From positions 24,841 to 88,840 of the forward strand of contig CANJLD010000008.1 in assembly GCA_947475165.1 (NCBI GenBank): a DNA stretch of 64,000 bases. Reading direction: 5' to 3'. The DNA is from Bacteroidota bacterium (GTDB lineage: Bacteria > Bacteroidota > Bacteroidia > Chitinophagales > LD1). Positions within the stretch are counted from its first letter, which is position 1, and every line of letters starts with the position of its first letter. The position numbers and the translations under genes are program-made. The notes below the pieces were generated by a model that was given only the letters and a program-made list of their open reading frames with translations, did not search any database and had not been told where the DNA came from. Shown here one piece after another: positions 1 through 64,000 of this stretch.

Positions 1-1838
1 TCCATGTATTCGCTCATGTCAATACGAATCAACGCATCTTCGCTGTCAAATAAATAACGGGCAATTGATTTTGCTAATTCTGTTTTACCTACCCCGGTTG
101 GACCAAGGAAAATAAAAGTTCCGATTGGTTTTTTGGGGTCTTTCAATCCAACTCTGTTTCGCTGAATTGCTTTCGTAACTTTCTTCACCGCTTCGTTCTG
201 ACCAATTACCGCACCGCTAATTTCCGCACTCATGTTAATGAGTTTATTGCTTTCGGTTTGTGCAATTTTATTTACCGGTATGCCAGTCATCATAGCAACA
301 ACTTCAGCAATATCTACTTCGCTAACCGGAAAATGTTTTACACGGGATTCCTCATCCCATTGAGCTTTTGCCTTGTCTAAATCTTCAAGCAAACGTTTTT
401 CGGAATCACGCAAACGAGCCGCTTCCTCATACTTCTGGCTCTTCACTACTTGATTTTTTTGCGTTTTTATTTCTTCAACTTGCTTTTCAAGTTCGATAAT
501 ATTTTTCGGAACGTGAATGTTTTTCAAGTGAACACGCGCACCGACTTCATCCATTACATCAATGGCTTTATCGGGTAAAAATCTATCAGTAATGTAGCGT
601 GTTGAAAGTTTCACACAAGCAGCAATTGCTTCCGATGAATAATCAACGCTGTGATATTCTTCATATTTCGATTTGATATTGGTCAGAATCTGAACAGTTT
701 CCTCCGGAGAAGGGGGGTCAACGATTACCTGTTGGAATCTGCGAGCGAGCGCACCATCTTTCTCAATGTATTGACGATACTCATCTAAAGTAGATGCACC
801 GATACATTGCAGTTCTCCTCGAGCTAAAGCCGGTTTAAAAATATTTGAAGCATCAAGCGAACCGGTTGCACCACCAGCACCAACTATGGTATGAATTTCG
901 TCAATGAATAAAATCACATCGCGATTTTTTTCAAGCTCATTCATAATGGCTTTCATGCGCTCTTCAAACTGACCGCGATATTTTGTTCCGGCAACGAGGG
1001 CAGCCAAATCCAACATAACAATTCGTTTATTGAAAAGAACACGCGAAACTTTTTTCTGAACAATTCGAAGAGCAAGCCCTTCTACAATCGCTGTTTTACC
1101 AACACCAGGCTCACCAATCAAAATCGGATTGTTCTTTTTTCTGCGCGAAAGAATCTGCGAAACTCTCTCAATTTCGTTTTCGCGACCAACAATCGGGTCA
1201 AGTGCTCCTTCTTCTGCCAAGTGAGTTACATCACGACCGAAATTATCGAGTACCGGAGTTTTTGATTTTGTGGCTCCCGGCTTTTTTGGTTGTTGTGTTT
1301 GACCAAAACTTCCGCTTCTTCCTTTATCATCTTCAAATGGTTCGTCTTCGGGTGGGTCATTCGGCAATTCAGCACGTATTGTTTTAATATCTTTTAAATC
1401 GTTCTGCACGGCTTCTAATTCTTTTTTGAAAACATCGTAATCAATATCAAATTGCGCAAGAAGTTGAGTGGCGAGATTGTCCTTGTTCTTCAAAATAGAA
1501 AGCAACAAATGCTCTGTTCCAATCACATCGCTCTTCAAAACCTTTGCTTCAAGCACAGTAATCTTCAAAACTTTTTCGGCTTGTTTAGTAAGCGGCAAAT
1601 TGTTCGGATTAAAATTTCCTTTTGCCACTTTGTCTTTTATCGAATCTTCGATGGTCTTGCGCAACATCACCGCGTCAATTTCTAAACTCTTCAAGGTTTT
1701 AATGGCAAGACCTTCGCCTTCGCGAATTAAACCGAGCAACAAATGCTCGATACCAATGTAATCATGATTCAAACGAAGGGCTTCTTCGCGGCTGTAGGAA
1801 ATTACTTCCTTAACTTTGGGTGAGAATTTTGCTTCCAT
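1..1838 (-). CDS. clpC: ATP-dependent Clp protease ATP-binding subunit ClpC (C-terminus truncated by window edge)
   Basis: Minus-strand translation [43 protein letters not shown]..., with Clp-N repeats, Walker A ([15 protein letters not shown]), a second AAA ([12 protein letters not shown]) and UVR-like linker. Open at the left edge, so absent from the ORF track. Confidence 0.96.
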
Positions 1839-2122
1839 AGCTTGCTTATTTCAAATTTCACTCCAACAATTTTTTGCGGTCATCTTGTCGGAATGATGGT
1901 GGTTATACAATGATGATGTTACAACAAATTTATTTTTTTGCTTGCATTCAAACGTAAAGCAATTCTTCGGAACCAACAAAGAACTGGCTGGCAAAATGGT
2001 TGCACGATGCTAACAATGTTTCGACAATAGAATCGTTTTGCATACATTGTCACAAAATTTGCGGTTTGCAATAAAAAATCTAAATTAGAATCGTATTATC
2101 GCATCATATAAATCACGCGCGT

Positions 2123-2491
2123 ATGAAATTCCAAGTTGACAAAAGAGACCGGCTTGTTATCGTTAAGCTGAATGAAGACAAATTGTTAAGCAATCTTGCT
2201 CCGCAATTAAAATCGGAAATGGTGATTTTGAACAACGAGGGTTTCAAGAATATTGTTCTTGATTTAGCAGACGTTCAATACGTAGATTCTTCAGGTTTAA
2301 GTGCGCTGTTAGTTGGCAATCGTCTTTGCAAAGAAGCCAGCGGAACTTTCGTACTCACCGGTCTGAACGCGCATATACAAAAGCTCATTAAAATTTCGCA
2401 GCTCGAACCAATTCTGAATATCGTTCCGTCAATCAACGAATCGGTTGATTACGTAATGATGGAAGAACTTGACCGCGATTTAAAGAGCTAA
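2123..2491 (+). CDS. STAS-domain anti-sigma factor antagonist-like protein
   Basis: 122 aa; VDSSGLSALLVG STAS phosphorylation-site motif. Confidence 0.85.
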   Translation: MKFQVDKRDRLVIVKLNEDKLLSNLAPQLKSEMVILNNEGFKNIVLDLADVQYVDSSGLSALLVGNRLCKEASGTFVLTGLNAHIQKLIKISQLEPILNIVPSINESVDYVMMEELDRDLKS

Positions 2492-2500
2492 CAGCAGCCA

Positions 2501-3412
2501 ATGCAATTTGATGTTACTATTTTGGGAAGCAATGCTGCTATTCCTGCATATAACCGTCACCCATCCTCGCAGGCTTTAAATTACAATGGCAATATTTTTT
2601 TGATTGATTGTGGCGAAGGCACGCAGTTCCGCATGAATGAGTTTGGCATCAAGCGCGGCAACCTCAACAACATTTTTATTTCTCACTTGCATGGCGACCA
2701 CTACTTTGGTCTGGTGGCGTTGCTTACTTCTTTCAATTTGAATTGGCGCGAACACCCACTTCATATTTATGGGCCACCGGCACTGGAAGAAATTATAAAT
2801 GTTCATTTCAAACATTCATCAACTCAGTTACGATATGAACTTCATTTTCATTCTGTATTAGCAGATGAGCCGAAAATAATTTATGAAGATTCTACGCTTA
2901 CCGTTGAAACAATTATTCTGACGCACCGATTGCCTACTACAGGTTTTTTATTTAAGGAGAAAAAGCACCTGCGAAAAATAATTGCAGAGAAAATTACCGA
3001 ATACAATATTCCGCATCATAAAATAACTGATATAAAAAGAGGTGAAGATTTTATTGATGAAAGTGGAAAGAAAATTTCAAACGCTGAATTAACGCTTGAC
3101 CCTTTGCCTCAGCGCAGCTATGCGTATTGCAGCGATACTGTTTATACCGAAAGTTTTATTGAACAAATAAAAGGAGTGAATACGCTCTATCATGAAGCAA
3201 CTTTTATTCATGAACATGAAGAAAGAGCCACAGAAACTTTTCACACTACTACTAAACAGGCGGCAAAAATTGCCAAACTTTCAAATGCAGGAAAATTATT
3301 GATAGGGCATTTCTCTGCACGTTATGACGATTTGAATTTTCTTTTGAATGAAAGCAAAGAAGTTTTTCCTGAAACGTTTTTAGCCGAAGAAGGAAAAACA
3401 TTCAGCATCTGA
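2501..3412 (+). CDS. rnz: Ribonuclease Z
   Basis: HLHGDHYFGL metallo-beta-lactamase motif; AIPAYNRHPSSQAL N-terminus; C-terminal GHFSARY. Confidence 0.93.
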   Translation: MQFDVTILGSNAAIPAYNRHPSSQALNYNGNIFLIDCGEGTQFRMNEFGIKRGNLNNIFISHLHGDHYFGLVALLTSFNLNWREHPLHIYGPPALEEIINVHFKHSSTQLRYELHFHSVLADEPKIIYEDSTLTVETIILTHRLPTTGFLFKEKKHLRKIIAEKITEYNIPHHKITDIKRGEDFIDESGKKISNAELTLDPLPQRSYAYCSDTVYTESFIEQIKGVNTLYHEATFIHEHEERATETFHTTTKQAAKIAKLSNAGKLLIGHFSARYDDLNFLLNESKEVFPETFLAEEGKTFSI

Positions 3413-3432
3413 TAATCTTTTAATACTCTACC

Positions 3433-4860
3433 ATGACCAGAGAAGAATATTTAAAACTCACCGCCATATTCGGAGCGGGAAGTTTAATTCCACAAAATTT
3501 GTTGGCTATGTTTTCAGAAGACGAATTAAAGCGAAGCGATTTCGGAAAAGATTTTGTTTGGGGAACCGCCACTGCTGCTTACCAAATTGAAGGCGGCTGG
3601 AATGAAGACGGCAAAGGAGAAAGTGTGTGGGATTATTTTACACACAACAAGAAGAGAAAAATAAAAACCGGAGAAAACGGAGATGTTGCCTGCGATTTCT
3701 ATCACCGCTACGAAAGTGATATCGAGTTGATGCACAAGATGAATATTCCGGCTTCGCGGTTTTCTATTTCGTGGTCACGTATTCTTCCACAAGGAACCGG
3801 TGCTGTAAATCAGAAAGGAATTGATTATTACCATCGCGTTATTGATAAATGTTTGAAAGAAGGCGTAGAACCTTGGGTGACTTGTTACCACTGGGATTTG
3901 CCGCAGGCGTTAGAAGATAAGGGCGGCTGGGCAAATCGTGATTCTATTAAATGGTTTGAAGAATTCGTGAACATAATTTCGAAAGAGTATGGCGACAAAG
4001 TGAAAAACTGGATGGTGTTTAACGAGCCAATGGCGTTTGTTCCGCTTGGTTATTTGATTGGAATGCACGCACCTGGCTATGTCAATTTTGGAAAGTTTTA
4101 CAAAGCAGTTCATCATGTGACTATGTGTCATGGTGCCGGGGGAAGAATAATCCGCGCGAATGTGGCGGGCGCAAATATCGGCACAACTTTTTCGTGCAGC
4201 CATATTGATGCGAAGAATGATAAACCTGCAAATGTAAAAGCAGCTAAAAGAGCAGATGCGTTCATCAATCGTTTATTCATTGACCCTGTATTAGGCTTGG
4301 GTTATCCGAAAAAAGATTTGCCCGCTTGCAAACATATTGAGAAACACATGCAGGAAGGCGATGCGGAGAAAATGAAATTCGATTTTGATTTCATTGGCTT
4401 GCAGAATTATTCAAGAATGGTGATTTATAATCTTGGGCTGATTCCGATTATTCATTTTGCAAACGTGTCGGCAAAAAAACTTGGACACGATGTAACCGAT
4501 ATGGGCTGGGAAGTTTATCCGGAAGGCATTTATCACCTAATCAAAAAATTTGGTGCGTATAAAAACATTCCTAAAATTTACATTACCGAAAACGGTGCAG
4601 CTTTCCCCGATGAAAATATTAACGGAGAAATAAACGACCCGAAACGTACACAGTTTATAAAAGATTATTTGAAACAGGTTTTAAAAGCGAAGAATGAAGG
4701 AGTAGATGTGGGCGGCTACTTTGTTTGGAGCTTTATGGACAACTTTGAATGGGCAGAAGGTTTCCGGCCGCGCTTTGGTTTGGTGGGTGTTGATTTCAAA
4801 ACGCAACAGCGAACCGTTAAAGCCAGCGGCAAGTGGTTCAGCGAATTTTTATCGAAATAA
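3433..4860 (+). CDS. Glycoside hydrolase family 1 beta-glucosidase
   Basis: FVWGTATAAYQIEGGWNEDGKGESVWD, FNEP acid/base and ITENG nucleophile motifs. Confidence 0.95.
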   Translation: MTREEYLKLTAIFGAGSLIPQNLLAMFSEDELKRSDFGKDFVWGTATAAYQIEGGWNEDGKGESVWDYFTHNKKRKIKTGENGDVACDFYHRYESDIELMHKMNIPASRFSISWSRILPQGTGAVNQKGIDYYHRVIDKCLKEGVEPWVTCYHWDLPQALEDKGGWANRDSIKWFEEFVNIISKEYGDKVKNWMVFNEPMAFVPLGYLIGMHAPGYVNFGKFYKAVHHVTMCHGAGGRIIRANVAGANIGTTFSCSHIDAKNDKPANVKAAKRADAFINRLFIDPVLGLGYPKKDLPACKHIEKHMQEGDAEKMKFDFDFIGLQNYSRMVIYNLGLIPIIHFANVSAKKLGHDVTDMGWEVYPEGIYHLIKKFGAYKNIPKIYITENGAAFPDENINGEINDPKRTQFIKDYLKQVLKAKNEGVDVGGYFVWSFMDNFEWAEGFRPRFGLVGVDFKTQQRTVKASGKWFSEFLSK

Positions 4861-4876
4861 TTTCTTGCACAGAAAT

Positions 4877-4910
4877 AAAAAAGCCACCCAAAATGAGGTG
4901 GCTTTTTATT
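4877..4910. terminator. Bidirectional rho-independent terminator between convergent genes
   Basis: aaaaaagccacccaaaatgaggtggctttttatt hairpin with A and T tracts. Confidence 0.8.
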
Positions 4911-4927
4911 TTTTCCCAAACGAAATT

Positions 4928-5137
4928 TTAGTTGGTTACTTCCCAGCTTCCACCGTTTGCTTTGCAATCAGATTGCGCTTGTTTGTATTCGCTGGTTACG
5001 CCAGGAATTAATGTACCGCTCTGGCAAACAGAAGAACTGTTCGAACCGCTGCTGTATTTACAATATCCTCATTTGTTACAAGAAGCTGCAGATACCATAA
5101 GACCAGCAGCCATAAAGGCAAAAAATAATTTTTTCAT
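4928..5137 (-). pseudogene. Small Cys-rich lipoprotein-like gene interrupted by an in-frame TGA (pseudogene, sequence error or recoding candidate)
   Basis: Minus strand: MKKLFFAFMAAGLMVSAASCNK[TGA]GYCKYSSGSNSSSVCQSGTLIPGVTSEYKQAQSDCKANGGSWEVTN*. Signal peptide and lipobox-like Cys lie before the TGA (5069-5071); the frame then stays open for 46 codons to TAA. Confidence 0.6.
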
Positions 5138-5233
5138 AATTGTAGTATTTGGTTTTAGTATGCTTCAAAAATAAAATTCAAAGGCAATAAAAGCAAGTAT
5201 TCGGTAAGAATAGTTCCGTTTTGGTGCTGTCGA

Positions 5234-6634
5234 TTAAAATATTTTCCCGGGATTAAGAATGTTGTTCGGGTCAAATACCTTTTTAATGTCGCGCATCAAT
5301 TGCAATTGCACTTCGCGGAATTTAATATCCATGTAAGGAATCTGAATCCAGCCAATGCCGTGTTCACCCGAAATTGTCCCACCAAGTTCTACTACTTTTT
5401 CAAAAATTTCGCGAATGCCTTTCGGCACTTCGTTCTTCCAATACTCTTCCGTCAGTTCATCTTTTAGAATACGAACATGCACATTCCCATCACCGGCATG
5501 ACCATAACATACGCTGCGAAAATTCCATTTCTTGCCTACCGCTTTTATGTGCTTGAGAAGTTCCGGTAAATCTGCGCGTGGCACAACGGTGTCTTCTTCC
5601 ACCGTCATGTTCGTTTTCTTTACGGCATAAGCAATGTTTCTGCGCATGCGCCACAAATCAATTTTCTGCGCTTCGCTGTCGGCAAAGAGAATTTCGCCTA
5701 CTTCAAACTGCGAAAGCACTTCGTAAATTTTTTCGCAGTCTTTCTGAATTACTTCCAAATCGTTTCCATCTACTTCAATTAAAAGAGTAGCCTGCGTATC
5801 GTCTGCCAGCGGAATAGTTACATCGCCTAAAAACTTCATTACGTATTCCACCGCATCGCGCTCCATAAATTCAATACAACTTGGAATTATTCCTGCGCGG
5901 AAAACCGCACTGACTGCCGCACCCGCATCGTCCATGCTCTTAAAAGGAGCAAGCATTACATTGTTGAATTTTGGATACGGCAAAAGCTTGAGGACAATTT
6001 TTGTAACCACGGCCAGTGTTCCTTCGCTGCCTACAATCAATTGTGTTAAGTTGTAGCCGGTAGAGTTCTTCAAGGTGTTTGCACCGGTCCACATTATTTC
6101 TCCGTTTGGCAATACCACTTCAAGATTCAATACAAAATCTTTTACCACGCCATACTTTACCGCTCTTGGTCCGCCACTGTTGCAGGCAACATTCCCTCCA
6201 ATAAAACTGGTGCCTCGACTTGATGGGTCAACGGGATAGAACAGACCTTTTTCCTGCAAAGTATTTTGCAATGCTTCGGTAATAACTGCCGGTTCTGTGG
6301 TTACCTGCAAATTGCGCTCGTCAATTTTCAGAATCTTATTCATCCGCTCGATGGAGAGCATTACACCACCGTGAACGCACAAGCTATTAGCACTTAAACC
6401 GGTACCTGCTGCACGGGGCGAAACCGGTATCAAATTCTGATTACAGTATTTTAAGATGACAGAAATTTCCTGCGGAGTAATTGGCTTGATAACCACTTCA
6501 GGCGGAAAGCTTACACCATCGGTTTCATCGCGACTGAATTTTTCGATGCTGGCTTCATCGGTAAAAACATACTCCTCTCCCACTATGGTTTTGAAGTGCG
6601 TTAAATCTTCGGCTGTAATTTTTTTGTAACTCAT
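5234..6634 (-). CDS. FAD-binding oxidoreductase, GlcD-like (glycolate/D-lactate dehydrogenase family)
   Basis: PRAAGTGLSANSL, GGNVACNSGGPRAVKYGVV, GHAGDGNVH, GEHGIG and NPGKIF motifs. Confidence 0.93.
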   Translation of the reverse strand: MSYKKITAEDLTHFKTIVGEEYVFTDEASIEKFSRDETDGVSFPPEVVIKPITPQEISVILKYCNQNLIPVSPRAAGTGLSANSLCVHGGVMLSIERMNKILKIDERNLQVTTEPAVITEALQNTLQEKGLFYPVDPSSRGTSFIGGNVACNSGGPRAVKYGVVKDFVLNLEVVLPNGEIMWTGANTLKNSTGYNLTQLIVGSEGTLAVVTKIVLKLLPYPKFNNVMLAPFKSMDDAGAAVSAVFRAGIIPSCIEFMERDAVEYVMKFLGDVTIPLADDTQATLLIEVDGNDLEVIQKDCEKIYEVLSQFEVGEILFADSEAQKIDLWRMRRNIAYAVKKTNMTVEEDTVVPRADLPELLKHIKAVGKKWNFRSVCYGHAGDGNVHVRILKDELTEEYWKNEVPKGIREIFEKVVELGGTISGEHGIGWIQIPYMDIKFREVQLQLMRDIKKVFDPNNILNPGKIF

Positions 6635-6635
6635 G

Positions 6636-6707
6636 TAGTCCCGACAGGAATCGAACCTGCATCAAAAGTTTAGGAAACTTCTATTCTATCCATTGAACTA
6701 CGAGACC
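6636..6707 (-). tRNA. tRNA-Arg (anticodon CCT)
   Basis: Cloverleaf on minus strand: ggtctcg ta gttcaatggatagaat a gaagt ttCCTaa acttt tgatg cagg ttcgatt cctg cgggact a; TTCGATT T-loop; CCA not encoded. Confidence 0.93.
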
Positions 6708-6776
6708 AAATATTCTTTCTAAAGATGCGAAAATAGAAATTCCTGTTTCCCACAGAAGCTGGAATCGTATTGCACT

Positions 6777-7271
6777 CTACAAAATTTTATTATCCGATTC
6801 AAACCCGTGGTGACCCTGACTGGTAAGCGAGCTTGATTCATCTACATTAACACCTTGTGCGCGCAGTTCTTCGCGTTTCTTTTCGCGGGCTTCGTTTTGC
6901 TTTTTCCAGTTGGGGTTATAGCTCACCATAATGTTGATCCATGCCGAGCGCGACAGGCGCGTGTTGAAGGTAAAACCGATAACGGCAGTAATACCAATGG
7001 CAGTAAGTATATAAGGCAGCTCCCATTTTAAAACCATCAGGGTTATGAGCATGACTATCAGCAGCGCACCGGAACTAAAAGTGTAGCCCATATACATAGC
7101 CCCGTACCAGAAACCCGGTTCCTGTTCGTATTTTAAACCGCACACCGGGCAGTTTTCGTACATATCGTAAAACTTCAATTTATAGAGGGGGCTGCGCCAT
7201 AGTTCTCCTTCATGACAGCGCGGACATTTCATACCCACAATGCTATATAGTTTATCGCCTTTGTTGAACAT
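6777..7271 (-). CDS. DUF983 family membrane protein
   Basis: MKCPRCHEGELWRSPLYK...CPVCGLKYEQEPGFWYGAMYMGY. Confidence 0.85.
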   Translation of the reverse strand: MFNKGDKLYSIVGMKCPRCHEGELWRSPLYKLKFYDMYENCPVCGLKYEQEPGFWYGAMYMGYTFSSGALLIVMLITLMVLKWELPYILTAIGITAVIGFTFNTRLSRSAWINIMVSYNPNWKKQNEAREKKREELRAQGVNVDESSSLTSQGHHGFESDNKIL

Positions 7272-7329
7272 GGCGCGAAGTTACGAATGCAAATGAACTA
7301 CGGGCTGATATTGGTCAATGGAGGTGTAG

Positions 7330-8568
7330 CTAATACACTACCACTTTTGCATTAGAGGTTTTATTGCCGTTTTTTGATTGCAATAAATAAGTTCCCGCAG
7401 TAAGGGCGGAAATATTAATGGTGGAAAGAGAAGATGTGTTGTGCAGCACAAGAACCTGTCTTCCTAAAACATCTGTCAAAATAATTTCACTAAGCGGTTC
7501 ATCGTTTCCGGTTTGAACAAAAATTAAATCGTGAGCAGGGTTAGGATACACATTCAACATTTCGTTCTCCACTTCATCTACACCTGTTACCGGTGCGGTA
7601 TATAAAGTAGCATTACCGGGCACCGTATTATGCCCCGATTGCGGACCGGTGTTTCCCTGAGCTACTACTCCATTATACGAAGCACCAATAGTATATGGAT
7701 AAACCGGTACCTGATTATTATTGATAGTTACAAAATAAGCATACGTGCCTTGCGGATACTCCGGTGTAACGCAAACCCTGCCGTTGTATTGGTCAAGGTG
7801 GCCTAAACCCGGCACATACTCGTAATCTTCAATATACTTTCCAAGCGGATATTGCCCGCCAATGGCTGGACCGTATTGACTTGCCTGTAAAACTGTTCCA
7901 TCGGCAAGTGTAGTGCGGTCGGTAATACTCCGCAACCGGTAACCGGTTTCCATAAGTGTAATGCCACCGGTGCCGTTAGTGTCATCGTAAGCATAGGCCC
8001 CGTAAATAGGAAAGCCGTCAAACGCGTAACCAATAATTGGCGAGTGAACGGTTGTTACCTGGTCATCGTACAGACAGGTTGGGTTTACATGGTGGTGATA
8101 CTCTCCGTTAGGGGCAGGGTGACCGAGACAGGCATCAAAGCTTGCGCCTTCATTCGGCAGCGCATCTTGATTCCATATTCCTCCATTGTTATAAGAGGTA
8201 GCATCTTTAGCATTAAAAATACTTACACCGTTTGTCCAAACACCGATATGCCCTAAACCGGTAGCAGTTTTAGTTCCGCTTTTAGGCTGAGGACTGCGCG
8301 TAATTTTAAAACAGAAATTTTGGTTAGCCGGAGTGTTCGGGTTGCCCGCCCATGGGCCAATATCGTAACCGGGAATACAGGTGCAGGTTACATATACATC
8401 GGTAGTGGTATAATTCACTTGCTGCACGTTGGCAGTTAACCCGCTGTAACCGGTAAGGTTGGTGGTATTAATAAGCCACGAAGTAACTGCCGGGTCGGTA
8501 ACCTGCGCAAAACTTTGAGTGCAAGAAAGAAGAAGAGCGAAAATGAAACACGAATAATATTTTTTCAT
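7330..8568 (-). CDS. YHYH-domain protein with T9SS type A sorting domain
   Basis: GEYHHHVNPTCL and GYAFDGFPIYGAY motifs; signal peptide; C-terminal VYPNPAHDLIFV...GTYLLQ. Confidence 0.88.
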   Translation of the reverse strand: MKKYYSCFIFALLLSCTQSFAQVTDPAVTSWLINTTNLTGYSGLTANVQQVNYTTTDVYVTCTCIPGYDIGPWAGNPNTPANQNFCFKITRSPQPKSGTKTATGLGHIGVWTNGVSIFNAKDATSYNNGGIWNQDALPNEGASFDACLGHPAPNGEYHHHVNPTCLYDDQVTTVHSPIIGYAFDGFPIYGAYAYDDTNGTGGITLMETGYRLRSITDRTTLADGTVLQASQYGPAIGGQYPLGKYIEDYEYVPGLGHLDQYNGRVCVTPEYPQGTYAYFVTINNNQVPVYPYTIGASYNGVVAQGNTGPQSGHNTVPGNATLYTAPVTGVDEVENEMLNVYPNPAHDLIFVQTGNDEPLSEIILTDVLGRQVLVLHNTSSLSTINISALTAGTYLLQSKNGNKTSNAKVVVY

Positions 8569-8783
8569 ACTGTTTTTTAAAACGTTAATTGATTTAGCTG
8601 AGAACGTTCATTAGACGACACCTAACTCTAAAACCTTCGGTGATTTTAGAAAAATTTGAATATGATTTTTGCGATGGAAGAAGGAACGCAATCAGAACCG
8701 AATCTTATAACTTTTTTGCGCTTTCCTGTAACGCTTTTCTTTCAGTAGAGGTGTAGGTTTGTTTTCGAAAAACAACCACCCTC

Positions 8784-9365
8784 TTGACCGAACCGCTTCT
8801 TATATTACAATTGCAGCAAGGAAACGAAAAAGCTTTCGGCTATCTGGTAGAAAATTTTCAGGACCGGGTTTACAATACCTGCCTGGGTATTTTGCGCAAT
8901 GCGGAAGATGCGGAAGATATTGCGCAGGAAGTTTTTGTAGAAGTGCATAGGTCAGTTCAAAATTTCAAAGCAGAGTCGAAGCTCTCTACCTGGATTTACC
9001 GCATCTGCGTAACCAAATCGCTCGACCATTTGCGGGGCAAGAAGAGGAAGAAACGTTTTGCCTTTGTAAAGAGCATTTTCGGAGAACATGATAATGAGCT
9101 GCGCTTTGAAATTCCTGATTTTGTTCATCCGGGAGTTCAGTTAGAAAACAAAGAGCGTGCTGCTTATCTGTTTAAGGCAATAGAAGACTTACCGGAGAAT
9201 CAGAAAATTGCTTTTACCCTTAATAAAATCGAGTGCCTGAGTTATCAGGAAATAAGTGAGGTAACCGAGATGTCGGTTTCGGCTGTGGAGTCGCTGTTGT
9301 TCCGCGCCAAGCAGAATTTGAAGAAAATACTGACGGATTATTACGAACAGAACGAAAAAGCATAA
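8784..9365 (+). CDS. ECF-type RNA polymerase sigma factor
   Basis: Sigma-70 region 2 (NAEDAEDIAQEVFVEVHRSVQNFKAESKLSTWIYRI) and region 4 (LSYQEISEVTEMSVSAVESLLFRAKQNLKK). Confidence 0.94.
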   Translation: MTEPLLILQLQQGNEKAFGYLVENFQDRVYNTCLGILRNAEDAEDIAQEVFVEVHRSVQNFKAESKLSTWIYRICVTKSLDHLRGKKRKKRFAFVKSIFGEHDNELRFEIPDFVHPGVQLENKERAAYLFKAIEDLPENQKIAFTLNKIECLSYQEISEVTEMSVSAVESLLFRAKQNLKKILTDYYEQNEKA

Positions 9366-9436
9366 ACACATAGGCACATAGAACACATAGCTAAAATTAA
9401 TTTGCATTTCTATGTGCTCTATGTGCCTATGTGTTT
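9364..9436. repeat. 27-bp near-perfect inverted repeat (hairpin) between sigma gene and next ORF
   Basis: aaacacataggcacatagaacacatag (9364-9390) versus ctatgtgctctatgtgcctatgtgttt (9410-9436): 26/27 complementary, 19-nt loop, left arm overlaps the stop codon. Confidence 0.9.
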
Positions 9437-9487
9437 ATTGTATTCAAGAAGCCGCAAGTTTTTAAACGCAATAGCATCTAAATACCC

Positions 9488-9766
9488 ATGAACCCTGAAA
9501 AGGAAAAGTGGGCAGAAGAAGTTTTAGCAAGTGCTGAGAATATTCAGCGCGCTAAGGTTAGTGCCGTATTTTATCAGAAAACAATGGATAGAATTAAAGC
9601 GGAAGCGATTATTTCTACCGATTATGTTTTGCGAATTGCTGCCGGACTTTTCCTGTTGATTACATTGAATGTGTTTGCCTGCGTGTCATTTTCAAAAGAG
9701 AATAACCAATCTTTACAAGCTTTCGCCAAAGAGTATTGCATTTCTTCAACTACCGATACCTTTTAA
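9488..9766 (+). CDS. Short single-TM protein, putative anti-sigma-like (CnrY-sized)
   Basis: 92 aa, one TM segment (IAAGLFLLITLNVFACVSF), directly downstream of ECF sigma gene. Confidence 0.6.
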   Translation: MNPEKEKWAEEVLASAENIQRAKVSAVFYQKTMDRIKAEAIISTDYVLRIAAGLFLLITLNVFACVSFSKENNQSLQAFAKEYCISSTTDTF

Positions 9767-10225
9767 ATGAACAGCAAAATCAAATTTCTATATTTCATCA
9801 TCATCGCACTTTTGCTGACGAATGCGGCAACGCTTGCATTTATGTTTATGCATAAACCCAAGCATGAAGGAAACCCGCGCGAAGTTTCTCGCTGGTTAAC
9901 GGAGCAATTAAAATTAAATGCAGTACAGCAAGAACAATACAAAGTTTTGCAGGAAGAGCATCGCAAGAACATGGAGAACATTCATCAACAAGACCGCAAT
10001 TTGCACGACCGGTATTTTCAATTGCTGAATGGCGAAGCGGTTGATTCTGTTCTCGTCAATCAATTAGCAGACTCCATAGCCATCAACCGCAAACAAACCG
10101 AGTTGACTACTTTCTACGATTTCAAAAAGATACGTGCCATCTGCAATGCCGAACAGCAGCAAAAGTTCGATGAAATTATTGGTGAAGCATTGCGCATGAT
10201 GGGGCCAGGACCGCACCGGAAATAA
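9767..10225 (+). CDS. Periplasmic CpxP/Spy/CnrX-like heavy-metal-sensor-type protein
   Basis: N-terminal TM anchor; helical LKLNAVQQEQYKVLQEEHRKNME...RAICNAEQQQKFDEI pattern. Confidence 0.8.
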   Translation: MNSKIKFLYFIIIALLLTNAATLAFMFMHKPKHEGNPREVSRWLTEQLKLNAVQQEQYKVLQEEHRKNMENIHQQDRNLHDRYFQLLNGEAVDSVLVNQLADSIAINRKQTELTTFYDFKKIRAICNAEQQQKFDEIIGEALRMMGPGPHRK

Positions 10226-10279
10226 AAATTCTGAAATCTTCGTTTAGATTTATCGCGCTTTAAAAAAAAATAATCGCGC

Positions 10280-11719
10280 TTGCTATTTAACTCACTACCC
10301 TTTCTCATCTTCTTTCCGGTAGTAACCATCCTGTATTTTCTGTTGCCCTATCAGCGCAGAATTCTGATGATGCTGGCAGCCAGTTGTTTTTTCTACATGT
10401 TCTTTAAGCCTGTTTACATTCTCATTCTCTTCTTCACCATCATCATTGATTATTATGCGGGTATTCTGATTGAAAACGCATCGGGGCCAAGGCGGAAATT
10501 TTATTTGAGTTGGAGTATTGTAGCCAACCTTGCCGTGCTCGCCATTTTCAAATACTACAATTTCATCAACGGAAACATAGAAGGACTGCTGAATAATTTC
10601 GGTGTAGACAATCCTATTCCATACCTGCAAATTTTGCTTCCTATTGGCTTGAGCTTCCACACTTTTCAGGCAATGAGTTACACTATTGAAGTGTATCGTG
10701 GCAATCAGAAAGCAGAGCGAAAGTTTATTACGTATGCACTGTATGTTATGTATTACCCGCAGTTGGTGGCAGGCCCTATCGAGCGTCCGCAAAACATGTT
10801 GCCTCAGTTTTATGAAAAGCACAACTTCGATTACGACCGCACCATTTCCGGATTGAAACAAATGCTTTGGGGCTTCTTCAAAAAAATGGTAGTAGCCGAC
10901 CGGTTAGCCATGTTTGCCGATGTAGTATTTAACGACCCGAATCATTATCACGGTATGCCGGTTATCTGGGCGGTGCTGTTTTTCACTTTCCAGATTTACT
11001 GCGATTTCTCCGGTTACTCTGATATTGCATTAGGCGCATCGCGCATCATGGGAATTGAGTTGATGATGAATTTTAATTTGCCTTACATTTCTACAACCAT
11101 TAAAGAATTCTGGACGCGCTGGCACATTTCACTCTCCACCTGGTTCCGCGATTATTTCTATATCAGCATTGGTGGTAACCGCGTTTCGAAACCGCGCTGG
11201 TATTTCAACCTGCTTGCGGTATTTTTGGTCAGCGGCTTGTGGCATGGTGCCAACTGGACCTTCGTAATCTGGGGCGGCTTGCACGGCACCTATCAGGTAT
11301 TCGGTCATTTAACCGCTAATGTTCAGCAAAAAATTAAAGACCGGTTAAAATTCATCAGTTTTTTAATAACCGGTGCCGAATGGACCTTTACTATGGCATT
11401 AGTCATGCTTGCCTGGATATTTTTCCGTGCCAATAATGTGCACGATGCTTTTACTATTATTAAAGAGATCCCTCATATAGAACGTGGAGTATTATTCGGC
11501 ATACCCATGTTCAGCACGTTTTTTAACTTAAGTTGTTTGGTTGCTATTGCTGTAATGTTTGGTGTAGAATATATCTTCTACAAACAATGGCAACTGAAGT
11601 TACTTCCGCTTGGGAAAAGGAGTATGGCTACCGATGTTTTTTATTGTGCCTTATTGATTTTGTGCATTTACGTTTTCGGAATTTTTGAGGAACAATCATT
11701 CATATATTTTCAGTTTTAA
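10280..11719 (+). CDS. MBOAT family O-acyltransferase (AlgI-like), TTG start
   Basis: GPIERPQNMLPQF, DFSGYSDIALG, FWTRWHISLSTWFRDYFYI, GLWHGANWTFVIWG motifs. Confidence 0.95.
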   Translation: MLFNSLPFLIFFPVVTILYFLLPYQRRILMMLAASCFFYMFFKPVYILILFFTIIIDYYAGILIENASGPRRKFYLSWSIVANLAVLAIFKYYNFINGNIEGLLNNFGVDNPIPYLQILLPIGLSFHTFQAMSYTIEVYRGNQKAERKFITYALYVMYYPQLVAGPIERPQNMLPQFYEKHNFDYDRTISGLKQMLWGFFKKMVVADRLAMFADVVFNDPNHYHGMPVIWAVLFFTFQIYCDFSGYSDIALGASRIMGIELMMNFNLPYISTTIKEFWTRWHISLSTWFRDYFYISIGGNRVSKPRWYFNLLAVFLVSGLWHGANWTFVIWGGLHGTYQVFGHLTANVQQKIKDRLKFISFLITGAEWTFTMALVMLAWIFFRANNVHDAFTIIKEIPHIERGVLFGIPMFSTFFNLSCLVAIAVMFGVEYIFYKQWQLKLLPLGKRSMATDVFYCALLILCIYVFGIFEEQSFIYFQF

Positions 11720-11722
11720 CCA

Positions 11723-12673
11723 ATGCGGTTTTTAAAATTCATTCTTTCTGTTTTACTCATTAGCGCAATTACAATCGCATTGCTTGAGTATGGCTACCGC
11801 AATTATTCCACACAGGCAGACCGGTTGTTTAAACCCTACTATGCCAAGGCAAATACGGTTGAAACTATTTATATCGGCAATTCGCACATCGGGGTTTTTA
11901 ATGAGCTTTTTCCTCAGGAAACAAAAGAAGTGGGAAACATGTCGCTGGGTGGGCAGGATATTTTCAGAATGTATCTGGCGTTAAAAACTATTATCCCGCA
12001 AAGCCCGAACCTGAAGAAAATCTATCTCGGACTTGACTACGATTTAATCGGCTATAACCAATGTAAAAGCGGACAGGAATATATTGACCGGGAGTATTAT
12101 CCATACACCGGTGAATTGTATAACAACACCATGACCAACCGCGCCATGAGTATGTCTAATTTCTTTCGCTCCAACCGCGATATTGGCTACCTGTTTAAAA
12201 AGCAGGAAGAAAAAAAGCCGTTGAATTTTATTCCTGTAGCAAGCACACCGGTGGCAGAAAGCAAGGATACTGTAGCTAAAGAAGTATCCGCACCGGTCGT
12301 TGTTCCGCACAAAACACATGACCCGTTTATGTGCCGTAAGCGTGCCGAAGAACATTCACTGCTGAAGTTTAAGCAAAAAAATATCCCTGAGAATCTTGAC
12401 TACCTGAACAGGATAGTGCAGCTCTGCAACAAACACCACATTCAACTTGTTCTGTTCGACCCGCCAAAGACGGATTGCTACAGAGCTAATTGCAGTAAAG
12501 AGAATATTGCATTAGCGAAACAGATTATTGATTCTTTCTCAATTGCCAACAAAGCACCTTACCTTGATTTTTATACTGACACTACCTTTAACGATGATAT
12601 GTTTGTGGACTATGACCATTTAAACATCACCGGTGTGAAAATATTATCCAATAAGCTAACTGCTCACCCTTAA
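11723..12673 (+). CDS. SGNH/DUF1574-like protein partner of the MBOAT acyltransferase
   Basis: TIYIGNSHIGVF (GxS-like) near N-terminus, late YDHLN; 3 nt after the MBOAT gene. Confidence 0.6.
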   Translation: MRFLKFILSVLLISAITIALLEYGYRNYSTQADRLFKPYYAKANTVETIYIGNSHIGVFNELFPQETKEVGNMSLGGQDIFRMYLALKTIIPQSPNLKKIYLGLDYDLIGYNQCKSGQEYIDREYYPYTGELYNNTMTNRAMSMSNFFRSNRDIGYLFKKQEEKKPLNFIPVASTPVAESKDTVAKEVSAPVVVPHKTHDPFMCRKRAEEHSLLKFKQKNIPENLDYLNRIVQLCNKHHIQLVLFDPPKTDCYRANCSKENIALAKQIIDSFSIANKAPYLDFYTDTTFNDDMFVDYDHLNITGVKILSNKLTAHP

Positions 12674-13339
12674 ATGCGCTTTATGAAAATTCTGAAAATA
12701 GTTCTGGTTGTTCTAATAATTCTTGCTGTTGGTGCAGGAAGTTTTTTTTATGGTGTAAACAAAGTCCGGGACGGGCTTGTGGCCAATTACCCAACCATAA
12801 AAAATCTGGTAAACGGTGCCACTACTGAATTTGACAGTACAGTTTCCATTACACTTACAAAAGCTGATGATGAAGTTTTGTTCAATTACCTGAAAGGAGA
12901 TTCAAAAAGCGACACGGTTCAGTTTTCAATTCCTTACTATGCGCGGTATGCCGTTGATTTATCGTTCCGGAATTTCAGAGTATTTAAGAACGATGAAGGC
13001 GCAGTTGAAGTTTGGCTACCTGCGTGTATGCTGCGCTACTGCGAGTTAAAATTTGATGGCTTTGTTGTAAACGAAAAATCTGGTGCATCTCTTTTAAAAA
13101 ACGATAATGCTTCGGAGGTGCGTAAGAAATTGTATGAATACCTGATACCGGTTATTGAAAAAGATAAAGCAAGCCAGAAGGCCGCAAAGCAAACGATTAC
13201 AAAAGCGTTGATGTTTTACTTCATGCCATACAAACTTGATTTGAAAGTTTATATTGATTTGGTGGAGCAAGCATTGCCTAAAGTTCCGGGAGTAAATCAA
13301 AGTGTTGATGATGCTATTAAAGAGGCAATAAACCCCTAA
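12674..13339 (+). CDS. Hypothetical membrane-anchored protein (possible DUF4230-like)
   Basis: N-terminal TM, contiguous with preceding ORF. Confidence 0.6.
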   Translation: MRFMKILKIVLVVLIILAVGAGSFFYGVNKVRDGLVANYPTIKNLVNGATTEFDSTVSITLTKADDEVLFNYLKGDSKSDTVQFSIPYYARYAVDLSFRNFRVFKNDEGAVEVWLPACMLRYCELKFDGFVVNEKSGASLLKNDNASEVRKKLYEYLIPVIEKDKASQKAAKQTITKALMFYFMPYKLDLKVYIDLVEQALPKVPGVNQSVDDAIKEAINP

Positions 13340-13378
13340 ATGCCCTGAAAAGGACATGAATGCAGAAAGTCAAAATTC

Positions 13379-13406
13379 AAAGTCCCCTTTAGGGGATTTA
13401 GGGGTT
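13379..13406 (+). repeat. Dispersed 'aagtcccctttaggggatttaggggtt' element, right arm (degenerate left arm at 13331-13355)
   Basis: Same ~26-bp sequence recurs at 15826, 15907, 27168, 49488 and 49596. Confidence 0.85.
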
Positions 13407-13484
13407 TTCTTCCTTTTATCAGAACTCTCTCTATTTTTAGCCGTATCTCTTATTAAGTTTTAGTGACCATTTAACGCTAAACAC

Positions 13485-15815
13485 ATGAAACACGCCTTTA
13501 CCATTCTATTCGTTTTTCTTTGTTCTGTTTTTGTCATAGCACAGACACCTCATAAATTTAATTATCAGGCAATAGCTCGTGATGTTTCAGGGAATGGACT
13601 TTCCAATCAAAATATTTCAGTTCGGTTTACCATTCGCGATATTTCGGAAACCGGTCCTATTCTTTATCAGGAAAAGCAAAGTCCTACTACCAATCAATTT
13701 GGCTTGTTTAATACACTTGTTGGTGATGGAGTGATTTCTATGGGAAGTTTTTCTGCTATCAACTGGGGAGTGAATCTGAAATACATGCAGGTGGAGTACG
13801 ACCCTTCCGGAGGAACTAATTATCTACTGGTTGGTTCGGCACAATTAGTTAGTGTGGCTTACGCGCTTTATGCAGAAACTGCCGGTAATGGAGGTGGAGG
13901 AAGTACGGGGGCAACAGGTGCTACCGGAGCGGCAGGAAATACAGGAGGCACTGGAGCTACAGGGGCAACCGGTGCTACTGGTCCTGCTGGAAACGGAAAT
14001 GTGCATGGAACGCTTAATTACATTTCGAAGTTTACTCCTGACTCATCTTCGCTGGGCAATTCAAGAATATTTGATGATGGACATTATACCGGTATTAACA
14101 CCAATACTCCCGAAGCGCATTTGCATTTAAAAGGTGATACAGGAACCACTTTGCTGCTTACAAATTCAAGTACTGCAAATGGTTTTTCCATAAATCAGCT
14201 TTCCGATTCGGGAACGGTGGGTTTAATAAATAGCGAGCACAAAGATTTATTTATAAGCACCAATGCCAATGAGCGGATGCGCTTTACTAAAGATGGTTTA
14301 GTGGGAATAGGGACTTCCTCCCCCACACACGATTTAGTTTTGGTTACTCAAACCGGTTCTCCTACTTCTTTACAAATAGTTTCCGCGCTTACAGGGCAAG
14401 GTTCCGCTGACGGTTTGTTACTCGGACAAAGCGAAGCGTTTGGAACAAGTATGTTGATGAACCAGGAAAATAAAGGATTGCTTTTCGGAACAAATAATCT
14501 GGAAAGAATGAGAGTTACCGAAGCCGGTAAGGTAGGAATCGGGCTTACCAATCCATCGCGCGAGTTGGTAGTATCAAATGCTTTTGATACTTCAAGCATC
14601 CAATTGATTTCCTCAGTAACCGGTGCAGCTAAAACAGATGGCTTTGTTATAGGGCAGATGAATAACACCGGAGATATTAAATTGATGAACTACGAAAACG
14701 AAGGAGTGTTGATTGGAACAAACGCCACTCCCCGCGTTATTGTTTTGCAGGATGGAAAGGTCGGTGTGAATGTTCTTTCACCGGTAAATGATGTAGTGGT
14801 AAAAAGCGCATCGTCTTCGCCTTCTAAGTTTCAAATCGTTTCCGACTCCACCGGTGTCGGCCCTACAAACGGATTATTGATTGGCCACACATCTTCTTCC
14901 GGTGCTGCTGTAATAATGAATTACGAAAATCAACCACTAAGTTTCGGAACAGCTTCACAGGAAAGAATGAGAATTACAAATAACGGCAAGATTGGAATCG
15001 GTTTGATTTCTGCTTCGCCTGTTTATAATATAGATGCCGCTTTTAATACGGATGCCGTTCTTCGTCTACGCGGTCAGGATGGAAGTTTCAACCGCTCGCT
15101 TTTAATATTAGATAAGACAAGTGCTGCGAACGACCAGGCTGCGGTGCAATACAGTTTGAATGATTCGGCACAATGGTTAGTGGGCACACTCAACAACAGC
15201 ACGTATCGCATTTTTAATTTCAACACCGGCAACGATGCCTTCTCCATCAATTACGCCAACGATAATGTAGGCATAGGCACACCTTCCGCTTCTGCTAAAT
15301 TGGAAGTAAACGGTCAACTAAAAATTACCGGTGGTGGACCGGCTGTTGGCAAGGTGCTTATTTCAGATGCTAACGGGCTTGCATCATGGGGAGAAGATAA
15401 TCCTAAAAAGGGTTTCAGCGCTTACAGCACTTATGGATTGCTAAGTATAGACAATGCAACAGAAACTCCTCTGCTTTTTGATAATGTAGATTTTAACGAT
15501 GGCAATTATTACAATTCAACAACCGGTAGTTTCGATGTATTAAGCGAAGGCATGTATCATTTTGAGGTGCGTGTAATCTGGAATCCGCTTTCGGTGAGCG
15601 GTGATGCTGTTCTTGCTTTTCGTGTTAACGGAGTAATTGCACAGCAAGTTCGCGTAACTGTTTCTACTGGTGCACTACCACAGCACCTTTCAGCTAACTT
15701 TAAATTGTATGCCGGTGACCGTGTAGATGTAATAGTTAGTCAAACCAGCGGTGCTCCGCAAGACCTTAATCTTACTCAACCGGAGAATACTTTTACCGGC
15801 TATAAAGTTTATTAA
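13485..15815 (+). CDS. Secreted fibre-like protein: collagen-like Gly-X-Thr region, ~77-aa tandem repeats, C-terminal C1q/TNF-like head
   Basis: GATGATGAAGNTGGTGATGATGATGPAGNG; repeated GLLxGxxx...NxExxLxxGTNxxxRMRxTxxGKVGIG; C-terminal GFSAYST...GMYHFEVRVIWNP...LYAGDRVDVIV. Confidence 0.85.
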   Translation: MKHAFTILFVFLCSVFVIAQTPHKFNYQAIARDVSGNGLSNQNISVRFTIRDISETGPILYQEKQSPTTNQFGLFNTLVGDGVISMGSFSAINWGVNLKYMQVEYDPSGGTNYLLVGSAQLVSVAYALYAETAGNGGGGSTGATGATGAAGNTGGTGATGATGATGPAGNGNVHGTLNYISKFTPDSSSLGNSRIFDDGHYTGINTNTPEAHLHLKGDTGTTLLLTNSSTANGFSINQLSDSGTVGLINSEHKDLFISTNANERMRFTKDGLVGIGTSSPTHDLVLVTQTGSPTSLQIVSALTGQGSADGLLLGQSEAFGTSMLMNQENKGLLFGTNNLERMRVTEAGKVGIGLTNPSRELVVSNAFDTSSIQLISSVTGAAKTDGFVIGQMNNTGDIKLMNYENEGVLIGTNATPRVIVLQDGKVGVNVLSPVNDVVVKSASSSPSKFQIVSDSTGVGPTNGLLIGHTSSSGAAVIMNYENQPLSFGTASQERMRITNNGKIGIGLISASPVYNIDAAFNTDAVLRLRGQDGSFNRSLLILDKTSAANDQAAVQYSLNDSAQWLVGTLNNSTYRIFNFNTGNDAFSINYANDNVGIGTPSASAKLEVNGQLKITGGGPAVGKVLISDANGLASWGEDNPKKGFSAYSTYGLLSIDNATETPLLFDNVDFNDGNYYNSTTGSFDVLSEGMYHFEVRVIWNPLSVSGDAVLAFRVNGVIAQQVRVTVSTGALPQHLSANFKLYAGDRVDVIVSQTSGAPQDLNLTQPENTFTGYKVY

Positions 15816-15825
15816 TCCCCAACCC

Positions 15826-15852
15826 AACCCCTAAATCCCCTAAAAGGGACTT
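15826..15852 (-). repeat. Dispersed 26-bp element, left arm
   Basis: aacccctaaatcccctaaaagggactt. Confidence 0.85.
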
Positions 15853-15853
15853 A

Positions 15854-15893
15854 AATACAAACAGCCGAAATTTTCTTCGGCTGTTTGTATTTT
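15854..15893. terminator. Bidirectional terminator between convergent genes
   Basis: atacaaacagccgaa-attttc-ttcggctgtttgtat hairpin. Confidence 0.8.
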
Positions 15894-15906
15894 GTATTTG
15901 GCTGTC

Positions 15907-15934
15907 AAGTCCCCTTTAGGGGATTTAGGGGTTT
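15907..15934 (+). repeat. Dispersed 26-bp element, right arm
   Basis: aagtcccctttaggggatttaggggttt. Confidence 0.85.
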
Positions 15935-15941
15935 GATTTTT

Positions 15942-18900
15942 TTACCTCACTATCGTAATTGTTCCGCTTCTGTCTTCGGTAGTATTATTGAAGAACAAAA
16001 CCTTTAATTGGTAAACGTAAGTATCGTAAGGCATTGCTTTTCCGTTTTTCTTTCCGTCCCAGGCATCGCCATTATTTAAAAGTCCGTTGTGTTGTGCGGC
16101 ATTGAAATAAAGACGCTCGCCCCAACGGTCAAATATGGAGACCTCTATAGTGTTTGCGCCAAGTATGTTTACTTCAAAATAATCGTTCAGTCCATCGGCA
16201 TTTGGTGTAAAGGCAGATGGAATAAAGTATTCAATCTTATTCTTCACAATAACCGTAACCGAATCGTAATTGCTGCAATTGTCTCCATCTATAGCCGTGA
16301 GGTAATACATGAATGTAGAATCAGGAGTAGCATTCGTGCTTTGACAAGCTGTGCAACTTAAGTTATAATCAGTGCTCCACAGGTAACCGGTAATGCCGTG
16401 TGCCGAAGAAGCTGTTCCGTTGAGCGTTACGGTTTGTCCGCGCACCGAAACAAGGTCGGGACCTGCATCTACAAAGATGGAAGTCGGTTCGCTGATTGTA
16501 AAGTTTTCTGAACCAAAACATCCGTTGTTATCCTGCGCAATAGCCGTGTACTCTCCTGCGGTTAAACCGGTGAGGATACTATCGGGCTGATAAACATTAT
16601 TTAAAGAGTAAATGTAGATACCACTTCCGCCTGAAGCATGAATCAACACCGTTCCGTCATTTCCGTTAAAGCAGGTTACACTGTCCGGAATTGCGGTAAC
16701 CACTACCGGTGTAGGGTCGGCAAGTAAAACAGAATTGGTAGATGAACAACCGTTGCCATCGGTAATGGTAACGGTATAAGTAACATCACCTAAAAGATGC
16801 ACACCCATTACACCGCTTTGCACAGGAGTGGTGCTCCAGGTATAAGTATAAGGTGCGGTTCCGCCACCTACACTTACCACGGCAAAGCCGGTAGCGTTTC
16901 CATGGCAGTCAGGATTATTTCCTGCTACAGATGAAACCAAATCAATAGGGCTAGTAACTGTAAACGATTTTGTATCGGTGCATCCTTTAGAATCGGTTAC
17001 TACTACGCTGTAATTTCCTTTAGCAACTCCTGTTAGATTTTGATTTGAAGTTGAATTAGACCAGAGGTAATTATAACCCGGTGTTGCACCGGTTACAGAA
17101 ATATATACTGCACCGTCAGCCGAGCTGAAACATTTTGCAGGAACAATACTATCGGTAATTACAAACGGCTGTGGCTCTACTAAAAGAATACTCTTTGCTG
17201 TTTCGCAGTTGTTACTGTCTTTAACGGTTACTACAAATAGTCCGGCAGATAATCCGGTGATGGTTGCTCCTTGTTGCGCGTTATTCCACAAATAAGAATA
17301 AGGAGTAGTTCCACCGGTGCCTTGGGCAGTTACCGTTCCATCATTTCCACCTGGGCAAGTTACATCGGTAGAAGAAACTGTAGCACCTAATTGTGTTCCC
17401 GGTTCAGTAATAGTATAAACGGCAGAAGCAACGCAACCACCAAAATCTGTAACGGTTAACGCATAAATAGCGGCATTCACTCCGTAAAGATCTTCACCGG
17501 TTGAGTTGTTGCTCCAGTGATAAGTGTAAGTAGGCACACCACCATTTACAGTAATATCCAACCCACCGGTATTATCTCCGTGGCATAAAACATTTATCTG
17601 ATGTTCAACCGAAAGAACCAACTGATTGTTTTGTGTAACTGTTCCGTTAGTTGCTGCGGTGCATCCTGCCCCGTCAGTAACTACTACGGAGTAATTTCCT
17701 GCTACTACGTTGGTGAGATTTTGGTTTACAGAACTGTTCGACCATAAATAAGAATACGTTCCATCGCCACCGGCTGCGGCAATATTTATGGTACCGGTGC
17801 TATCACCAAAGCAGTTTACATTAACTATCGAAGTAACTGATGCTGTAAGCGGTGGTCTTTCAACAATAGTTACGCTTACATTATCGGTGCAGCCGTTTGC
17901 ATCTTTTGCTATAACGGTATAAACACCGCCTGATAATCCGTTGAAGGTTGCGCTTGGCTGGAAAGTATTTCCACCGTCAATAGAATATTGGTAAGGAGCT
18001 AAGCCACCGGTTTGGTCGATAGTTACAGAGCCGTCTGCGCCACCTGAGCAGCTAACATCGGTTTGGCTAAGCACAGTTGCTACCAACGAATAAGTATTGC
18101 CAACAGTAGCAGTGGTAGAAGCAGTGCAACCATTTACATCTGAAACAAGAATGGTGTAATTGCCTGATGCTACGTTTGTAAAAATTGAGTTAGGGAAGAA
18201 CGGTCCGTTGTTTAATGAATAATTATACGGTGAAGTTCCACCGGTTGCGTTTACCGTTATGCTGCCGTTGGTAGTTGTTGCACAGCTTGCATTGGTAACC
18301 GTAGTAGTAGCCGCCACCGGAACCGGTTGCGAAATAATTACCGGGTTACCGAGGAAAGGATAGGAACAGTTGTTCGCGTCTTTTACTACAATGTTGTAGT
18401 TGCCTGCCGGAAGGTTGGCGAAGATGGAACTTGGCTGATAAGTACTTCCGTTATTAACAGAGTAAGTAAGGTTGCCTGAACCGCCACCGGCAAAAATATC
18501 TATACGACCGGTGCTGCTACCGCTGCAGCTTGCATCTACTTTGTTTACAAAAATGCTGATTTGATTTGGCTGTGTAAGAATTACTGAATTGCCTGAATAA
18601 ATAACGGTACAGTTGCTGGCATCTTTGACCCATATATTATAGAAGCCTGCCGCTAAGTTATTGAACACATTGGATGCCTGCCATGTTGCTCCTGCATTGT
18701 TGGAATATTGCAACGCTCCGTTACCTCCTGTTGCATTTACTGTTATGCTGCCGTTGATAGAACCAAAGCAAGCCGGACTCACTGAATTGACGCTTGTAAT
18801 ATTTGGCTGACCAACCGTGACTGTGTAAGTGCGATAACTCAAACTTTCGCAGCCACCGTTGGAAGTGTGAACCCTGAAAGTGGTTGTGGTACCGACAAAT

Positions 18901-19739
18901 GGCGTAATCTGCGAGCCGGTTCCTACTAAAACGTTGGTGGAGTTATTATACCAGTGATAATCTCCTCCGAAAACTGCACCTCCTGTTTGCATGGTTACCA
19001 AGCCCGCCTGACATAAAACATTGGCGGTAGAAACAATTACATCGGGAATTGGAGGTGTCCATGTAGCAAGCACCTCTGCTCCTAAATCATCGGAACCACA
19101 AGCATTGCCGAAGAAATCGCCTACCCAAGCGTTGCCGGCTGTTGGCGGAGAGGTTAAACTTAAGCAAGGCGCAAGCACCCGGTAGTTAATAGTGTTACTT
19201 AAAGTATAAGGCCCGCAATGCTGGTCTTCTGCAGAACAACCGCAAAAAATGTTTGTGCTGCAACCGCACCCGCCATCGTAATTAAAACTGCTGCATTGGT
19301 CGCAAGCCCAGGTGAAAGTTCCTGTTGAGCGATAACAATCAAAACAATCGTCTTCCCAGCCTTCGCCTTGCAGGGCTAAATATTGAGGGACTGCTTGTGG
19401 GGTTGTTCCGATAGTGCCGTAGGTATAATTTAAAAGAGCAACATCCTGCCCGGTTACCCAGCCGTATCCTCCTGAGCTTACACCAATCGTAGTTCCGCCC
19501 ACAAAACCTAATCCGTCTAAGTTGGCATTGTCTGCTCCCCACCAGCGGAAACGAAATTCATTATCGTTCAACTCCCCAAACAACGGGTCATCCACACTTT
19601 CCACCCACGAATAGCCGACAGACATTTTAATGTTCATGGCACCATCGTTATAGGTTTGTGCCTTGGTTTGAACGAAAGAAAAAAGCAGACATACAGTGAG
19701 TGCTGCTAAAAATTTATTTATGGTAGAATTCAATTTCAT
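15942..19739 (-). CDS. Giant SprB-repeat surface protein with gliding-motility-associated C-terminal (T9SS type B) domain
   Basis: Multiple SprB-type repeats (DVTCPGGNDGTVTAQGTGGTTPYSYLWNN and similar); C-terminal FIPSAFTPNADGLNDYFEV...FDRWGERLYF. Confidence 0.93.
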   Translation of the reverse strand: MKLNSTINKFLAALTVCLLFSFVQTKAQTYNDGAMNIKMSVGYSWVESVDDPLFGELNDNEFRFRWWGADNANLDGLGFVGGTTIGVSSGGYGWVTGQDVALLNYTYGTIGTTPQAVPQYLALQGEGWEDDCFDCYRSTGTFTWACDQCSSFNYDGGCGCSTNIFCGCSAEDQHCGPYTLSNTINYRVLAPCLSLTSPPTAGNAWVGDFFGNACGSDDLGAEVLATWTPPIPDVIVSTANVLCQAGLVTMQTGGAVFGGDYHWYNNSTNVLVGTGSQITPFVGTTTTFRVHTSNGGCESLSYRTYTVTVGQPNITSVNSVSPACFGSINGSITVNATGGNGALQYSNNAGATWQASNVFNNLAAGFYNIWVKDASNCTVIYSGNSVILTQPNQISIFVNKVDASCSGSSTGRIDIFAGGGSGNLTYSVNNGSTYQPSSIFANLPAGNYNIVVKDANNCSYPFLGNPVIISQPVPVAATTTVTNASCATTTNGSITVNATGGTSPYNYSLNNGPFFPNSIFTNVASGNYTILVSDVNGCTASTTATVGNTYSLVATVLSQTDVSCSGGADGSVTIDQTGGLAPYQYSIDGGNTFQPSATFNGLSGGVYTVIAKDANGCTDNVSVTIVERPPLTASVTSIVNVNCFGDSTGTINIAAAGGDGTYSYLWSNSSVNQNLTNVVAGNYSVVVTDGAGCTAATNGTVTQNNQLVLSVEHQINVLCHGDNTGGLDITVNGGVPTYTYHWSNNSTGEDLYGVNAAIYALTVTDFGGCVASAVYTITEPGTQLGATVSSTDVTCPGGNDGTVTAQGTGGTTPYSYLWNNAQQGATITGLSAGLFVVTVKDSNNCETAKSILLVEPQPFVITDSIVPAKCFSSADGAVYISVTGATPGYNYLWSNSTSNQNLTGVAKGNYSVVVTDSKGCTDTKSFTVTSPIDLVSSVAGNNPDCHGNATGFAVVSVGGGTAPYTYTWSTTPVQSGVMGVHLLGDVTYTVTITDGNGCSSTNSVLLADPTPVVVTAIPDSVTCFNGNDGTVLIHASGGSGIYIYSLNNVYQPDSILTGLTAGEYTAIAQDNNGCFGSENFTISEPTSIFVDAGPDLVSVRGQTVTLNGTASSAHGITGYLWSTDYNLSCTACQSTNATPDSTFMYYLTAIDGDNCSNYDSVTVIVKNKIEYFIPSAFTPNADGLNDYFEVNILGANTIEVSIFDRWGERLYFNAAQHNGLLNNGDAWDGKKNGKAMPYDTYVYQLKVLFFNNTTEDRSGTITIVR

Positions 19740-19784
19740 AATGCTTAATGTTTTTGTTCAGCGAATAGCAGGGGTCTGAATTTT

Positions 19785-20615
19785 TTAGTGAGGGTTGTTC
19801 ATATTAGGGTAAGTGCCCGTTTTCTTTTCTTTCGAAATTTTAATGATGTGCTCGCGGTATTCTTGCTGGTTAAATGAATCGGGGAATTTGTAATCCTTGC
19901 CATACAGGCGGTCGAATTCGTTGGGCTTGAATACAAAATACCAGTTGCGGAGTTTCATTTGGTAGTGATAATCGTCTGCAATAGCGTTGCCGGTGTTTGG
20001 TTTGGTTGGTTTTTCTAAATCAATTTCCTGACCTATAAACTTTGGCAGGTAGGGGAATTTGAAATAGCCGGTGTAGTAAGGATTAAGCGAGGTGAGTTCA
20101 GGAGCGTTTAAGAAATGCTCATATTCTTCGGTGTAAAGGCGTTGCCATGCACCAATCTTTGCTTCGTAGTCGGCAAGTTCTTTGTCGGCATCGTTCTTTA
20201 AGTTTGGAAGCGGGAAGTGCGGGAACAACTGGTTTCTTTTTGCATCGGAAATGCCGGATGCTTTATACCATTGATAAAGCGAATGAGGGAATTCCTTTTT
20301 GGTTTCGGGAAGAACAAGACCTAAGGTGCCCCAGGCAATGTTGAGTTTTTTTACTGCCAGAAGGTTAGTGAAGTTGTTCCATTCTGTGCCGTTGCTTTTA
20401 ATAAAGGAGTTAACATCTTCGGTTTTGTAATCCTTATTCTTTACCACTTGATAAAGGCGCGGGAAGTCTTTTTTCAAAGATTCTTTATCCAGATTGGCGG
20501 TAACAAATACCTGTTCGAAAGGCGTTGAATTAATTTGAGCCGAAAGGTTGAAGGCAAGGGCGAAAAAAAGGAGGCAGAGAAGCCCTCTTCTTTTGGGAAA
20601 GTAAAATTGAACCAT
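19785..20615 (-). CDS. Hypothetical secreted protein
   Basis: 276 aa, signal peptide (LLCLLFFALAFNLSAQ), aromatic-rich; family not recognised. Confidence 0.7.
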   Translation of the reverse strand: MVQFYFPKRRGLLCLLFFALAFNLSAQINSTPFEQVFVTANLDKESLKKDFPRLYQVVKNKDYKTEDVNSFIKSNGTEWNNFTNLLAVKKLNIAWGTLGLVLPETKKEFPHSLYQWYKASGISDAKRNQLFPHFPLPNLKNDADKELADYEAKIGAWQRLYTEEYEHFLNAPELTSLNPYYTGYFKFPYLPKFIGQEIDLEKPTKPNTGNAIADDYHYQMKLRNWYFVFKPNEFDRLYGKDYKFPDSFNQQEYREHIIKISKEKKTGTYPNMNNPH

Positions 20616-20830
20616 GAGAGTTAATTTATTTAGTGCTTAAATACCTAACAAAGAAATTCAAAATTTTGAAAGTTTAAAGGATTCCTTTTGTATGAGTATT
20701 GAGATGTAAAATAAGTTGCACGCATGCACATGAGCGCTGCTCAGATGCCGGAGCTGCATTTTTGCGCCAATGGCATGCTTGTACCATACAGCGCAGGCTG
20801 CAGCCGAGGGTGAGCGGAATAAGAAGGAGC

Positions 20831-21050
20831 ATTTTAAGAGCCGGAATTACACGCTTAAGAGCGGGTATTACATTCTTAAGAGTTTAGCTGACACTCTTAA
20901 GAGTGTGAGTGACACGCTTAAGAGCCGAGCTGACATGGACAAGAGTAAGTTTAACATTCTTAAGAGCGCGTATGACACGCTTAAGAGTTAATCTGACACT
21001 CTTAAGAGCGTGAGTGACAGGCTTAAGTGTGAGCGCGACCTTCTAAAAAA
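20831..21050. repeat. Degenerate 21-bp tandem array (about 10 units), consensus nnnnnntgacacncttaagag
   Basis: Units start at 20841, 20862, 20883, 20904, 20925, 20946, 20967, 20988, 21009, 21030. Confidence 0.93.
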
Positions 21051-21200
21051 CAGGATTGACGTACTTACTAACTTTATTGCTGTTTTTAAGAAGGGGAATG
21101 ACAAAGACCGGAACTACGATTTATGTGATTGAAGGATTGGAGGCATGATTAAAGGCAGGAGCATCTTGCCTTGAAGTATATTTGCCATTAAGAATTTACG

Positions 21201-21234
21201 CTTTTTGCCTCACCCCCCGGCCCCCTCTCCATGA
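21201..21234. repeat. Direct-repeat copy 1 of 'cttttt-gcctcaccccccNgccccctctccatga'
   Basis: Nearly identical to 22481-22514; followed by ggagagggggtgg and caccccgcccttcgggcacccctcctgttaggagggg palindromic sequence. Confidence 0.8.
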
Positions 21235-21461
21235 GCCTCATCCGGTCTTCGACCACCTTCTCCTGCCAGAGAAGGGAAAAGGAATTAAATGCAGTTTGTT
21301 TGGAGAGGGGGTGGATACAAAACCACCCCGCCCTTCGGGCACCCCTCCTGTTAGGAGGGGAAAATGTAAAATTTTGCAAAAATGGTTTTGTTGACGCAAT
21401 GCGGAAATGTTGATGGCGTTTTTAGGTTGTAATTATTTTTTAAAACCTAAACCAAATTAAG

Positions 21462-22421
21462 ATGGAAGCCATTGTAAAAAATGAGTACCCATGCGCTCAG
21501 AAAGACGCTTACAGCGTGCTTGAAACAGCATGGGGCAATTATGCAACGCATATTGCTCCTTTTACTAACTACAAACCAAGCAAGTATATTCTTGCGCTAG
21601 CTGCCACTGCCAAGCTACGAATAAAGGCAGCGCGTGAGTTGCCGGATTTTCAGGCGCGAAGCGGGCTGGCAGAGGAATTGAAAATAATGGTGGGGCAGAA
21701 AGCCACCTTATGCTTGAATGATTTTCAGTTATTGAAGGGATATATTGATGAGGCCTTTAAGGGAGACAATATTGCTTTACGCAAACCGAATTATGAAGAG
21801 GCAGGACAGTTGTATTACCGAGAGGCTGCGCAAAATGATTGGGAGAGTGTGCAGAGTTTGGGTGACTCGATGAAGGGATATATTGACAGTAAGCTGGCGG
21901 TGCTTACTACCGATGGTGCGATGCCGGGAACTTTTGAAGGAGAGGTGGAAGGCAGGAGATTGCTTTTTGAAGAAAAGTATGCTGCTTTTAAGGCGGCAGA
22001 GCAAACGCAAGTAGCCACCGCAGAAAAGGTGACTGCTACGAATGCCTGTTACCGCGAGGGAATGGATATGATGAAGGACGGGCAACGGGTGTTTGTGAAT
22101 GACCCTGACATAAAATCGTTGTTTGTGTTTGCGAGTTTGCTGGATATGATTAACCCGAAGGTGGCAGGCATAAAGGGACGGCTACAGGATAGTGTAACGA
22201 ATGTGAATTTGACCGGAGCAACGGGAACGTTTACACCGGAGGGCGAACCGGCAATTATTACAGAAACGGATGAGAATGGCGAGTATGCTGTGTTGCGATT
22301 ACGCGCGGGAACTTACCAGGTGAAGTGGGTGCTGGCAGGTTATATTATTTTGGAGGATACCGTGGTGATTGAGTTGCAAACGGTGAAGACGAAGAATTAT
22401 AAGCTGGTGGCGAACCCGTAG
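21462..22421 (+). CDS. Hypothetical protein with C-terminal carboxypeptidase-regulatory-like (Ig-like) domain
   Basis: GTFTPEGEPAIITETDENGEYAVLRLRAGTYQVKWVLAGY. Confidence 0.75.
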   Translation: MEAIVKNEYPCAQKDAYSVLETAWGNYATHIAPFTNYKPSKYILALAATAKLRIKAARELPDFQARSGLAEELKIMVGQKATLCLNDFQLLKGYIDEAFKGDNIALRKPNYEEAGQLYYREAAQNDWESVQSLGDSMKGYIDSKLAVLTTDGAMPGTFEGEVEGRRLLFEEKYAAFKAAEQTQVATAEKVTATNACYREGMDMMKDGQRVFVNDPDIKSLFVFASLLDMINPKVAGIKGRLQDSVTNVNLTGATGTFTPEGEPAIITETDENGEYAVLRLRAGTYQVKWVLAGYIILEDTVVIELQTVKTKNYKLVANP

Positions 22422-22455
22422 TGCAGATATGAGGATTTGACGATTTGATGATGAA

Positions 22456-22488
22456 AGCCTCTCGGTTAAACCGAGAGGCTTTTTTTGC
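22456..22488 (+). terminator. Rho-independent terminator
   Basis: aagcctctcggttaaaccgagaggcttttttt. Confidence 0.88.
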
Positions 22489-22537
22489 CTCACCCCCCTG
22501 CCCCCTCTCCATGAAAAATGGAGAGGGGGTGGTTTTG
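22481..22537. repeat. Direct-repeat copy 2 with compact hairpin
   Basis: gcctcacccccctgccccctctccatgaaaaatggagagggggtgg. Confidence 0.8.
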
Positions 22538-22640
22538 CGCTACGTATGACCTGATTGCGTGGCGGGATTATTTGGGTTTACGGATTATTTGGTTAACCTT
22601 TACTGCACACAACTAACACACACTTTAAAATTTTATTGGC

Positions 22641-23468
22641 ATGAAAAAACTACTACTCGTTATCTCTTGTGCGTTTTTGTTTAGTGCAAATGTTAGAGCG
22701 CAGATTACTCTTGAGCATACGTTTGATTCCACTAATTCTAATCGTGTCTACTGCACTGATATTGGCAATAACGATTTTAAATATGTAGTTTTCAATTGGT
22801 ATAGCAATAGCTTCAGTTTATATAATATGGATATGACACCATATCTAACGAACATTGTATTACCTGCCGGTGACTCAATATCTCAAGGCTTTGTTGTTAT
22901 TTATGTTACAAAATCACTGTTTGATTGTGACTCCACAAATATTGAGTATGCCTATGAATACAAAAATGATTCAAGGCATCCTTTTAGGATATTAAGAACA
23001 GATGGAACACTGATATTTAAGGAAGATAGTGCAACAGGTCCTTATTGTTATGGATGTTTGGGAGGAGCTAATGATGAAAGGCCGATACTCAACACTTCAT
23101 CCGGCACAAAACTTTTCCTTCAAAAAACAGATGCAACTTTTAGTTGGTCTCAATTGCGAGTTTATTCTTTATGTGGTAATTTGCCGACTAATGTGTATGA
23201 TTTTTCAGATGAAAAATCTTTTGTGAAAGTTTTTCCTAACCCAGCGGACATGACGCTAAATTTTGAGATTACATTCCCTAATAATACAGAGCAATTTCAG
23301 CTTATGATTATTGATAATAATGGAAACGAACAAAAGCGAGAGAATATTGATTTTATGCACAATAGATATTTTTTAGATGTTGGGAATTTTAGCAGTGGAA
23401 CCTACTTATACTCTCTTGTTTCAAAGAGTAAATCGTATCAGTCAGGAAAATTTGTAATCACCAAATAA
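22641..23468 (+). CDS. Secreted protein with T9SS type A sorting domain
   Basis: Signal peptide; C-terminal VFPNPADMTLNFEI...SGTYLYSL. Confidence 0.8.
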   Translation: MKKLLLVISCAFLFSANVRAQITLEHTFDSTNSNRVYCTDIGNNDFKYVVFNWYSNSFSLYNMDMTPYLTNIVLPAGDSISQGFVVIYVTKSLFDCDSTNIEYAYEYKNDSRHPFRILRTDGTLIFKEDSATGPYCYGCLGGANDERPILNTSSGTKLFLQKTDATFSWSQLRVYSLCGNLPTNVYDFSDEKSFVKVFPNPADMTLNFEITFPNNTEQFQLMIIDNNGNEQKRENIDFMHNRYFLDVGNFSSGTYLYSLVSKSKSYQSGKFVITK

Positions 23469-23498
23469 TAGAATGCTTGATAATTAAAATTAATACTC

Positions 23499-26400
23499 AT
23501 GAAAAAAGAAATCAAATTATTGATGCTTATCATAGTGGTAGGTGTTAATGCCAATTTCAATTTTGTTTTAGGACAATCTACAATTACTGGAAATGGTTTA
23601 AGTGGTGGTGGAATCCCAACACCCGCTGAATATTTGGGAAGCAGTAATGGTTATGATGTACTATTTAGAGCAAACGGCACAGAGCGTATGCGGATTTTGC
23701 AAAGCAACGGGAATGTTGGTATAGGCATTACAACACCCCAAAATTTACTACACCAACACTTAGCAGACAATGTTAATGTGTTTCATCAATTTACCAATGG
23801 AAATACTGGCAGTGGCAGTGCCACCACAGGTTTTAGAATTGGGTTAGCGTATAACTCCACTTCCGGCTTGTCGGATGTTACAATAAGACATTTTCAGGAG
23901 AATGCCAGAATGATATTTGCCACCACTGATGCTCAAGGGCATTGGACAAGGATGCGGATTGAAAATTATATTATGCCTGCTAATCCTTATTCTGCTACTG
24001 CTTTTACTTCAAAACCATTAAACAGGGTGGGAATTTTTGAAGAAGAAAGTATAAATGGTGCTTATGTTGACCAACCGCCTTTGGCGCTGTTGTATTTAGG
24101 ACACCATTGGTCGCCTAGCAATGGCGGGCATAGGTCGTGGATGGATATAGGTAGCTACATAAGTGCGAAAACCGATTATATGTATGTAGGAACCAAAAAT
24201 GCTTATACAGGAGGTACTTGGTATGAGCCATGGAGCAACTGGGAAAATGCGGTGATATCGTGGGGGGATAATTTAAACGGACCGGAGGGTGCCGATGATT
24301 TGGAGTTTATTTTTACCGGACCTACAGGAAGTTACGGACATGCGGGAACATGGGATGGGTTGGAAGTAGGAAAGTTTAGCCCCTATGGGCGTTTAGGCAT
24401 TGGTAATTTTGCAGCCACGACAGCGAATGGTTCGGGCATTGCACCACGCAGACGGCTTGAAATATATGATGAGCATTTGATGGATTTAGGAGGCGGAGCT
24501 TTTGCTGATGCGCCTCAATTGCGACTTACTTATACCCCCAATGCCAATATTAACTTAGGTATTCATACGGATTTTCAAACGACTGCTGATGGACATCTTT
24601 TAATTAAAACAGAAAGTAGTGGAACAGGAAAGAATGTGGGCATAAATTTTACCACCGCTACCTCGCCTGCTCCAGCCCAAACACTTGATGTAAACGGGAC
24701 GGCTGCTATACGCGCTGTAAATGGCCCGACAAATACGCTTGATAAAATTCTCGTTTGGAATGATGCAAACAATGGCGAGATAAAGTATCGAGATGCTTCT
24801 TCATTAGGAAATGTTTCTGCTTGTACTACTCCAGCCCCTGCCGATAATCTCCTTACAAAGTGGAGTCCAGCATCTTCAAAAATTATTTGTAATAGTATTG
24901 TTTATGATGATGGAGATAGAGTTGGTGTAAATACTGGTAATACTCTGACCGCTAGCAAGTTTGAGGTAAAAAACAACAATAGAATAATTGGCACTGCCAG
25001 TTATTCTACTTCAAATACTAATCTTGTTAATATTGGTGTATTCGGCTATGGACAAAATGCTACCAATGCCAATGTTGGGATAGTGGGTAATTCGCCCGCG
25101 CAGATAACTTTTGCCGGTGTGCCTCCAGCTATTGTTACATCCACGGGAATAACATTAACTACGTTGCCAATGAATGTAGGTGTTATTGGCAGGGCACAGG
25201 GAAACACATACAATTTTGGAGGTATATTTGAAGCCAACTTAGCAGTAGGTTGCCCTAAAATGAATATTGGTGTATATGCCAGTGCACGTAAAAGTTGCTA
25301 TACCAACTTTCCGCAAGGTGGATTAGCCGGATATTTTAATGGCGGTACTTGGTCAACAAGTTCATGGCAAACAGTTTCTGATGTTCGATTTAAAGACAGT
25401 ATCCAAGGTGTTAATAATGCTTTAGAAGTAATAGCCCGTTTACGACCGCATAGCTATGTATACAAAGCAGATAGTTTCCCTTACATGAATTTGTCTTTGA
25501 GAAAAAGTTTTGGCTTCATTGCTCAAGAAGTGGATACAGTGCTACCTATGTTGGTTCATTCAACATTAAGACCACCTGTAATAGATACAGCTGGAAATAT
25601 ACTTCAAGATACCATGACAATCTTTGGATTGAATTATACAGAACTCATCCCCTTTGCCATCCGCGCCATACAAGAACTCGACTCACTGAAAGTAGGAACC
25701 ACCACCACCAAAGCCGATAGCAACCATGTAGTAAAATGGAACACTACCGATAAGACACTTGTTAACAGCCAGATTTACGATAATGGCAACCGGATAGGTA
25801 TACCGACAGTAAGTGCGAGTTCTTTTTTGAATGTGTTTGGGCATAATGATACTATAACGGGGAACTTTACTTCGGATTTTGGTTATGCTACTGAGGTGGT
25901 AAATGCAAGTTACAGCACAGATGGCAACCCTAATATGGTGGTGGCTGTGAGGGGTTATAGTAAATATATAGATTTTGGCAGTGATGCTGATGGTATAGGC
26001 GGAATGTTTGAGGGCGGGATGTATGGAAGTTACAACAAGGCGAGCGGAACTAATTTTACAGAGGTGGGTGTAGTAGGTGAAGCTGAAAATGCGAGCGGAA
26101 GAAATATGGGAGTGGTTGGTGTGGCACACCAGGAGGGTGTTGCAGATAATGCAGGAGTGATGGGCAAAGCGGATAGTTCGGAAACCTTTAATGTAGGCGT
26201 GCTGGGTGTGGCGGAGTATGTTAGTACGACTTCGGATAATGTGGGTGTAACCGGTTTTGCATCGGGTTCGGACAATTATAACATAGGCGGTGATTTTGAA
26301 GCGACAGATGCACCGGGAACTAATTACGGAGTATTTGCCTATGCCGGTGGCTCGTCACCGAGTTACTATGCGGGCTATTTTGATGGGGATGTGCACTCTA

Positions 26401-27167
26401 CAGGTACAGTGACATGGGCAAGTGACGGTATGCTGAAAAAGAATGTGGCAGATATGAACCCGAATACTGCGTTGGCTAAGTTGTTGCTTTTGCAACCTAA
26501 AACCTACGAGTTTAAAAGAGCCGACTACCCTTATCTGAGTTTGCCGCAAGGTACGCAGAACGGATTGATTGCGCAGGAGGTTCAGCAGGTGTTTCCGGAG
26601 TTGGTGAAAGATATTAAGCAACCGGAGAGAAAGGATAAGGATGGTAAGACGGTGAGCCCGGAATTAGAATATAAAGGATTGAATTATGCGGGTTTGATAC
26701 CGGTGCTGGTGAGTGCGGTGAAGGAGCAGCAGACGAAGATAGATTCGCTGGAGGATGTGATTAATACGCGGTTGGCGGAGATTGAGGCGCGGTTGAATAT
26801 GTGTTGCGGTAGTGGAAAGAGAGATGAAGGAGAAGGCGAAGGAGTTGTTGGTGATAACACCAACAACGGCACTGTTAACCGGTTGACGGTGGAGTTGAGC
26901 AGTATGCAGGTGGTGGTGCTTGAGCAGAATGTGCCTAACCCTTTTGCGGAGCAGACTTCTATTTCGTATTTTATACCTGAGAACGTGAGCGGAGCGCAGT
27001 TGATTTTTAGTGATATGATGGGGAATGCGATTAAGACTGTTGAGGTGAAGAGCGGTTATGGTGTGGTTACTGTTTTTGCTTCGAATCTTAGCACGGGGCA
27101 GTATAGTTATTCGTTGCTAATTGATGGTAAGGTGGCGGAGAGTAAGAAGATGGTGAAGCAGCGGTAA
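23499..27167 (+). CDS. Large T9SS-exported tail-fibre-like protein with two peptidase S74-type modules
   Basis: SDVRFKDSIQGVNNALEVIARLRPHSYVYK...FGFIAQEVDTVLP and SDGMLKKNVADMNPNTALAKLLLLQPKTYEFK...NGLIAQEVQQVFPELV; C-terminal VPNPFAEQTSISYFIP sorting domain. Confidence 0.9.
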   Translation: MKKEIKLLMLIIVVGVNANFNFVLGQSTITGNGLSGGGIPTPAEYLGSSNGYDVLFRANGTERMRILQSNGNVGIGITTPQNLLHQHLADNVNVFHQFTNGNTGSGSATTGFRIGLAYNSTSGLSDVTIRHFQENARMIFATTDAQGHWTRMRIENYIMPANPYSATAFTSKPLNRVGIFEEESINGAYVDQPPLALLYLGHHWSPSNGGHRSWMDIGSYISAKTDYMYVGTKNAYTGGTWYEPWSNWENAVISWGDNLNGPEGADDLEFIFTGPTGSYGHAGTWDGLEVGKFSPYGRLGIGNFAATTANGSGIAPRRRLEIYDEHLMDLGGGAFADAPQLRLTYTPNANINLGIHTDFQTTADGHLLIKTESSGTGKNVGINFTTATSPAPAQTLDVNGTAAIRAVNGPTNTLDKILVWNDANNGEIKYRDASSLGNVSACTTPAPADNLLTKWSPASSKIICNSIVYDDGDRVGVNTGNTLTASKFEVKNNNRIIGTASYSTSNTNLVNIGVFGYGQNATNANVGIVGNSPAQITFAGVPPAIVTSTGITLTTLPMNVGVIGRAQGNTYNFGGIFEANLAVGCPKMNIGVYASARKSCYTNFPQGGLAGYFNGGTWSTSSWQTVSDVRFKDSIQGVNNALEVIARLRPHSYVYKADSFPYMNLSLRKSFGFIAQEVDTVLPMLVHSTLRPPVIDTAGNILQDTMTIFGLNYTELIPFAIRAIQELDSLKVGTTTTKADSNHVVKWNTTDKTLVNSQIYDNGNRIGIPTVSASSFLNVFGHNDTITGNFTSDFGYATEVVNASYSTDGNPNMVVAVRGYSKYIDFGSDADGIGGMFEGGMYGSYNKASGTNFTEVGVVGEAENASGRNMGVVGVAHQEGVADNAGVMGKADSSETFNVGVLGVAEYVSTTSDNVGVTGFASGSDNYNIGGDFEATDAPGTNYGVFAYAGGSSPSYYAGYFDGDVHSTGTVTWASDGMLKKNVADMNPNTALAKLLLLQPKTYEFKRADYPYLSLPQGTQNGLIAQEVQQVFPELVKDIKQPERKDKDGKTVSPELEYKGLNYAGLIPVLVSAVKEQQTKIDSLEDVINTRLAEIEARLNMCCGSGKRDEGEGEGVVGDNTNNGTVNRLTVELSSMQVVVLEQNVPNPFAEQTSISYFIPENVSGAQLIFSDMMGNAIKTVEVKSGYGVVTVFASNLSTGQYSYSLLIDGKVAESKKMVKQR

Positions 27168-27195
27168 AACCCCTAAATCCCCTAAAGGGGACTTA
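27168..27195 (-). repeat. Dispersed 26-bp element, left-arm orientation
   Basis: aacccctaaatcccctaaaggggactta. Confidence 0.85.
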
Positions 27196-27202
27196 AATAC
27201 AG

Positions 27203-27226
27203 AAGCCCTGCGATGCGGGGCTTTTG
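27203..27226 (+). terminator. Terminator-like hairpin
   Basis: aagccctgcgatgcggggctttt. Confidence 0.65.
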
Positions 27227-27408
27227 CATTTTATATTGGCTTTTTGGGTTAGGGATAGTAGTGGAAAGCCCGAAGCCCGCTTTGGGGCGAGGACTTGTAA
27301 CGGATAGCCCGCCCGCTGCTTTGAGCGGGAACCCCCTGCTGTATCTCAATTTTTCTTTTAGCTTCGTCCGCTTAGAAAATAAAGTGAGTCAACATAAATA
27401 TAAAGAAG

Positions 27409-28635
27409 ATGGGATGTTCAACATGCACTACCGCTAAAGACGGTGTAGTGGCGGGCTGCCAGACTACTGGAGGATGCAGCACAGGCGGATGTAACCGCAT
27501 GAATGTGATGGATTGGTTTGCCGATATGCCTATTTCATTCAACGAGAATTTCAACATTATAGAGGTAAGTTTTAAAAAGGGCTCGCGCAAAGGTTTTTAC
27601 CGTAATCCTTCTAATCTGGATTTTAATAAAGGACAATTGGTGGTGGTGGAAGCCGCACAGGGCTATGATGTGGGCGAGGTGAGTTTGCAGGGAGAATTAG
27701 TGAAACTGCAGATGAAAAAACGCAAGGTGACGGAGCGCGATGATACTATCCGCAATGTGATGCGTGTGGCGAATGAAGCTGATATTAATGCGCTGCTGGA
27801 TGCGCGCAACAAAGAAAAAGATACGCTGATACGCGCCCGCGCTATGGCACGCCAACTAAAACTGGAAATGAAAATTGGCGATATCGAATATCAGGGCGAC
27901 AATAAGAAAGCAACCATATTTTATACAGCAGATGGTCGCGTAGATTTCCGCGAACTGGTGAAAGTTTATGCGCGCGATTTTAAAGTAAAGATTGAAATGC
28001 GTCAGATAGGTGCGCGTCAGGAAGCCGCGCGTGTGGGTGGTATTGGCACTTGCGGAAGAGAGTTGTGCTGTTCAACATGGCTTAACGATTTTAAATCGGT
28101 AACTACTCAGGCGGTGCGTTATCAGAACCTTGCCATTAACACTGATAAGTTGAGCGGACAATGCGGACGTTTGAAATGCTGTTTGAATTACGAGCTGGAT
28201 ACTTACAACGATTCGCTGAAGAGTTTTCCGAAACATGCCGACAAGATTGAAACCGAAACCGGTATAGCATGGCTGCGCAAAACCGAAATTTTGAAAAGAC
28301 AGATGGTGTATGAATATGCCGAGCAAAAAGGCAATTACATTAAGCTAGATATTGAAGATGTAAAGGAATTGCTTGCTATGAATAAAGGCGGCAATAAACC
28401 AAAGAGCCTCGAAGACTTCGCCATTATAGAAACTATTAAGGTGGACGAAAGCAAGCACGAGGATTTAGTTGGTCAGGTTACGCTGCAAACTTTAGAAGAG
28501 AAAGAACGCAAGAAACGCAGAGCAGGTGGTAACAACCGGAATCAGAACAGTAACCGCAATCAATCGAACAGCGGAAACCGCAACCAAGGCAACAAGCCGA
28601 AGAACCCGAACCAAAACCGGGATAAGAAAAAATAG
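27409..28635 (+). CDS. PSP1-domain protein, RicT-like regulatory iron-sulfur complex subunit
   Basis: Cys-rich N-terminus; RQIGARQEAARVGGIGTCGRELCCSTWL...QCGRLKCCLNYE. Confidence 0.92.
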   Translation: MGCSTCTTAKDGVVAGCQTTGGCSTGGCNRMNVMDWFADMPISFNENFNIIEVSFKKGSRKGFYRNPSNLDFNKGQLVVVEAAQGYDVGEVSLQGELVKLQMKKRKVTERDDTIRNVMRVANEADINALLDARNKEKDTLIRARAMARQLKLEMKIGDIEYQGDNKKATIFYTADGRVDFRELVKVYARDFKVKIEMRQIGARQEAARVGGIGTCGRELCCSTWLNDFKSVTTQAVRYQNLAINTDKLSGQCGRLKCCLNYELDTYNDSLKSFPKHADKIETETGIAWLRKTEILKRQMVYEYAEQKGNYIKLDIEDVKELLAMNKGGNKPKSLEDFAIIETIKVDESKHEDLVGQVTLQTLEEKERKKRRAGGNNRNQNSNRNQSNSGNRNQGNKPKNPNQNRDKKK

Positions 28636-28664
28636 TAGGCAGTAGGCAAAAAATTAAATAGGCA

Positions 28665-29198
28665 ATGGACAATAGGCAAGGAAAATTCCAAATTCCAAAT
28701 TCCAAATTCCAAATTGGGAGATTCTTCATTTACTCATTTACTTGTTTAGTCATTTGCGGGTTACTGTTTTCGTCTTGCGATAAGAATGTGGTGATGGAAA
28801 GCCAGCAGAACGTGGTGAACAACAAATGGGATTATGCCGATGCCAAAACTTTTACGGCAGAAATTACCGATACTGTTCAACATTATAACATAGCCGTAAG
28901 TCTTCGCCACGGTTTTAATTTTGAGTGGCGCAACGTTTGGGTGAAAATTGAAACTACTTTCCCTGATGGTAAAACATATGAAAGAAGAGTAAACCTCGTC
29001 CTCTCCGGACCGGATGGTGTTTGGAATGCCGACATACTTGGCGATAACTGCGATATTCTAATTCCTATTCAGGATAATGCTTTCTTTCCTCAGGTGGGCA
29101 AATACAGTTTCAAAATTTCGCAGGATATGCGCGTGAACCCGCTGGGGTATGTAAAAACTGTAGGAATGCGGATTGAAAAATATTCTACTCCGAAATAA
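28665..29198 (+). CDS. gldH: Gliding motility lipoprotein GldH
   Basis: Lipobox SSCDKNVVMESQQNV, NNKWDYADAKTF, GldH-like body and downstream position from PSP1 gene. True start uncertain because the N-terminus is repeat-derived. Confidence 0.85.
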   Translation: MDNRQGKFQIPNSKFQIGRFFIYSFTCLVICGLLFSSCDKNVVMESQQNVVNNKWDYADAKTFTAEITDTVQHYNIAVSLRHGFNFEWRNVWVKIETTFPDGKTYERRVNLVLSGPDGVWNADILGDNCDILIPIQDNAFFPQVGKYSFKISQDMRVNPLGYVKTVGMRIEKYSTPK

Positions 29199-29840
29199 TT
29201 ACTTCACCGTTCGTAAAACAGTCGGGTCTTCCCATTCCGGTTTGCCGTAAACGCGAACAGTAATTACGTGCATCAGCAAATCAGCAAACATTTTAAGCAC
29301 AAGAAAAAGAGGAAGCATGGTAAGAAACCCAACGAACTTTGGAAGAATAATAGTAAGGTGCATGGGAACTATGCGCGCATAAGGCAAAAAGAAAAGCACT
29401 CCTCCGTTTACTTTATGCGTTTTCTCCCATTCTTTCATGCGAATGAAATTCCAAAGTTGGTCAAGTGCAAAGGCGCCAACCGAAAATTGGAATAGACGCC
29501 AGTCAAAAGCTTCTTTTAAATCAGTAATGGTGAATATGAAAATAAAATACCCTAAGTGAAAGAATCCGTAATGCACAGCGAAGAATCCTGAAAGACAACC
29601 TTTCGCTTGCTTATCATTATTCACCGGTTCATTATTTAATTTAATACTTCCCGATTCAATATTTTTAATGGTAGCTAGTTCAAGAAAAGTAAAAAAGCCA
29701 ATGAGTACACTCTGCGCCCAGTAAATCCAAACCAGTGTTTTAAAACCTGTATTGTAATGCAGGTAGTAAACAATAATGGCAATATTGATAATAAGTAGCG
29801 ACCAAAAAGATTGGTCTTTGAATATTTCTTTGAACTTCAT
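29199..29840 (-). CDS. DUF6498-like integral membrane protein
   Basis: Polytopic; WAQSVLIGFFTFLEL, FFAVHYGFFHLGYFIF. Confidence 0.7.
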   Translation of the reverse strand: MKFKEIFKDQSFWSLLIINIAIIVYYLHYNTGFKTLVWIYWAQSVLIGFFTFLELATIKNIESGSIKLNNEPVNNDKQAKGCLSGFFAVHYGFFHLGYFIFIFTITDLKEAFDWRLFQFSVGAFALDQLWNFIRMKEWEKTHKVNGGVLFFLPYARIVPMHLTIILPKFVGFLTMLPLFLVLKMFADLLMHVITVRVYGKPEWEDPTVLRTVK

Positions 29841-29924
29841 TTATTGAAAGTAAAAAATCCTTTGAGCAAAATCATTAAATGAGTTTGTTCAATTCACTAC
29901 ATTCACACGTCAATTTTTTAAAAC

Positions 29925-31181
29925 ATGAGCTTAATCATTTTCGCTATTCCCGTTTTCTTTTTGCTGATAGGCATTGAATTGCTGATTGCAAAAATGAAGA
30001 ACCTGAGTTATTACCGGATGAACGATGCTATCGCCAATTTGAGTTGCGGAATCGGTTCACAGGTGAGTGGTATTTTTTTGAAGACGTTTACTTTCATTGG
30101 CTACACCTATTTATACGATCACTCTATCTGGAAAATTGAGAACAACATTCTCACTTTTATACTTCTGTTTATCGGGGTTGACTTTTTCTACTACTGGTTT
30201 CACCGGTTGGCGCATGAAATTTCTTTTTTATGGGGCAGCCATGTGGTGCACCATCAGAGCGAAGAATATAATTTAACCGTTGCGCTTCGTCAAGCGTGGC
30301 TGCAAGGTGCGTTTAGCTGGGTGTTTTATTTGCCTTTGGCAGTTGTCGGGTTTTCGCCAGGTGTGTTTATCACCATCGCTTCTTTGCAAACACTTTATCA
30401 GTTCTGGATTCACACCAAACTCATTGGCAAAATGAATCCTGCTTTTGAATATGTTTTTAATACACCATCGCATCACCGGGTTCATCACGGGGTAAACCCA
30501 AAATATATTGATAGAAATCACGGAGGCACATTGATTATCTTCGACCGGTGGTTCGGAACATTTCAATTAGAGGAAGAAGAAGTGGTTTACGGTATTACCA
30601 AACAAACAAACAGTTGGAACCCGCTTTGGGTAAACTTTGAATACTGGATTGATTTATTTAAAGAAGCTTTTCGGGTTCGCAAAATCAAGAATTTCTTTTT
30701 AATGATGTATAAAATGCCCGGCTGGAAACCGGAAGAACTCGGTGGTGTTCAGCCACTAAAAGAAGTAACTCCGCAAACATTTCACAAATACGATACGGAA
30801 ATTTCGGGCGGATTAACCAACTATGCTTTTTTTCAGTTTGTGCTTGTATTGCTTAGCACTACTGCCTTTTTAGTTTTTCAATCTAAAACTCCTTTTCAGG
30901 AAAACTGGGCTCTTAAAATTTCGATAGCTACTTTGATTGTTTTTTCGCTGGTAAACATTGGGGGAATATTCGAACGTAAAAGCTGGGTGTTGGTACTGGA
31001 ATATTTACGCGTAGTTGCGGTAAGCGTTTTAATGGTTTTGCTTTTGAAAAATTCTTCCCTGTTTTTGGCAGCCACAATTGCAATGACAATTCTTGCTGTA
31101 GTATCTTTGCTATGGTTTACAAAATACCGAAACGAGTTTACCGGTAAAACATCTGAATATGCTTCTACTGCAAATATTTAA
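29925..31181 (+). CDS. Sterol desaturase / fatty acid hydroxylase superfamily protein
   Basis: His clusters HRLAHE, HVVHH, HHRVHH. Confidence 0.93.
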   Translation: MSLIIFAIPVFFLLIGIELLIAKMKNLSYYRMNDAIANLSCGIGSQVSGIFLKTFTFIGYTYLYDHSIWKIENNILTFILLFIGVDFFYYWFHRLAHEISFLWGSHVVHHQSEEYNLTVALRQAWLQGAFSWVFYLPLAVVGFSPGVFITIASLQTLYQFWIHTKLIGKMNPAFEYVFNTPSHHRVHHGVNPKYIDRNHGGTLIIFDRWFGTFQLEEEEVVYGITKQTNSWNPLWVNFEYWIDLFKEAFRVRKIKNFFLMMYKMPGWKPEELGGVQPLKEVTPQTFHKYDTEISGGLTNYAFFQFVLVLLSTTAFLVFQSKTPFQENWALKISIATLIVFSLVNIGGIFERKSWVLVLEYLRVVAVSVLMVLLLKNSSLFLAATIAMTILAVVSLLWFTKYRNEFTGKTSEYASTANI

Positions 31182-31185
31182 AAAT

Positions 31186-32076
31186 ATGGACCCGCTCACC
31201 GACCCGGTGACTTATGCCATCCCGTTTTTCCTGCTTGCTATAGGCACTGAACTTTACATTAACTGGAAAGAGAAATTGAATTTGTATGAGAAGAAAGAAG
31301 CGCTCTCTTCTATTGGCATGGGACTTGGTTCATTGGTGATAGATATTTTAATGAAGGGTTTGGCTTTCGGCACATATACCATCATCTTTAATCATTTTCA
31401 TTTCCTCAATATAGGCTGGCACTGGTGGGCTTGGGTGCTCATTTTGTTTGCCGATGATTTTACTTTCTACTGGCATCACCGGTTGAGCCATGAGATAAGA
31501 ATTTTGTGGGCGGCTCATGTCAATCATCATTCATCTACAACATTAAATTTAGCTACGGCACTCCGCCAAAGTTGGGGTGAGCAGTTTTATAAATACATCT
31601 GGTGGTGTTGGATGCCACTGCTTGGTTTCGAGCCGCTGATGATGTTAATGATGATGAGTATTTCGCTCATCTACCAATATTGGGTGCATACAGAGTTGAT
31701 TAGGAAAATGCCGAAATGGTTTGAGTTCTTCTTCAATACACCTTCGCACCACCGCGTTCACCACGCATCGAACATTCGCTATCTTGACCAAAACCACGCT
31801 GGTATTCTTATTATCTGGGATAGAATGTTCGGCACATTTGCCGAAGAGCGTGACGATGAAAAACCGGTTTACGGAATTACTAATAACATCAACACGTATA
31901 ATCTTTTCAAAATTGCTTCGCACGAGTTTGTAGATATTTTGAAAGATGTAAAACGCGCCCCTAAGTTCAGCGATAAGCTGAAATACATTTTCTACCCACC
32001 GGGCTGGAGCCACGATGGGCCCGACCACCGTGCACGAACACTTCGCAAACAACTACACGCGCAGAATAAACAGTAA
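31186..32076 (+). CDS. Sterol desaturase / fatty acid hydroxylase superfamily protein (paralogue of previous)
   Basis: HRLSHE, HVNHH, HHRVHH; start set at internal ATG (MDPLTDPV). Confidence 0.92.
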   Translation: MDPLTDPVTYAIPFFLLAIGTELYINWKEKLNLYEKKEALSSIGMGLGSLVIDILMKGLAFGTYTIIFNHFHFLNIGWHWWAWVLILFADDFTFYWHHRLSHEIRILWAAHVNHHSSTTLNLATALRQSWGEQFYKYIWWCWMPLLGFEPLMMLMMMSISLIYQYWVHTELIRKMPKWFEFFFNTPSHHRVHHASNIRYLDQNHAGILIIWDRMFGTFAEERDDEKPVYGITNNINTYNLFKIASHEFVDILKDVKRAPKFSDKLKYIFYPPGWSHDGPDHRARTLRKQLHAQNKQ

Positions 32077-32108
32077 CGATTACATTCGCGTCCGAAAAAT
32101 TTCTGCCA

Positions 32109-32626
32109 TGAAAATGAAATCTGTATTCGCATTGTCTATTGTTTTGTGTCTATCGTCCATCCTCTCTTCCTGTAAATACAGCAACGAGTATCAGGCGATA
32201 AATGCGAATAATAAGTTCTCCATTTCTGTTCCAAGCTGGATGAAAGAAGATAAAAGCCTGAAAGAAGGAGCCGACTTTCAATACGACAACCGCTTTAGAA
32301 ATATGTATGCCATAGGCGAAGCCATCAGCAAAACTGATTTAAAGCGCACCAATGCCGAAATAATGCAGGATAATTTGAACCGACTACGAAAGTCAATGGC
32401 GAATCCCGTTGTTTCAGATTCTCTTGATGTAACTGTTGGGAATTTGAAAGGCACACGCGTAGAAATGTATGGCAAAATGACTGGCGAAAACATTTATTTC
32501 AGCGAAGTAATTTTTGAAGGAAGCAAGAATATCTACCACCTCAGCATCTGGACACGCAGCGAAAACCGCAAGCTTCGCTTTAAAGAAGACATCAATAAGA
32601 TTATCGCTTCTTTTAAAGAAATATAA
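32109..32626 (+). CDS. Putative lipoprotein of unknown function
   Basis: MKMKSVFALSIVLCLSSILSSCKYSNE lipobox; ORF-track start at 32015 overlaps previous gene. Confidence 0.7.
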
Positions 32627-32776
32627 GCTCCCTCGTTCGGTCTGACGCCTCCAATTGTCACAGAATTGTCATATTTTTCAAAAAACCCTCCCATAGCTGG
32701 CGTACAAGCATCTCCATTCAGTTGAAATTATAGATTTGCCCGCACAAAATTTTATAACAAAAAACAATCTTAAAGC

Positions 32777-33673
32777 ATGAAAGCAAAATTTACTCTTCTC
32801 GCCATTTTAGCTGTGGCATTTTTTTCTACACAGGCACAAACAATTCCAAATGCAAGTTTCGAAACATGGACAAGTCCTTTAAATCCTGATGGATGGGCTA
32901 CCTTTTCTTCTGCCTTTGGATTTAATCTTGGGTTATGTTCAAAAGACACTATGGATTATGTAGTTGGCACTAAGTCTGTAAAAGTTTATTCAGATTCAAT
33001 TCAAGGACAACCGGCTTATGGTGTAGTTGCAGGCGTAGTTGCTACCGGTACAGCAACTACTGGCGGACAAGGTCCTCAATTTACAGGTATTCCTTTTGCC
33101 TTCCGTCCGGACACTTTGTTTTTTGCCTATAAATATGTTTCTCCGGGAGTTGATACTGCCAGACTGTATCTTAGTATGACCAAGAACGAAATTGGTGTTT
33201 TTACAGGTAATGCTACCACTGTTGGTCTTTACTTAGATACTATGAGTCAGTGGGCATTGGTATATGTGCCTATTACCTCTTTTTATTTAAACGGAACAAT
33301 TACTCCTGATACGCTTCTTTTAGAATTTGCTTCAAGCAACAAGAAAAAAACTAAAGGTTCAACCTTACATCTGGATGGCGTTTTCTTTAGTGCTTCTTTA
33401 GGTACAGGCATTAATGACCTCACCAACAACATTCAAGTATTAGTTTTCCCTAACCCGACAACCGACCAGTTGAACATTACTGCTGACCTTAACTTAGAAG
33501 GACATCAAGTAGTAATTACCGATATGAACGGAAAATTAGTTCGTATCCGTCCACTTACTAATGGCGTTAACTCTATCGAATTGTCAGATGTTGCTTCTGG
33601 GACTTATATCTACAGAATTGCTGATAAAAACGGATTCTTTATCAAGCAAGACCGTTTCACTGTAGCGAAATAA
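32777..33673 (+). CDS. Secreted protein (PCMD-like beta domain) with T9SS type A sorting domain
   Basis: IPNASFETWTSPLNPDGWATFSS; C-terminal VFPNPTTDQLNITA. Confidence 0.8.
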   Translation: MKAKFTLLAILAVAFFSTQAQTIPNASFETWTSPLNPDGWATFSSAFGFNLGLCSKDTMDYVVGTKSVKVYSDSIQGQPAYGVVAGVVATGTATTGGQGPQFTGIPFAFRPDTLFFAYKYVSPGVDTARLYLSMTKNEIGVFTGNATTVGLYLDTMSQWALVYVPITSFYLNGTITPDTLLLEFASSNKKKTKGSTLHLDGVFFSASLGTGINDLTNNIQVLVFPNPTTDQLNITADLNLEGHQVVITDMNGKLVRIRPLTNGVNSIELSDVASGTYIYRIADKNGFFIKQDRFTVAK

Positions 33674-33692
33674 TTCGCTGCTTAGAACTAAT

Positions 33693-33728
33693 AAAAAAGC
33701 CTCCCGCAGTTTGCGGGAGGCTTTTTTA
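33693..33728. terminator. Bidirectional terminator
   Basis: aaaaaagcctcccgcagtttgcgggaggctttttt. Confidence 0.9.
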
Positions 33729-33746
33729 TTGCTCTTATTTTTTAGT

Positions 33747-35435
33747 CTATTTATAAACCTGCTTACGAAGAATAGCATACAGCCACATTACAAACAAGCC
33801 ACCTGCAATACAGTAGCCGATAAAACTCCATTTATTGATACCGTAAACAAACTTCATTTCCTCGGGATAGTTTCCGAGTAAAGCGATGGAAGAACCAATC
33901 ATTAGGGCACAAATAATATTTACTAATGATTGACGGGTGCTGATACTATCCCACTTTTTAAGTGCATAGCCATAACCCTGTAATTCAACTTCGCTGTGCA
34001 GTTTGCCTTTGGATATTTGCTGAAGGATGCCGCGTAGCTCTACCGGGAAACTGTTTAAGAAACCGGTGAGGTTAGAGAAACGTTGCGATGCTTCGGCTGC
34101 AAGATTTTCGGGCTTTAACTGGTCGGTCAATAATTTCTGTCCGTATGGACGAATGAATTCGTAGGTCTTGAAATTCGGATGAAGTTTCTTACCAATTCCT
34201 TCAAGAATGGCAAAGGCGCGGAAGATTAAGAATACACCACCGGGAACGGTGATGTGATAATCATACATGATTTTTTGCAGGCGTTGTATAACATCTTGTA
34301 TTGAACTTTCGCTTACATCTAAGTGCGCGTAGTCTTCAATCAAATCGTTCAGGTCGTAAACAAACTGGCGCATGTCGGTAATGTTATCTTCTACCGAAAG
34401 TTTTTTCAGTTGCTGCGCCATTTCGCGCGCATCGAAGCGGCTCATGGCAATAAATATTCCCGCAAAGGCATATTTATCTTTCTTCATCAACTGCCCTACC
34501 ATTCCAAAGTCGAGGAGGATGATAGTTCCTTCTTCATTTACCAATACATTGCCCGGATGCGGGTCGCCATGAAAATAGCCGTATTCAAAAATTTGCGAGA
34601 GGTAAATATCCATTCCCTTCTCCACCACTCTTGCAGGACTTAAATTCCATGCCTTCAGTTGCTCTACATCGGTAATCTTGCAGCCCTTCGCAAATTCCAT
34701 GATAAGCACTTTACCGGTACTGAATTCGCGATAGGCTTTAGGTACGTAAAAATCGGTACGGTGGCGGTAGGTTGTGCGGAACCGGTCAATATTTCGTGCT
34801 TCGTTCTGATAATCTAATTCTTTGGTAATGGCTCTTTCAAATACACGAACCACTTCTTCGCCATTCAGCACGCCTTGTTTTTTCATGTAGCGATCCATTC
34901 TGCGGACTGCTTCTTTTATAATGCTCAAATCTTGCTCAATAATTTCAGCAACGTTTGGTCGCTGCACTTTTACTACTACTTCTTCACCGGTGCGCATTTT
35001 TGCTTTATACACTTGCCCGATAGATGCAGAGGCTATAGGAGTTTGATTAAACTCTTCAAAAATTTCTTCTATTGGTTTGCCAATTTCTCTTTCAATAATA
35101 ATTTTTGCCTGAGCAAATGGCACCGGTGGCACACGGTCTTGTAATTTTTCAAATTCTTTTACCAAACCTTCGGGAATAATATCCGGCCGGTTGCTTAGAA
35201 TTTGTGCCAACTTGATAAACGTTGGTCCCAGTTCTTCGGCCGCCATACGCACTCTTTCAAAGCGCGTGTACGACATTACCGGTTTTTCATCGCGCAGCCA
35301 TTTAATACGCATGCTTTCGGTAACTAAATTGCGCAAGGTTGAGTTGGCAATAAAATCTTCGAAGCCGTATTTGATAAGTATGCCGAGAATTTCGCGGGTG
35401 CGATTGAGGTTCCGGAACGTTTGGTCGAATATCAT
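33747..35435 (-). CDS. ABC1/AarF/UbiB-family atypical kinase
   Basis: LGPTFIKLAQILSNRPD, ASIGQVYKA, GYFHGDPHPGNVLV, LLDFGMVG. Confidence 0.94.
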   Translation of the reverse strand: MIFDQTFRNLNRTREILGILIKYGFEDFIANSTLRNLVTESMRIKWLRDEKPVMSYTRFERVRMAAEELGPTFIKLAQILSNRPDIIPEGLVKEFEKLQDRVPPVPFAQAKIIIEREIGKPIEEIFEEFNQTPIASASIGQVYKAKMRTGEEVVVKVQRPNVAEIIEQDLSIIKEAVRRMDRYMKKQGVLNGEEVVRVFERAITKELDYQNEARNIDRFRTTYRHRTDFYVPKAYREFSTGKVLIMEFAKGCKITDVEQLKAWNLSPARVVEKGMDIYLSQIFEYGYFHGDPHPGNVLVNEEGTIILLDFGMVGQLMKKDKYAFAGIFIAMSRFDAREMAQQLKKLSVEDNITDMRQFVYDLNDLIEDYAHLDVSESSIQDVIQRLQKIMYDYHITVPGGVFLIFRAFAILEGIGKKLHPNFKTYEFIRPYGQKLLTDQLKPENLAAEASQRFSNLTGFLNSFPVELRGILQQISKGKLHSEVELQGYGYALKKWDSISTRQSLVNIICALMIGSSIALLGNYPEEMKFVYGINKWSFIGYCIAGGLFVMWLYAILRKQVYK

Positions 35436-35491
35436 TTCGGTTTAAAAATAAAAAATGTATTGACTCTCATGCCACGCCCTGAATGCGCAAT

Positions 35492-35525
35492 AAAAAATGC
35501 CACCCCGTTTGGAGTGGCATTATAT
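35492..35525 (-). terminator. Terminator of 35549-35968
   Basis: Minus strand taatgccactccaaacggggtggcattttttatt. Confidence 0.8.
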
Positions 35526-35548
35526 ATAGGGGACTATCAAAAAAGCTA

Positions 35549-35968
35549 TTAAGCTTCAGTAGTTGCCGAAGTAGCAGAAGCAGCAGGTTTAGCTTTTGTT
35601 CTTACTCTTTTCTTAGCTACTTTTTTTTTAGCAACCGGCTTTGCAGCAGCTTTAGGAGCTGGTGTGCCTTTTACTTTTAACTGACTTTCGAGTTTCTCGA
35701 TTCTTTTTTGAAGTTTAGATACTTCAGAAGCTGATAACTTCACAAATTTGTGAACTGCTTCGTTGTATTTAGCTTCAATTTCTGGTCTGCGAGACTCTAC
35801 TTTCTTGATAGCTTCGCCTACCAGTTTCTTGCCGTCAGCTTCGCTAACTTTGCCTTTCTTTACTAATTCGTTTACTCCCTTTTGAACTACTTCAGCAGTG
35901 TGTGCTGCAAGTCCAACACCTGAGTAGAAATATTTCTTCAGGTTTTCTTGTAAGTTGTTTGTTGCCAT
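35549..35968 (-). CDS. Phasin-like coiled-coil protein with histone H1-like Lys/Ala/Pro tail
   Basis: VQKGVNELVKKGKVSEADGKKLVGEAIKK...LQKRIEKLESQL followed by APKAAAKPVAKKKVAKKRVRTKAKPAAS. Confidence 0.75.
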   Translation of the reverse strand: MATNNLQENLKKYFYSGVGLAAHTAEVVQKGVNELVKKGKVSEADGKKLVGEAIKKVESRRPEIEAKYNEAVHKFVKLSASEVSKLQKRIEKLESQLKVKGTPAPKAAAKPVAKKKVAKKRVRTKAKPAASATSATTEA

Positions 35969-36292
35969 TGTAATGGTTTTTATTTGGTTAATAATGGTTA
36001 CGCTGTTGTCAGATTTTGTGCCAACGCAAAAAAATATTTTGCAAAAATGATGCTTTGGTATAAACTAAACTTTAACGCAGTGCAAATAAAACTCAATACC
36101 AGCAAGGGTTTCGGTGACTATCGTCATACACAAAAGAAATTTTTATCAGTAATTTAATGAGTTTAGTCCTGTGGCAAGTATGTCAGAACGAAATGGCAGA
36201 GCCGACCTGATTTGGCAGAAAACATTTGAAATTTAGAATTTGGAATTTGGAATTTTTGCCTTTGAAATTGTATTTTCATTCAAAATTATCCC

Positions 36293-37030
36293 ATGCTAAA
36301 ACCACTAGAGTATCTCTACTTTATAATAGCCGCTGTTGAAATATTTGCCGAAGTAACCGACAATACTATGCTTCGATTTTTTTCGAAACCGTTGCTGATG
36401 ATTGTGCTGATTGCCTTTTATATGCAGGCAGTAGGTAGCAATTGGAACAAGATTCATAAACTGATGAGAATGGCCTTTGTGTTTTCGTGGGTGGGCGATG
36501 TGGCTTTAATGTTTGTGCCTAAAGATGCTGCTGATACCTCTATAATGGGCTTTCCTAAAAATGAAAACTTCTTCTTAGTTGGTTTAGTTGGTTTCCTTAT
36601 CACTCATATTCTGTATGCTGTTGCTTTTGCCGATGTAACCAACAAAAAGGCAGCAGCCCTTCTTCCTAAAAAATTCTGGATTGCCATTCCGCTACTCATA
36701 TACATGGTTGCGCTGCTCTCGCTTTTAGTTCACGGTATTACAGCCAACCCTAAAACAAAAGATTTCCTGATTCCGGTGCTGGTTTACTCTACTGCTATTG
36801 CCAGTATGACGGTATTTGCCATTAACCGCTACGGCAGGGTAAACGAAAAAAGCTTTGCGCTGGTGTTTGGCGGTGCGTTGCTGTTTATGTTTTCCGATTC
36901 TATTATAGCCATCAACAAATTCATGTACCCTTTTGCTACGGCAAGCATCTTTATTATGGTGCTGTATATAGCTGGGCAATACTTAATTGCTAAGGGTGCG
37001 CTGGCACAGTTTTCCGATACAAAAAGCTAA
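36293..37030 (+). CDS. Lysoplasmalogenase (YhhN/TMEM86 family)
   Basis: Polytopic; KPLLMIVL, FSWVGDVALMF, GFLITHILYAVAF, FMFSDSIIAINKF. Confidence 0.85.
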   Translation: MLKPLEYLYFIIAAVEIFAEVTDNTMLRFFSKPLLMIVLIAFYMQAVGSNWNKIHKLMRMAFVFSWVGDVALMFVPKDAADTSIMGFPKNENFFLVGLVGFLITHILYAVAFADVTNKKAAALLPKKFWIAIPLLIYMVALLSLLVHGITANPKTKDFLIPVLVYSTAIASMTVFAINRYGRVNEKSFALVFGGALLFMFSDSIIAINKFMYPFATASIFIMVLYIAGQYLIAKGALAQFSDTKS

Positions 37031-37070
37031 ATTCGTTTCCCCTTTTTGAAACCATGTAAACGGTGAACTT

Positions 37071-38030
37071 ATGTACATAAGCAAAGACAAAACCTTCAAC
37101 ACCCTGCACGAATACTTCGATTACATTGTAGAAGCCATTGGCTTTCCGGCAGTGCATAAGCATTTTAAATCTGATACAGTTTTAAGTGACGGCATTAAAC
37201 TGCATGTAGATGTATATGAATACGATGCCTCCGCTCCTACTATTGTTTTTATTCCCGGCACGGCTATTTACGGTTTGTGTTATGGCGATTTGCTTTACAA
37301 ACTGGGGCAAACCGGTTACAACATTGTAGCCTTTGACCCTCGCGGGCACGGACAAAGCGAAGGACTGCGTGGCGATTACACCATCAGCGAGATAATGAAG
37401 GATGCGGAGAATGTAATTACCTACGCCATCAACCGGTTCAACAATAAAGTGAATTTAATGGGCAGCAGCCAGGGAGGAATTGTTGCTTTTTACATGGCGG
37501 CAAAAGACGAACGGCTGAACTCGGTTATCTGCCAGAACTTTGCCGACCTTGGCGCACCCGAAACTTTGCAGCTTGCGCGGCACCCGCGCTTATTCAAGTA
37601 TATAAAGCTGATGATTACCCGCCACGGCCACCGGTTGCCGAATGTGCAGGTACCGGTTACCAGTTACATTGATTTAGATAAAATACCGGTGCAGTATTTT
37701 GGCAGTGCCCGCGCGTTTATGGAAAGCGACCCTATTGCTTTAAAAACAATTTCGCTCCGCGCTTTGCAAAGTTTAGCGCATACCAATATGGTTAAACCCG
37801 TAGAAGAAATTAAAGTGCCGGTAATGGTGTTGCAGGGAACTGCCGATTCTATTTTTCCGGTGGCGTATACCCAGGCAATTTTTGATAAAATAACTTCGAA
37901 GAAAAAATTCTCTCTCTTCCCTAACCGAAGCCATGCCGTATTGCATGAAGATGCCGATGCGGTAATTCCGGAAATTAATAAGTGGCTGCAAGAAATCTAT
38001 GAGCCACAGTTAGAAGCTGAGCAGGCATAA
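37071..38030 (+). CDS. Alpha/beta hydrolase
   Basis: DPRGHGQSEG, GSSQGG nucleophile elbow, LQGTADSIFP, SHAVLHED. Confidence 0.9.
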   Translation: MYISKDKTFNTLHEYFDYIVEAIGFPAVHKHFKSDTVLSDGIKLHVDVYEYDASAPTIVFIPGTAIYGLCYGDLLYKLGQTGYNIVAFDPRGHGQSEGLRGDYTISEIMKDAENVITYAINRFNNKVNLMGSSQGGIVAFYMAAKDERLNSVICQNFADLGAPETLQLARHPRLFKYIKLMITRHGHRLPNVQVPVTSYIDLDKIPVQYFGSARAFMESDPIALKTISLRALQSLAHTNMVKPVEEIKVPVMVLQGTADSIFPVAYTQAIFDKITSKKKFSLFPNRSHAVLHEDADAVIPEINKWLQEIYEPQLEAEQA

Positions 38031-38078
38031 TCCGTTACCTCGTTTCCACCTTCCGTAATAGTAAAACGAAGCTTAGTT

Positions 38079-38251
38079 GCGTCATTTCTGTATGGAAATG
38101 CGTCAACCCAATGCGGAAATGCGTTAGCCCAATGAGGAAATACGTCTTACCAATGTTGAAATTCGTTAACCAAATTCCGGTTCGCGTTAACTGAATTACA
38201 CTTTACGTCATCTGATTAACAAAATGCGTCAACCCAATTACACTTTACGTC
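38079..38251. repeat. Degenerate 21-bp tandem array (8 units plus partial), consensus rcgtyaacccaatnnsgaaat
   Basis: Units at 38079, 38100, 38121, 38142, 38163, 38184, 38205, 38226, partial at 38247. Confidence 0.93.
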
Positions 38252-38328
38252 AAAAAAGTTTAGATTTGAGCCTTCTAACCAATAATTTACCTCTTTTCAG
38301 CTAAAAAACACTCAAAATCAATCTATAT

Positions 38329-38760
38329 ATGGCATTTCTAACACCCAAAGAAGAACCTAAGAAACAAGTTTGGCAAAAGCCTGTTCCAAGTCATGCATCT
38401 AAACCCGCAATGATTGGTCCGGTGATTAAAAGAATGGCAGAAGAAAAAAACATTCTTCCTTCAGAACTGGAAAGGCGATTGGGCATGAGCGACCGCAACA
38501 TCTATCGCCTTTTCAGAGCCAAAACCCTTAGCATGAAACAGTTTTTTGCGGTAAGCGAAGCACTGGAAGAAAACCTCCTGCTGCATTTTGACCCCAATGT
38601 AAAGCCACTGCCAAACCCACTGCAAGCCGAGCTGGATGAACTAAAAGCAGAAAACGAAACACTTAAAGCGCAACTGAAAGAGCTTTCACCACTTGCCAGC
38701 GAAAACATAGTGCTGAAAGGGCAATTGGATGTTTTAAAGGAAGTGATGAAGGGGAAATAA
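38329..38760 (+). CDS. Helix-turn-helix protein with C-terminal coiled coil
   Basis: LPSELERRLGMSDRNIYRLFRAKTLSMKQFFAVSEAL; ELDELKAENETLKAQLKEL. Confidence 0.75.
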   Translation: MAFLTPKEEPKKQVWQKPVPSHASKPAMIGPVIKRMAEEKNILPSELERRLGMSDRNIYRLFRAKTLSMKQFFAVSEALEENLLLHFDPNVKPLPNPLQAELDELKAENETLKAQLKELSPLASENIVLKGQLDVLKEVMKGK

Positions 38761-38843
38761 AACTTATAAAAACTGCCACCACCCCTACCTTTTGCAGATA
38801 AGAATATGTTTTTACTTTTAGCGTTATCAATTAAAGCCCCCCG

Positions 38844-39713
38844 GTGATGCGCAAATTACTGTTTCTGTTTATCAGCCTTTCTTCTATAGCAGCGTGCAAT
38901 AAAACCGAGGACATTAAAATCAACAACAACGTTCCCCCGCCCGACCATACCATTGACTCTTCGGTTATCAATATTTATGTAAACAAAGTTTATATAAACC
39001 TACTGGGGCGCGAACCGGTGGGCAGTGAAAAAAGCGCAGGGCTTGCCATTTTACGGCAGAATAATTTTTCGGAGGCAGACCGCAAACAGTTTGTGAACTC
39101 GTTGTTTTCTAAAACAGAATACGTGCGCAATTTGTATAACGTAGCTAACAATGAATATCTGCGCAATCTCGATTCGATGGAGTTGGAACAACAGATTTAT
39201 CTTTTCAATTTATTTCTTACCCAGCCTCAGTACGCTCCCTTTTACAGTCTCATTCAAATTGAACTTTACCGGCTTGATACGCTGAAAACAGTTTTGCCTA
39301 AGATGTACGCAGGAACAATGGATTACCGCGAAATGCTTTCGCGTATGACCGACAATTATTTTTACGACCAAATAAATATGGGCTCTGAAAACTTTGTGGT
39401 AAGCACTTATCAAAATTTTCTTTTCCGCTACCCAAGCGATGCAGAACTACTTGCCGGCAAAACAATGGTGGATGGAAACACCGCAACTGTTTTTCTGAAA
39501 CTGGGGAAGAGCAAATACGATTACATTGACATCTTCTTTAATACCGATGATTATTTTGAAGGTCAGGTTCGGTTTATTTTTAAGAAGTATTTATTCCGCG
39601 AACCGAGTTCGGCAGAAATTTATTTCTACTCAAACGTTTACAAAACAACAAACGACTATAAGCAGTTAGAATCCGAATTCTTTTCGATGGATGAATATGC
39701 AGGAATTCAGTAG
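38844..39713 (+). CDS. Putative lipoprotein with three Y(L/F)xRxP-xxE-type internal repeats
   Basis: SSIAACNKTED lipobox; YINLLGREPVGSEKS, YQNFLFRYPSDAEL, FKKYLFREPSSAEI. Confidence 0.7.
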   Translation: MMRKLLFLFISLSSIAACNKTEDIKINNNVPPPDHTIDSSVINIYVNKVYINLLGREPVGSEKSAGLAILRQNNFSEADRKQFVNSLFSKTEYVRNLYNVANNEYLRNLDSMELEQQIYLFNLFLTQPQYAPFYSLIQIELYRLDTLKTVLPKMYAGTMDYREMLSRMTDNYFYDQINMGSENFVVSTYQNFLFRYPSDAELLAGKTMVDGNTATVFLKLGKSKYDYIDIFFNTDDYFEGQVRFIFKKYLFREPSSAEIYFYSNVYKTTNDYKQLESEFFSMDEYAGIQ

Positions 39714-39740
39714 ATAATAAGTTCCCAAAAAATCAGAATC

Positions 39741-40232
39741 ATGAAAATTAAACACACCGCAATTTTAGCTTTAGCTTTTCTGCTTCTGCAAACATCCTGC
39801 AACAAAGAGAAACGCTACATCTACCAGGTGCAGGAACAGGAGTTGTATCAGAGCTCGGCTCAAAAGCAGAACCTTAAAACCACCGACCAGTTTATTTCCA
39901 TTGCCTACTCGCATTTGTTCGGCATTTCTATTACTAATAATGAGTTAACTCAATACAATGTTTCTCTTCAGGCATTGGGCGATAAAGCCACCATGCAGGA
40001 CATGATTGTGAAAAGTATGATTAACCGCAGCTCGGCTCAACTGGTAACCAATACAGCTATGCGCGCAGATATTCCAATTTTTGTTGAGCAAACTTATTTG
40101 CGTTTTTACAACCGTAAGCCAAACGAATTTGAACGTTGGAAAATGAAAGACCTGATTGAAAAAAACACAGATGTTACTCCGCGAATGATTTGCTATTCGA
40201 TGATGACAAGCGATGAATACCGCTATTACTAA
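39741..40232 (+). CDS. Putative lipoprotein
   Basis: LLQTSCNKEKR lipobox; YLRFYNRKPNEFERWKM. Confidence 0.7.
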   Translation: MKIKHTAILALAFLLLQTSCNKEKRYIYQVQEQELYQSSAQKQNLKTTDQFISIAYSHLFGISITNNELTQYNVSLQALGDKATMQDMIVKSMINRSSAQLVTNTAMRADIPIFVEQTYLRFYNRKPNEFERWKMKDLIEKNTDVTPRMICYSMMTSDEYRYY

Positions 40233-40250
40233 AACAAAAATTTTCAGCAG

Positions 40251-41543
40251 ATGAAACGGAAACAGTTTATAAAGAACGCAGCCCTTACTGCCGCAGGCGG
40301 CATAGTAATGCCGTATATTTTGCCAAGCGGAAGATTGTTTGCGGCAACCGGTTCGCGCAGAGCCAACCATGTGGTATTTTGTTTGTTTGCCGGTGGCGTG
40401 CGCAATTTAGAATCGATACACAAGGCAGAAGGCAACATGATGCGGAACACGCTGAACGGAACAGAAGCCATTAGCGCAGATATTGCACCGGGTATTGTTC
40501 AATTACCGACCATTGCATCTACACCACTTCAAAACAACGGAACACTTTTTAAAGAATTCAGATATGCCAGCGGACCAACCGGTCACTACAATGGTCACAC
40601 TACGGCCATTACCGGAAAGTATTCTGACGAAGCCATTCAATTGAAACAACCGCCTAAATATCCAACCATTTTTGAATACTACCGTAAGCATACTTCGCCA
40701 TCTACAAGTGCACTGAATGCATGGTGGGTAAGCAATGCGCTCGGCCCGTATCCGTATCTCAACTTCAGTATGTTCGATGGCTACGGTCCGGCTTATGGAG
40801 CCAACATGATTCAGCCCGATTCTATTTTTAATCCTTCATCAGCATCAGTGTTGGGCAGTCCGCTTACGCTTAGTCAAACAGAAAAAAGCAAGTGCGATAT
40901 GATGCGCGATTTTATGAACGGGCAGTTCAAAATTCCGCAAGCGGCTGTTTCATCGGGCATTGTAAATTCAGCAGTTGATGCCGAACATTTGCAAACCTGG
41001 CTGAACAGTATGATTTACCAGGTAACCAATGGAAACATACAAGACCCGTGGGGAACCGGTATCATGACCGGTGATATGAAGAATATTTATTTCGGCATTG
41101 AAGTAATGAAAGAATTTAAGCCTGAGTTGATGGTGATAAACATGACCGATATTGATATTGCGCATTTTGATTTTACCAAGTATGTAAGCGCCATTGGAAT
41201 GGCTGATTATGCGCTTTACAAATTGTGGCAGGCTATTCAGTCAACACCGGGCATGGCGAATGATACGGTACTTGTTGTGGTGCCTGAGCACGGAAGAAAT
41301 CAGGCGGCTAACAGCGTGGTAGATGCTTACGGTCGCTACGCGCTTGACCATAACAACGATCAAATGAGCCGCGAAATATTTTGCCTGATGGCCGGCAAGG
41401 GAGTAAAACAAGGACAGGTTATTTCGCAAACGCAAGGAGAAAGTGTGGATGTGGTTCCTACTATAGCTAATATTTTAGGGTTCGATAATGAAATTCCGTT
41501 TGGAATTTTAGATGGACGAGTGCTGACAGAAGCGTTTACATAA
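40251..41543 (+). CDS. Exported alkaline-phosphatase-superfamily (DUF1501/sulfatase-like) protein
   Basis: Tat-like leader MKRKQFIKNAALTAAGGIVMP; GHYNGHTTAITG; VINMTDIDIAHFDF; VVVPEHGRN. Confidence 0.75.
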   Translation: MKRKQFIKNAALTAAGGIVMPYILPSGRLFAATGSRRANHVVFCLFAGGVRNLESIHKAEGNMMRNTLNGTEAISADIAPGIVQLPTIASTPLQNNGTLFKEFRYASGPTGHYNGHTTAITGKYSDEAIQLKQPPKYPTIFEYYRKHTSPSTSALNAWWVSNALGPYPYLNFSMFDGYGPAYGANMIQPDSIFNPSSASVLGSPLTLSQTEKSKCDMMRDFMNGQFKIPQAAVSSGIVNSAVDAEHLQTWLNSMIYQVTNGNIQDPWGTGIMTGDMKNIYFGIEVMKEFKPELMVINMTDIDIAHFDFTKYVSAIGMADYALYKLWQAIQSTPGMANDTVLVVVPEHGRNQAANSVVDAYGRYALDHNNDQMSREIFCLMAGKGVKQGQVISQTQGESVDVVPTIANILGFDNEIPFGILDGRVLTEAFT

Positions 41544-41544
41544 T

Positions 41545-42528
41545 TTGAAAATGCAACAGATGAAGATTAAAAAATCAATTCTTGTAATTTTTCCGGCAAT
41601 AGCAATTTCGTTATTGCTAACGGTTCATTCGTGTAAGCCGAATAATGATACTGTGCCGCATAACCCTTACGATGATATTCATCGCGATGACACAACCTCT
41701 TATGGCATCCCGGTTGACTCGCTTACTATTACTTACGTACATAAAAAAGTTTTAGCTCCAAGTTGTGCCTTGCCCGGTTGTCATGATGGACATTTTGAAC
41801 CGGATTACAGAACACCGCAATCATCTTTTTCTACGTTGGTATATGCGCCAATTATTAAGAACAATACCGCAGGAACTTTTAATTACCGGGTTATTCCGTT
41901 TGATACTAATTATTCTGTTTTGTATGAGCGGGTGATCAATTGCTGTTTTGTAACAGCAAACGACCGTATGCCGCAGGATAATATCGGAGTGGCGTTGCCC
42001 GATTCGAGTTTAAATTTAATTGCTTCGTGGATTATGCACGGTGCACGCGATATGTTTGGCAAGGTGGCTAAACTGCCGAACAAAGAACCGACCATTCAAT
42101 ATTTTACAGCTTTCGATACTATCTCGCTTACTTTCCCGTATGCGTTTCCTACTAAATTGTATGACACCACACGACTGGATGCTATTTATTACAATCCGTT
42201 TGTAGTGCCACAGGACAAAGGAGTGTTTTACATGGCAGTAAAAGTTACGGACGATAGCACGGCTGAAGGCTCGCTGCAGTTGAACAAGTTGAAAATTTCT
42301 ACTGACCAGGATAATTTCAGTTCGGCATTGCAATACACCGGCACGTATGTAAACCTGAGTGGGTTTTCTGTTTGGCTGATGACAATTCCTACAAACAATC
42401 TTCCGGCTAACGACACTTTATATATGCGGTATTATGTAAACGATGGAGACCATACAAGTAATACAGAGTTTCCGCGAACCGAAATGCTGTTTCCCTACAA
42501 AACTTTTTGGTCGTTTATCCGGCAATAA
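41545..42528 (+). CDS. Putative lipoprotein with CX4CH heme-like motif
   Basis: TVHSCKPNND lipobox; APSCALPGCHDGHFEP. Confidence 0.7.
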   Translation: MKMQQMKIKKSILVIFPAIAISLLLTVHSCKPNNDTVPHNPYDDIHRDDTTSYGIPVDSLTITYVHKKVLAPSCALPGCHDGHFEPDYRTPQSSFSTLVYAPIIKNNTAGTFNYRVIPFDTNYSVLYERVINCCFVTANDRMPQDNIGVALPDSSLNLIASWIMHGARDMFGKVAKLPNKEPTIQYFTAFDTISLTFPYAFPTKLYDTTRLDAIYYNPFVVPQDKGVFYMAVKVTDDSTAEGSLQLNKLKISTDQDNFSSALQYTGTYVNLSGFSVWLMTIPTNNLPANDTLYMRYYVNDGDHTSNTEFPRTEMLFPYKTFWSFIRQ

Positions 42529-42531
42529 AAT

Positions 42532-42993
42532 TTGAACATGATAATGAAGAACTCAAGCATACTTTTTTTATTTCTATCCTGCATTTTGGTTTCCTTTTCA
42601 GGATGCAAAAAGGAAGAGCCTATTTCGAATGTGCCTTCTATCAAGTTTATTTCCATGACTCCGAATCCGGCAGTTAAGTATCAGGATGAAATAAAAGTTA
42701 CTATTGAGTATAGAGATGGCGATGGTGATTTGGGAGAGAATACACCCGATGTAAAAAACCTTTACTGCACCGATAGCCGAAATAATGTGACGTATGAGTT
42801 TCGCATTCAGCAACTGGCTCCTGATAATGCCAATATTATAATTAACGGCAGATTGGTTTTTGATTTAGCACCACAAGGTTTTATTGATGACAACAACACA
42901 ACAGAAACTGCTATCTACTCCATTTACTTAAAAGACCGTGCGGGCAATCAAAGTAACACCGTGCAAACTTCTGCGCTTACTATTAATAAATGA
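42532..42993 (+). CDS. Putative Ig-like lipoprotein
   Basis: VSFSGCKKEEP lipobox; YRDGDGDLGENTPDVKNLYCTDSRNN. Confidence 0.7.
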   Translation: MNMIMKNSSILFLFLSCILVSFSGCKKEEPISNVPSIKFISMTPNPAVKYQDEIKVTIEYRDGDGDLGENTPDVKNLYCTDSRNNVTYEFRIQQLAPDNANIIINGRLVFDLAPQGFIDDNNTTETAIYSIYLKDRAGNQSNTVQTSALTINK

Positions 42994-43637
42994 ACCTCGC
43001 ATCTAAAATTGACCACACGCTGTTAAAGGCAGATGCATCTGAAAAAGAGGTGAAGAAAATTTGTGCCGAAGCCAAAGAGTTTGGATTTGCTGCGGTGTGC
43101 ATTCCGCCATATTTTGTTCGCAAATGCAAGTTGTGGCTTACAGATACCAATGTGAAAGTGGCAACTGTTGTTGGCTTTCCGTTGGGTTATGCGCACACTC
43201 CTGCCAAAGTTGAAGAAGCACGAAGAGCTATTGATGAAGGTGCTGATGAAATTGATATGGTCATTAATATTATTGCCCTGAAAGCCGGTGACTGGAATTA
43301 TTTAAAAAATGAATTGACCAGTGCGGCAACAATTGTTCAGTTGCGCGGTGGCAAACTGAAAGTAATTCTGGAAACAGGATTGCTTACCGATGCAGAAATT
43401 ATTAAGGCGTGCGAATTGTGCAAAGAAATGACTGTTGATTTTGTAAAAACCTCTACCGGTACTATTCAGCCTGGTGCAACGGTGGAAGTTGTAAAATTGC
43501 TGAGAGCAAATCTCCCTAAAACAATTAAGATAAAAGCAAGTGGCGGAATACGCGATAAAGAATTTGCTTTGCAACTGATAGAAGCAGGTGCCGACCGGTT
43601 AGGTTGCTCTGCGAGTGTAAGTATAGTTTTAGAATGA
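42990..43637 (+). CDS. deoC: Deoxyribose-phosphate aldolase
   Basis: IDHTLLKADA, VVGFPLGYAHTPAKVEEARRAIDEGADEIDMVIN, KTSTG, KASGGIR. Confidence 0.95.
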   Translation: MNLASKIDHTLLKADASEKEVKKICAEAKEFGFAAVCIPPYFVRKCKLWLTDTNVKVATVVGFPLGYAHTPAKVEEARRAIDEGADEIDMVINIIALKAGDWNYLKNELTSAATIVQLRGGKLKVILETGLLTDAEIIKACELCKEMTVDFVKTSTGTIQPGATVEVVKLLRANLPKTIKIKASGGIRDKEFALQLIEAGADRLGCSASVSIVLE

Positions 43638-44077
43638 AAGTTCAAAGTTCAAAATTCAAAATTCAAAGTTTGCAGAGATTAGTTTTTCTGTCTTGTGTCT
43701 TATGTCTTATGTCTTATGCCTGTTTCTCCCAGGATAGTACAGCGGTTGGTGGCAACAAAAATTTTACAGTTAAGCAGGAACCTCAAATAGCTTCGCTGCT
43801 TTATAAATACAAAGAATACAACCGCAAGCGCGAGTTTGCCGAAGGTTTCCGCATTCAGATAATGTACACTGATATTCGCGATGACGTTTACAAAAGCAAA
43901 GGGGCGATGTATAAAGAGTTTTCTGATTTGAGTTCTTATGTGGAGTATGAGCAGCCGTATTACAAGTTGCGGTTGGGTGATTTTAAAACAAGACTGGAAG
44001 CCACCTATTACTTGCAGCAAGTGATAACTTTATACCCCGGTGCTTTTATTGTCCGCGACAAAATCAAGATTAAATAA
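43634..44077 (+). CDS. SPOR-domain-like secreted protein
   Basis: GFRIQIMYTDIRDDVYKSKGAMYKEF...YYKLRLGDFKTRLEA; start overlaps deoC stop (ATGA). Confidence 0.7.
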   Translation: MKVQSSKFKIQSLQRLVFLSCVLCLMSYACFSQDSTAVGGNKNFTVKQEPQIASLLYKYKEYNRKREFAEGFRIQIMYTDIRDDVYKSKGAMYKEFSDLSSYVEYEQPYYKLRLGDFKTRLEATYYLQQVITLYPGAFIVRDKIKIK

Positions 44078-44085
44078 GGCGCGAG

Positions 44086-45249
44086 ATGAAAGAAAAAATC
44101 AAACAGCTTTCCGAAAAATATTTTCCGCGTGTTGTTGAACTACGAAGAAAAATTCATGCTAACCCTGAACTGAGTTGGGAAGAAACCGAAACATCAAAAT
44201 TAGTTGCAGAAGAATTAATGCGCTACGGAATTGAAGTGCAAACTAAAGTGGCGAAGAACGGAGTTGTTGGAATTTTGAAAGGGAAAAATCCTGAATCGAA
44301 ATGTATTGCCTTACGTGCAGATATGGATGCGCTTCCTATTCAGGAAGAAAATAAAATTGATTACTGTTCGAGGAATGCAGGAGTAATGCACGCCTGCGGA
44401 CACGATGTGCATACGAGCAATTTGCTGGGGGCAGCCATGATTCTTTCAGAAATGAAAAGTGAAATTAAAGGAACTATCAAGTTTATTTTTCAGCCCAGCG
44501 AAGAAAAAATTCCGAGCGGTGCAGAGGCAATGATTAAAGCAGGCGTTCTGGAAAATCCAAAACCCGATAAAATTTTTGGCTTACATGTTTCACCTGAATT
44601 AGAAGCAGGAACTTTTGGTTTTTGCTCGGGTAGATTTATGGCAAGCAGCGATGAAGTTTATTTGAAAGTAATTGGCAAAGGCGGTCATGCAGCACGAATT
44701 GAAGAACTAAAGAATCCATTATTGATTGCTGCGGAAATTTTATTGGAGCTAAAAACACTGACTGACCCGCAAATTCCTGTGGTTCTTTCATTCGGGAAAA
44801 TTGAAGGCAAGGGAGCGACCAATGTAGTTCCCGATATAGTTGAAATTGCAGGAACACTTCGTTGCTTCGATGAAAATCTTCGCATGCAACTCCATCAACA
44901 AATTGCTTTTATCTGCGAGCGTGTTACTGAAAAATATCTCAGCCATTGCGAGGTGAATACTCTGAAAGGGTATCCGGTTTTAATAAATAACGAAACAGTA
45001 ACGACAAAAGCGAAATCTCTTTCGCAAGAATTTATCGGAACAAAAAATACATTGGATTTACCTACCCGAATGGGCAGTGAAGATTTTGCTTATTACACCC
45101 ATCACGTTCCAGCTTGTTTTTACCGTTTAGGAGTTGGCAATAAAAAATTGGGAATAACATCCGGCATTCACACACCCACTTTCAACATAGATGAAAATGC
45201 TTTGAAAGAAAGCATCGGCTTGATGAGTTACATTGTGCTTAACTCGTAA
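44086..45249 (+). CDS. M20-family amidohydrolase/peptidase
   Basis: RADMDALPIQEE, MHACGHDVHTSNLLGAA, FQPSEE, GSEDFAYY. Confidence 0.95.
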   Translation: MKEKIKQLSEKYFPRVVELRRKIHANPELSWEETETSKLVAEELMRYGIEVQTKVAKNGVVGILKGKNPESKCIALRADMDALPIQEENKIDYCSRNAGVMHACGHDVHTSNLLGAAMILSEMKSEIKGTIKFIFQPSEEKIPSGAEAMIKAGVLENPKPDKIFGLHVSPELEAGTFGFCSGRFMASSDEVYLKVIGKGGHAARIEELKNPLLIAAEILLELKTLTDPQIPVVLSFGKIEGKGATNVVPDIVEIAGTLRCFDENLRMQLHQQIAFICERVTEKYLSHCEVNTLKGYPVLINNETVTTKAKSLSQEFIGTKNTLDLPTRMGSEDFAYYTHHVPACFYRLGVGNKKLGITSGIHTPTFNIDENALKESIGLMSYIVLNS

Positions 45250-45250
45250 A

Positions 45251-46510
45251 TTATTCCACCACCAATTTCCCGCTCTTCAGTATTTCGTTCGCAGAATTTT
45301 TTAGTTGATAGAAATAAACACCCCCCGGTAATCCATTCACCTCAATTTTAGATTTTAGATTTTGGATTTTAGATTGAAAAATAATCTTCCCGCTTACATC
45401 TGTCATTACGAGATTACTTCCCACCAATTCATTGCCAACTGTAAACTGCCAAGTGCCAGCCGAATTCGGATTCGGAAATACAGAAACTGAAATTTCATTC
45501 TTCAAATCTTCAACTCCTGTAGAGGCACTTGGAGTAATTTCTAAAATTCTTATTGGCATTCCGTCACTCCAATTTCCCATGCCATGTTGTTCAGGTGTAT
45601 CACCAAAAGCGTATTCGCAATTTTGATTAAGAAGCGCACAATCCATCAGTGCATCCTGCAATTTCCAGGTGCCGAAATAATCAAATGCATCTACCGGTCC
45701 GTTGCCCGATGCAAGAATGAAAAGATTTGACTCGCCATTATCAAAAGCCGCATCACCTGCAAGCGGGTCAAAATGCGAAGCGGTTATTGCAGGAGAACCA
45801 TGACTATCTCCATATGTATGCACTAAATTTTTATGCGAAGTGGGCGCATTAACCGACTGATTATAAATGGTAGTGCCCGGTGCGGTGCCTACAATAATAT
45901 CATCCTGACTTACCAAAGCCAGATACGGAATATCGGCAGGAAAATCAGCGTAAGAGTTCATTAAAAAAGAGGCGGCACCAGGCTGCATGGAAAACGCACT
46001 CAAAGGTTTCGGCAGGCCATACTGCCGATACAACATACTCATGTTAGCCGTAAGCACACCACCCACCGAATGACCGAGAACGAAAAAATTTTCTCTTCTG
46101 CCTTTCACATGCCCTGCTTGCTGAATGGTATCTAATGCGCGTTGAATTCCTTTTGCGCAACTATCATTAAAAGTTGTGTTATCTGCATTCAAATCTTTTT
46201 GGTAGCGCGGATAAATTACAATGTTGCCCTTGCGAACTAAATGCTTGATAAATGCTCCGTAAAGTTTCGGGTTGGTTTCGCCTAAACCGTGAATGAAAAC
46301 AACAACGTTTGCAGAATCGGGGGTTGGCGTGTTTGGTTCATACAACCAAAAATCGCCACCACTCCCGTTGGTGCCATAATCGTATTGAGTTACACCGCCA
46401 AAAGTATAATCACTTCCACCGGGACCGGATGTAGGTTGAGTTGGCTGAGTAATTTGTGCGGATAGAGAAAGCGAGAGAAGAACTGCGAACGAAAGTAGAA
46501 GTTGCCTCAT
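45251..46510 (-). CDS. Alpha/beta hydrolase-type secreted protein with T9SS type A sorting domain
   Basis: VVFIHGLGETNP, LGHSVGG; C-terminal VFPNPNSAGTWQF; start set at MRQLLLSFAVLLSLSLSAQ. Confidence 0.85.
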   Translation of the reverse strand: MRQLLLSFAVLLSLSLSAQITQPTQPTSGPGGSDYTFGGVTQYDYGTNGSGGDFWLYEPNTPTPDSANVVVFIHGLGETNPKLYGAFIKHLVRKGNIVIYPRYQKDLNADNTTFNDSCAKGIQRALDTIQQAGHVKGRRENFFVLGHSVGGVLTANMSMLYRQYGLPKPLSAFSMQPGAASFLMNSYADFPADIPYLALVSQDDIIVGTAPGTTIYNQSVNAPTSHKNLVHTYGDSHGSPAITASHFDPLAGDAAFDNGESNLFILASGNGPVDAFDYFGTWKLQDALMDCALLNQNCEYAFGDTPEQHGMGNWSDGMPIRILEITPSASTGVEDLKNEISVSVFPNPNSAGTWQFTVGNELVGSNLVMTDVSGKIIFQSKIQNLKSKIEVNGLPGGVYFYQLKNSANEILKSGKLVVE

Positions 46511-46624
46511 GAAGATTACATTTTGTGGTTTGAAGATAGAATTTCTTTCAAAGCACATAGCTTTTTCATTCTCTACATAATACATAGATTAAAAGCGGAA
46601 CGTTTATATTCGCGCTCCCTTTTT

Positions 46625-47260
46625 ATGAGTTTTAAACAAGAAAATATTCATCCGTTCAATCACCTCCTGCCTCGCGAGAGCAAAGAGCAATTATTGAATC
46701 AGCACGCGAAGGTTTTTTGGTTCACCGGTTTGAGTGGTTCGGGCAAAAGTACGATTGCAAAAGGTTTGGAAGAAGAACTTCATGCGAAAGGTTTTTTTTC
46801 TGTCGTGTTAGATGGTGACAATGTTCGCGCGGGCATTAATAACAATCTTGGTTTTAGCAATGAAGATAGACTTGAGAACATTCGCAGAACAGCGGAAGTG
46901 GCAAAATTGTTTTTACAAAATGGAGTGATAGTGATTTGTTGCTTCGTTTCACCAACAGAAGAAATCAGAAACCTTGCTCGAACAATTATTGGCGAAAATG
47001 ATTTTAAAGAAATTTTTGTGAATACACCTATTGAAGAATGTGAAAAGCGCGATGTAAAAGGCTTGTATGCAAAAGCAAGAAAAGGAGAAATAAAGGATTT
47101 TACCGGTGTGAATGCGCCATTCGAAATTCCTGCAAATCCTGATTTGGAAATTCAAACACAGAAAAAATCTGTTGAGGAAAATGTGAATGAAGTGATGAGT
47201 TTTGTTATTCCACATATCTCACTACTAAAATCTAAAATCAAAAATGAGTTATACTCTTAA
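46625..47260 (+). CDS. cysC: Adenylylsulfate kinase
   Basis: VFWFTGLSGSGKSTIAKGLEEELH, LDGDNVRAGINNNLGFSNEDRLENIRR. Confidence 0.95.
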   Translation: MSFKQENIHPFNHLLPRESKEQLLNQHAKVFWFTGLSGSGKSTIAKGLEEELHAKGFFSVVLDGDNVRAGINNNLGFSNEDRLENIRRTAEVAKLFLQNGVIVICCFVSPTEEIRNLARTIIGENDFKEIFVNTPIEECEKRDVKGLYAKARKGEIKDFTGVNAPFEIPANPDLEIQTQKKSVEENVNEVMSFVIPHISLLKSKIKNELYS

Positions 47261-48146
47261 TCATTTAAAAACTCTTGAGGCCGAAAGCATTTTTATTCTG
47301 CGCGAAGTAGCTGCACAGTTTCAAAATCCTGCCATACTTTTCAGCGGAGGAAAGGATTCGATTCTCGTTACTTACCTTGCTAAAAAAGCGTTCTATCCCG
47401 CTGCAATTCCGTTTCCTTTAGTTCATATTGATACCGGTCACAATTTTCCTGAAACGCTTGAATACCGCGATAGTTTAGTACAGAAGTTAAATGCAAAATT
47501 GATTGTCGGCTCTGTTCAGGAATCTATTGACAACAACCGTGTCGCAGAAGAAAAAGGATACAGCGCTTCGCGTATTCGTTTGCAAACAACAACGCTGCTC
47601 GACACTATTGAGAAATATAAATTTGATGCGTGCATTGGTGGAGCAAGGCGTGATGAAGAAAAAGCGCGCGCCAAAGAACGTTTCTTCTCGCACCGCGATG
47701 AGTTTGGGCAATGGGACCCAAAAAATCAGCGACCGGAGCTTTGGAATTTGTTCAATGGCAAAATGCAGGTGGGTGAGAATTTTCGTGTATTTCCTATTTC
47801 GAATTGGACGGAGTTAGATGTATGGCAATATCTAGCAATGGAAGGAATTGAAATGCCTTCGCTTTACTTTTCTCATAAGCGCAAAGTGTTTGACCGCGAT
47901 GGAACTTTGTTGGCAGAGTCGCCATATATTCCGATGAAACCAAATGAAAAGGCGGAAGAGTTGGTGGTGCGTTTCAGAACCATTGGAGATATAACTTCAA
48001 CCGGTGCAACACTTTCTACGGCTGCAACGCTTAACGATATTATTCAGGAAGTAGCAAGTTCAAGAACAACAGAGCGCGGTGGAAGAGCAGATGATAAAAG
48101 AGGAGAAAGTTCAATGGAAGACAGGAAGAAAGAAGGATATTTCTAA
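47244..48146 (+). CDS. cysD: Sulfate adenylyltransferase subunit 2
   Basis: LHLxxLEAESIFILREV-like N-terminus, LFSGGKDSILV, GGARRDEEKARAKER, RTIGDITSTG. Confidence 0.96.
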   Translation: MSYTLNHLKTLEAESIFILREVAAQFQNPAILFSGGKDSILVTYLAKKAFYPAAIPFPLVHIDTGHNFPETLEYRDSLVQKLNAKLIVGSVQESIDNNRVAEEKGYSASRIRLQTTTLLDTIEKYKFDACIGGARRDEEKARAKERFFSHRDEFGQWDPKNQRPELWNLFNGKMQVGENFRVFPISNWTELDVWQYLAMEGIEMPSLYFSHKRKVFDRDGTLLAESPYIPMKPNEKAEELVVRFRTIGDITSTGATLSTAATLNDIIQEVASSRTTERGGRADDKRGESSMEDRKKEGYF

Positions 48147-48181
48147 AGAATTTGAGAATGTGAGGATATGATAATTTGATA

Positions 48182-49489
48182 ATGGAAATGCAAAAGACAA
48201 ACACAACGAGCGTAGAAAAATTCGACAGTTCATCTTACATGAACATGGAGTTGCTTCGCTTTACAACTGCAGGAAGTGTTGATGACGGCAAATCGACTTT
48301 GATTGGAAGATTGCTTTACGATTCAAAATCAATTTTCGAAGACCAGTACGAAAACATCAGAGCAACTTCTGAGCGCAGAGGAGAGGCAACCGTAAATCTT
48401 GCTTTGTTCACCGATGGCTTAAAAGCAGAACGTGAGCAAGGAATTACGATTGATGTAGCTTACCGGTATTTTTCTACACCCAAAAGAAAATTCATAATTG
48501 CGGATACGCCTGGACACATTCAGTACACAAGAAACATGGTTACTGGTGCGTCTACTGCTAACCTCGCTATTATTTTGGTTGATGCTCGTCAGGGAATTGT
48601 GGAACAAACAAAGCGACATAGCATTATTGCTTCGTTGCTAGGCATTCCGCACATTGCGCTTTGCGTAAACAAAATGGATTTGGTGAATTACGATGAAGCC
48701 GTTTATAACAAAATTGTTTCCGAGTATCGAGAGTTTGCAACACGCTTAAAAACTAAAGACATTCACTTTATTCCAATCTCAGCTTTGAATGGCGACAATG
48801 TGGTAAACCGGTCAAAAAACATGAACTGGTATGAAGGCGTTACACTAATGTATCTGCTTGAGAACATACACATCGCTTCCGACATCAATCATATTGACTT
48901 ACGTTTTCCGATTCAGTTTGTTATCCGTCCTTATAGCGATGAGTTTCATGATTACCGAGGTTATGCCGGTAGAATTGTCAGCGGAGTTATTCGCAAAGGA
49001 GACAAAGTAACGGTGCTGCCTTCAGGTTTTTCTTCTAAAATAAAATCGGTTGAGTTGGATGGAAAGGAATTGGACGAAGCATTTGCTCCGCTTTCTGTTA
49101 CCATTCAGTTAGAAGATGATATTGATATTTCTCGTGGAGATATGCTGGTGCGAGAAGGAAATGTTCCGAAACAAAGTCAGGATATTGAAGCCATGATTTG
49201 TTGGATGAGCGATAAGCCACTTCAATTAAATGGTAAGTATTTTTTGAAACACACTACTAAAGATGTGCGCGCAATAGTGAAGGAAGTGAAATACAAACTC
49301 GATATCAATACACTTCACCGCATAACAGAAAATGTTTCTATAGGTATGAATGATGTAGGAAGAATTACCATTCGTACTACAGCTCCTTTGTATTTTGATG
49401 CGTATACTAAGAACCGCGATACCGGCAGTTTTATTTTGATTGATGAAGGAACAAACGTGACAGTGGGGGCTTGCATGATTATTGATTAA
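48182..49489 (+). CDS. cysN: Sulfate adenylyltransferase subunit 1 (GTPase)
   Basis: TAGSVDDGKSTLIGRLLYDSK, EREQGITIDVAYR, DTPGHIQYTRNM, NKMD. Confidence 0.96.
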   Translation: MEMQKTNTTSVEKFDSSSYMNMELLRFTTAGSVDDGKSTLIGRLLYDSKSIFEDQYENIRATSERRGEATVNLALFTDGLKAEREQGITIDVAYRYFSTPKRKFIIADTPGHIQYTRNMVTGASTANLAIILVDARQGIVEQTKRHSIIASLLGIPHIALCVNKMDLVNYDEAVYNKIVSEYREFATRLKTKDIHFIPISALNGDNVVNRSKNMNWYEGVTLMYLLENIHIASDINHIDLRFPIQFVIRPYSDEFHDYRGYAGRIVSGVIRKGDKVTVLPSGFSSKIKSVELDGKELDEAFAPLSVTIQLEDDIDISRGDMLVREGNVPKQSQDIEAMICWMSDKPLQLNGKYFLKHTTKDVRAIVKEVKYKLDINTLHRITENVSIGMNDVGRITIRTTAPLYFDAYTKNRDTGSFILIDEGTNVTVGACMIID

Positions 49490-49514
49490 CCCCTAAATCC
49501 CCTAAAAGGGACTT
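49488..49514 (-). repeat. Dispersed 26-bp element, left arm (overlaps cysN stop codon)
   Basis: aacccctaaatcccctaaaagggactt. Confidence 0.85.
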
Positions 49515-49595
49515 AATTCAAAATTTCATTTTTGGCCTTCACTAAAAATATTTCTTCATTACTATATTCACTTTCAATTATTATAAACTAAATCA

Positions 49596-49620
49596 AAGTC
49601 CCCTTTAGGGGATTTAGGGG
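49596..49620 (+). repeat. Dispersed 26-bp element, right arm (abuts next start codon)
   Basis: aagtcccctttaggggatttagggg, then t-ATG. Confidence 0.85.
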
Positions 49621-49621
49621 T

Positions 49622-49939
49622 ATGAATAGCAAAACAGTAACAGAGCTAAAGCAAATGCTCGACAACAAAGAAGATTTTCAATTGATTGATGTTCGTGAAG
49701 AGCACGAATTTGAAATCTGTAATTTGAAAGGGGAATTAATTCCGATGGGAGAAATTCCTGATAACGTGCAGAAGATTTCGAAAGACAAGCCGGTGATTAT
49801 TCATTGCCGCAGCGGAGCAAGAAGCGGCAACGTGATTCAATATTTGGAAAGCAATTTTGGCTACACCAACCTTTACAATCTTCAAGGCGGCATTCTTGCC
49901 TGGGCTGATGAGATTGATAACTCTATGCCGAAATACTAA
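49622..49939 (+). CDS. Rhodanese-like domain protein
   Basis: LIDVREEHEFEICNL, IIHCRSGARSGNVIQYL. Confidence 0.93.
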   Translation: MNSKTVTELKQMLDNKEDFQLIDVREEHEFEICNLKGELIPMGEIPDNVQKISKDKPVIIHCRSGARSGNVIQYLESNFGYTNLYNLQGGILAWADEIDNSMPKY

Positions 49940-50007
49940 ACGTCTTGGACGAAACAAGTCAGGGCTTTTATCGTTCACTCAATTGATTAAATTCGGTTTT
50001 AATCAAT

Positions 50008-51624
50008 ATGCTCAAACGTTTTAGCCAGACCTTTTCTAAACTTGTAGATCACGAATTGCGAACAGCACAAATGCTATTCTTATTTCTTGCAACAGGTTTT
50101 ACTTCGTTTGTTTTTTGGGGAGACAACCTACCTGTTAAAGGTCCTATCAGCCACCAAATGCTGAATGGAATAGATGCGCTTATCGCTGCCACTATTCTTG
50201 TCGGACTTTTATTTTTTAAGCCGGTTCAAAAGCGATATCAGATTTGTGCTTACGTATTCATGTATACCATGAATACGGTGAATATTTTTTTATTGTACGG
50301 AACTTCGTTTCATGTTCAATACGCATATCAGTTTATAGTTGCGTATACAATTTCCGGTTGGTTTTTTCGGGATAAAAAAAGCTGGCTGATTCACACAATT
50401 GTTATGAACGTGTTGCTCCTATTGGTTGCTTTTGTCAGCGAAAACAGCGGAAAAACTTCTTTCGATTTTTACGCAACGTATATTGTTGCATCGCTTGCTC
50501 AGGCAGTTTTAATTCATTTTCGTTTTACCATCGAAGAGCGATTAAAAGAGAGTGAAAAAAAATATCGTCTGCTCGCAGAAAATTCGTTTGACCTCATTTG
50601 TATTCATAACGAAGATGGAACGCTGGAATTTGTGAGTCCATCTGTTCAGCGGTTATTGGGATATGCTCCCGATGAATTAGTTGGACATAAGCCGTATGAA
50701 ATTGTGCATGAAGATGACAAGCACATTATGCGCAATCTGAATTTGAGTGAACGCAATCATCCGTCTATCTACACGCCATCGCAGTACCGGTTGCGGCATA
50801 AGGAAGGTCATTACATTTGGATTGAAACTATTTTTGTTCCGCTTGACAGTGAAAATGGAGAAGAACATATGGTGTTGAGTCAAAGCCGCGATATAAGACG
50901 CAGCAAAAAATATCAGCAGCAATTGGAAGAGCGAACAAAAGAATTGGAGCGCAGTAATGCAGATTTGGAAACGTTTGCATTTGTTTCTTCCCACGATATG
51001 CAGGAGCCGCTGCGGATGATTTCGAATTACATGCAGCTTTTGAAAAAACGTTACGAAGGGAAATTAGATACGCAGGCAGATGAATACATTGAGTTTGCGA
51101 ACAAAGGTGCCATCACTCTCCAACAACTTCTGCGCGACTTGCTTGCCTTTTCCCGCATAACGCGCGCTGAGTTTAAGAGCGATGTGGTGAATACAAAAAA
51201 TCTATTGCAGGAAGTTTTGAAAACTATTGACTTAGAGATAAAGGAAAAGAATGCAGTTGTTTCAAGCGAGAATATGCTGACTGCTATTGGTGATAAAAAT
51301 CTTTTGCAACTGGTATTTCAGAATTTGATTTTGAACGGAATTAAATACAACAAGAGCGCACAACCCGAAATAAAAGTTTCCGGCAAGCAAATTGAAAGAG
51401 CTATCGTTTTTTGCGTTGAAGACAACGGTGTTGGAATTAAACACGATCATCAGGCGCGAATATTTGAACCATTCCATCGCTTACACACTAAGCACGAATA
51501 TCCGGGAACCGGCTTAGGACTTTCTATCTGCAAAAAAATTATTGAACGTTTAGGCGGAAAAATTTGGGTAGAAAGTGAATTAGGCGCAGGCTCTAAATTT
51601 TATTTCTCGCTACCGTTGCCCTAG
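50008..51624 (+). CDS. Membrane PAS-domain sensor histidine kinase
   Basis: N-terminal TM helices, PAS/PAC, FVSSHDMQEPLRMISNYMQLL H-box, VEDNGVGI and GTGLGLSICKKI. Confidence 0.95.
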   Translation: MLKRFSQTFSKLVDHELRTAQMLFLFLATGFTSFVFWGDNLPVKGPISHQMLNGIDALIAATILVGLLFFKPVQKRYQICAYVFMYTMNTVNIFLLYGTSFHVQYAYQFIVAYTISGWFFRDKKSWLIHTIVMNVLLLLVAFVSENSGKTSFDFYATYIVASLAQAVLIHFRFTIEERLKESEKKYRLLAENSFDLICIHNEDGTLEFVSPSVQRLLGYAPDELVGHKPYEIVHEDDKHIMRNLNLSERNHPSIYTPSQYRLRHKEGHYIWIETIFVPLDSENGEEHMVLSQSRDIRRSKKYQQQLEERTKELERSNADLETFAFVSSHDMQEPLRMISNYMQLLKKRYEGKLDTQADEYIEFANKGAITLQQLLRDLLAFSRITRAEFKSDVVNTKNLLQEVLKTIDLEIKEKNAVVSSENMLTAIGDKNLLQLVFQNLILNGIKYNKSAQPEIKVSGKQIERAIVFCVEDNGVGIKHDHQARIFEPFHRLHTKHEYPGTGLGLSICKKIIERLGGKIWVESELGAGSKFYFSLPLP

Positions 51625-53231
51625 ATAGCAGCAAGTCTTTCTTCGAGCGTTTTAGTTTGTATTCCTTGTTTTGCAGGAACATTTGCCATAGCATATTCAC
51701 TTAATGCAGTAATCGTAAGCGAAGGATTTACTCCCAAATTGCAAGGCATAATGGAACCATCAAGAACCAGAAAATTTTTGTAACCGTGAACGCGGAAAAA
51801 TTCATCAACCACACCTTCCTCTTTTGTTTTTCCCATCGGGCAGCCTCCGAGAATGTGTGCGGTTGATGCAAGCCCAAGTGTAACTTCCGTAAGCGCATTC
51901 ATCGGAATTCCGTTTACTTTTTTGGCGTAACGATAAAGTGCTTCCTGACCAACAGGAATAAAAGTCGGCACTTTCTGATTGCTGTCGTTTGCCATGGTCA
52001 TGGTGGTGCCGAAAATGCCGCGCTTTAATTTTAAGCGCATGCTGTTTTCAAGCGTTTGCATGATGAGAAAAATAATTCCTCTATCGGCCGGAGCAAGGGT
52101 GAAAAATAATTTGAAGAATGAAATTGGTTTGGATAGAAGTTGTCCAATCAACTTTGCGGTACGCACAGCGGGTGTTCCGTCACCAACAGCCAAAGTTCCC
52201 AAGTGCATCATGGAGCCACTGCCGTTCGGAAATTTGCAGACTTCAATGTTCGTGTTTTCATCAGGCGAAAAAATTCTGGAGATGGCAAGACCGTTATTCA
52301 GTTTTCTATCAGCACCACCAACTCCGCTCAGCATTTCGCTGTTGGTCAAAATATTTTCTCCCAGTTTATCGGAAAGATTGCTGAGTGTTTTTGTAATATG
52401 TTTTTGTTTCAACAATAAATCGAGCGTTCCTAAAACTCCACCGCTTACTACTAAGCCTTTTGAGCGGAATACTTTTTTATTCTTTGAAAAAAATGAAGTT
52501 GAACATTCGGTATGAATTAAATATTCATCGTTGATGCTTTCAATTTTTGTAACGATAGCTTCCGGTAACACCTTTGCTCCAAATTCATTTTCTGCCAGCC
52601 ACAAATAATTTTTATCGAGTGTGTTCTTTGCTCCGTGTCTGCAACCCACCATGCAAGCGGCACATTCCGTGCAGCCTTTCCGCAACGGACCAAGCCCTTT
52701 AAAATACGGGTCAACTTCTTTTTCTGTATCACCGAGATACACGCCCACACCATCAACTGATGTAAACGAATTTCCATAGCCCATATCCTCGGCAACTTCT
52801 TTCAGAATTAAATCTTCTGGATTGTCTTTCAAATATTTTGCAGAGCCAAGCATGAATTGTGCTTGCTTGAAATAAGGAGACAAAACATTTTTCCAGTCTT
52901 TAATTCCGCCCCAAATTTTATTGGTGTAAAAATTTTCTTTTGGCAACATGTGCGTGTTAGCATACACCAGCGAACCGCCACCAACACCAACACCGCTTAT
53001 CACAAAAACTTCTTTAAAAAAGGTGAGTTTTTGAAAGCCGAACCATTTCAACATCGGCATCCATAAATATTTCGGAAGGTTCCAATCGCTTTCGGGAAAG
53101 TCAGTGAGTTTCCAGCGTTTGCCTTTTTCTATAACAAGGACGGAATAACCTTTTTCTGCCAAACGCATGGCACTTACGCTTCCTCCAAAACCCGAGCCGA
53201 TGACGATGTAGTCGTATGTTTGTTCGTTCAT
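51621..53231 (-). CDS. GMC-family FAD oxidoreductase (cholesterol oxidase-like)
   Basis: YIVIGSGFGGSVSAMRLAEKG; GVGVGGGSLVYANT; CMVGCRHGAKNTLDKNYL; AHILGGCPMG. Confidence 0.9.
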   Translation of the reverse strand: MNEQTYDYIVIGSGFGGSVSAMRLAEKGYSVLVIEKGKRWKLTDFPESDWNLPKYLWMPMLKWFGFQKLTFFKEVFVISGVGVGGGSLVYANTHMLPKENFYTNKIWGGIKDWKNVLSPYFKQAQFMLGSAKYLKDNPEDLILKEVAEDMGYGNSFTSVDGVGVYLGDTEKEVDPYFKGLGPLRKGCTECAACMVGCRHGAKNTLDKNYLWLAENEFGAKVLPEAIVTKIESINDEYLIHTECSTSFFSKNKKVFRSKGLVVSGGVLGTLDLLLKQKHITKTLSNLSDKLGENILTNSEMLSGVGGADRKLNNGLAISRIFSPDENTNIEVCKFPNGSGSMMHLGTLAVGDGTPAVRTAKLIGQLLSKPISFFKLFFTLAPADRGIIFLIMQTLENSMRLKLKRGIFGTTMTMANDSNQKVPTFIPVGQEALYRYAKKVNGIPMNALTEVTLGLASTAHILGGCPMGKTKEEGVVDEFFRVHGYKNFLVLDGSIMPCNLGVNPSLTITALSEYAMANVPAKQGIQTKTLEERLAAI

Positions 53232-53275
53232 TCAACTAAAATACAATTGTTGAGTAAACATTTACTTTCGCACCC

Positions 53276-54367
53276 GTGGCAAATAAATTTGAAATAACTC
53301 CGCTTGCCGATTGGGCAAAAATAACTACTCATCCCTTCGTAATTTCCGGACCATGCAGTGCTGAAGGCGAAGAGCAGGTGATGAACACCGTAAAGGAAAT
53401 TGTGCAACATGCCAATGGCAAAGTGCAAATGATTCGCGCGGGAATATGGAAACCGCGAACGCGCCCCAACAGTTTTGAAGGCGTTGGTGAAATTGGTTTG
53501 CCTTGGGTGAAAAACGCAGGGCGAGCAGTTGGCTTACCGGTTGCAGTTGAAGTAGCTAATACTGAACACGTGGAAGCTGCTTTGAAAAATGAAATTGATG
53601 TGTTGTGGATTGGCGCGCGCACTACCGTTTCCCCTTTCGCCATTCAGGAAATTGCTGATAGTTTAAAAGGAGTTGATATACCGGTGCTGATAAAAAATCC
53701 CATCAATCCCGATTTGGAATTATGGATTGGTGCGGTGGAACGTTTTTACCAAAGCGGAATAAAAAAACTCGGAGTAATTCATCGCGGATTTTCTTCTTAC
53801 GAAAAAACTATTTATCGCAATCCACCCATGTGGGAAATTCCGATTGAGTTGCGCAGACGCTATCCTGAAATTCCGATTATAGTTGACCCCAGCCACATGG
53901 GCGGCACGCGCGATTTAATTTATACTCTCACGCAGCAGGCAATGGACATGGGTTTTGACGGTTTGATGATAGAAAGCCACATCAACCCCGATAAAGCATG
54001 GAGCGATGCCAATCAGCAAGTAACACCGGAACGGATGGGAGAAATTTTGAATTCTCTGATTGTTCGTCAACCGAATACATCAGTAGATAATCTTCATTCG
54101 TTGCAAGATTTTCGCTCGCGTATTGATAGGATTGATGATTACATCATTGAACTTCTTGCTGAGCGCATGGGCATTTCGGAAGAGATTGGTGAGTTGAAAA
54201 AACAAAACGGACTTGCCATTCACCAGGCTGAGCGTTGGGCGCAAATTGTAAAGCGCGCTTTAGAAAAAGGAAAGACCGGTGGACTTACCGAAGAATTTAT
54301 TCTGAAATTATTTCAGCAGGTGCATAATGAAAGTATTGTGCACCAGAGTAAGGTGATGGAGAAGTAA
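53276..54367 (+). CDS. Bifunctional 3-deoxy-7-phosphoheptulonate synthase / chorismate mutase type II (GTG start)
   Basis: FVISGPCSAEGEEQV, RAGIWKPRTRPNSFEG, DPSHMGGTRDL; C-terminal FRSRIDRIDDYIIELLAERM. Confidence 0.94.
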   Translation: MANKFEITPLADWAKITTHPFVISGPCSAEGEEQVMNTVKEIVQHANGKVQMIRAGIWKPRTRPNSFEGVGEIGLPWVKNAGRAVGLPVAVEVANTEHVEAALKNEIDVLWIGARTTVSPFAIQEIADSLKGVDIPVLIKNPINPDLELWIGAVERFYQSGIKKLGVIHRGFSSYEKTIYRNPPMWEIPIELRRRYPEIPIIVDPSHMGGTRDLIYTLTQQAMDMGFDGLMIESHINPDKAWSDANQQVTPERMGEILNSLIVRQPNTSVDNLHSLQDFRSRIDRIDDYIIELLAERMGISEEIGELKKQNGLAIHQAERWAQIVKRALEKGKTGGLTEEFILKLFQQVHNESIVHQSKVMEK

Positions 54368-54400
54368 AAAGAGCCGACAAAAATTGTCGGCTCTTTTTAC
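54365..54400. terminator. Bidirectional terminator between convergent genes
   Basis: aaaaagagccgacaaaaattgtcggctcttttta. Confidence 0.9.
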
Positions 54401-54426
54401 TTCTGTAATTCGTTTACGCTATTACT

Positions 54427-54972
54427 TTACAATGCTGCTGTTTCAGACAGTTTCTTCAAATTCGCCAAACCGTTTTCATAATCCTTTCCAACGGCTTTAT
54501 CCATTCCGCCCATCAGCGTCATCATAATACGCACTATAAAACCGCTTTCGCCTTTCATACCCCAGGTAACTTTTGTTCCGCCATCCGCAGGTTCTAAATT
54601 CATATAAGTTGTAGTGCTGCTTTTAAATGGCTTCAAAAACTCCAGTGCCTGTTCAATAGATTTGTTCTCTTCAATTTTTAAAACAGTCATGGAACCTTCT
54701 CCAACCTTATCATTTCCTTTCCAACTGTATTTTGAGCCAACAGTTCCATCGGTTCCTTCTATAGTAGTGGTTATGTTTGAATCCAGATTCTGCCAGGGAC
54801 TCCACTTCTTAAAGTTTTCGTAAGTCGTTACATTTTTGAAAACAGTTTCGGCAGGAGCATTGATAACCGTTTCGCGATGAATGTTGTAGTCCTTCGGGGC
54901 TACTAATCCGATAATAGTTAATGCGGCAAGTATCACCGCGAGAACAATTCCTACAATTTTTAAAATTTTCAT
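54427..54972 (-). CDS. SRPBCC-family protein
   Basis: MKILKIVGIVLAVILAALTIIGLVAPKDYNIHRETVINAPAETVFKNVTTYENFKKWSPW; track ORF start at 55431 is an artefactual extension. Confidence 0.88.
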   Translation of the reverse strand: MKILKIVGIVLAVILAALTIIGLVAPKDYNIHRETVINAPAETVFKNVTTYENFKKWSPWQNLDSNITTTIEGTDGTVGSKYSWKGNDKVGEGSMTVLKIEENKSIEQALEFLKPFKSSTTTYMNLEPADGGTKVTWGMKGESGFIVRIMMTLMGGMDKAVGKDYENGLANLKKLSETAAL

Positions 54973-55057
54973 GGTGCTTGGTTTTGTTTGGTGAATTGTA
55001 AATGTAGAGTTTATACTAAAGCAGAGAATTTTTTTTCCATACGTTTGCCGACACATT

Positions 55058-56710
55058 ATGACACCAGAAACCAAACGAATTTTAAAATCTCCGCGCGGCT
55101 CCGAACTCACTTGCAAAGGCTGGGTACAAGAGGCGGTATTAAGAATGTTACATAACAACCTCGACCCCGAAGTAGCCGAGCGGCCGGAAGATTTAATTGT
55201 GTATGGCGGAATAGGAAAAGCTGCGCGTAACTGGGAAGCTTTCGATAAAATTGTGGAGTCACTTCGGGATTTAGAAGAAGATGAAACTTTGATTGTGCAA
55301 AGCGGCAAACCGGTAGGCGTTCTTCGCTCACATAAAGATGCTCCTCGTGTGCTTATTGCAAATTCAAACTTAGTCGGCAAATGGGCAACATGGGAACATT
55401 TCCGCGAATTAGAAAAGAAAGGCTTAATCATGTACGGGCAAATGACAGCCGGTTCATGGATTTATATCGGAACGCAGGGAATTGTTCAAGGCACTTACGA
55501 AACTTATCTCTCGCTGGCGAATCAACATTATAACGGCACATTGAAAGGAACATTAAATGTTACAGCCGGTCTTGGCGGAATGGGTGGCGCACAACCGCTT
55601 TCAATTACTATGAACGAAGGTGTTTGCCTTGCTGCTGAAATGGAAGAGTGGAGAATGAAGAAACGCATTGAAACACGTTACTTAGACAAATACACACATA
55701 GCATTGACGAAGCCATTGACTGGAGTATAGATGCGAAACAAAAAGCCGAAGCCGTTTCTATTGGCGTTTGCTGCAATGCCGTTGAGCTTTTGCAAAAACT
55801 AATTGACAGAAATATTACACCAGATACGCTTACCGACCAAACTTCTGCACACGATGAATTGATTGGATACTTTCCGGAAGGGCTTTCGGTAGAAGAAGCA
55901 AAAGTATTGCGCGAATCAAATCCCGATGAATATTGCAACCGGTCGTTGGATACGATTGCAAAACACGTGCAGCAAATGTTGGAGTTGCAGAAGCGCGGTG
56001 CTATCACATTTGATTATGGTAATAACATTCGCGGGCAAGCAAAAGATAAACGCGGTGTGTCAAACGCATTTGATTTTCCGGGTTTTGTTCCCGCTTATAT
56101 ACGTCCGCTTTTTTGTGAAGGCAAAGGACCTTTCCGTTTTGTGGCGTTGAGTGGCGACCCTAACGATATTTTTGTTTGCGATGAAAAACTGAAAGAACTT
56201 TTTCCTGAAAATAAGGGCTTGTTGCGTTGGCTTGAAATGGCAAAAGATAAAATTGCTTTTCAGGGATTACCCGCAAGAATTTGCTGGCTTGGAATGGGCG
56301 ACCGTGAAATTGCCGGAGTTGCTTTTAATCGGTTAGTAAAAGAAGGAAAAGTAAAAGCACCGATTGTAATCGGTCGCGACCATTTAGATACCGGTAGCGT
56401 TGCCTCGCCCAACCGCGAAACCGAAGCGATGATGGATGGCAGCGATGCTATTGCCGATTGGCCGATTCTTAACGCCCTCATTAATACGGCCGGTGGTGCA
56501 AGCTGGGTTTCGTTTCATCATGGTGGGGGAGTAGGCATGGGTTATTCGTTACATGCCGGTATGGTAATAGTTGCCGATGGAACCGATGATGCCAAGCGCA
56601 GATTAAAACGTGTGTTGCATAACGACCCTGCCATGGGCGTTATCCGCCATGCCGATGCCGGTTATGAAATTGCAAAAGAAACTTCGCGTAAGTTTGGGTT
56701 GGATTTGTAG
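55058..56710 (+). CDS. hutU: Urocanate hydratase
   Basis: [65 protein letters not shown]. Confidence 0.95.
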
Positions 56711-56719
56711 AACGGAAAA

Positions 56720-57523
56720 TTACTGGAACTTAAAAATAATAGGCAGGTTAAAATACACCGATACATTTTTCCCTTCCTGTCTGCCCGGTTTCCAGTGGGG
56801 CATCATTTTTAATACGCGAATTGCTTCAGTATCCAGACCAGCGCTTAAGCTTCTCATTGTTTTTGCAGAGCAGAGGTAACCATCATCGCAAACGGTGAAT
56901 TGTAGAATCACTCGGCCTTGTATATCGTTGTCTCTTTCCATTTCCGGATACATAATATGCTTCTGTAAGAACCTAATAAGCTCGCCATCGCCTCCGGGAA
57001 ATTCCGGAAGCTCTTCTGTATAATTGAATATGGTGTTGGCTTTTTGTGTAGTATCTGAACCCTGCGTTTGTGTTTGTTCAAATTGTCCGGCATTCCAGCC
57101 CGATTGCATGTATGGGTCTTGTTTATAGCCGGCAATAATTTCTGCCAATTCTCTCAGCTCGGTATAGTTCAATACATACGTTCTCTTATTGTTTTTGTCT
57201 TCTTCATACAGCTTAAGCAAATCTGAGTAATAGCCCACCTTTTCAGAAAGGTAATAATTGAACCTTTTGTAAAATGCAATTCGCGCGGTGCTGTCTGTAA
57301 TTAGTGTTTCGTAACGTTTGCTTAATTCTTCGTTGCTAAACTCTTTAGTTTCGCCTAAGCATAAGCTCCAAAAAAGATTAGTGGCGCGGTGACTGATTCT
57401 TGTTCCCGAATCGCAACTGGCGGAAAAAGCTCTCAGGTAATCCTGCTCTATGGTTTTTGTTTGTGCAATGGCATCGGTGAATAAGCAAGTGCTTAATAAT
57501 AATAGAAGGATAGTTTTATACAT
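56720..57523 (-). CDS. TonB C-terminal-domain protein (energy transducer-like)
   Basis: LPEFPGGDGELIRFLQKHIMYPEMERDNDIQGRVILQFTVCDDG...LKMMPHWKPGRQEGK. Confidence 0.88.
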   Translation of the reverse strand: MYKTILLLLLSTCLFTDAIAQTKTIEQDYLRAFSASCDSGTRISHRATNLFWSLCLGETKEFSNEELSKRYETLITDSTARIAFYKRFNYYLSEKVGYYSDLLKLYEEDKNNKRTYVLNYTELRELAEIIAGYKQDPYMQSGWNAGQFEQTQTQGSDTTQKANTIFNYTEELPEFPGGDGELIRFLQKHIMYPEMERDNDIQGRVILQFTVCDDGYLCSAKTMRSLSAGLDTEAIRVLKMMPHWKPGRQEGKNVSVYFNLPIIFKFQ

Positions 57524-57611
57524 GAGATTAATTGATGCTTAAATGTAAACCTTGATTCCGGAAAGAAAGAATCTTTTCTAAAAAGTCAAAAACATTCCAT
57601 CTTTACACAGC

Positions 57612-58451
57612 ATGGTTCAGCAATTTATCTTCTGGCTTCAATCGCGCAGGCTCATTAACCTGGTTTTGGTTTTTGCCTATTTCTTTTTCATTCTCTTTAT
57701 GCACGACCCACTGGTGCATGTTTCTATGTGGGTAGAAAGAAATCTTTCGCTGGATACTTACAACCTGGTGGTGGCACTTGTTTTTCTTTCGGTGTTGCTG
57801 TTGCTTTCGTTTTTTGTTTTGCGCAAACTGGCAAGCGACCGGAGAAACCAAAAGCTGAAAATCTTCTACCTCATTTCAACCGTCACCTTTCTCATTATTC
57901 ACTCGCGCTTTATGTTCGATTCGAATATTGAAGTGATTCACTCCTTCGAGTTTACATTTCTTGCCTTTCTCATTTTTCCGCTTACCAAACGTTTTGGTGC
58001 TGCTATTCTCTTTACACTTCCATTCATGTTGTTCGATGAATGGTATCAATACATCGTTCTTTATCCCGATTGGAACGACTACTTCGACCTGAATGATATT
58101 ATGACCGACACTTATGGTTGCGCCTTGACCATGATAACGCTGATGATTTTCGGAATAAAGGGAAGCGAAAACATACAACCGGTGTGGAAACGACCGGAGT
58201 TTATTTCTTTGGTATGTTTAGTGGTTGCCATTTTAGTAGCCGCAAAAATTTGTTTAATAACTTCTTACGCAAATGAATCGTGTAGCAATACCTGGTTAAT
58301 AATGAATGAGCGTATGATTCCCGAACCGTTTTTTCGTGAGCATCCTACTCACCATATTTCATTTCACGTAATGAAACCGGTGGAAGCTTTAATTGCCATC
58401 ACCACACTTCATCTGTTTTATTTCGGGTTAGATTCTTACCGGAAGGCATAA
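57612..58451 (+). CDS. Hypothetical polytopic membrane protein
   Basis: 279 aa, several TM segments, family not recognised. Confidence 0.7.
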   Translation: MVQQFIFWLQSRRLINLVLVFAYFFFILFMHDPLVHVSMWVERNLSLDTYNLVVALVFLSVLLLLSFFVLRKLASDRRNQKLKIFYLISTVTFLIIHSRFMFDSNIEVIHSFEFTFLAFLIFPLTKRFGAAILFTLPFMLFDEWYQYIVLYPDWNDYFDLNDIMTDTYGCALTMITLMIFGIKGSENIQPVWKRPEFISLVCLVVAILVAAKICLITSYANESCSNTWLIMNERMIPEPFFREHPTHHISFHVMKPVEALIAITTLHLFYFGLDSYRKA

Positions 58452-58455
58452 AATA

Positions 58456-58487
58456 AAAACGTCCCGCATAACAATGCAGGACGTTTC
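58456..58487. terminator. Terminator hairpin between convergent genes
   Basis: aaaacgtcccgcataacaatgcaggacgttt. Confidence 0.75.
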
Positions 58488-58507
58488 CTATCAATACTCG
58501 AAAATTT

Positions 58508-59377
58508 TTATTGACCCAAGTAAGCTTTCAATGCCTTGCTGCGCGATTGCGAGCGAAGTTTAGTAATTGCTTTATCCTTGATCTGACGGATTCTCTCTCT
58601 GGTAATTCCCAGTTGCTCACCAATATCTTCTAAAGTCATCGGGTGTTCAACACCTATACCAAAGAATAATTTGATGACTTCTTTTTCTCTTTCAGTTAAA
58701 GAGGCAAGAGTTCTTTCGGTTTCGATGCGCAAAGAATCTTTATAGTCTAAGTGATTATCGGTTTTATCAGCATTGAAGTTTTCCAATACATCAATCAAGG
58801 CATTCGATTCACCATCGGTAAAAGGAGCATCCATTGATACGTGACGGGCAGAAATTCCTAAGGTAGCTTCTACTTCTTCAACCGTAATTTCAAGCACCAT
58901 TGCAACTTCTTCAGGCGTTGGTTCGCGCTGATACTTTTGCTCCAATTCTGAAAATACTTTGTTGATTTTAGTTAACGAACCTACTTTGTTCAATGGCAAA
59001 CGAACCATTCTTGAATGCTCGGCTAATGCCTGGATAATAGATTGACGAATCCACCAAACAGCATACGAAATAAATTTGAATCCACGAGTTTCATCAAACT
59101 TCTGAGCGGCTTTCACCAGTCCTAAGTTTCCTTCGTTAATTAAATCGTTAAGCGAAAGCGAATTGTTTTGATACTGCTTAGCTACCGATACCACAAAACG
59201 CAAGTTAGCGCGGGTCAATTTCTCTAAGGCAGTCTGGTCTCCGGCACGAATCCTCCGCGCCAAATGCACCTCTTCTTCGGGTGTCAACAGGTCTTCTTTG
59301 CCAATTTCCTGAAGGTATTTTTCAATCGATTGACTTTCGCGGTTGGTGATTGACTTGGAAATCTTTAGTTGTCTCAT
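58508..59377 (-). CDS. rpoD: Primary RNA polymerase sigma factor (RpoD/SigA)
   Basis: [70 protein letters not shown]-like region 4. Confidence 0.95.
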
Positions 59378-59634
59378 TCTTTGCTTTTTGTTTTAATCAG
59401 GGAGAGGTTCGTTTTGAAGCGAACGCGAAAATAAACTTTCTTACCAATTTCTATGTAATGTAATACGTAAAACGCGCAAAAGCAATAGGTTCTTTGCAAT
59501 TCTTTTGTGAAAAGCAAACTGCTTTAGCATATCTATAGACGGTTTTACAGAGTGAAAATTGTGCAGCTATGTAAAAAATGCCCATTCATAAACTATGTAT
59601 GATTTTAACTTAAAGCCCATAGCAGGCATTCCAT

Positions 59635-59664
59635 TTGGAAATTATACTTATCGGAATATCTTTG
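59635..59664 (+). promoter_or_regulatory. Putative Bacteroidota-type promoter for rpsF operon
   Basis: TTG (59635-59637), 19-nt spacer, TAtcTTTG (59657-59664). Confidence 0.6.
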
Positions 59665-59726
59665 CCGTCCAAATTTTTTAAACCTCTCGAAATATTTCGG
59701 GAGATAACCCAAAAAAGCAGAGAAAC

Positions 59727-60101
59727 ATGCTGACACAGTACGAAACAGTATTAATTCTCACTCCCGTGTTATCGGAAGATGACGCCAAGAAAAGCATCAG
59801 CAATTATGTTGAGCTTCTCAAGTCCAACGGAGCTGAGATCGTTCATGAAGAACATTGGGGGCTTAAAAACCTTCGTTACCAAATTGGTAAAAAAACAACA
59901 GGTATCTACCATTTGGTAGAATTTAAAGGCAACGGCCAAGCTGTTGATACGTTAGAAGTTGCGTTCAGACGCGATGAAAATGTGTTACGCTACATGACCG
60001 TAAAGCTGGACAAATACGCTATCAAATACAATGATGACAAGCGTGCAGGTTTGGTAGGAAGAAACAAAAAAGTTAAAACCGAAAAAGCAGCAACCGTATG
60101 A
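59727..60101 (+). CDS. rpsF: 30S ribosomal protein S6
   Basis: [20 protein letters not shown]...[27 protein letters not shown]. Confidence 0.97.
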
Positions 60102-60373
60102 GCACACAGAAACCAAACGACAGCATCAAGTATTTGACCGCTACCAAAATTGGTCTGGTTAAGAAGAAATACTGCCGCTTCAAGAAGAACGGTATCAAAT
60201 ACATCGACTATAAAGACCCTGAGTATTTATTGACTTTCATCAACGAGCAAGGAAAAATTCTTCCACGCAGATTGAGCGGTAACTCACTTAAATATCAGCG
60301 CAAAATTTCGCAAGCTATCAAACGCGCGCGTCATATTGCTATTCTGCCATACGTAGCAGATTTGTTGAAATAG
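60098..60373 (+). CDS. rpsR: 30S ribosomal protein S18
   Basis: [65 protein letters not shown]. Confidence 0.97.
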
Positions 60374-60402
60374 AAATAGTTAAACCAATTAAAGATTAAA
60401 CA

Positions 60403-60867
60403 ATGGAACTTATACTTATAAAAGATGTAGAAAAACTTGGCTACGCGGATGACGTGGTTAAAGTTCGTCCGGGCTTCGGCTTAAACTACCTCATACCTCA
60501 GGGTTTTGCGGTAACTAAAAACGATGGCTCTATGGCACAACTTGCCGGCAGAACAAAAGCGCGCGAAAAACGCGAAGCAAAACTGCTTGAGCAATTCAAC
60601 GAAATTTCAGCACGTTTAACTTCGGCACCGGTTAAGATTGCCGCTAAGGTTGGAACAACCGGAAAGATTTTCGGAAGTGTTTCGGCTTATCACGTAGCAG
60701 AAGCAATCAAGAACCAATTGCAGGTAGAAGTTGACCGCAGAAAAATCACTATAGTAGAAGGCGAAGTAAAAAACCTTGGCACTTATACTGCCGAAGTAGG
60801 TTTAGGACAAAGCCACAAAGTGACGGTTACTTTCGAAGTTACTGCGGAAGCAGCACCAGCTGAATAA
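60403..60867 (+). CDS. rplI: 50S ribosomal protein L9
   Basis: MELILIKDVEKLGYADDVVKVRPGFGLNYLIPQGFAV. Confidence 0.97.
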   Translation: MELILIKDVEKLGYADDVVKVRPGFGLNYLIPQGFAVTKNDGSMAQLAGRTKAREKREAKLLEQFNEISARLTSAPVKIAAKVGTTGKIFGSVSAYHVAEAIKNQLQVEVDRRKITIVEGEVKNLGTYTAEVGLGQSHKVTVTFEVTAEAAPAE

Positions 60868-60893
60868 AAAGCAAAAGATTCACAACAAGATTT

Positions 60894-60930
60894 AATCCCT
60901 GTCGTTTATTACGGCAGGGATTTTATTTTT
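60894..60930 (+). terminator. Rho-independent terminator of rpsF-rpsR-rplI
   Basis: aatccctgtcgtttattacggcagggattttattttt. Confidence 0.85.
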
Positions 60931-60966
60931 ACCACAATCCGTATGACGCAGAGTAAGATTTACAAG

Positions 60967-61521
60967 ATGACAATAAACAAGACGCTGTTGTCTAGCGTCT
61001 GTTGTCTATTGTCTATCGTCTGTTTCTCCCAACTCAATTACGATTACACGGCCGGAAAATTTATGATTAAAGGAAAGGTGGTAGATGTGCAAAGCAAGGC
61101 TGTCATTCCTATGGCAAATATCGTTTTTGTAAAAAATGGCAAAGGGGTCAGTTGCGATAACGAAGGCAATTTTACGATGTATGTTTATAAAACCGATACC
61201 ATTAAATTTTCATCTACCGGTTACATCTCCAAAATAATTCACATGAACGATATTGACTCAAGCAGATATTATACGCTTGAGATTCAACTGATACACGATT
61301 TTGTTAAGATGAAAGATGTTATTATTTATCCTTTCCGAACCAAAGAGGAATTTATTGATGCGTTTATGGAAGCCAAAGACATAAACAAAATAAGTATTGC
61401 AGGAATTGCTCCGCCTAAGTATTCTCATATTACACCTAAGGCTAAGTTCAGCAATCCTATTTCGTTCCTCTACGACCGGGTAAAAAAACGCAGAGCAGCT
61501 AATCCTGAGTTTAAGCCATAA
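60967..61521 (+). CDS. Secreted protein with carboxypeptidase-D-regulatory-like domain
   Basis: Signal peptide LLSSVCCLLSIVCFSQ; MIKGKVVDVQSKAVIPMANIVFVKNGKGVSCDNEGNF; alternative start 60943. Confidence 0.75.
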   Translation: MTINKTLLSSVCCLLSIVCFSQLNYDYTAGKFMIKGKVVDVQSKAVIPMANIVFVKNGKGVSCDNEGNFTMYVYKTDTIKFSSTGYISKIIHMNDIDSSRYYTLEIQLIHDFVKMKDVIIYPFRTKEEFIDAFMEAKDINKISIAGIAPPKYSHITPKAKFSNPISFLYDRVKKRRAANPEFKP

Positions 61522-61551
61522 GTCTTTCGTATATCATACTATTTTTAGCCA

Positions 61552-62460
61552 ATGGATGCGAACCATCACATAGCGCAATTAGATGCTTTGGTAAAAGTAA
61601 TTGCACCCGGAATTTTCATTTTTACCGTCAGCGTAATTTTGCTTGAAGTAGCATTACTCCGGTTTCGCAAAGTTTCAGTAAGCCATAAGGGTGGAGTGGT
61701 AAGTTTGATTTCCGGAAGTTTTGTTTTCGGGTTAGAAGCGGTAGCTGATTTTCTTTTTTATCTCGCGCTTTCCTACTGGCTTTATCAGCATCGTATTTTC
61801 GAACTTGGTTTCAAATGGTACGTATGGGTGGCTTGCTTTCTGCTGTTCGATTTTATTTTTTATTGGAGTCACCGCATTCAGCATGAGGTGAGATTACTTT
61901 GGTGTTTCCATAGCGTACACCACACCACTCATGAAATGCGTTTGTCTTCCGCAGTACGCGGACCCATGTTTGAATTTGTAATGACTCCGTGGTATTTTAT
62001 CTGGATGTGCGCATTGGGTTTTCATCCGCTCATGTTCATTACTGTTCGCACCTTTTCGCGCGTGAGGGGAGTGTTGGAACACGTGAACGAAGAGTTTGTC
62101 GGTTACCATCCGTGGCTCAATAAAATTTTTATTACGCCCGATGTTCACCGTGTTCATCATGGCAGAAATGTACGCTACTTAGATATGAACTACAGCGAGA
62201 TACATTCTATCTGGGACAGAATGTTTGGCACCTACACCGAGTATGACGAGAAACCCGAATACGGAATTCTCAAGCCGATTAACCCTGATAATTTTTACGA
62301 AGTGCAGTTACGCGCATGGAGAGATTTATACCACGACCTGAAAGAAACAAGTGGATTGAAAAATAAAATCAAGCTACTCATTATGCCACCGGGCTGGTAT
62401 CCTGATGGGAGAGATTTTAGGGCGAAGACTTTGAAAAGACAACTACAGGAAATTTCTTAA
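61552..62460 (+). CDS. Sterol desaturase / fatty acid hydroxylase superfamily protein
   Basis: HRIQHE, HSVHHTTH, VHRVHHG. Confidence 0.93.
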   Translation: MDANHHIAQLDALVKVIAPGIFIFTVSVILLEVALLRFRKVSVSHKGGVVSLISGSFVFGLEAVADFLFYLALSYWLYQHRIFELGFKWYVWVACFLLFDFIFYWSHRIQHEVRLLWCFHSVHHTTHEMRLSSAVRGPMFEFVMTPWYFIWMCALGFHPLMFITVRTFSRVRGVLEHVNEEFVGYHPWLNKIFITPDVHRVHHGRNVRYLDMNYSEIHSIWDRMFGTYTEYDEKPEYGILKPINPDNFYEVQLRAWRDLYHDLKETSGLKNKIKLLIMPPGWYPDGRDFRAKTLKRQLQEIS

Positions 62461-63380
62461 GCAGATGCCAACGCCTTCATGCGGTCGATGTCATCTATCA
62501 TTTCGTTTATTTGTTTCAAAAATGGCTTGTTGCCGATTTGCTCGAGTATAACTTTGCTCTTCGCTAAAAATTCACCAGACTTTTCTAAATCGTTTTTGTC
62601 TTTATGGACAATTGCCAGATTGAAATAAGAAATACTTATATCATCCGGTGAACCGAATTTCATTCGCAACTCAAGCGACTTTTCAAGGTATCTTTCTGCT
62701 TCATCAAATTTTTTCAGCAGCGTATAGCAGTTGCCGATGTTACTATATACACTCGCCATATTCCGCAAAAGATAATGATGTTCAAATGTTTCGGCTGCTA
62801 CCAGATAATGTTTCAGTGCTTCTTCCGCCTTATTCGCGCTGTTATAAATATTGCCCAAGCCCATCAGGCAATTTGCTTTCATTACTTCATGCGCTTTATC
62901 ACTCAGCAAATCAATAGCTTCGGTCAAATGCGCAATTGCTTTTTCAGAGCCTTCATCTTTAATATCCTCGTTCATCGCCAGCGTATGAAGAATCTCTGCC
63001 CTAACAGAATTATAATTCGGCTCATCCGGTGTAATAATGCATAGGGCTTCTTTTAGATTTTGTTCAGCCAAATTGAATTCACCAATGTGAGCAAAACAAT
63101 GCCCGATAGTTTTTAAGTGACGCGCAAGCAAACTATTGAAACCGGAATCTCTGAACTTGTCAACTACTGCCAACGAATTTTCGATAGCTCCGGAATAGTT
63201 TGATTTAAAATGCAGTTCTGCTAAAGTTTTATTCAACTCGATACTTAAAGTCACTTCCTCATTTACCAGATGCGCATAATCATTCTTAAGCATTTGCAAA
63301 TGCTCGTACGCGTGTTCGTTGTTGCGAACTATTAAATCGCGATTGGTCTTTATTTGCTTAAGGAGTTGCTCGGCATTCAT
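62457..63380 (-). CDS. Tetratricopeptide repeat protein
   Basis: Multiple TPR units, e.g. ASVYSNIGNCYTLLKKFDEAERYLEKSLEL. Confidence 0.92.
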   Translation of the reverse strand: MNAEQLLKQIKTNRDLIVRNNEHAYEHLQMLKNDYAHLVNEEVTLSIELNKTLAELHFKSNYSGAIENSLAVVDKFRDSGFNSLLARHLKTIGHCFAHIGEFNLAEQNLKEALCIITPDEPNYNSVRAEILHTLAMNEDIKDEGSEKAIAHLTEAIDLLSDKAHEVMKANCLMGLGNIYNSANKAEEALKHYLVAAETFEHHYLLRNMASVYSNIGNCYTLLKKFDEAERYLEKSLELRMKFGSPDDISISYFNLAIVHKDKNDLEKSGEFLAKSKVILEQIGNKPFLKQINEMIDDIDRMKALASA

Positions 63381-63460
63381 ATTTCAAAAAAAGTCTCGTA
63401 TTCTAAAGTTGGCGAATCTAATTTTTGTAATTTTGTGAAAAGATTTCATGAATTCTTCTG

Positions 63461-64000
63461 TCAATTTGTTTTCCACAACACACGCATTACCACTTCACTT
63501 AAGTAGTCTCCGTTCTTATCGCCAAACCAGCCCATAGTGCGCGTTTCGTAAGTGTTCAGTTTATATCGCTTACTATCAGTAATGTAACCGATATAGCCGC
63601 CATTAAAACTGGTGACAATCAATTTTAAATTCTTCTTATCGGCAACAAAATCAATTTCGTTGACCAGTTCTCCGCTAAAATCGCAGGGCATTCCTGCAAA
63701 GAAAATATTGCCGATTTGAAAAATGTTGATGTAAGTTTTTTCATTACCAAACATTTTTTTGAAAAGCCACGGGCGAACAACAATTGTTTCCGTAACGCGC
63801 AAATTCGGCTCGCGCAAATACAAAGGCAAATGAATCATGTTCATGTTTGTCACCGGTTCTGTTTTTATCGTGTCGAAGTTTTGCAAAACAATTTTCGAAA
63901 CTCCTTTTGCCATATAGCTTGCTTCTGCTTCCTGCTCTTTTGTAAACTCATACGGACCGTGACTTCCAACGGCACCTGCGCTAAAAGACGCAAAATTTAT
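63461..64000 (-). CDS. Neutral/alkaline non-lysosomal ceramidase-like protein (N-terminus beyond window)
   Basis: Frame continues beyond the listed ORF to the edge: NFASFSAGAVGSHGPYEFTKEQEAEASYMAKGVSKIV...FQIGNIFFAGMPCDFSGELV. Confidence 0.65.
   Translation of the reverse strand: MNFASFSAGAVGSHGPYEFTKEQEAEASYMAKGVSKIVLQNFDTIKTEPVTNMNMIHLPLYLREPNLRVTETIVVRPWLFKKMFGNEKTYINIFQIGNIFFAGMPCDFSGELVNEIDFVADKKNLKLIVTSFNGGYIGYITDSKRYKLNTYETRTMGWFGDKNGDYLSEVVMRVLWKTN

Follow-up and report, generated by a model that had tools for sequence, protein, structure and literature searches.

The window, by which we mean the whole stretch of 64,000 nucleotides that was analysed, contains an intergenic gap of 846 bp (20616-21461) that separates two divergent genes and matches the gap of about 850 bp in the original prediction. 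On the minus strand, 19785-20615 encodes a hypothetical protein of 276 aa. The gene on the other side (21462..22421, plus strand) belongs to a family that we call F1 and encodes a protein of 319 aa with a pI of 5.1, comprising a helical N-terminal part and a CarboxypepD_reg-like C-terminal domain with no obvious signal peptide. Within the gap sits a tandem array of about 11 units of 21 bp with the consensus TTAAGAGCGGGAATGACACGC (20834..21067, no strand assigned), located by TRF, lag identity and a column profile; the F1 gene starts 394 bp downstream of it.

TRF reported a period of 63 at 20830-21008 and periods of 21 and 42 at 20834-21027. Over 20834-21067 the lag-21 identity is 0.62 and the lag-42 identity is 0.66. 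Both methods agree with the 21-bp units originally placed at 20831-21050, except that the array runs slightly further, to about 21067. The column profile reads TtAAGAGc..g..TgACa..C and contains a conserved block in each of its two helical turns, TTAAGAG in one and TGACA in the other; individual units carry CTTAAGAG and TGACA blocks, and the edge units are degraded. The perfect 16-bp palindrome that had been predicted at 20891..20906 (no strand assigned) is read directly in the sequence as ACACTCTTAAGAGTGT, inside the array, and the unit profile as a whole is more dyad-symmetric than expected (z 2.1, p 0.04). The units are contiguous, without the unique spacers that separate CRISPR repeats. 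At 0-1 mismatch the unit core occurs at a single locus in the whole genome, and other arrays are unrelated to it in sequence.

The region between the array and the F1 gene (21068..21461, plus strand) contains a GC-rich repeat-like stretch at about 21200-21360 (CCCCCCGGCCCCCTCTCC ... GGAGAGGGGGTGG). Short pieces of it reappear at three further sites, including one a short way downstream of the F1 gene. No inverted repeats were found when 21130-21461 was searched. TRF also located a second 21-bp array in the window (38078..38253, no strand assigned), with about 8 units, a TGCGTCAACCCAATG.. core and a sequence unrelated to the first. This second array is an orphan, with neither an F1 gene nor a gene of the F2 family described below beside it; an alpha/beta-hydrolase gene lies on one side and a small HTH/coiled-coil gene (38329-38760, plus strand) on the other. 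A collagen-like repeat with 9/18/27-bp periods (13904-13981) lies within a coding gene (13485-15815).

A class of arrays and two protein families

The host genome (G000) is a 3.9-Mb assembly in 45 contigs, from which we sampled stretches totalling 659 kb, including about 75 kb of predicted intergenic DNA; genes were called with our own simple codon-usage caller. Intergenic tandem-repeat periods in this sample are almost exclusively 7, 21, 42 and 63 bp. The sample contained some 20 arrays with a 21-bp period, each of 3 to 16 units and with a unit sequence of its own, which suggests about 100 arrays when scaled to the whole genome. The array at 20834-21067 thus belongs to a class, namely intergenic tandem arrays whose unit is 21 bp, sometimes 22 bp, and whose sequence is private. 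The original prediction gave the absence of comparable arrays as grounds for abandoning it; many were found in the same and in related genomes. Three genomes of the same genus (G007, G009 and G005) have fewer than the host, and none of 21-bp period was seen in 120 kb of G015 or 80 kb of G018, both of the same family. The genomes examined are largely metagenome-assembled, so tandem arrays may be mis-assembled, and several loci stop at contig ends.

Much of this census is what neutral minisatellites would give. These would be arrays that replication slippage or unequal exchange makes out of any sequence present; the helical geometry of the replication or repair machinery would favour 21 bp, and the arrays would have no selected function. 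The sequences are private, edges are degraded and ABAB superperiods occur. About 16 of the 20 sampled arrays have no F1 or F2 neighbour, many of these orphans lie beside unrelated genes, and the gaps (5 divergent, 3 convergent, 11 co-directional) indicate no orientation preference. Arrays of 7 bp, a class attributed to polymerase slippage (Mrazek 2007, as cited in PMC4679880), are also in excess in this genome. We nevertheless consider a purely neutral origin unlikely. It does not predict the association across families that follows, nor conserved blocks once per turn together with an excess of dyad symmetry.

Most F1 homologues fetched for synteny have a 21-bp array upstream, with unrelated sequences. 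The F1 proteins share the architecture of the window protein and are mostly acidic. The F2 family was first met adjoining an array in the host genome, and its association with arrays resembles that of F1. Its members are of about 210 aa, with a pI mostly near 10, a helical N-terminal part and an Fn3-like C-terminal part. Homology between F1 and F2 was not detectable (hhalign E 0.17). Searches recognised only C-terminal beta-sandwich domains in the two families and no DNA-binding domain; nor did these neighbours have a replication initiator domain. Single-sequence AlphaFold2 models were unusable (mean pLDDT 39 and 32). A mobile or phage origin was rejected: single F2 queries had no match in the phage and plasmid collections and matched one 29-residue piece in viral contigs, where F1 queries matched nothing.

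An array was scored as associated if it had a 21- or 22-bp based period and a score of at least 24 inside the fetched locus (about 1.5 kb either side). Such an array accompanies F1 at 24/33 loci (12/18 in the genus, 12/15 outside it) and F2 at 34/54 (20/29 and 14/25), counts that are somewhat inflated by relatedness since the sets are search matches. At RicT control loci, drawn from partly different genomes, the figure is 3/52 (Fisher p against the F1 and F2 sets between 2e-6 and 2e-9). Two of the three control matches (L101, L105) fall inside predicted genes, which would make the control rate too high rather than too low. The arrays are thus strongly associated with F1 and F2 genes and usually lie upstream (52 of 58), most about 50-400 bp from the start codon; the other six are just downstream, five of them past the stop codon of F2 genes within the genus. 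At about one third of the F1/F2 loci the flanking 1.5 kb is free of arrays. The F1 gene in the window is not an accidental neighbour of its array. This association with the downstream gene family is the strongest feature of the locus and is absent from the original prediction.

The association extends to the most distant genomes sampled, G380 and G443, which belong to the same phylum but lie beyond the host's class and have 21-bp arrays upstream of F2. In 184 kb of one genome (G111) there is a single real array, and it adjoins F2. In another (G176) both F2 loci have 22-bp arrays, with no other 21- or 22-bp array in 400 kb. This had raised the suspicion that the period is a genome-wide property, which was discarded because G107 and G128 each contain arrays of both periods, 21 and 22 bp. 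We note two individual loci. At L062 an array (3744-3885) lies between a divergent pair formed by a ribosomal protein S1-like gene and an F1-like gene (4343-5551; 403 aa, E 3e-8 to the F1 profile). Beside one F2 array, a segment of 643 bp (L233 198-840; L235 reversed, 253-889) is inverted between two species; it is bounded by short inverted repeats and is a possible invertible element.

The array sequences change quickly. Where F2 homologues are at least 74% identical, the array sequence is recognisably shared (z 4.3 to 15.7). At 92% protein identity (L181 and L187) a GGAAT core is kept while much of the remaining unit has changed. L186 and L230 have only array, leader and gene in common. In F2 pairs at 58% and 64% identity the array sequence is unrecognisable, yet both members keep an array at a similar distance. 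The sequence is thus lost between proteins that are still this similar, while the period (21 or 22 bp), the helical phase and the neighbouring family are kept over large distances. Cis elements do not usually conserve their architecture without their sequence, and the pattern points either to DNA recognition that co-evolves rapidly or to a need for helical phasing only.

Coding potential, helical phasing and dyad symmetry

The original prediction raised the possibility of a decayed coiled-coil gene, from a heptad frame that meets one TAA and then continues. Such a frame is present (20770..20991, plus strand; 73 aa, TAA at 20989-20991, continuing to 21132), and as one long frame with SDTLKS heptads it does give the coding reading, a heptad-repeat protein or a pseudogene of one, something to rest on. 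The codon-position bias proposed as a check is absent: there is no 3-bp periodicity in the window array (p = 0.49), nor in 36 arrays of the class pooled, F1-linked and orphan arrays included (z = -2.7). Stops occur in all six frames of the window array. No full-length homologue of the heptad frame exists in 61 genomes, a collection of genome contigs was likewise without a match, and protein family and homologue searches with the heptad protein gave nothing convincing. The sole protein-level match (G010, E = 9e-4) is weak and is itself a 21-bp array. That array (L010, 1458-1703) reads as SNALKS heptads and lies in a convergent gap. We therefore do not regard the open heptad frame as a gene but as a chance one, and the decayed-gene reading was rejected; the window array, F1-linked arrays and orphan arrays are non-coding. 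A coding origin in general strikes us as extremely improbable. What else speaks for it is a subset of F2-linked arrays (L186, L189 and L228, less clearly L230 and L231), in which a 3-bp signal accompanies an open forward frame that reads as hydrophobic heptads; unlike the other arrays, these may possibly encode protein. Stop-codon depletion was assessed by within-column shuffling, a null that ABAB linkage inflates on both strands. As a practical consequence, 'hypothetical proteins' with heptad repeats may be artefacts where they have been called on arrays of this kind.

The arrays are direct repeats at a constant spacing of two helical turns, and conservation within the unit follows the helix. 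Measured column by column in 36 arrays, diversity rises and falls along the unit with a 10.5-bp period (column permutation as the null, z = 8.8), and in 16 of the 36 this period is the spectral maximum. Against an AR(1) null in which the correlation between neighbours was matched, the signal has P <= 0.0025. Simulated neutral slippage produces a flat spectrum, unlike the real arrays, which again argues against the neutral account. A further 25 arrays, the majority of them from other genera, reproduced the signal (z = 4.4). In 22-bp arrays the oscillation has an 11-bp period (z = 4.2), and F1 arrays from beyond the genus show the helical-period signal with z = 5.2; in the pooled F2 arrays the 10.5-bp signal is weaker. 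The period was not picked post hoc, since the original prediction had named it beforehand as placing all units on one face of the helix. That part of its regulatory reading is borne out by the 10.5-bp conservation, the intergenic location of arrays genome-wide and the dyad excess without arm covariation; the regulatory role itself is only proposed.

Bent DNA was considered as the property under selection. In a roll/tilt model the periodic arrays are more curved than shuffled DNA (end-to-end ratio 0.955 vs 0.983), but not more than column-permuted periodic arrays (0.949, mean rank 0.53), and curvature as a selected property was therefore rejected. The comparison bears on a variable-number promoter element, in which copy number, or curved or phased DNA, would tune the downstream gene and any two-turn-phased sequence would suffice. 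The upstream location of 52 of the 58 F-linked arrays fits such an element, as does a sequence that is replaceable when the period is not. Besides the curvature result, the five F2 arrays downstream of their gene and some orphan arrays in convergent gaps do not fit, and we judge a promoter element of this kind distinctly unlikely.

Unit profiles have dyad symmetry in excess (Stouffer z = 10, arrays pooled), whereas covariation of the two arms within units was not found (Stouffer z = 1.1). This combination is more in keeping with dimer sites on DNA than with stems in RNA. A transcribed array could still form a ladder of hairpins: as a single strand it forms a better fold than shuffled sequences do (z -3.3 and -3.8), and many units are palindromic. 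Yet both strands fold equally well, as palindromic repeats would, compensatory arm changes are missing, many F1 arrays are without dyad symmetry, and there is no Rfam match. Structured RNA thus appears a very improbable explanation.

A proposed platform for protein binding

We propose that the array serves as a platform on which binding sites for a protein stand in helical phase, and that it forms part of an array-plus-gene locus that is as yet undescribed; we consider this proposal to have an even chance of being correct. Each array would present roughly 8-15 sites in the DNA, alike in orientation and lying on a single face of the helix. A protein would contact two patches in each unit and assemble cooperatively along the array at the two-turn pitch, with a recognition that is specific to the array or locus and quick to change. 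The most likely binder would be a protein of the same locus, or an architectural partner. For F2-linked arrays the basic F2 protein itself (pI ~10) is a plausible candidate; the mostly acidic F1 proteins may not bind DNA themselves. The adjacent gene would be the likely target, or the likely source of the binder. Because most arrays lie so close upstream of a start codon, the most likely effect would be on transcription of that gene.

Several observations count against the platform reading. They include the orphan arrays (about 16 of 20), F1/F2 loci that have no array, and the five downstream F2 arrays. To these are added the acidity of most F1 proteins, the lack of a recognised DNA-binding domain in F1 and F2, and the weak 3-bp periodicity of some F2 arrays. 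A broader form of the proposal is offered tentatively, and we hold it to be somewhat doubtful. The arrays would represent a widespread, undescribed type of Bacteroidota locus, in which an array of two-turn units, fixed in period but with a private sequence that changes fast, has as its partner in cis a small helical/beta-sandwich protein specific to that array; several mutually independent pairs would coexist on one chromosome, and orphan arrays would be free targets or relics. Literature searches, which covered few subscription journals, found neither the array class nor its association with F1 and F2 described. We rate the locus type as categorically new and its mechanism as only proposed. 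The association provides a first functional handle on the F1 and F2 protein families.

The arrangement may be compared with known systems. Plasmid iterons are Rep-binding direct repeats of about 17-22 bp, placed head-to-tail beside a gene, with the bound proteins on one face. The arrays are like them in being two-turn, head-to-tail repeats beside a gene, but are chromosomal and many per genome, each with a different sequence; their neighbours are not Rep-like, and F2 has no match in the plasmid collection. In centromeres of the ParR/parC type, sites that each span about one or two helical turns are arranged in tandem beside a small protein gene, and they are sequence-specific and fast-evolving. 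This geometry is common to both, whereas the arrays have no ParM/TubZ partner and occur several to a chromosome, and the F1 and F2 proteins, with their helical and Fn3 or CarboxypepD_reg-like parts, have no recognised DNA-binding fold.

BrickBuilt of Porphyromonas gingivalis is an intergenic minisatellite/MITE with a 23-nt unit of conserved and variable parts and predicted long stem-loops; it forms one family of 19 copies with a shared sequence, and some copies have terminal inverted repeats (PMC4596501). Both it and the present arrays are intergenic tandem repeats in Bacteroidota with partly variable units. Unlike BrickBuilt, each of the arrays has its own sequence and a 21- or 22-bp unit and is tied to protein families; the same repeat at dispersed loci, as expected of a MITE, was not found in the host genome. 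Heptanucleotide simple repeats are intergenic tandem repeats of a few 7-bp units, such as the TAACTGA repeats (Mrazek 2007; PMC4679880). The 21-bp arrays differ from them in having no 7-bp sub-periodicity and in their helically spaced conservation. The 7-bp arrays of the window do resemble these heptanucleotide repeats, 7 bp being the other over-represented intergenic period of the host genome. They lie at 28683-28715, 36224-36255, 43637-43721, 45345-45375 and 60988-61021 and differ in sequence (AAATTCC, ATTTGGA, AAAGTTC/TGTCTTA, ATTTTAG and TTGTCTA).

Follow-up and report, generated by a model that had tools for sequence, protein, structure and literature searches.

The array of 21 bp direct repeats at positions 38079–38253 of the window (the whole 64,000 nucleotide stretch of DNA analyzed here) is probably a helically phased, multi-site operator array, which would be bound cooperatively by the Cro/C1-type regulator encoded beside it and would control that regulator's own gene and often a gene for a helical-bundle protein as well. 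The features of the window that bear on this reading are:

20831–21105, no strand: second 21 bp array, about 13 units, consensus.tCTTAAGAGc..g..TGACA, unrelated to the array at 38079
21462–22421, + strand: gene 3′ of the second array, encoding a helical protein with a weak C-terminal prealbumin-like (CarboxypepD_reg) match
38079–38253, no strand: 21 bp array with forward consensus gCGTcAacccAaT...gaaaT; eight full units and an incomplete ninth
38254–38328, + strand: spacer from the array to the start codon; degenerate extra units at 38247–38267 and 38289–38309 are retained by the unit model
38329–38760, + strand: gene for a 143 amino acid HTH/coiled-coil protein whose best Pfam match, to HTH_3, is sub-threshold
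38413–38592, + strand: codons 29–88, five-helix Cro/C1-type DNA-binding domain as predicted by AlphaFold2
38617–38754, + strand: codons 97–142, lone long C-terminal helix (AlphaFold2), presumed to be a coiled-coil oligomerization segment

The eight full units of the 38079 array begin at 38079, 38100, 38121, 38142, 38163, 38184, 38205, and 38226, and are followed by a partial ninth (ACGTCAA...) from 38247; the array contains no indels. The mean pairwise identity of the eight units is 0.57, and self-identity at lag 21 is 0.68 (over 84 bp), whereas none of 300 first-order Markov shuffles exceeds 0.49. An earlier note on this DNA had described eight 21 nt units that end 77 nt short of the start codon at 38329, and this is confirmed, with the partial ninth unit carrying the array on to 38253. 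The array is flanked by an alpha/beta-hydrolase gene (37071–38030) on one side and the HTH gene on the other, and a promoter and ribosome-binding site are expected to lie within the spacer. The G000 genome (that of the window) contains no second copy of the array, and a regulon made of repeated copies was not found; a single unit-like motif at 21391 in the window is not conspicuous in a PWM scan. A structured RNA was considered and rejected, as there are no Rfam matches at E ≤ 0.1 and the predicted fold is not unusually stable (z = +0.81 on the + strand). A CRISPR array was rejected as well, since the divergent 21 bp units are contiguous and spacers are absent.

The AlphaFold2 model of the 38329 protein has five helices over residues 29–87 and a long helix at 97–142, with block pLDDT values of 86–88 for residues 31–80 and 71 for residues 81–90. 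Its closest Foldseek matches are SinR, HipB, C.Esp1396I, and P22 c2, with consistent topology (target-normalized TM 0.54–0.79 for the first three; marginal E values of 1.6e-3 to ∼1e-2). The HTH_3 match scores 18.9 bits against a Pfam gathering cut-off of 23, and a paralog on contig C5 scores 22.2 bits for HTH_26 (cut-off 22). On the AlphaFold2 model and the Foldseek matches, the DNA-binding domain is predicted to have a Cro/C1-type (XRE) fold. PADLOC and NCBIfam searches with the protein returned no family that fits convincingly; membership in a defense system was rejected, the PADLOC matches for one paralog being weak, HTH-type, and unconvincing, as was a phage or plasmid origin (viral contigs match the coiled coil only, plasmids give no match, and phages give one weak partial match).

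When the whole window is scanned at period 21, just the 38079 and 20831 places are conspicuous. The period of 21 that the earlier note gave for the 20831 array stands, but that array is longer than had been noted (∼13 units) and precedes not an HTH gene but gene 21462, which was placed in the helical-bundle class on its anatomy. The two arrays had also been thought to share a TGAC anchor. However, the similarity of their consensi is 0.26, no better than the median of 0.28 for column-shuffled array pairs, and a CGTY pattern every 21 bp is rarer genome-wide (15 matches) than its reversed control (63 matches). The anchor is therefore best regarded as a coincidence between two dissimilar arrays, and it fails more generally because consensi are private to almost all arrays; a search for further TGAC-anchored arrays, whose lack was to have counted against the earlier proposal, is consequently the wrong test. 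Elsewhere in the window, a tandem repeat at 13904–13981, with periods of 9, 18, and 27, probably encodes Gly-rich sequence, and 23499–27167 encodes a 1222 amino acid protein in which two segments (SDVRFKDSI... and SDGMLKKNV...) resemble, by eye, endosialidase-type intramolecular chaperone domains.

Genome-wide statements about G000 (3.88 Mb in 45 contigs) derive from searches and from sampled stretches that cover 719 kb, the window included. With an array defined as intergenic with a self-identity of ≥50% over 105 bp, these 719 kb contain 23 repeat regions at period 21 (a few of them probably coding), one at 22, two at 24, and none at 18, 19, 20, or 23, so that in the 21 bp periodicity scan proposed earlier 21 is the outstanding intergenic period of the sample. 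Arrays lie in 21 of the 111 sampled intergenic gaps of ≥150 bp, although at least one of the 21 (C5:13418) resembles a small coding Thr/Ala-rich gene, and extrapolation suggests a total of roughly 100 in the genome. They consist of about 6–21 contiguous phased units. Among 36 arrays compared the consensus is private in nearly all, and it is common only to two small groups (C16/C37/C2:126.6k, and C5:106k/C13 with C6:2k more distant). The earlier view that these are a family of elements and not the product of one slippage event is supported by the 23 regions and the 36 arrays.

The arrays accompany particular genes. The 38329 protein has eight clear paralogs in G000, and an array lies directly upstream of all nine of these HTH/coiled-coil genes (lag-21 identity 0.60–0.94); the same is true of all four members of a second, Pfam HTH_26-like family. 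In a control set of 14 other HTH_3 genes only two have arrays nearby, and both adjoin bundle-type genes. Two near-identical HTH paralogs, L046 (C16:1–1998) and L047 (C37:1–2001), each end ∼106 bp from a contig start, which places assembly breaks next to this repeated gene; further copies of it may be present.

The second class of genes with arrays, which the earlier note had not picked up, encodes the helical-bundle proteins. These have an N-terminal part that is confidently helical and a C-terminal domain that is beta or prealbumin-like, and in the model of one a beta domain comes after the helical bundle (pLDDT 86.7). Members include L025:15513–16496, L049:51–1028, L168, L169, L170, L171, L173, L175, and L181; searches of Pfam, NCBIfam, PADLOC, and the PDB for a function gave just the prealbumin-like C-terminal domain, in some members. 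There are 15–19 bundle matches in G000, nearly all behind 21 bp arrays. The first profile finds 15 loci, of which 13 are preceded by an array; the two others are a gene directly behind another bundle gene and a 66-residue fragment. A single array lies between diverging HTH and bundle genes at C2:96k, C5:152k, C14, C20, and C25. The combination of HTH gene, array, and bundle gene recurs as a module.

Among 30 genomes from the family, HTH-family matches occur in eight, all within the window's genus. The question posed earlier, whether homologs of 38329 in other genomes also have upstream arrays, is answered by their presence at 17 of 19 main-family loci outside G000 in the same genus; of the two exceptions, one is cut short where its contig ends and one is borderline, with a lag-21 identity of 0.49. 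A sister HTH subfamily (MKVHIGEKIKKRAEEL...), used as a control, has arrays at none of five loci. Distant homologs in three other families of the order have them at five of 13 (L093, L097, L099, L100, and L111), and at at least two of these loci, L093 and L100, a helical, bundle-like gene (assigned by eye) lies across the array from the HTH gene. In eight further genomes of the genus an array accompanies all ten bundle genes examined, and in G017, G006, G007, and G003 the bundle genes still have arrays even though the main HTH/coiled-coil family is absent. Bundle genes number 19 in G000, 15 each in G015 and G016, and 0–4 in the remaining genomes. Array density is 3.2 per 100 kb in G000, 4.5 in G016, and 4.0 in G015 (biased upward, since the G015 stretches were partly picked around known HTH loci), all of which carry the HTH family, and 0–1 in G017, G006, G003, G020, and G029, where the few matches look coding or low-complexity. 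Array density thus follows the presence of the regulators.

The step between adjacent units is best at exactly 21 in 336 of 374 cases, and proteins bound to such units would therefore lie on one face of the DNA. Column conservation in the 36 arrays has a significant 21 bp harmonic (z = 4.3) and another of 10.5 bp (z = 2.6), without power at 3 bp (z = −1.1) or 7 bp (z = 0.4); the 21 and 10.5 bp periodicity is expected of a protein that reads one DNA face and not of coding sequence. Orthologous arrays keep their spacing, and two pairs retain 11 versus 11 units, while the identity of paired units falls to 0.54–0.78. In all five ortholog pairs compared the columns that are conserved within one species are spared between species (r = 0.60–0.79, p ≤ 0.003). 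The orthologous partner of the 38079 array is L052 in G013, where the HTH protein is 73% identical.

Array similarity follows HTH identity across 26 loci (Mantel r = 0.72, p = 0.0002, a value that includes the shared ancestry of the loci), and the partial correlation of the recognition helix with the arrays is 0.39 when the coiled coil is controlled and 0.19 when the rest of the HTH is. Loci L048, L066, and L070 have recognition helices that are 67–87% identical and arrays that are unlike (similarity 0.27–0.39), which speaks against a strict recognition code. Symmetric dimer binding would lead one to expect palindromic units, and unit palindromy reaches p < 0.05 in just five of 26 arrays. The earlier proposal of an autoregulatory operator for the HTH protein, a prediction from sequence, is indirectly supported by the nine of nine and 17 of 19 linkages, the consensus that tracks the HTH protein, and the column constraint.

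If so, each 21 bp unit (two turns of B-DNA) would be one site for the HTH protein encoded 77 nt downstream, and proteins on successive units would share one DNA face, allowing cooperative binding in which the long C-terminal helix is the likely contact between neighbors. The 38329 protein would control its own promoter, and a bundle gene that shares an array would be a likely target of the same HTH protein; the phasing, the column constraint, the linkage to the HTH and bundle families, the parallel divergence of HTH protein and consensus, and the Cro/C1-like predicted fold are observed, whereas the binding, its cooperativity, the sign of the regulation (repression or activation), the role of the bundle protein, and the physiological role are inferred. 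The paralogs would each have drifted to their own consensus, giving largely insulated regulator–operator pairs in one genome.

It seems unlikely, though the idea deserves real weight, that some other protein (a common partner or an architectural reader of the 21 bp phasing) binds the arrays and that the HTH genes are merely members of its regulon, as the bundle genes would be. Bundle genes without an HTH neighbor have arrays, also in genomes without the main HTH family, and other binders must therefore exist; likewise the extrapolated ∼100 arrays per genome exceed the 13 known HTH-family genes, so that further binders or relics must be assumed, and some nearly equal recognition helices are paired with different arrays. 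One shared binder would not, however, require a consensus that is private and conserved between orthologs. That the intergenic arrays code for peptides with a 7-residue (heptad) repeat, or for coiled coils, is hardly credible: 21 bp is seven codons, and coding coiled coils of G000 also have period 21 (L023, L026, and L032:3250 were set aside as true cases), but fully open frames are found in 12 of 36 arrays versus 16 of 36 expected with permuted columns, the 3 bp conservation periodicity is absent, and the 38079 array has stops in all six reading frames.

Seven of 22 convergent gaps in the G000 sample contain arrays (one a probable coding repeat), and no HTH or bundle gene was recognized alongside those at L030:3190–3430, L147:19572–19868, L148:16916–17164, and L160:5250–5674. 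Such arrays have no obvious promoter, do not fit the operator model, and are unexplained. One of the arrays in convergent gaps, an orphan 3′ of a bshA-like glycosyltransferase gene in G000, is absent from all 16 congeners examined, even where the neighboring protein is 97% identical; in G013 the same neighbors are separated by a gap of ∼60 bp without an array, and in G012 (L208) there is a 42 bp repeat (2 × 21) unrelated to that of G000, in which the two palindromes TGTAATTACA and GAAAC..GTTTC alternate at a spacing of ∼21 bp. This locus could suggest that the arrays are mobile elements, or recombinogenic ones, which enter intergenic DNA and have the HTH protein as their partner, as could the three close HTH paralogs that share one consensus, two of them near contig ends. 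Such elements are nonetheless quite improbable, since the consensus is private and not copied, HTH-linked arrays are stable between species, and an unsystematic look at the arrays inspected noticed no transposase, recombinase, flanking duplication, or terminal repeat. A functionless minisatellite made by replication slippage would account for tandem units of one length and for the species-specific orphan array, but we consider it very improbable overall, because the period is fixed at 21 over unrelated sequences without a comparable excess at 19, 20, 22, or 23, unit number and spacing are kept between species despite sequence divergence, constraint is column-specific, and the gene linkage is non-random. 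Slippage is strongly contradicted for the HTH- and bundle-linked arrays and may still apply to some orphans; the orphan arrays may have inserted recently, may be relics, or may have a different role.

With a cooperatively bound operator array as the preferred reading at 38079, a wider system can be proposed tentatively, and we hold it to be somewhat short of probable: in several families of one Bacteroidota order, HTH/coiled-coil proteins would control bundle proteins through private phased arrays, tens per genome, with the arrays acting beyond promoters too. If this is true, one genome offers a natural panel of regulator–operator pairs with shared architecture and differing specificity, and the insulation of paralogous repressors from one another becomes open to study. 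It would also give a first handle, via regulation, on a large helical-bundle family of unknown function, and the 21 bp array, being simple to scan for, would serve as a hallmark of such genes. Searches of open-access literature gave no description of private, genome-wide 21 bp arrays linked to two HTH families and to a bundle family, which speaks weakly for novelty, because coverage was incomplete and the searches partly narrow. There is a fair chance that arrays, HTH proteins, and bundle proteins make up a distinct system.

Iterons and repressor operators already exemplify the principle of an autoregulating protein that binds direct repeats in phase. The iterons of plasmid replicons are direct repeats of ∼17–22 bp bound by Rep, which autoregulates its own gene. 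The G000 arrays are likewise direct repeats in helical phase, about two turns apart, beside the gene of a DNA-binding protein, but here there are many private-consensus arrays per genome and a Cro/C1-type HTH protein instead of Rep; no Rep-like gene is adjacent, the HTH protein has no plasmid match, and tens of arrays are spread across large contigs. The Cro/C1 autoregulators (SinR, HipB, restriction-modification C proteins, and P22 c2) are alike in predicted fold and in having the gene right behind the presumed operators; the G000 arrays and their HTH proteins differ from them by ∼6–21 contiguous phased units in place of a few operators, by the long C-terminal helix of the protein, and by the linkage to bundle genes. 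BldC of Streptomyces, a MerR-like protein, binds head-to-tail on direct repeats, and binding here may likewise be cooperative along direct repeats whose number varies, although the protein family and repeat length differ.

TAACTGA heptamer direct repeats occur in Beggiatoaceae, Cyanobacteria, and some Bacteroidetes and have been suggested to be regulatory (PMC4679880). The window has six short 7 bp tandem repeats, at 28683–28715, 36224–36255, 43637–43670, 43689–43718, 45345–45375, and 60988–61021 (units AAATTCC, ATTTGGA, AAAGTTC, TGTCTTA, ATTTTAG, and TTGTCTA), which form a separate, frequent class like those heptamers (PMC4679880). The 21 bp arrays were not assigned to the TAACTGA type, as their period is 21 and the 7 bp conservation harmonic is absent. 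Both kinds are intergenic tandem arrays that occur many times per genome, but the TAACTGA repeats (PMC4679880) are 7 bp units of one fixed sequence, whereas the arrays described here have 21 bp units with a different sequence in each array.
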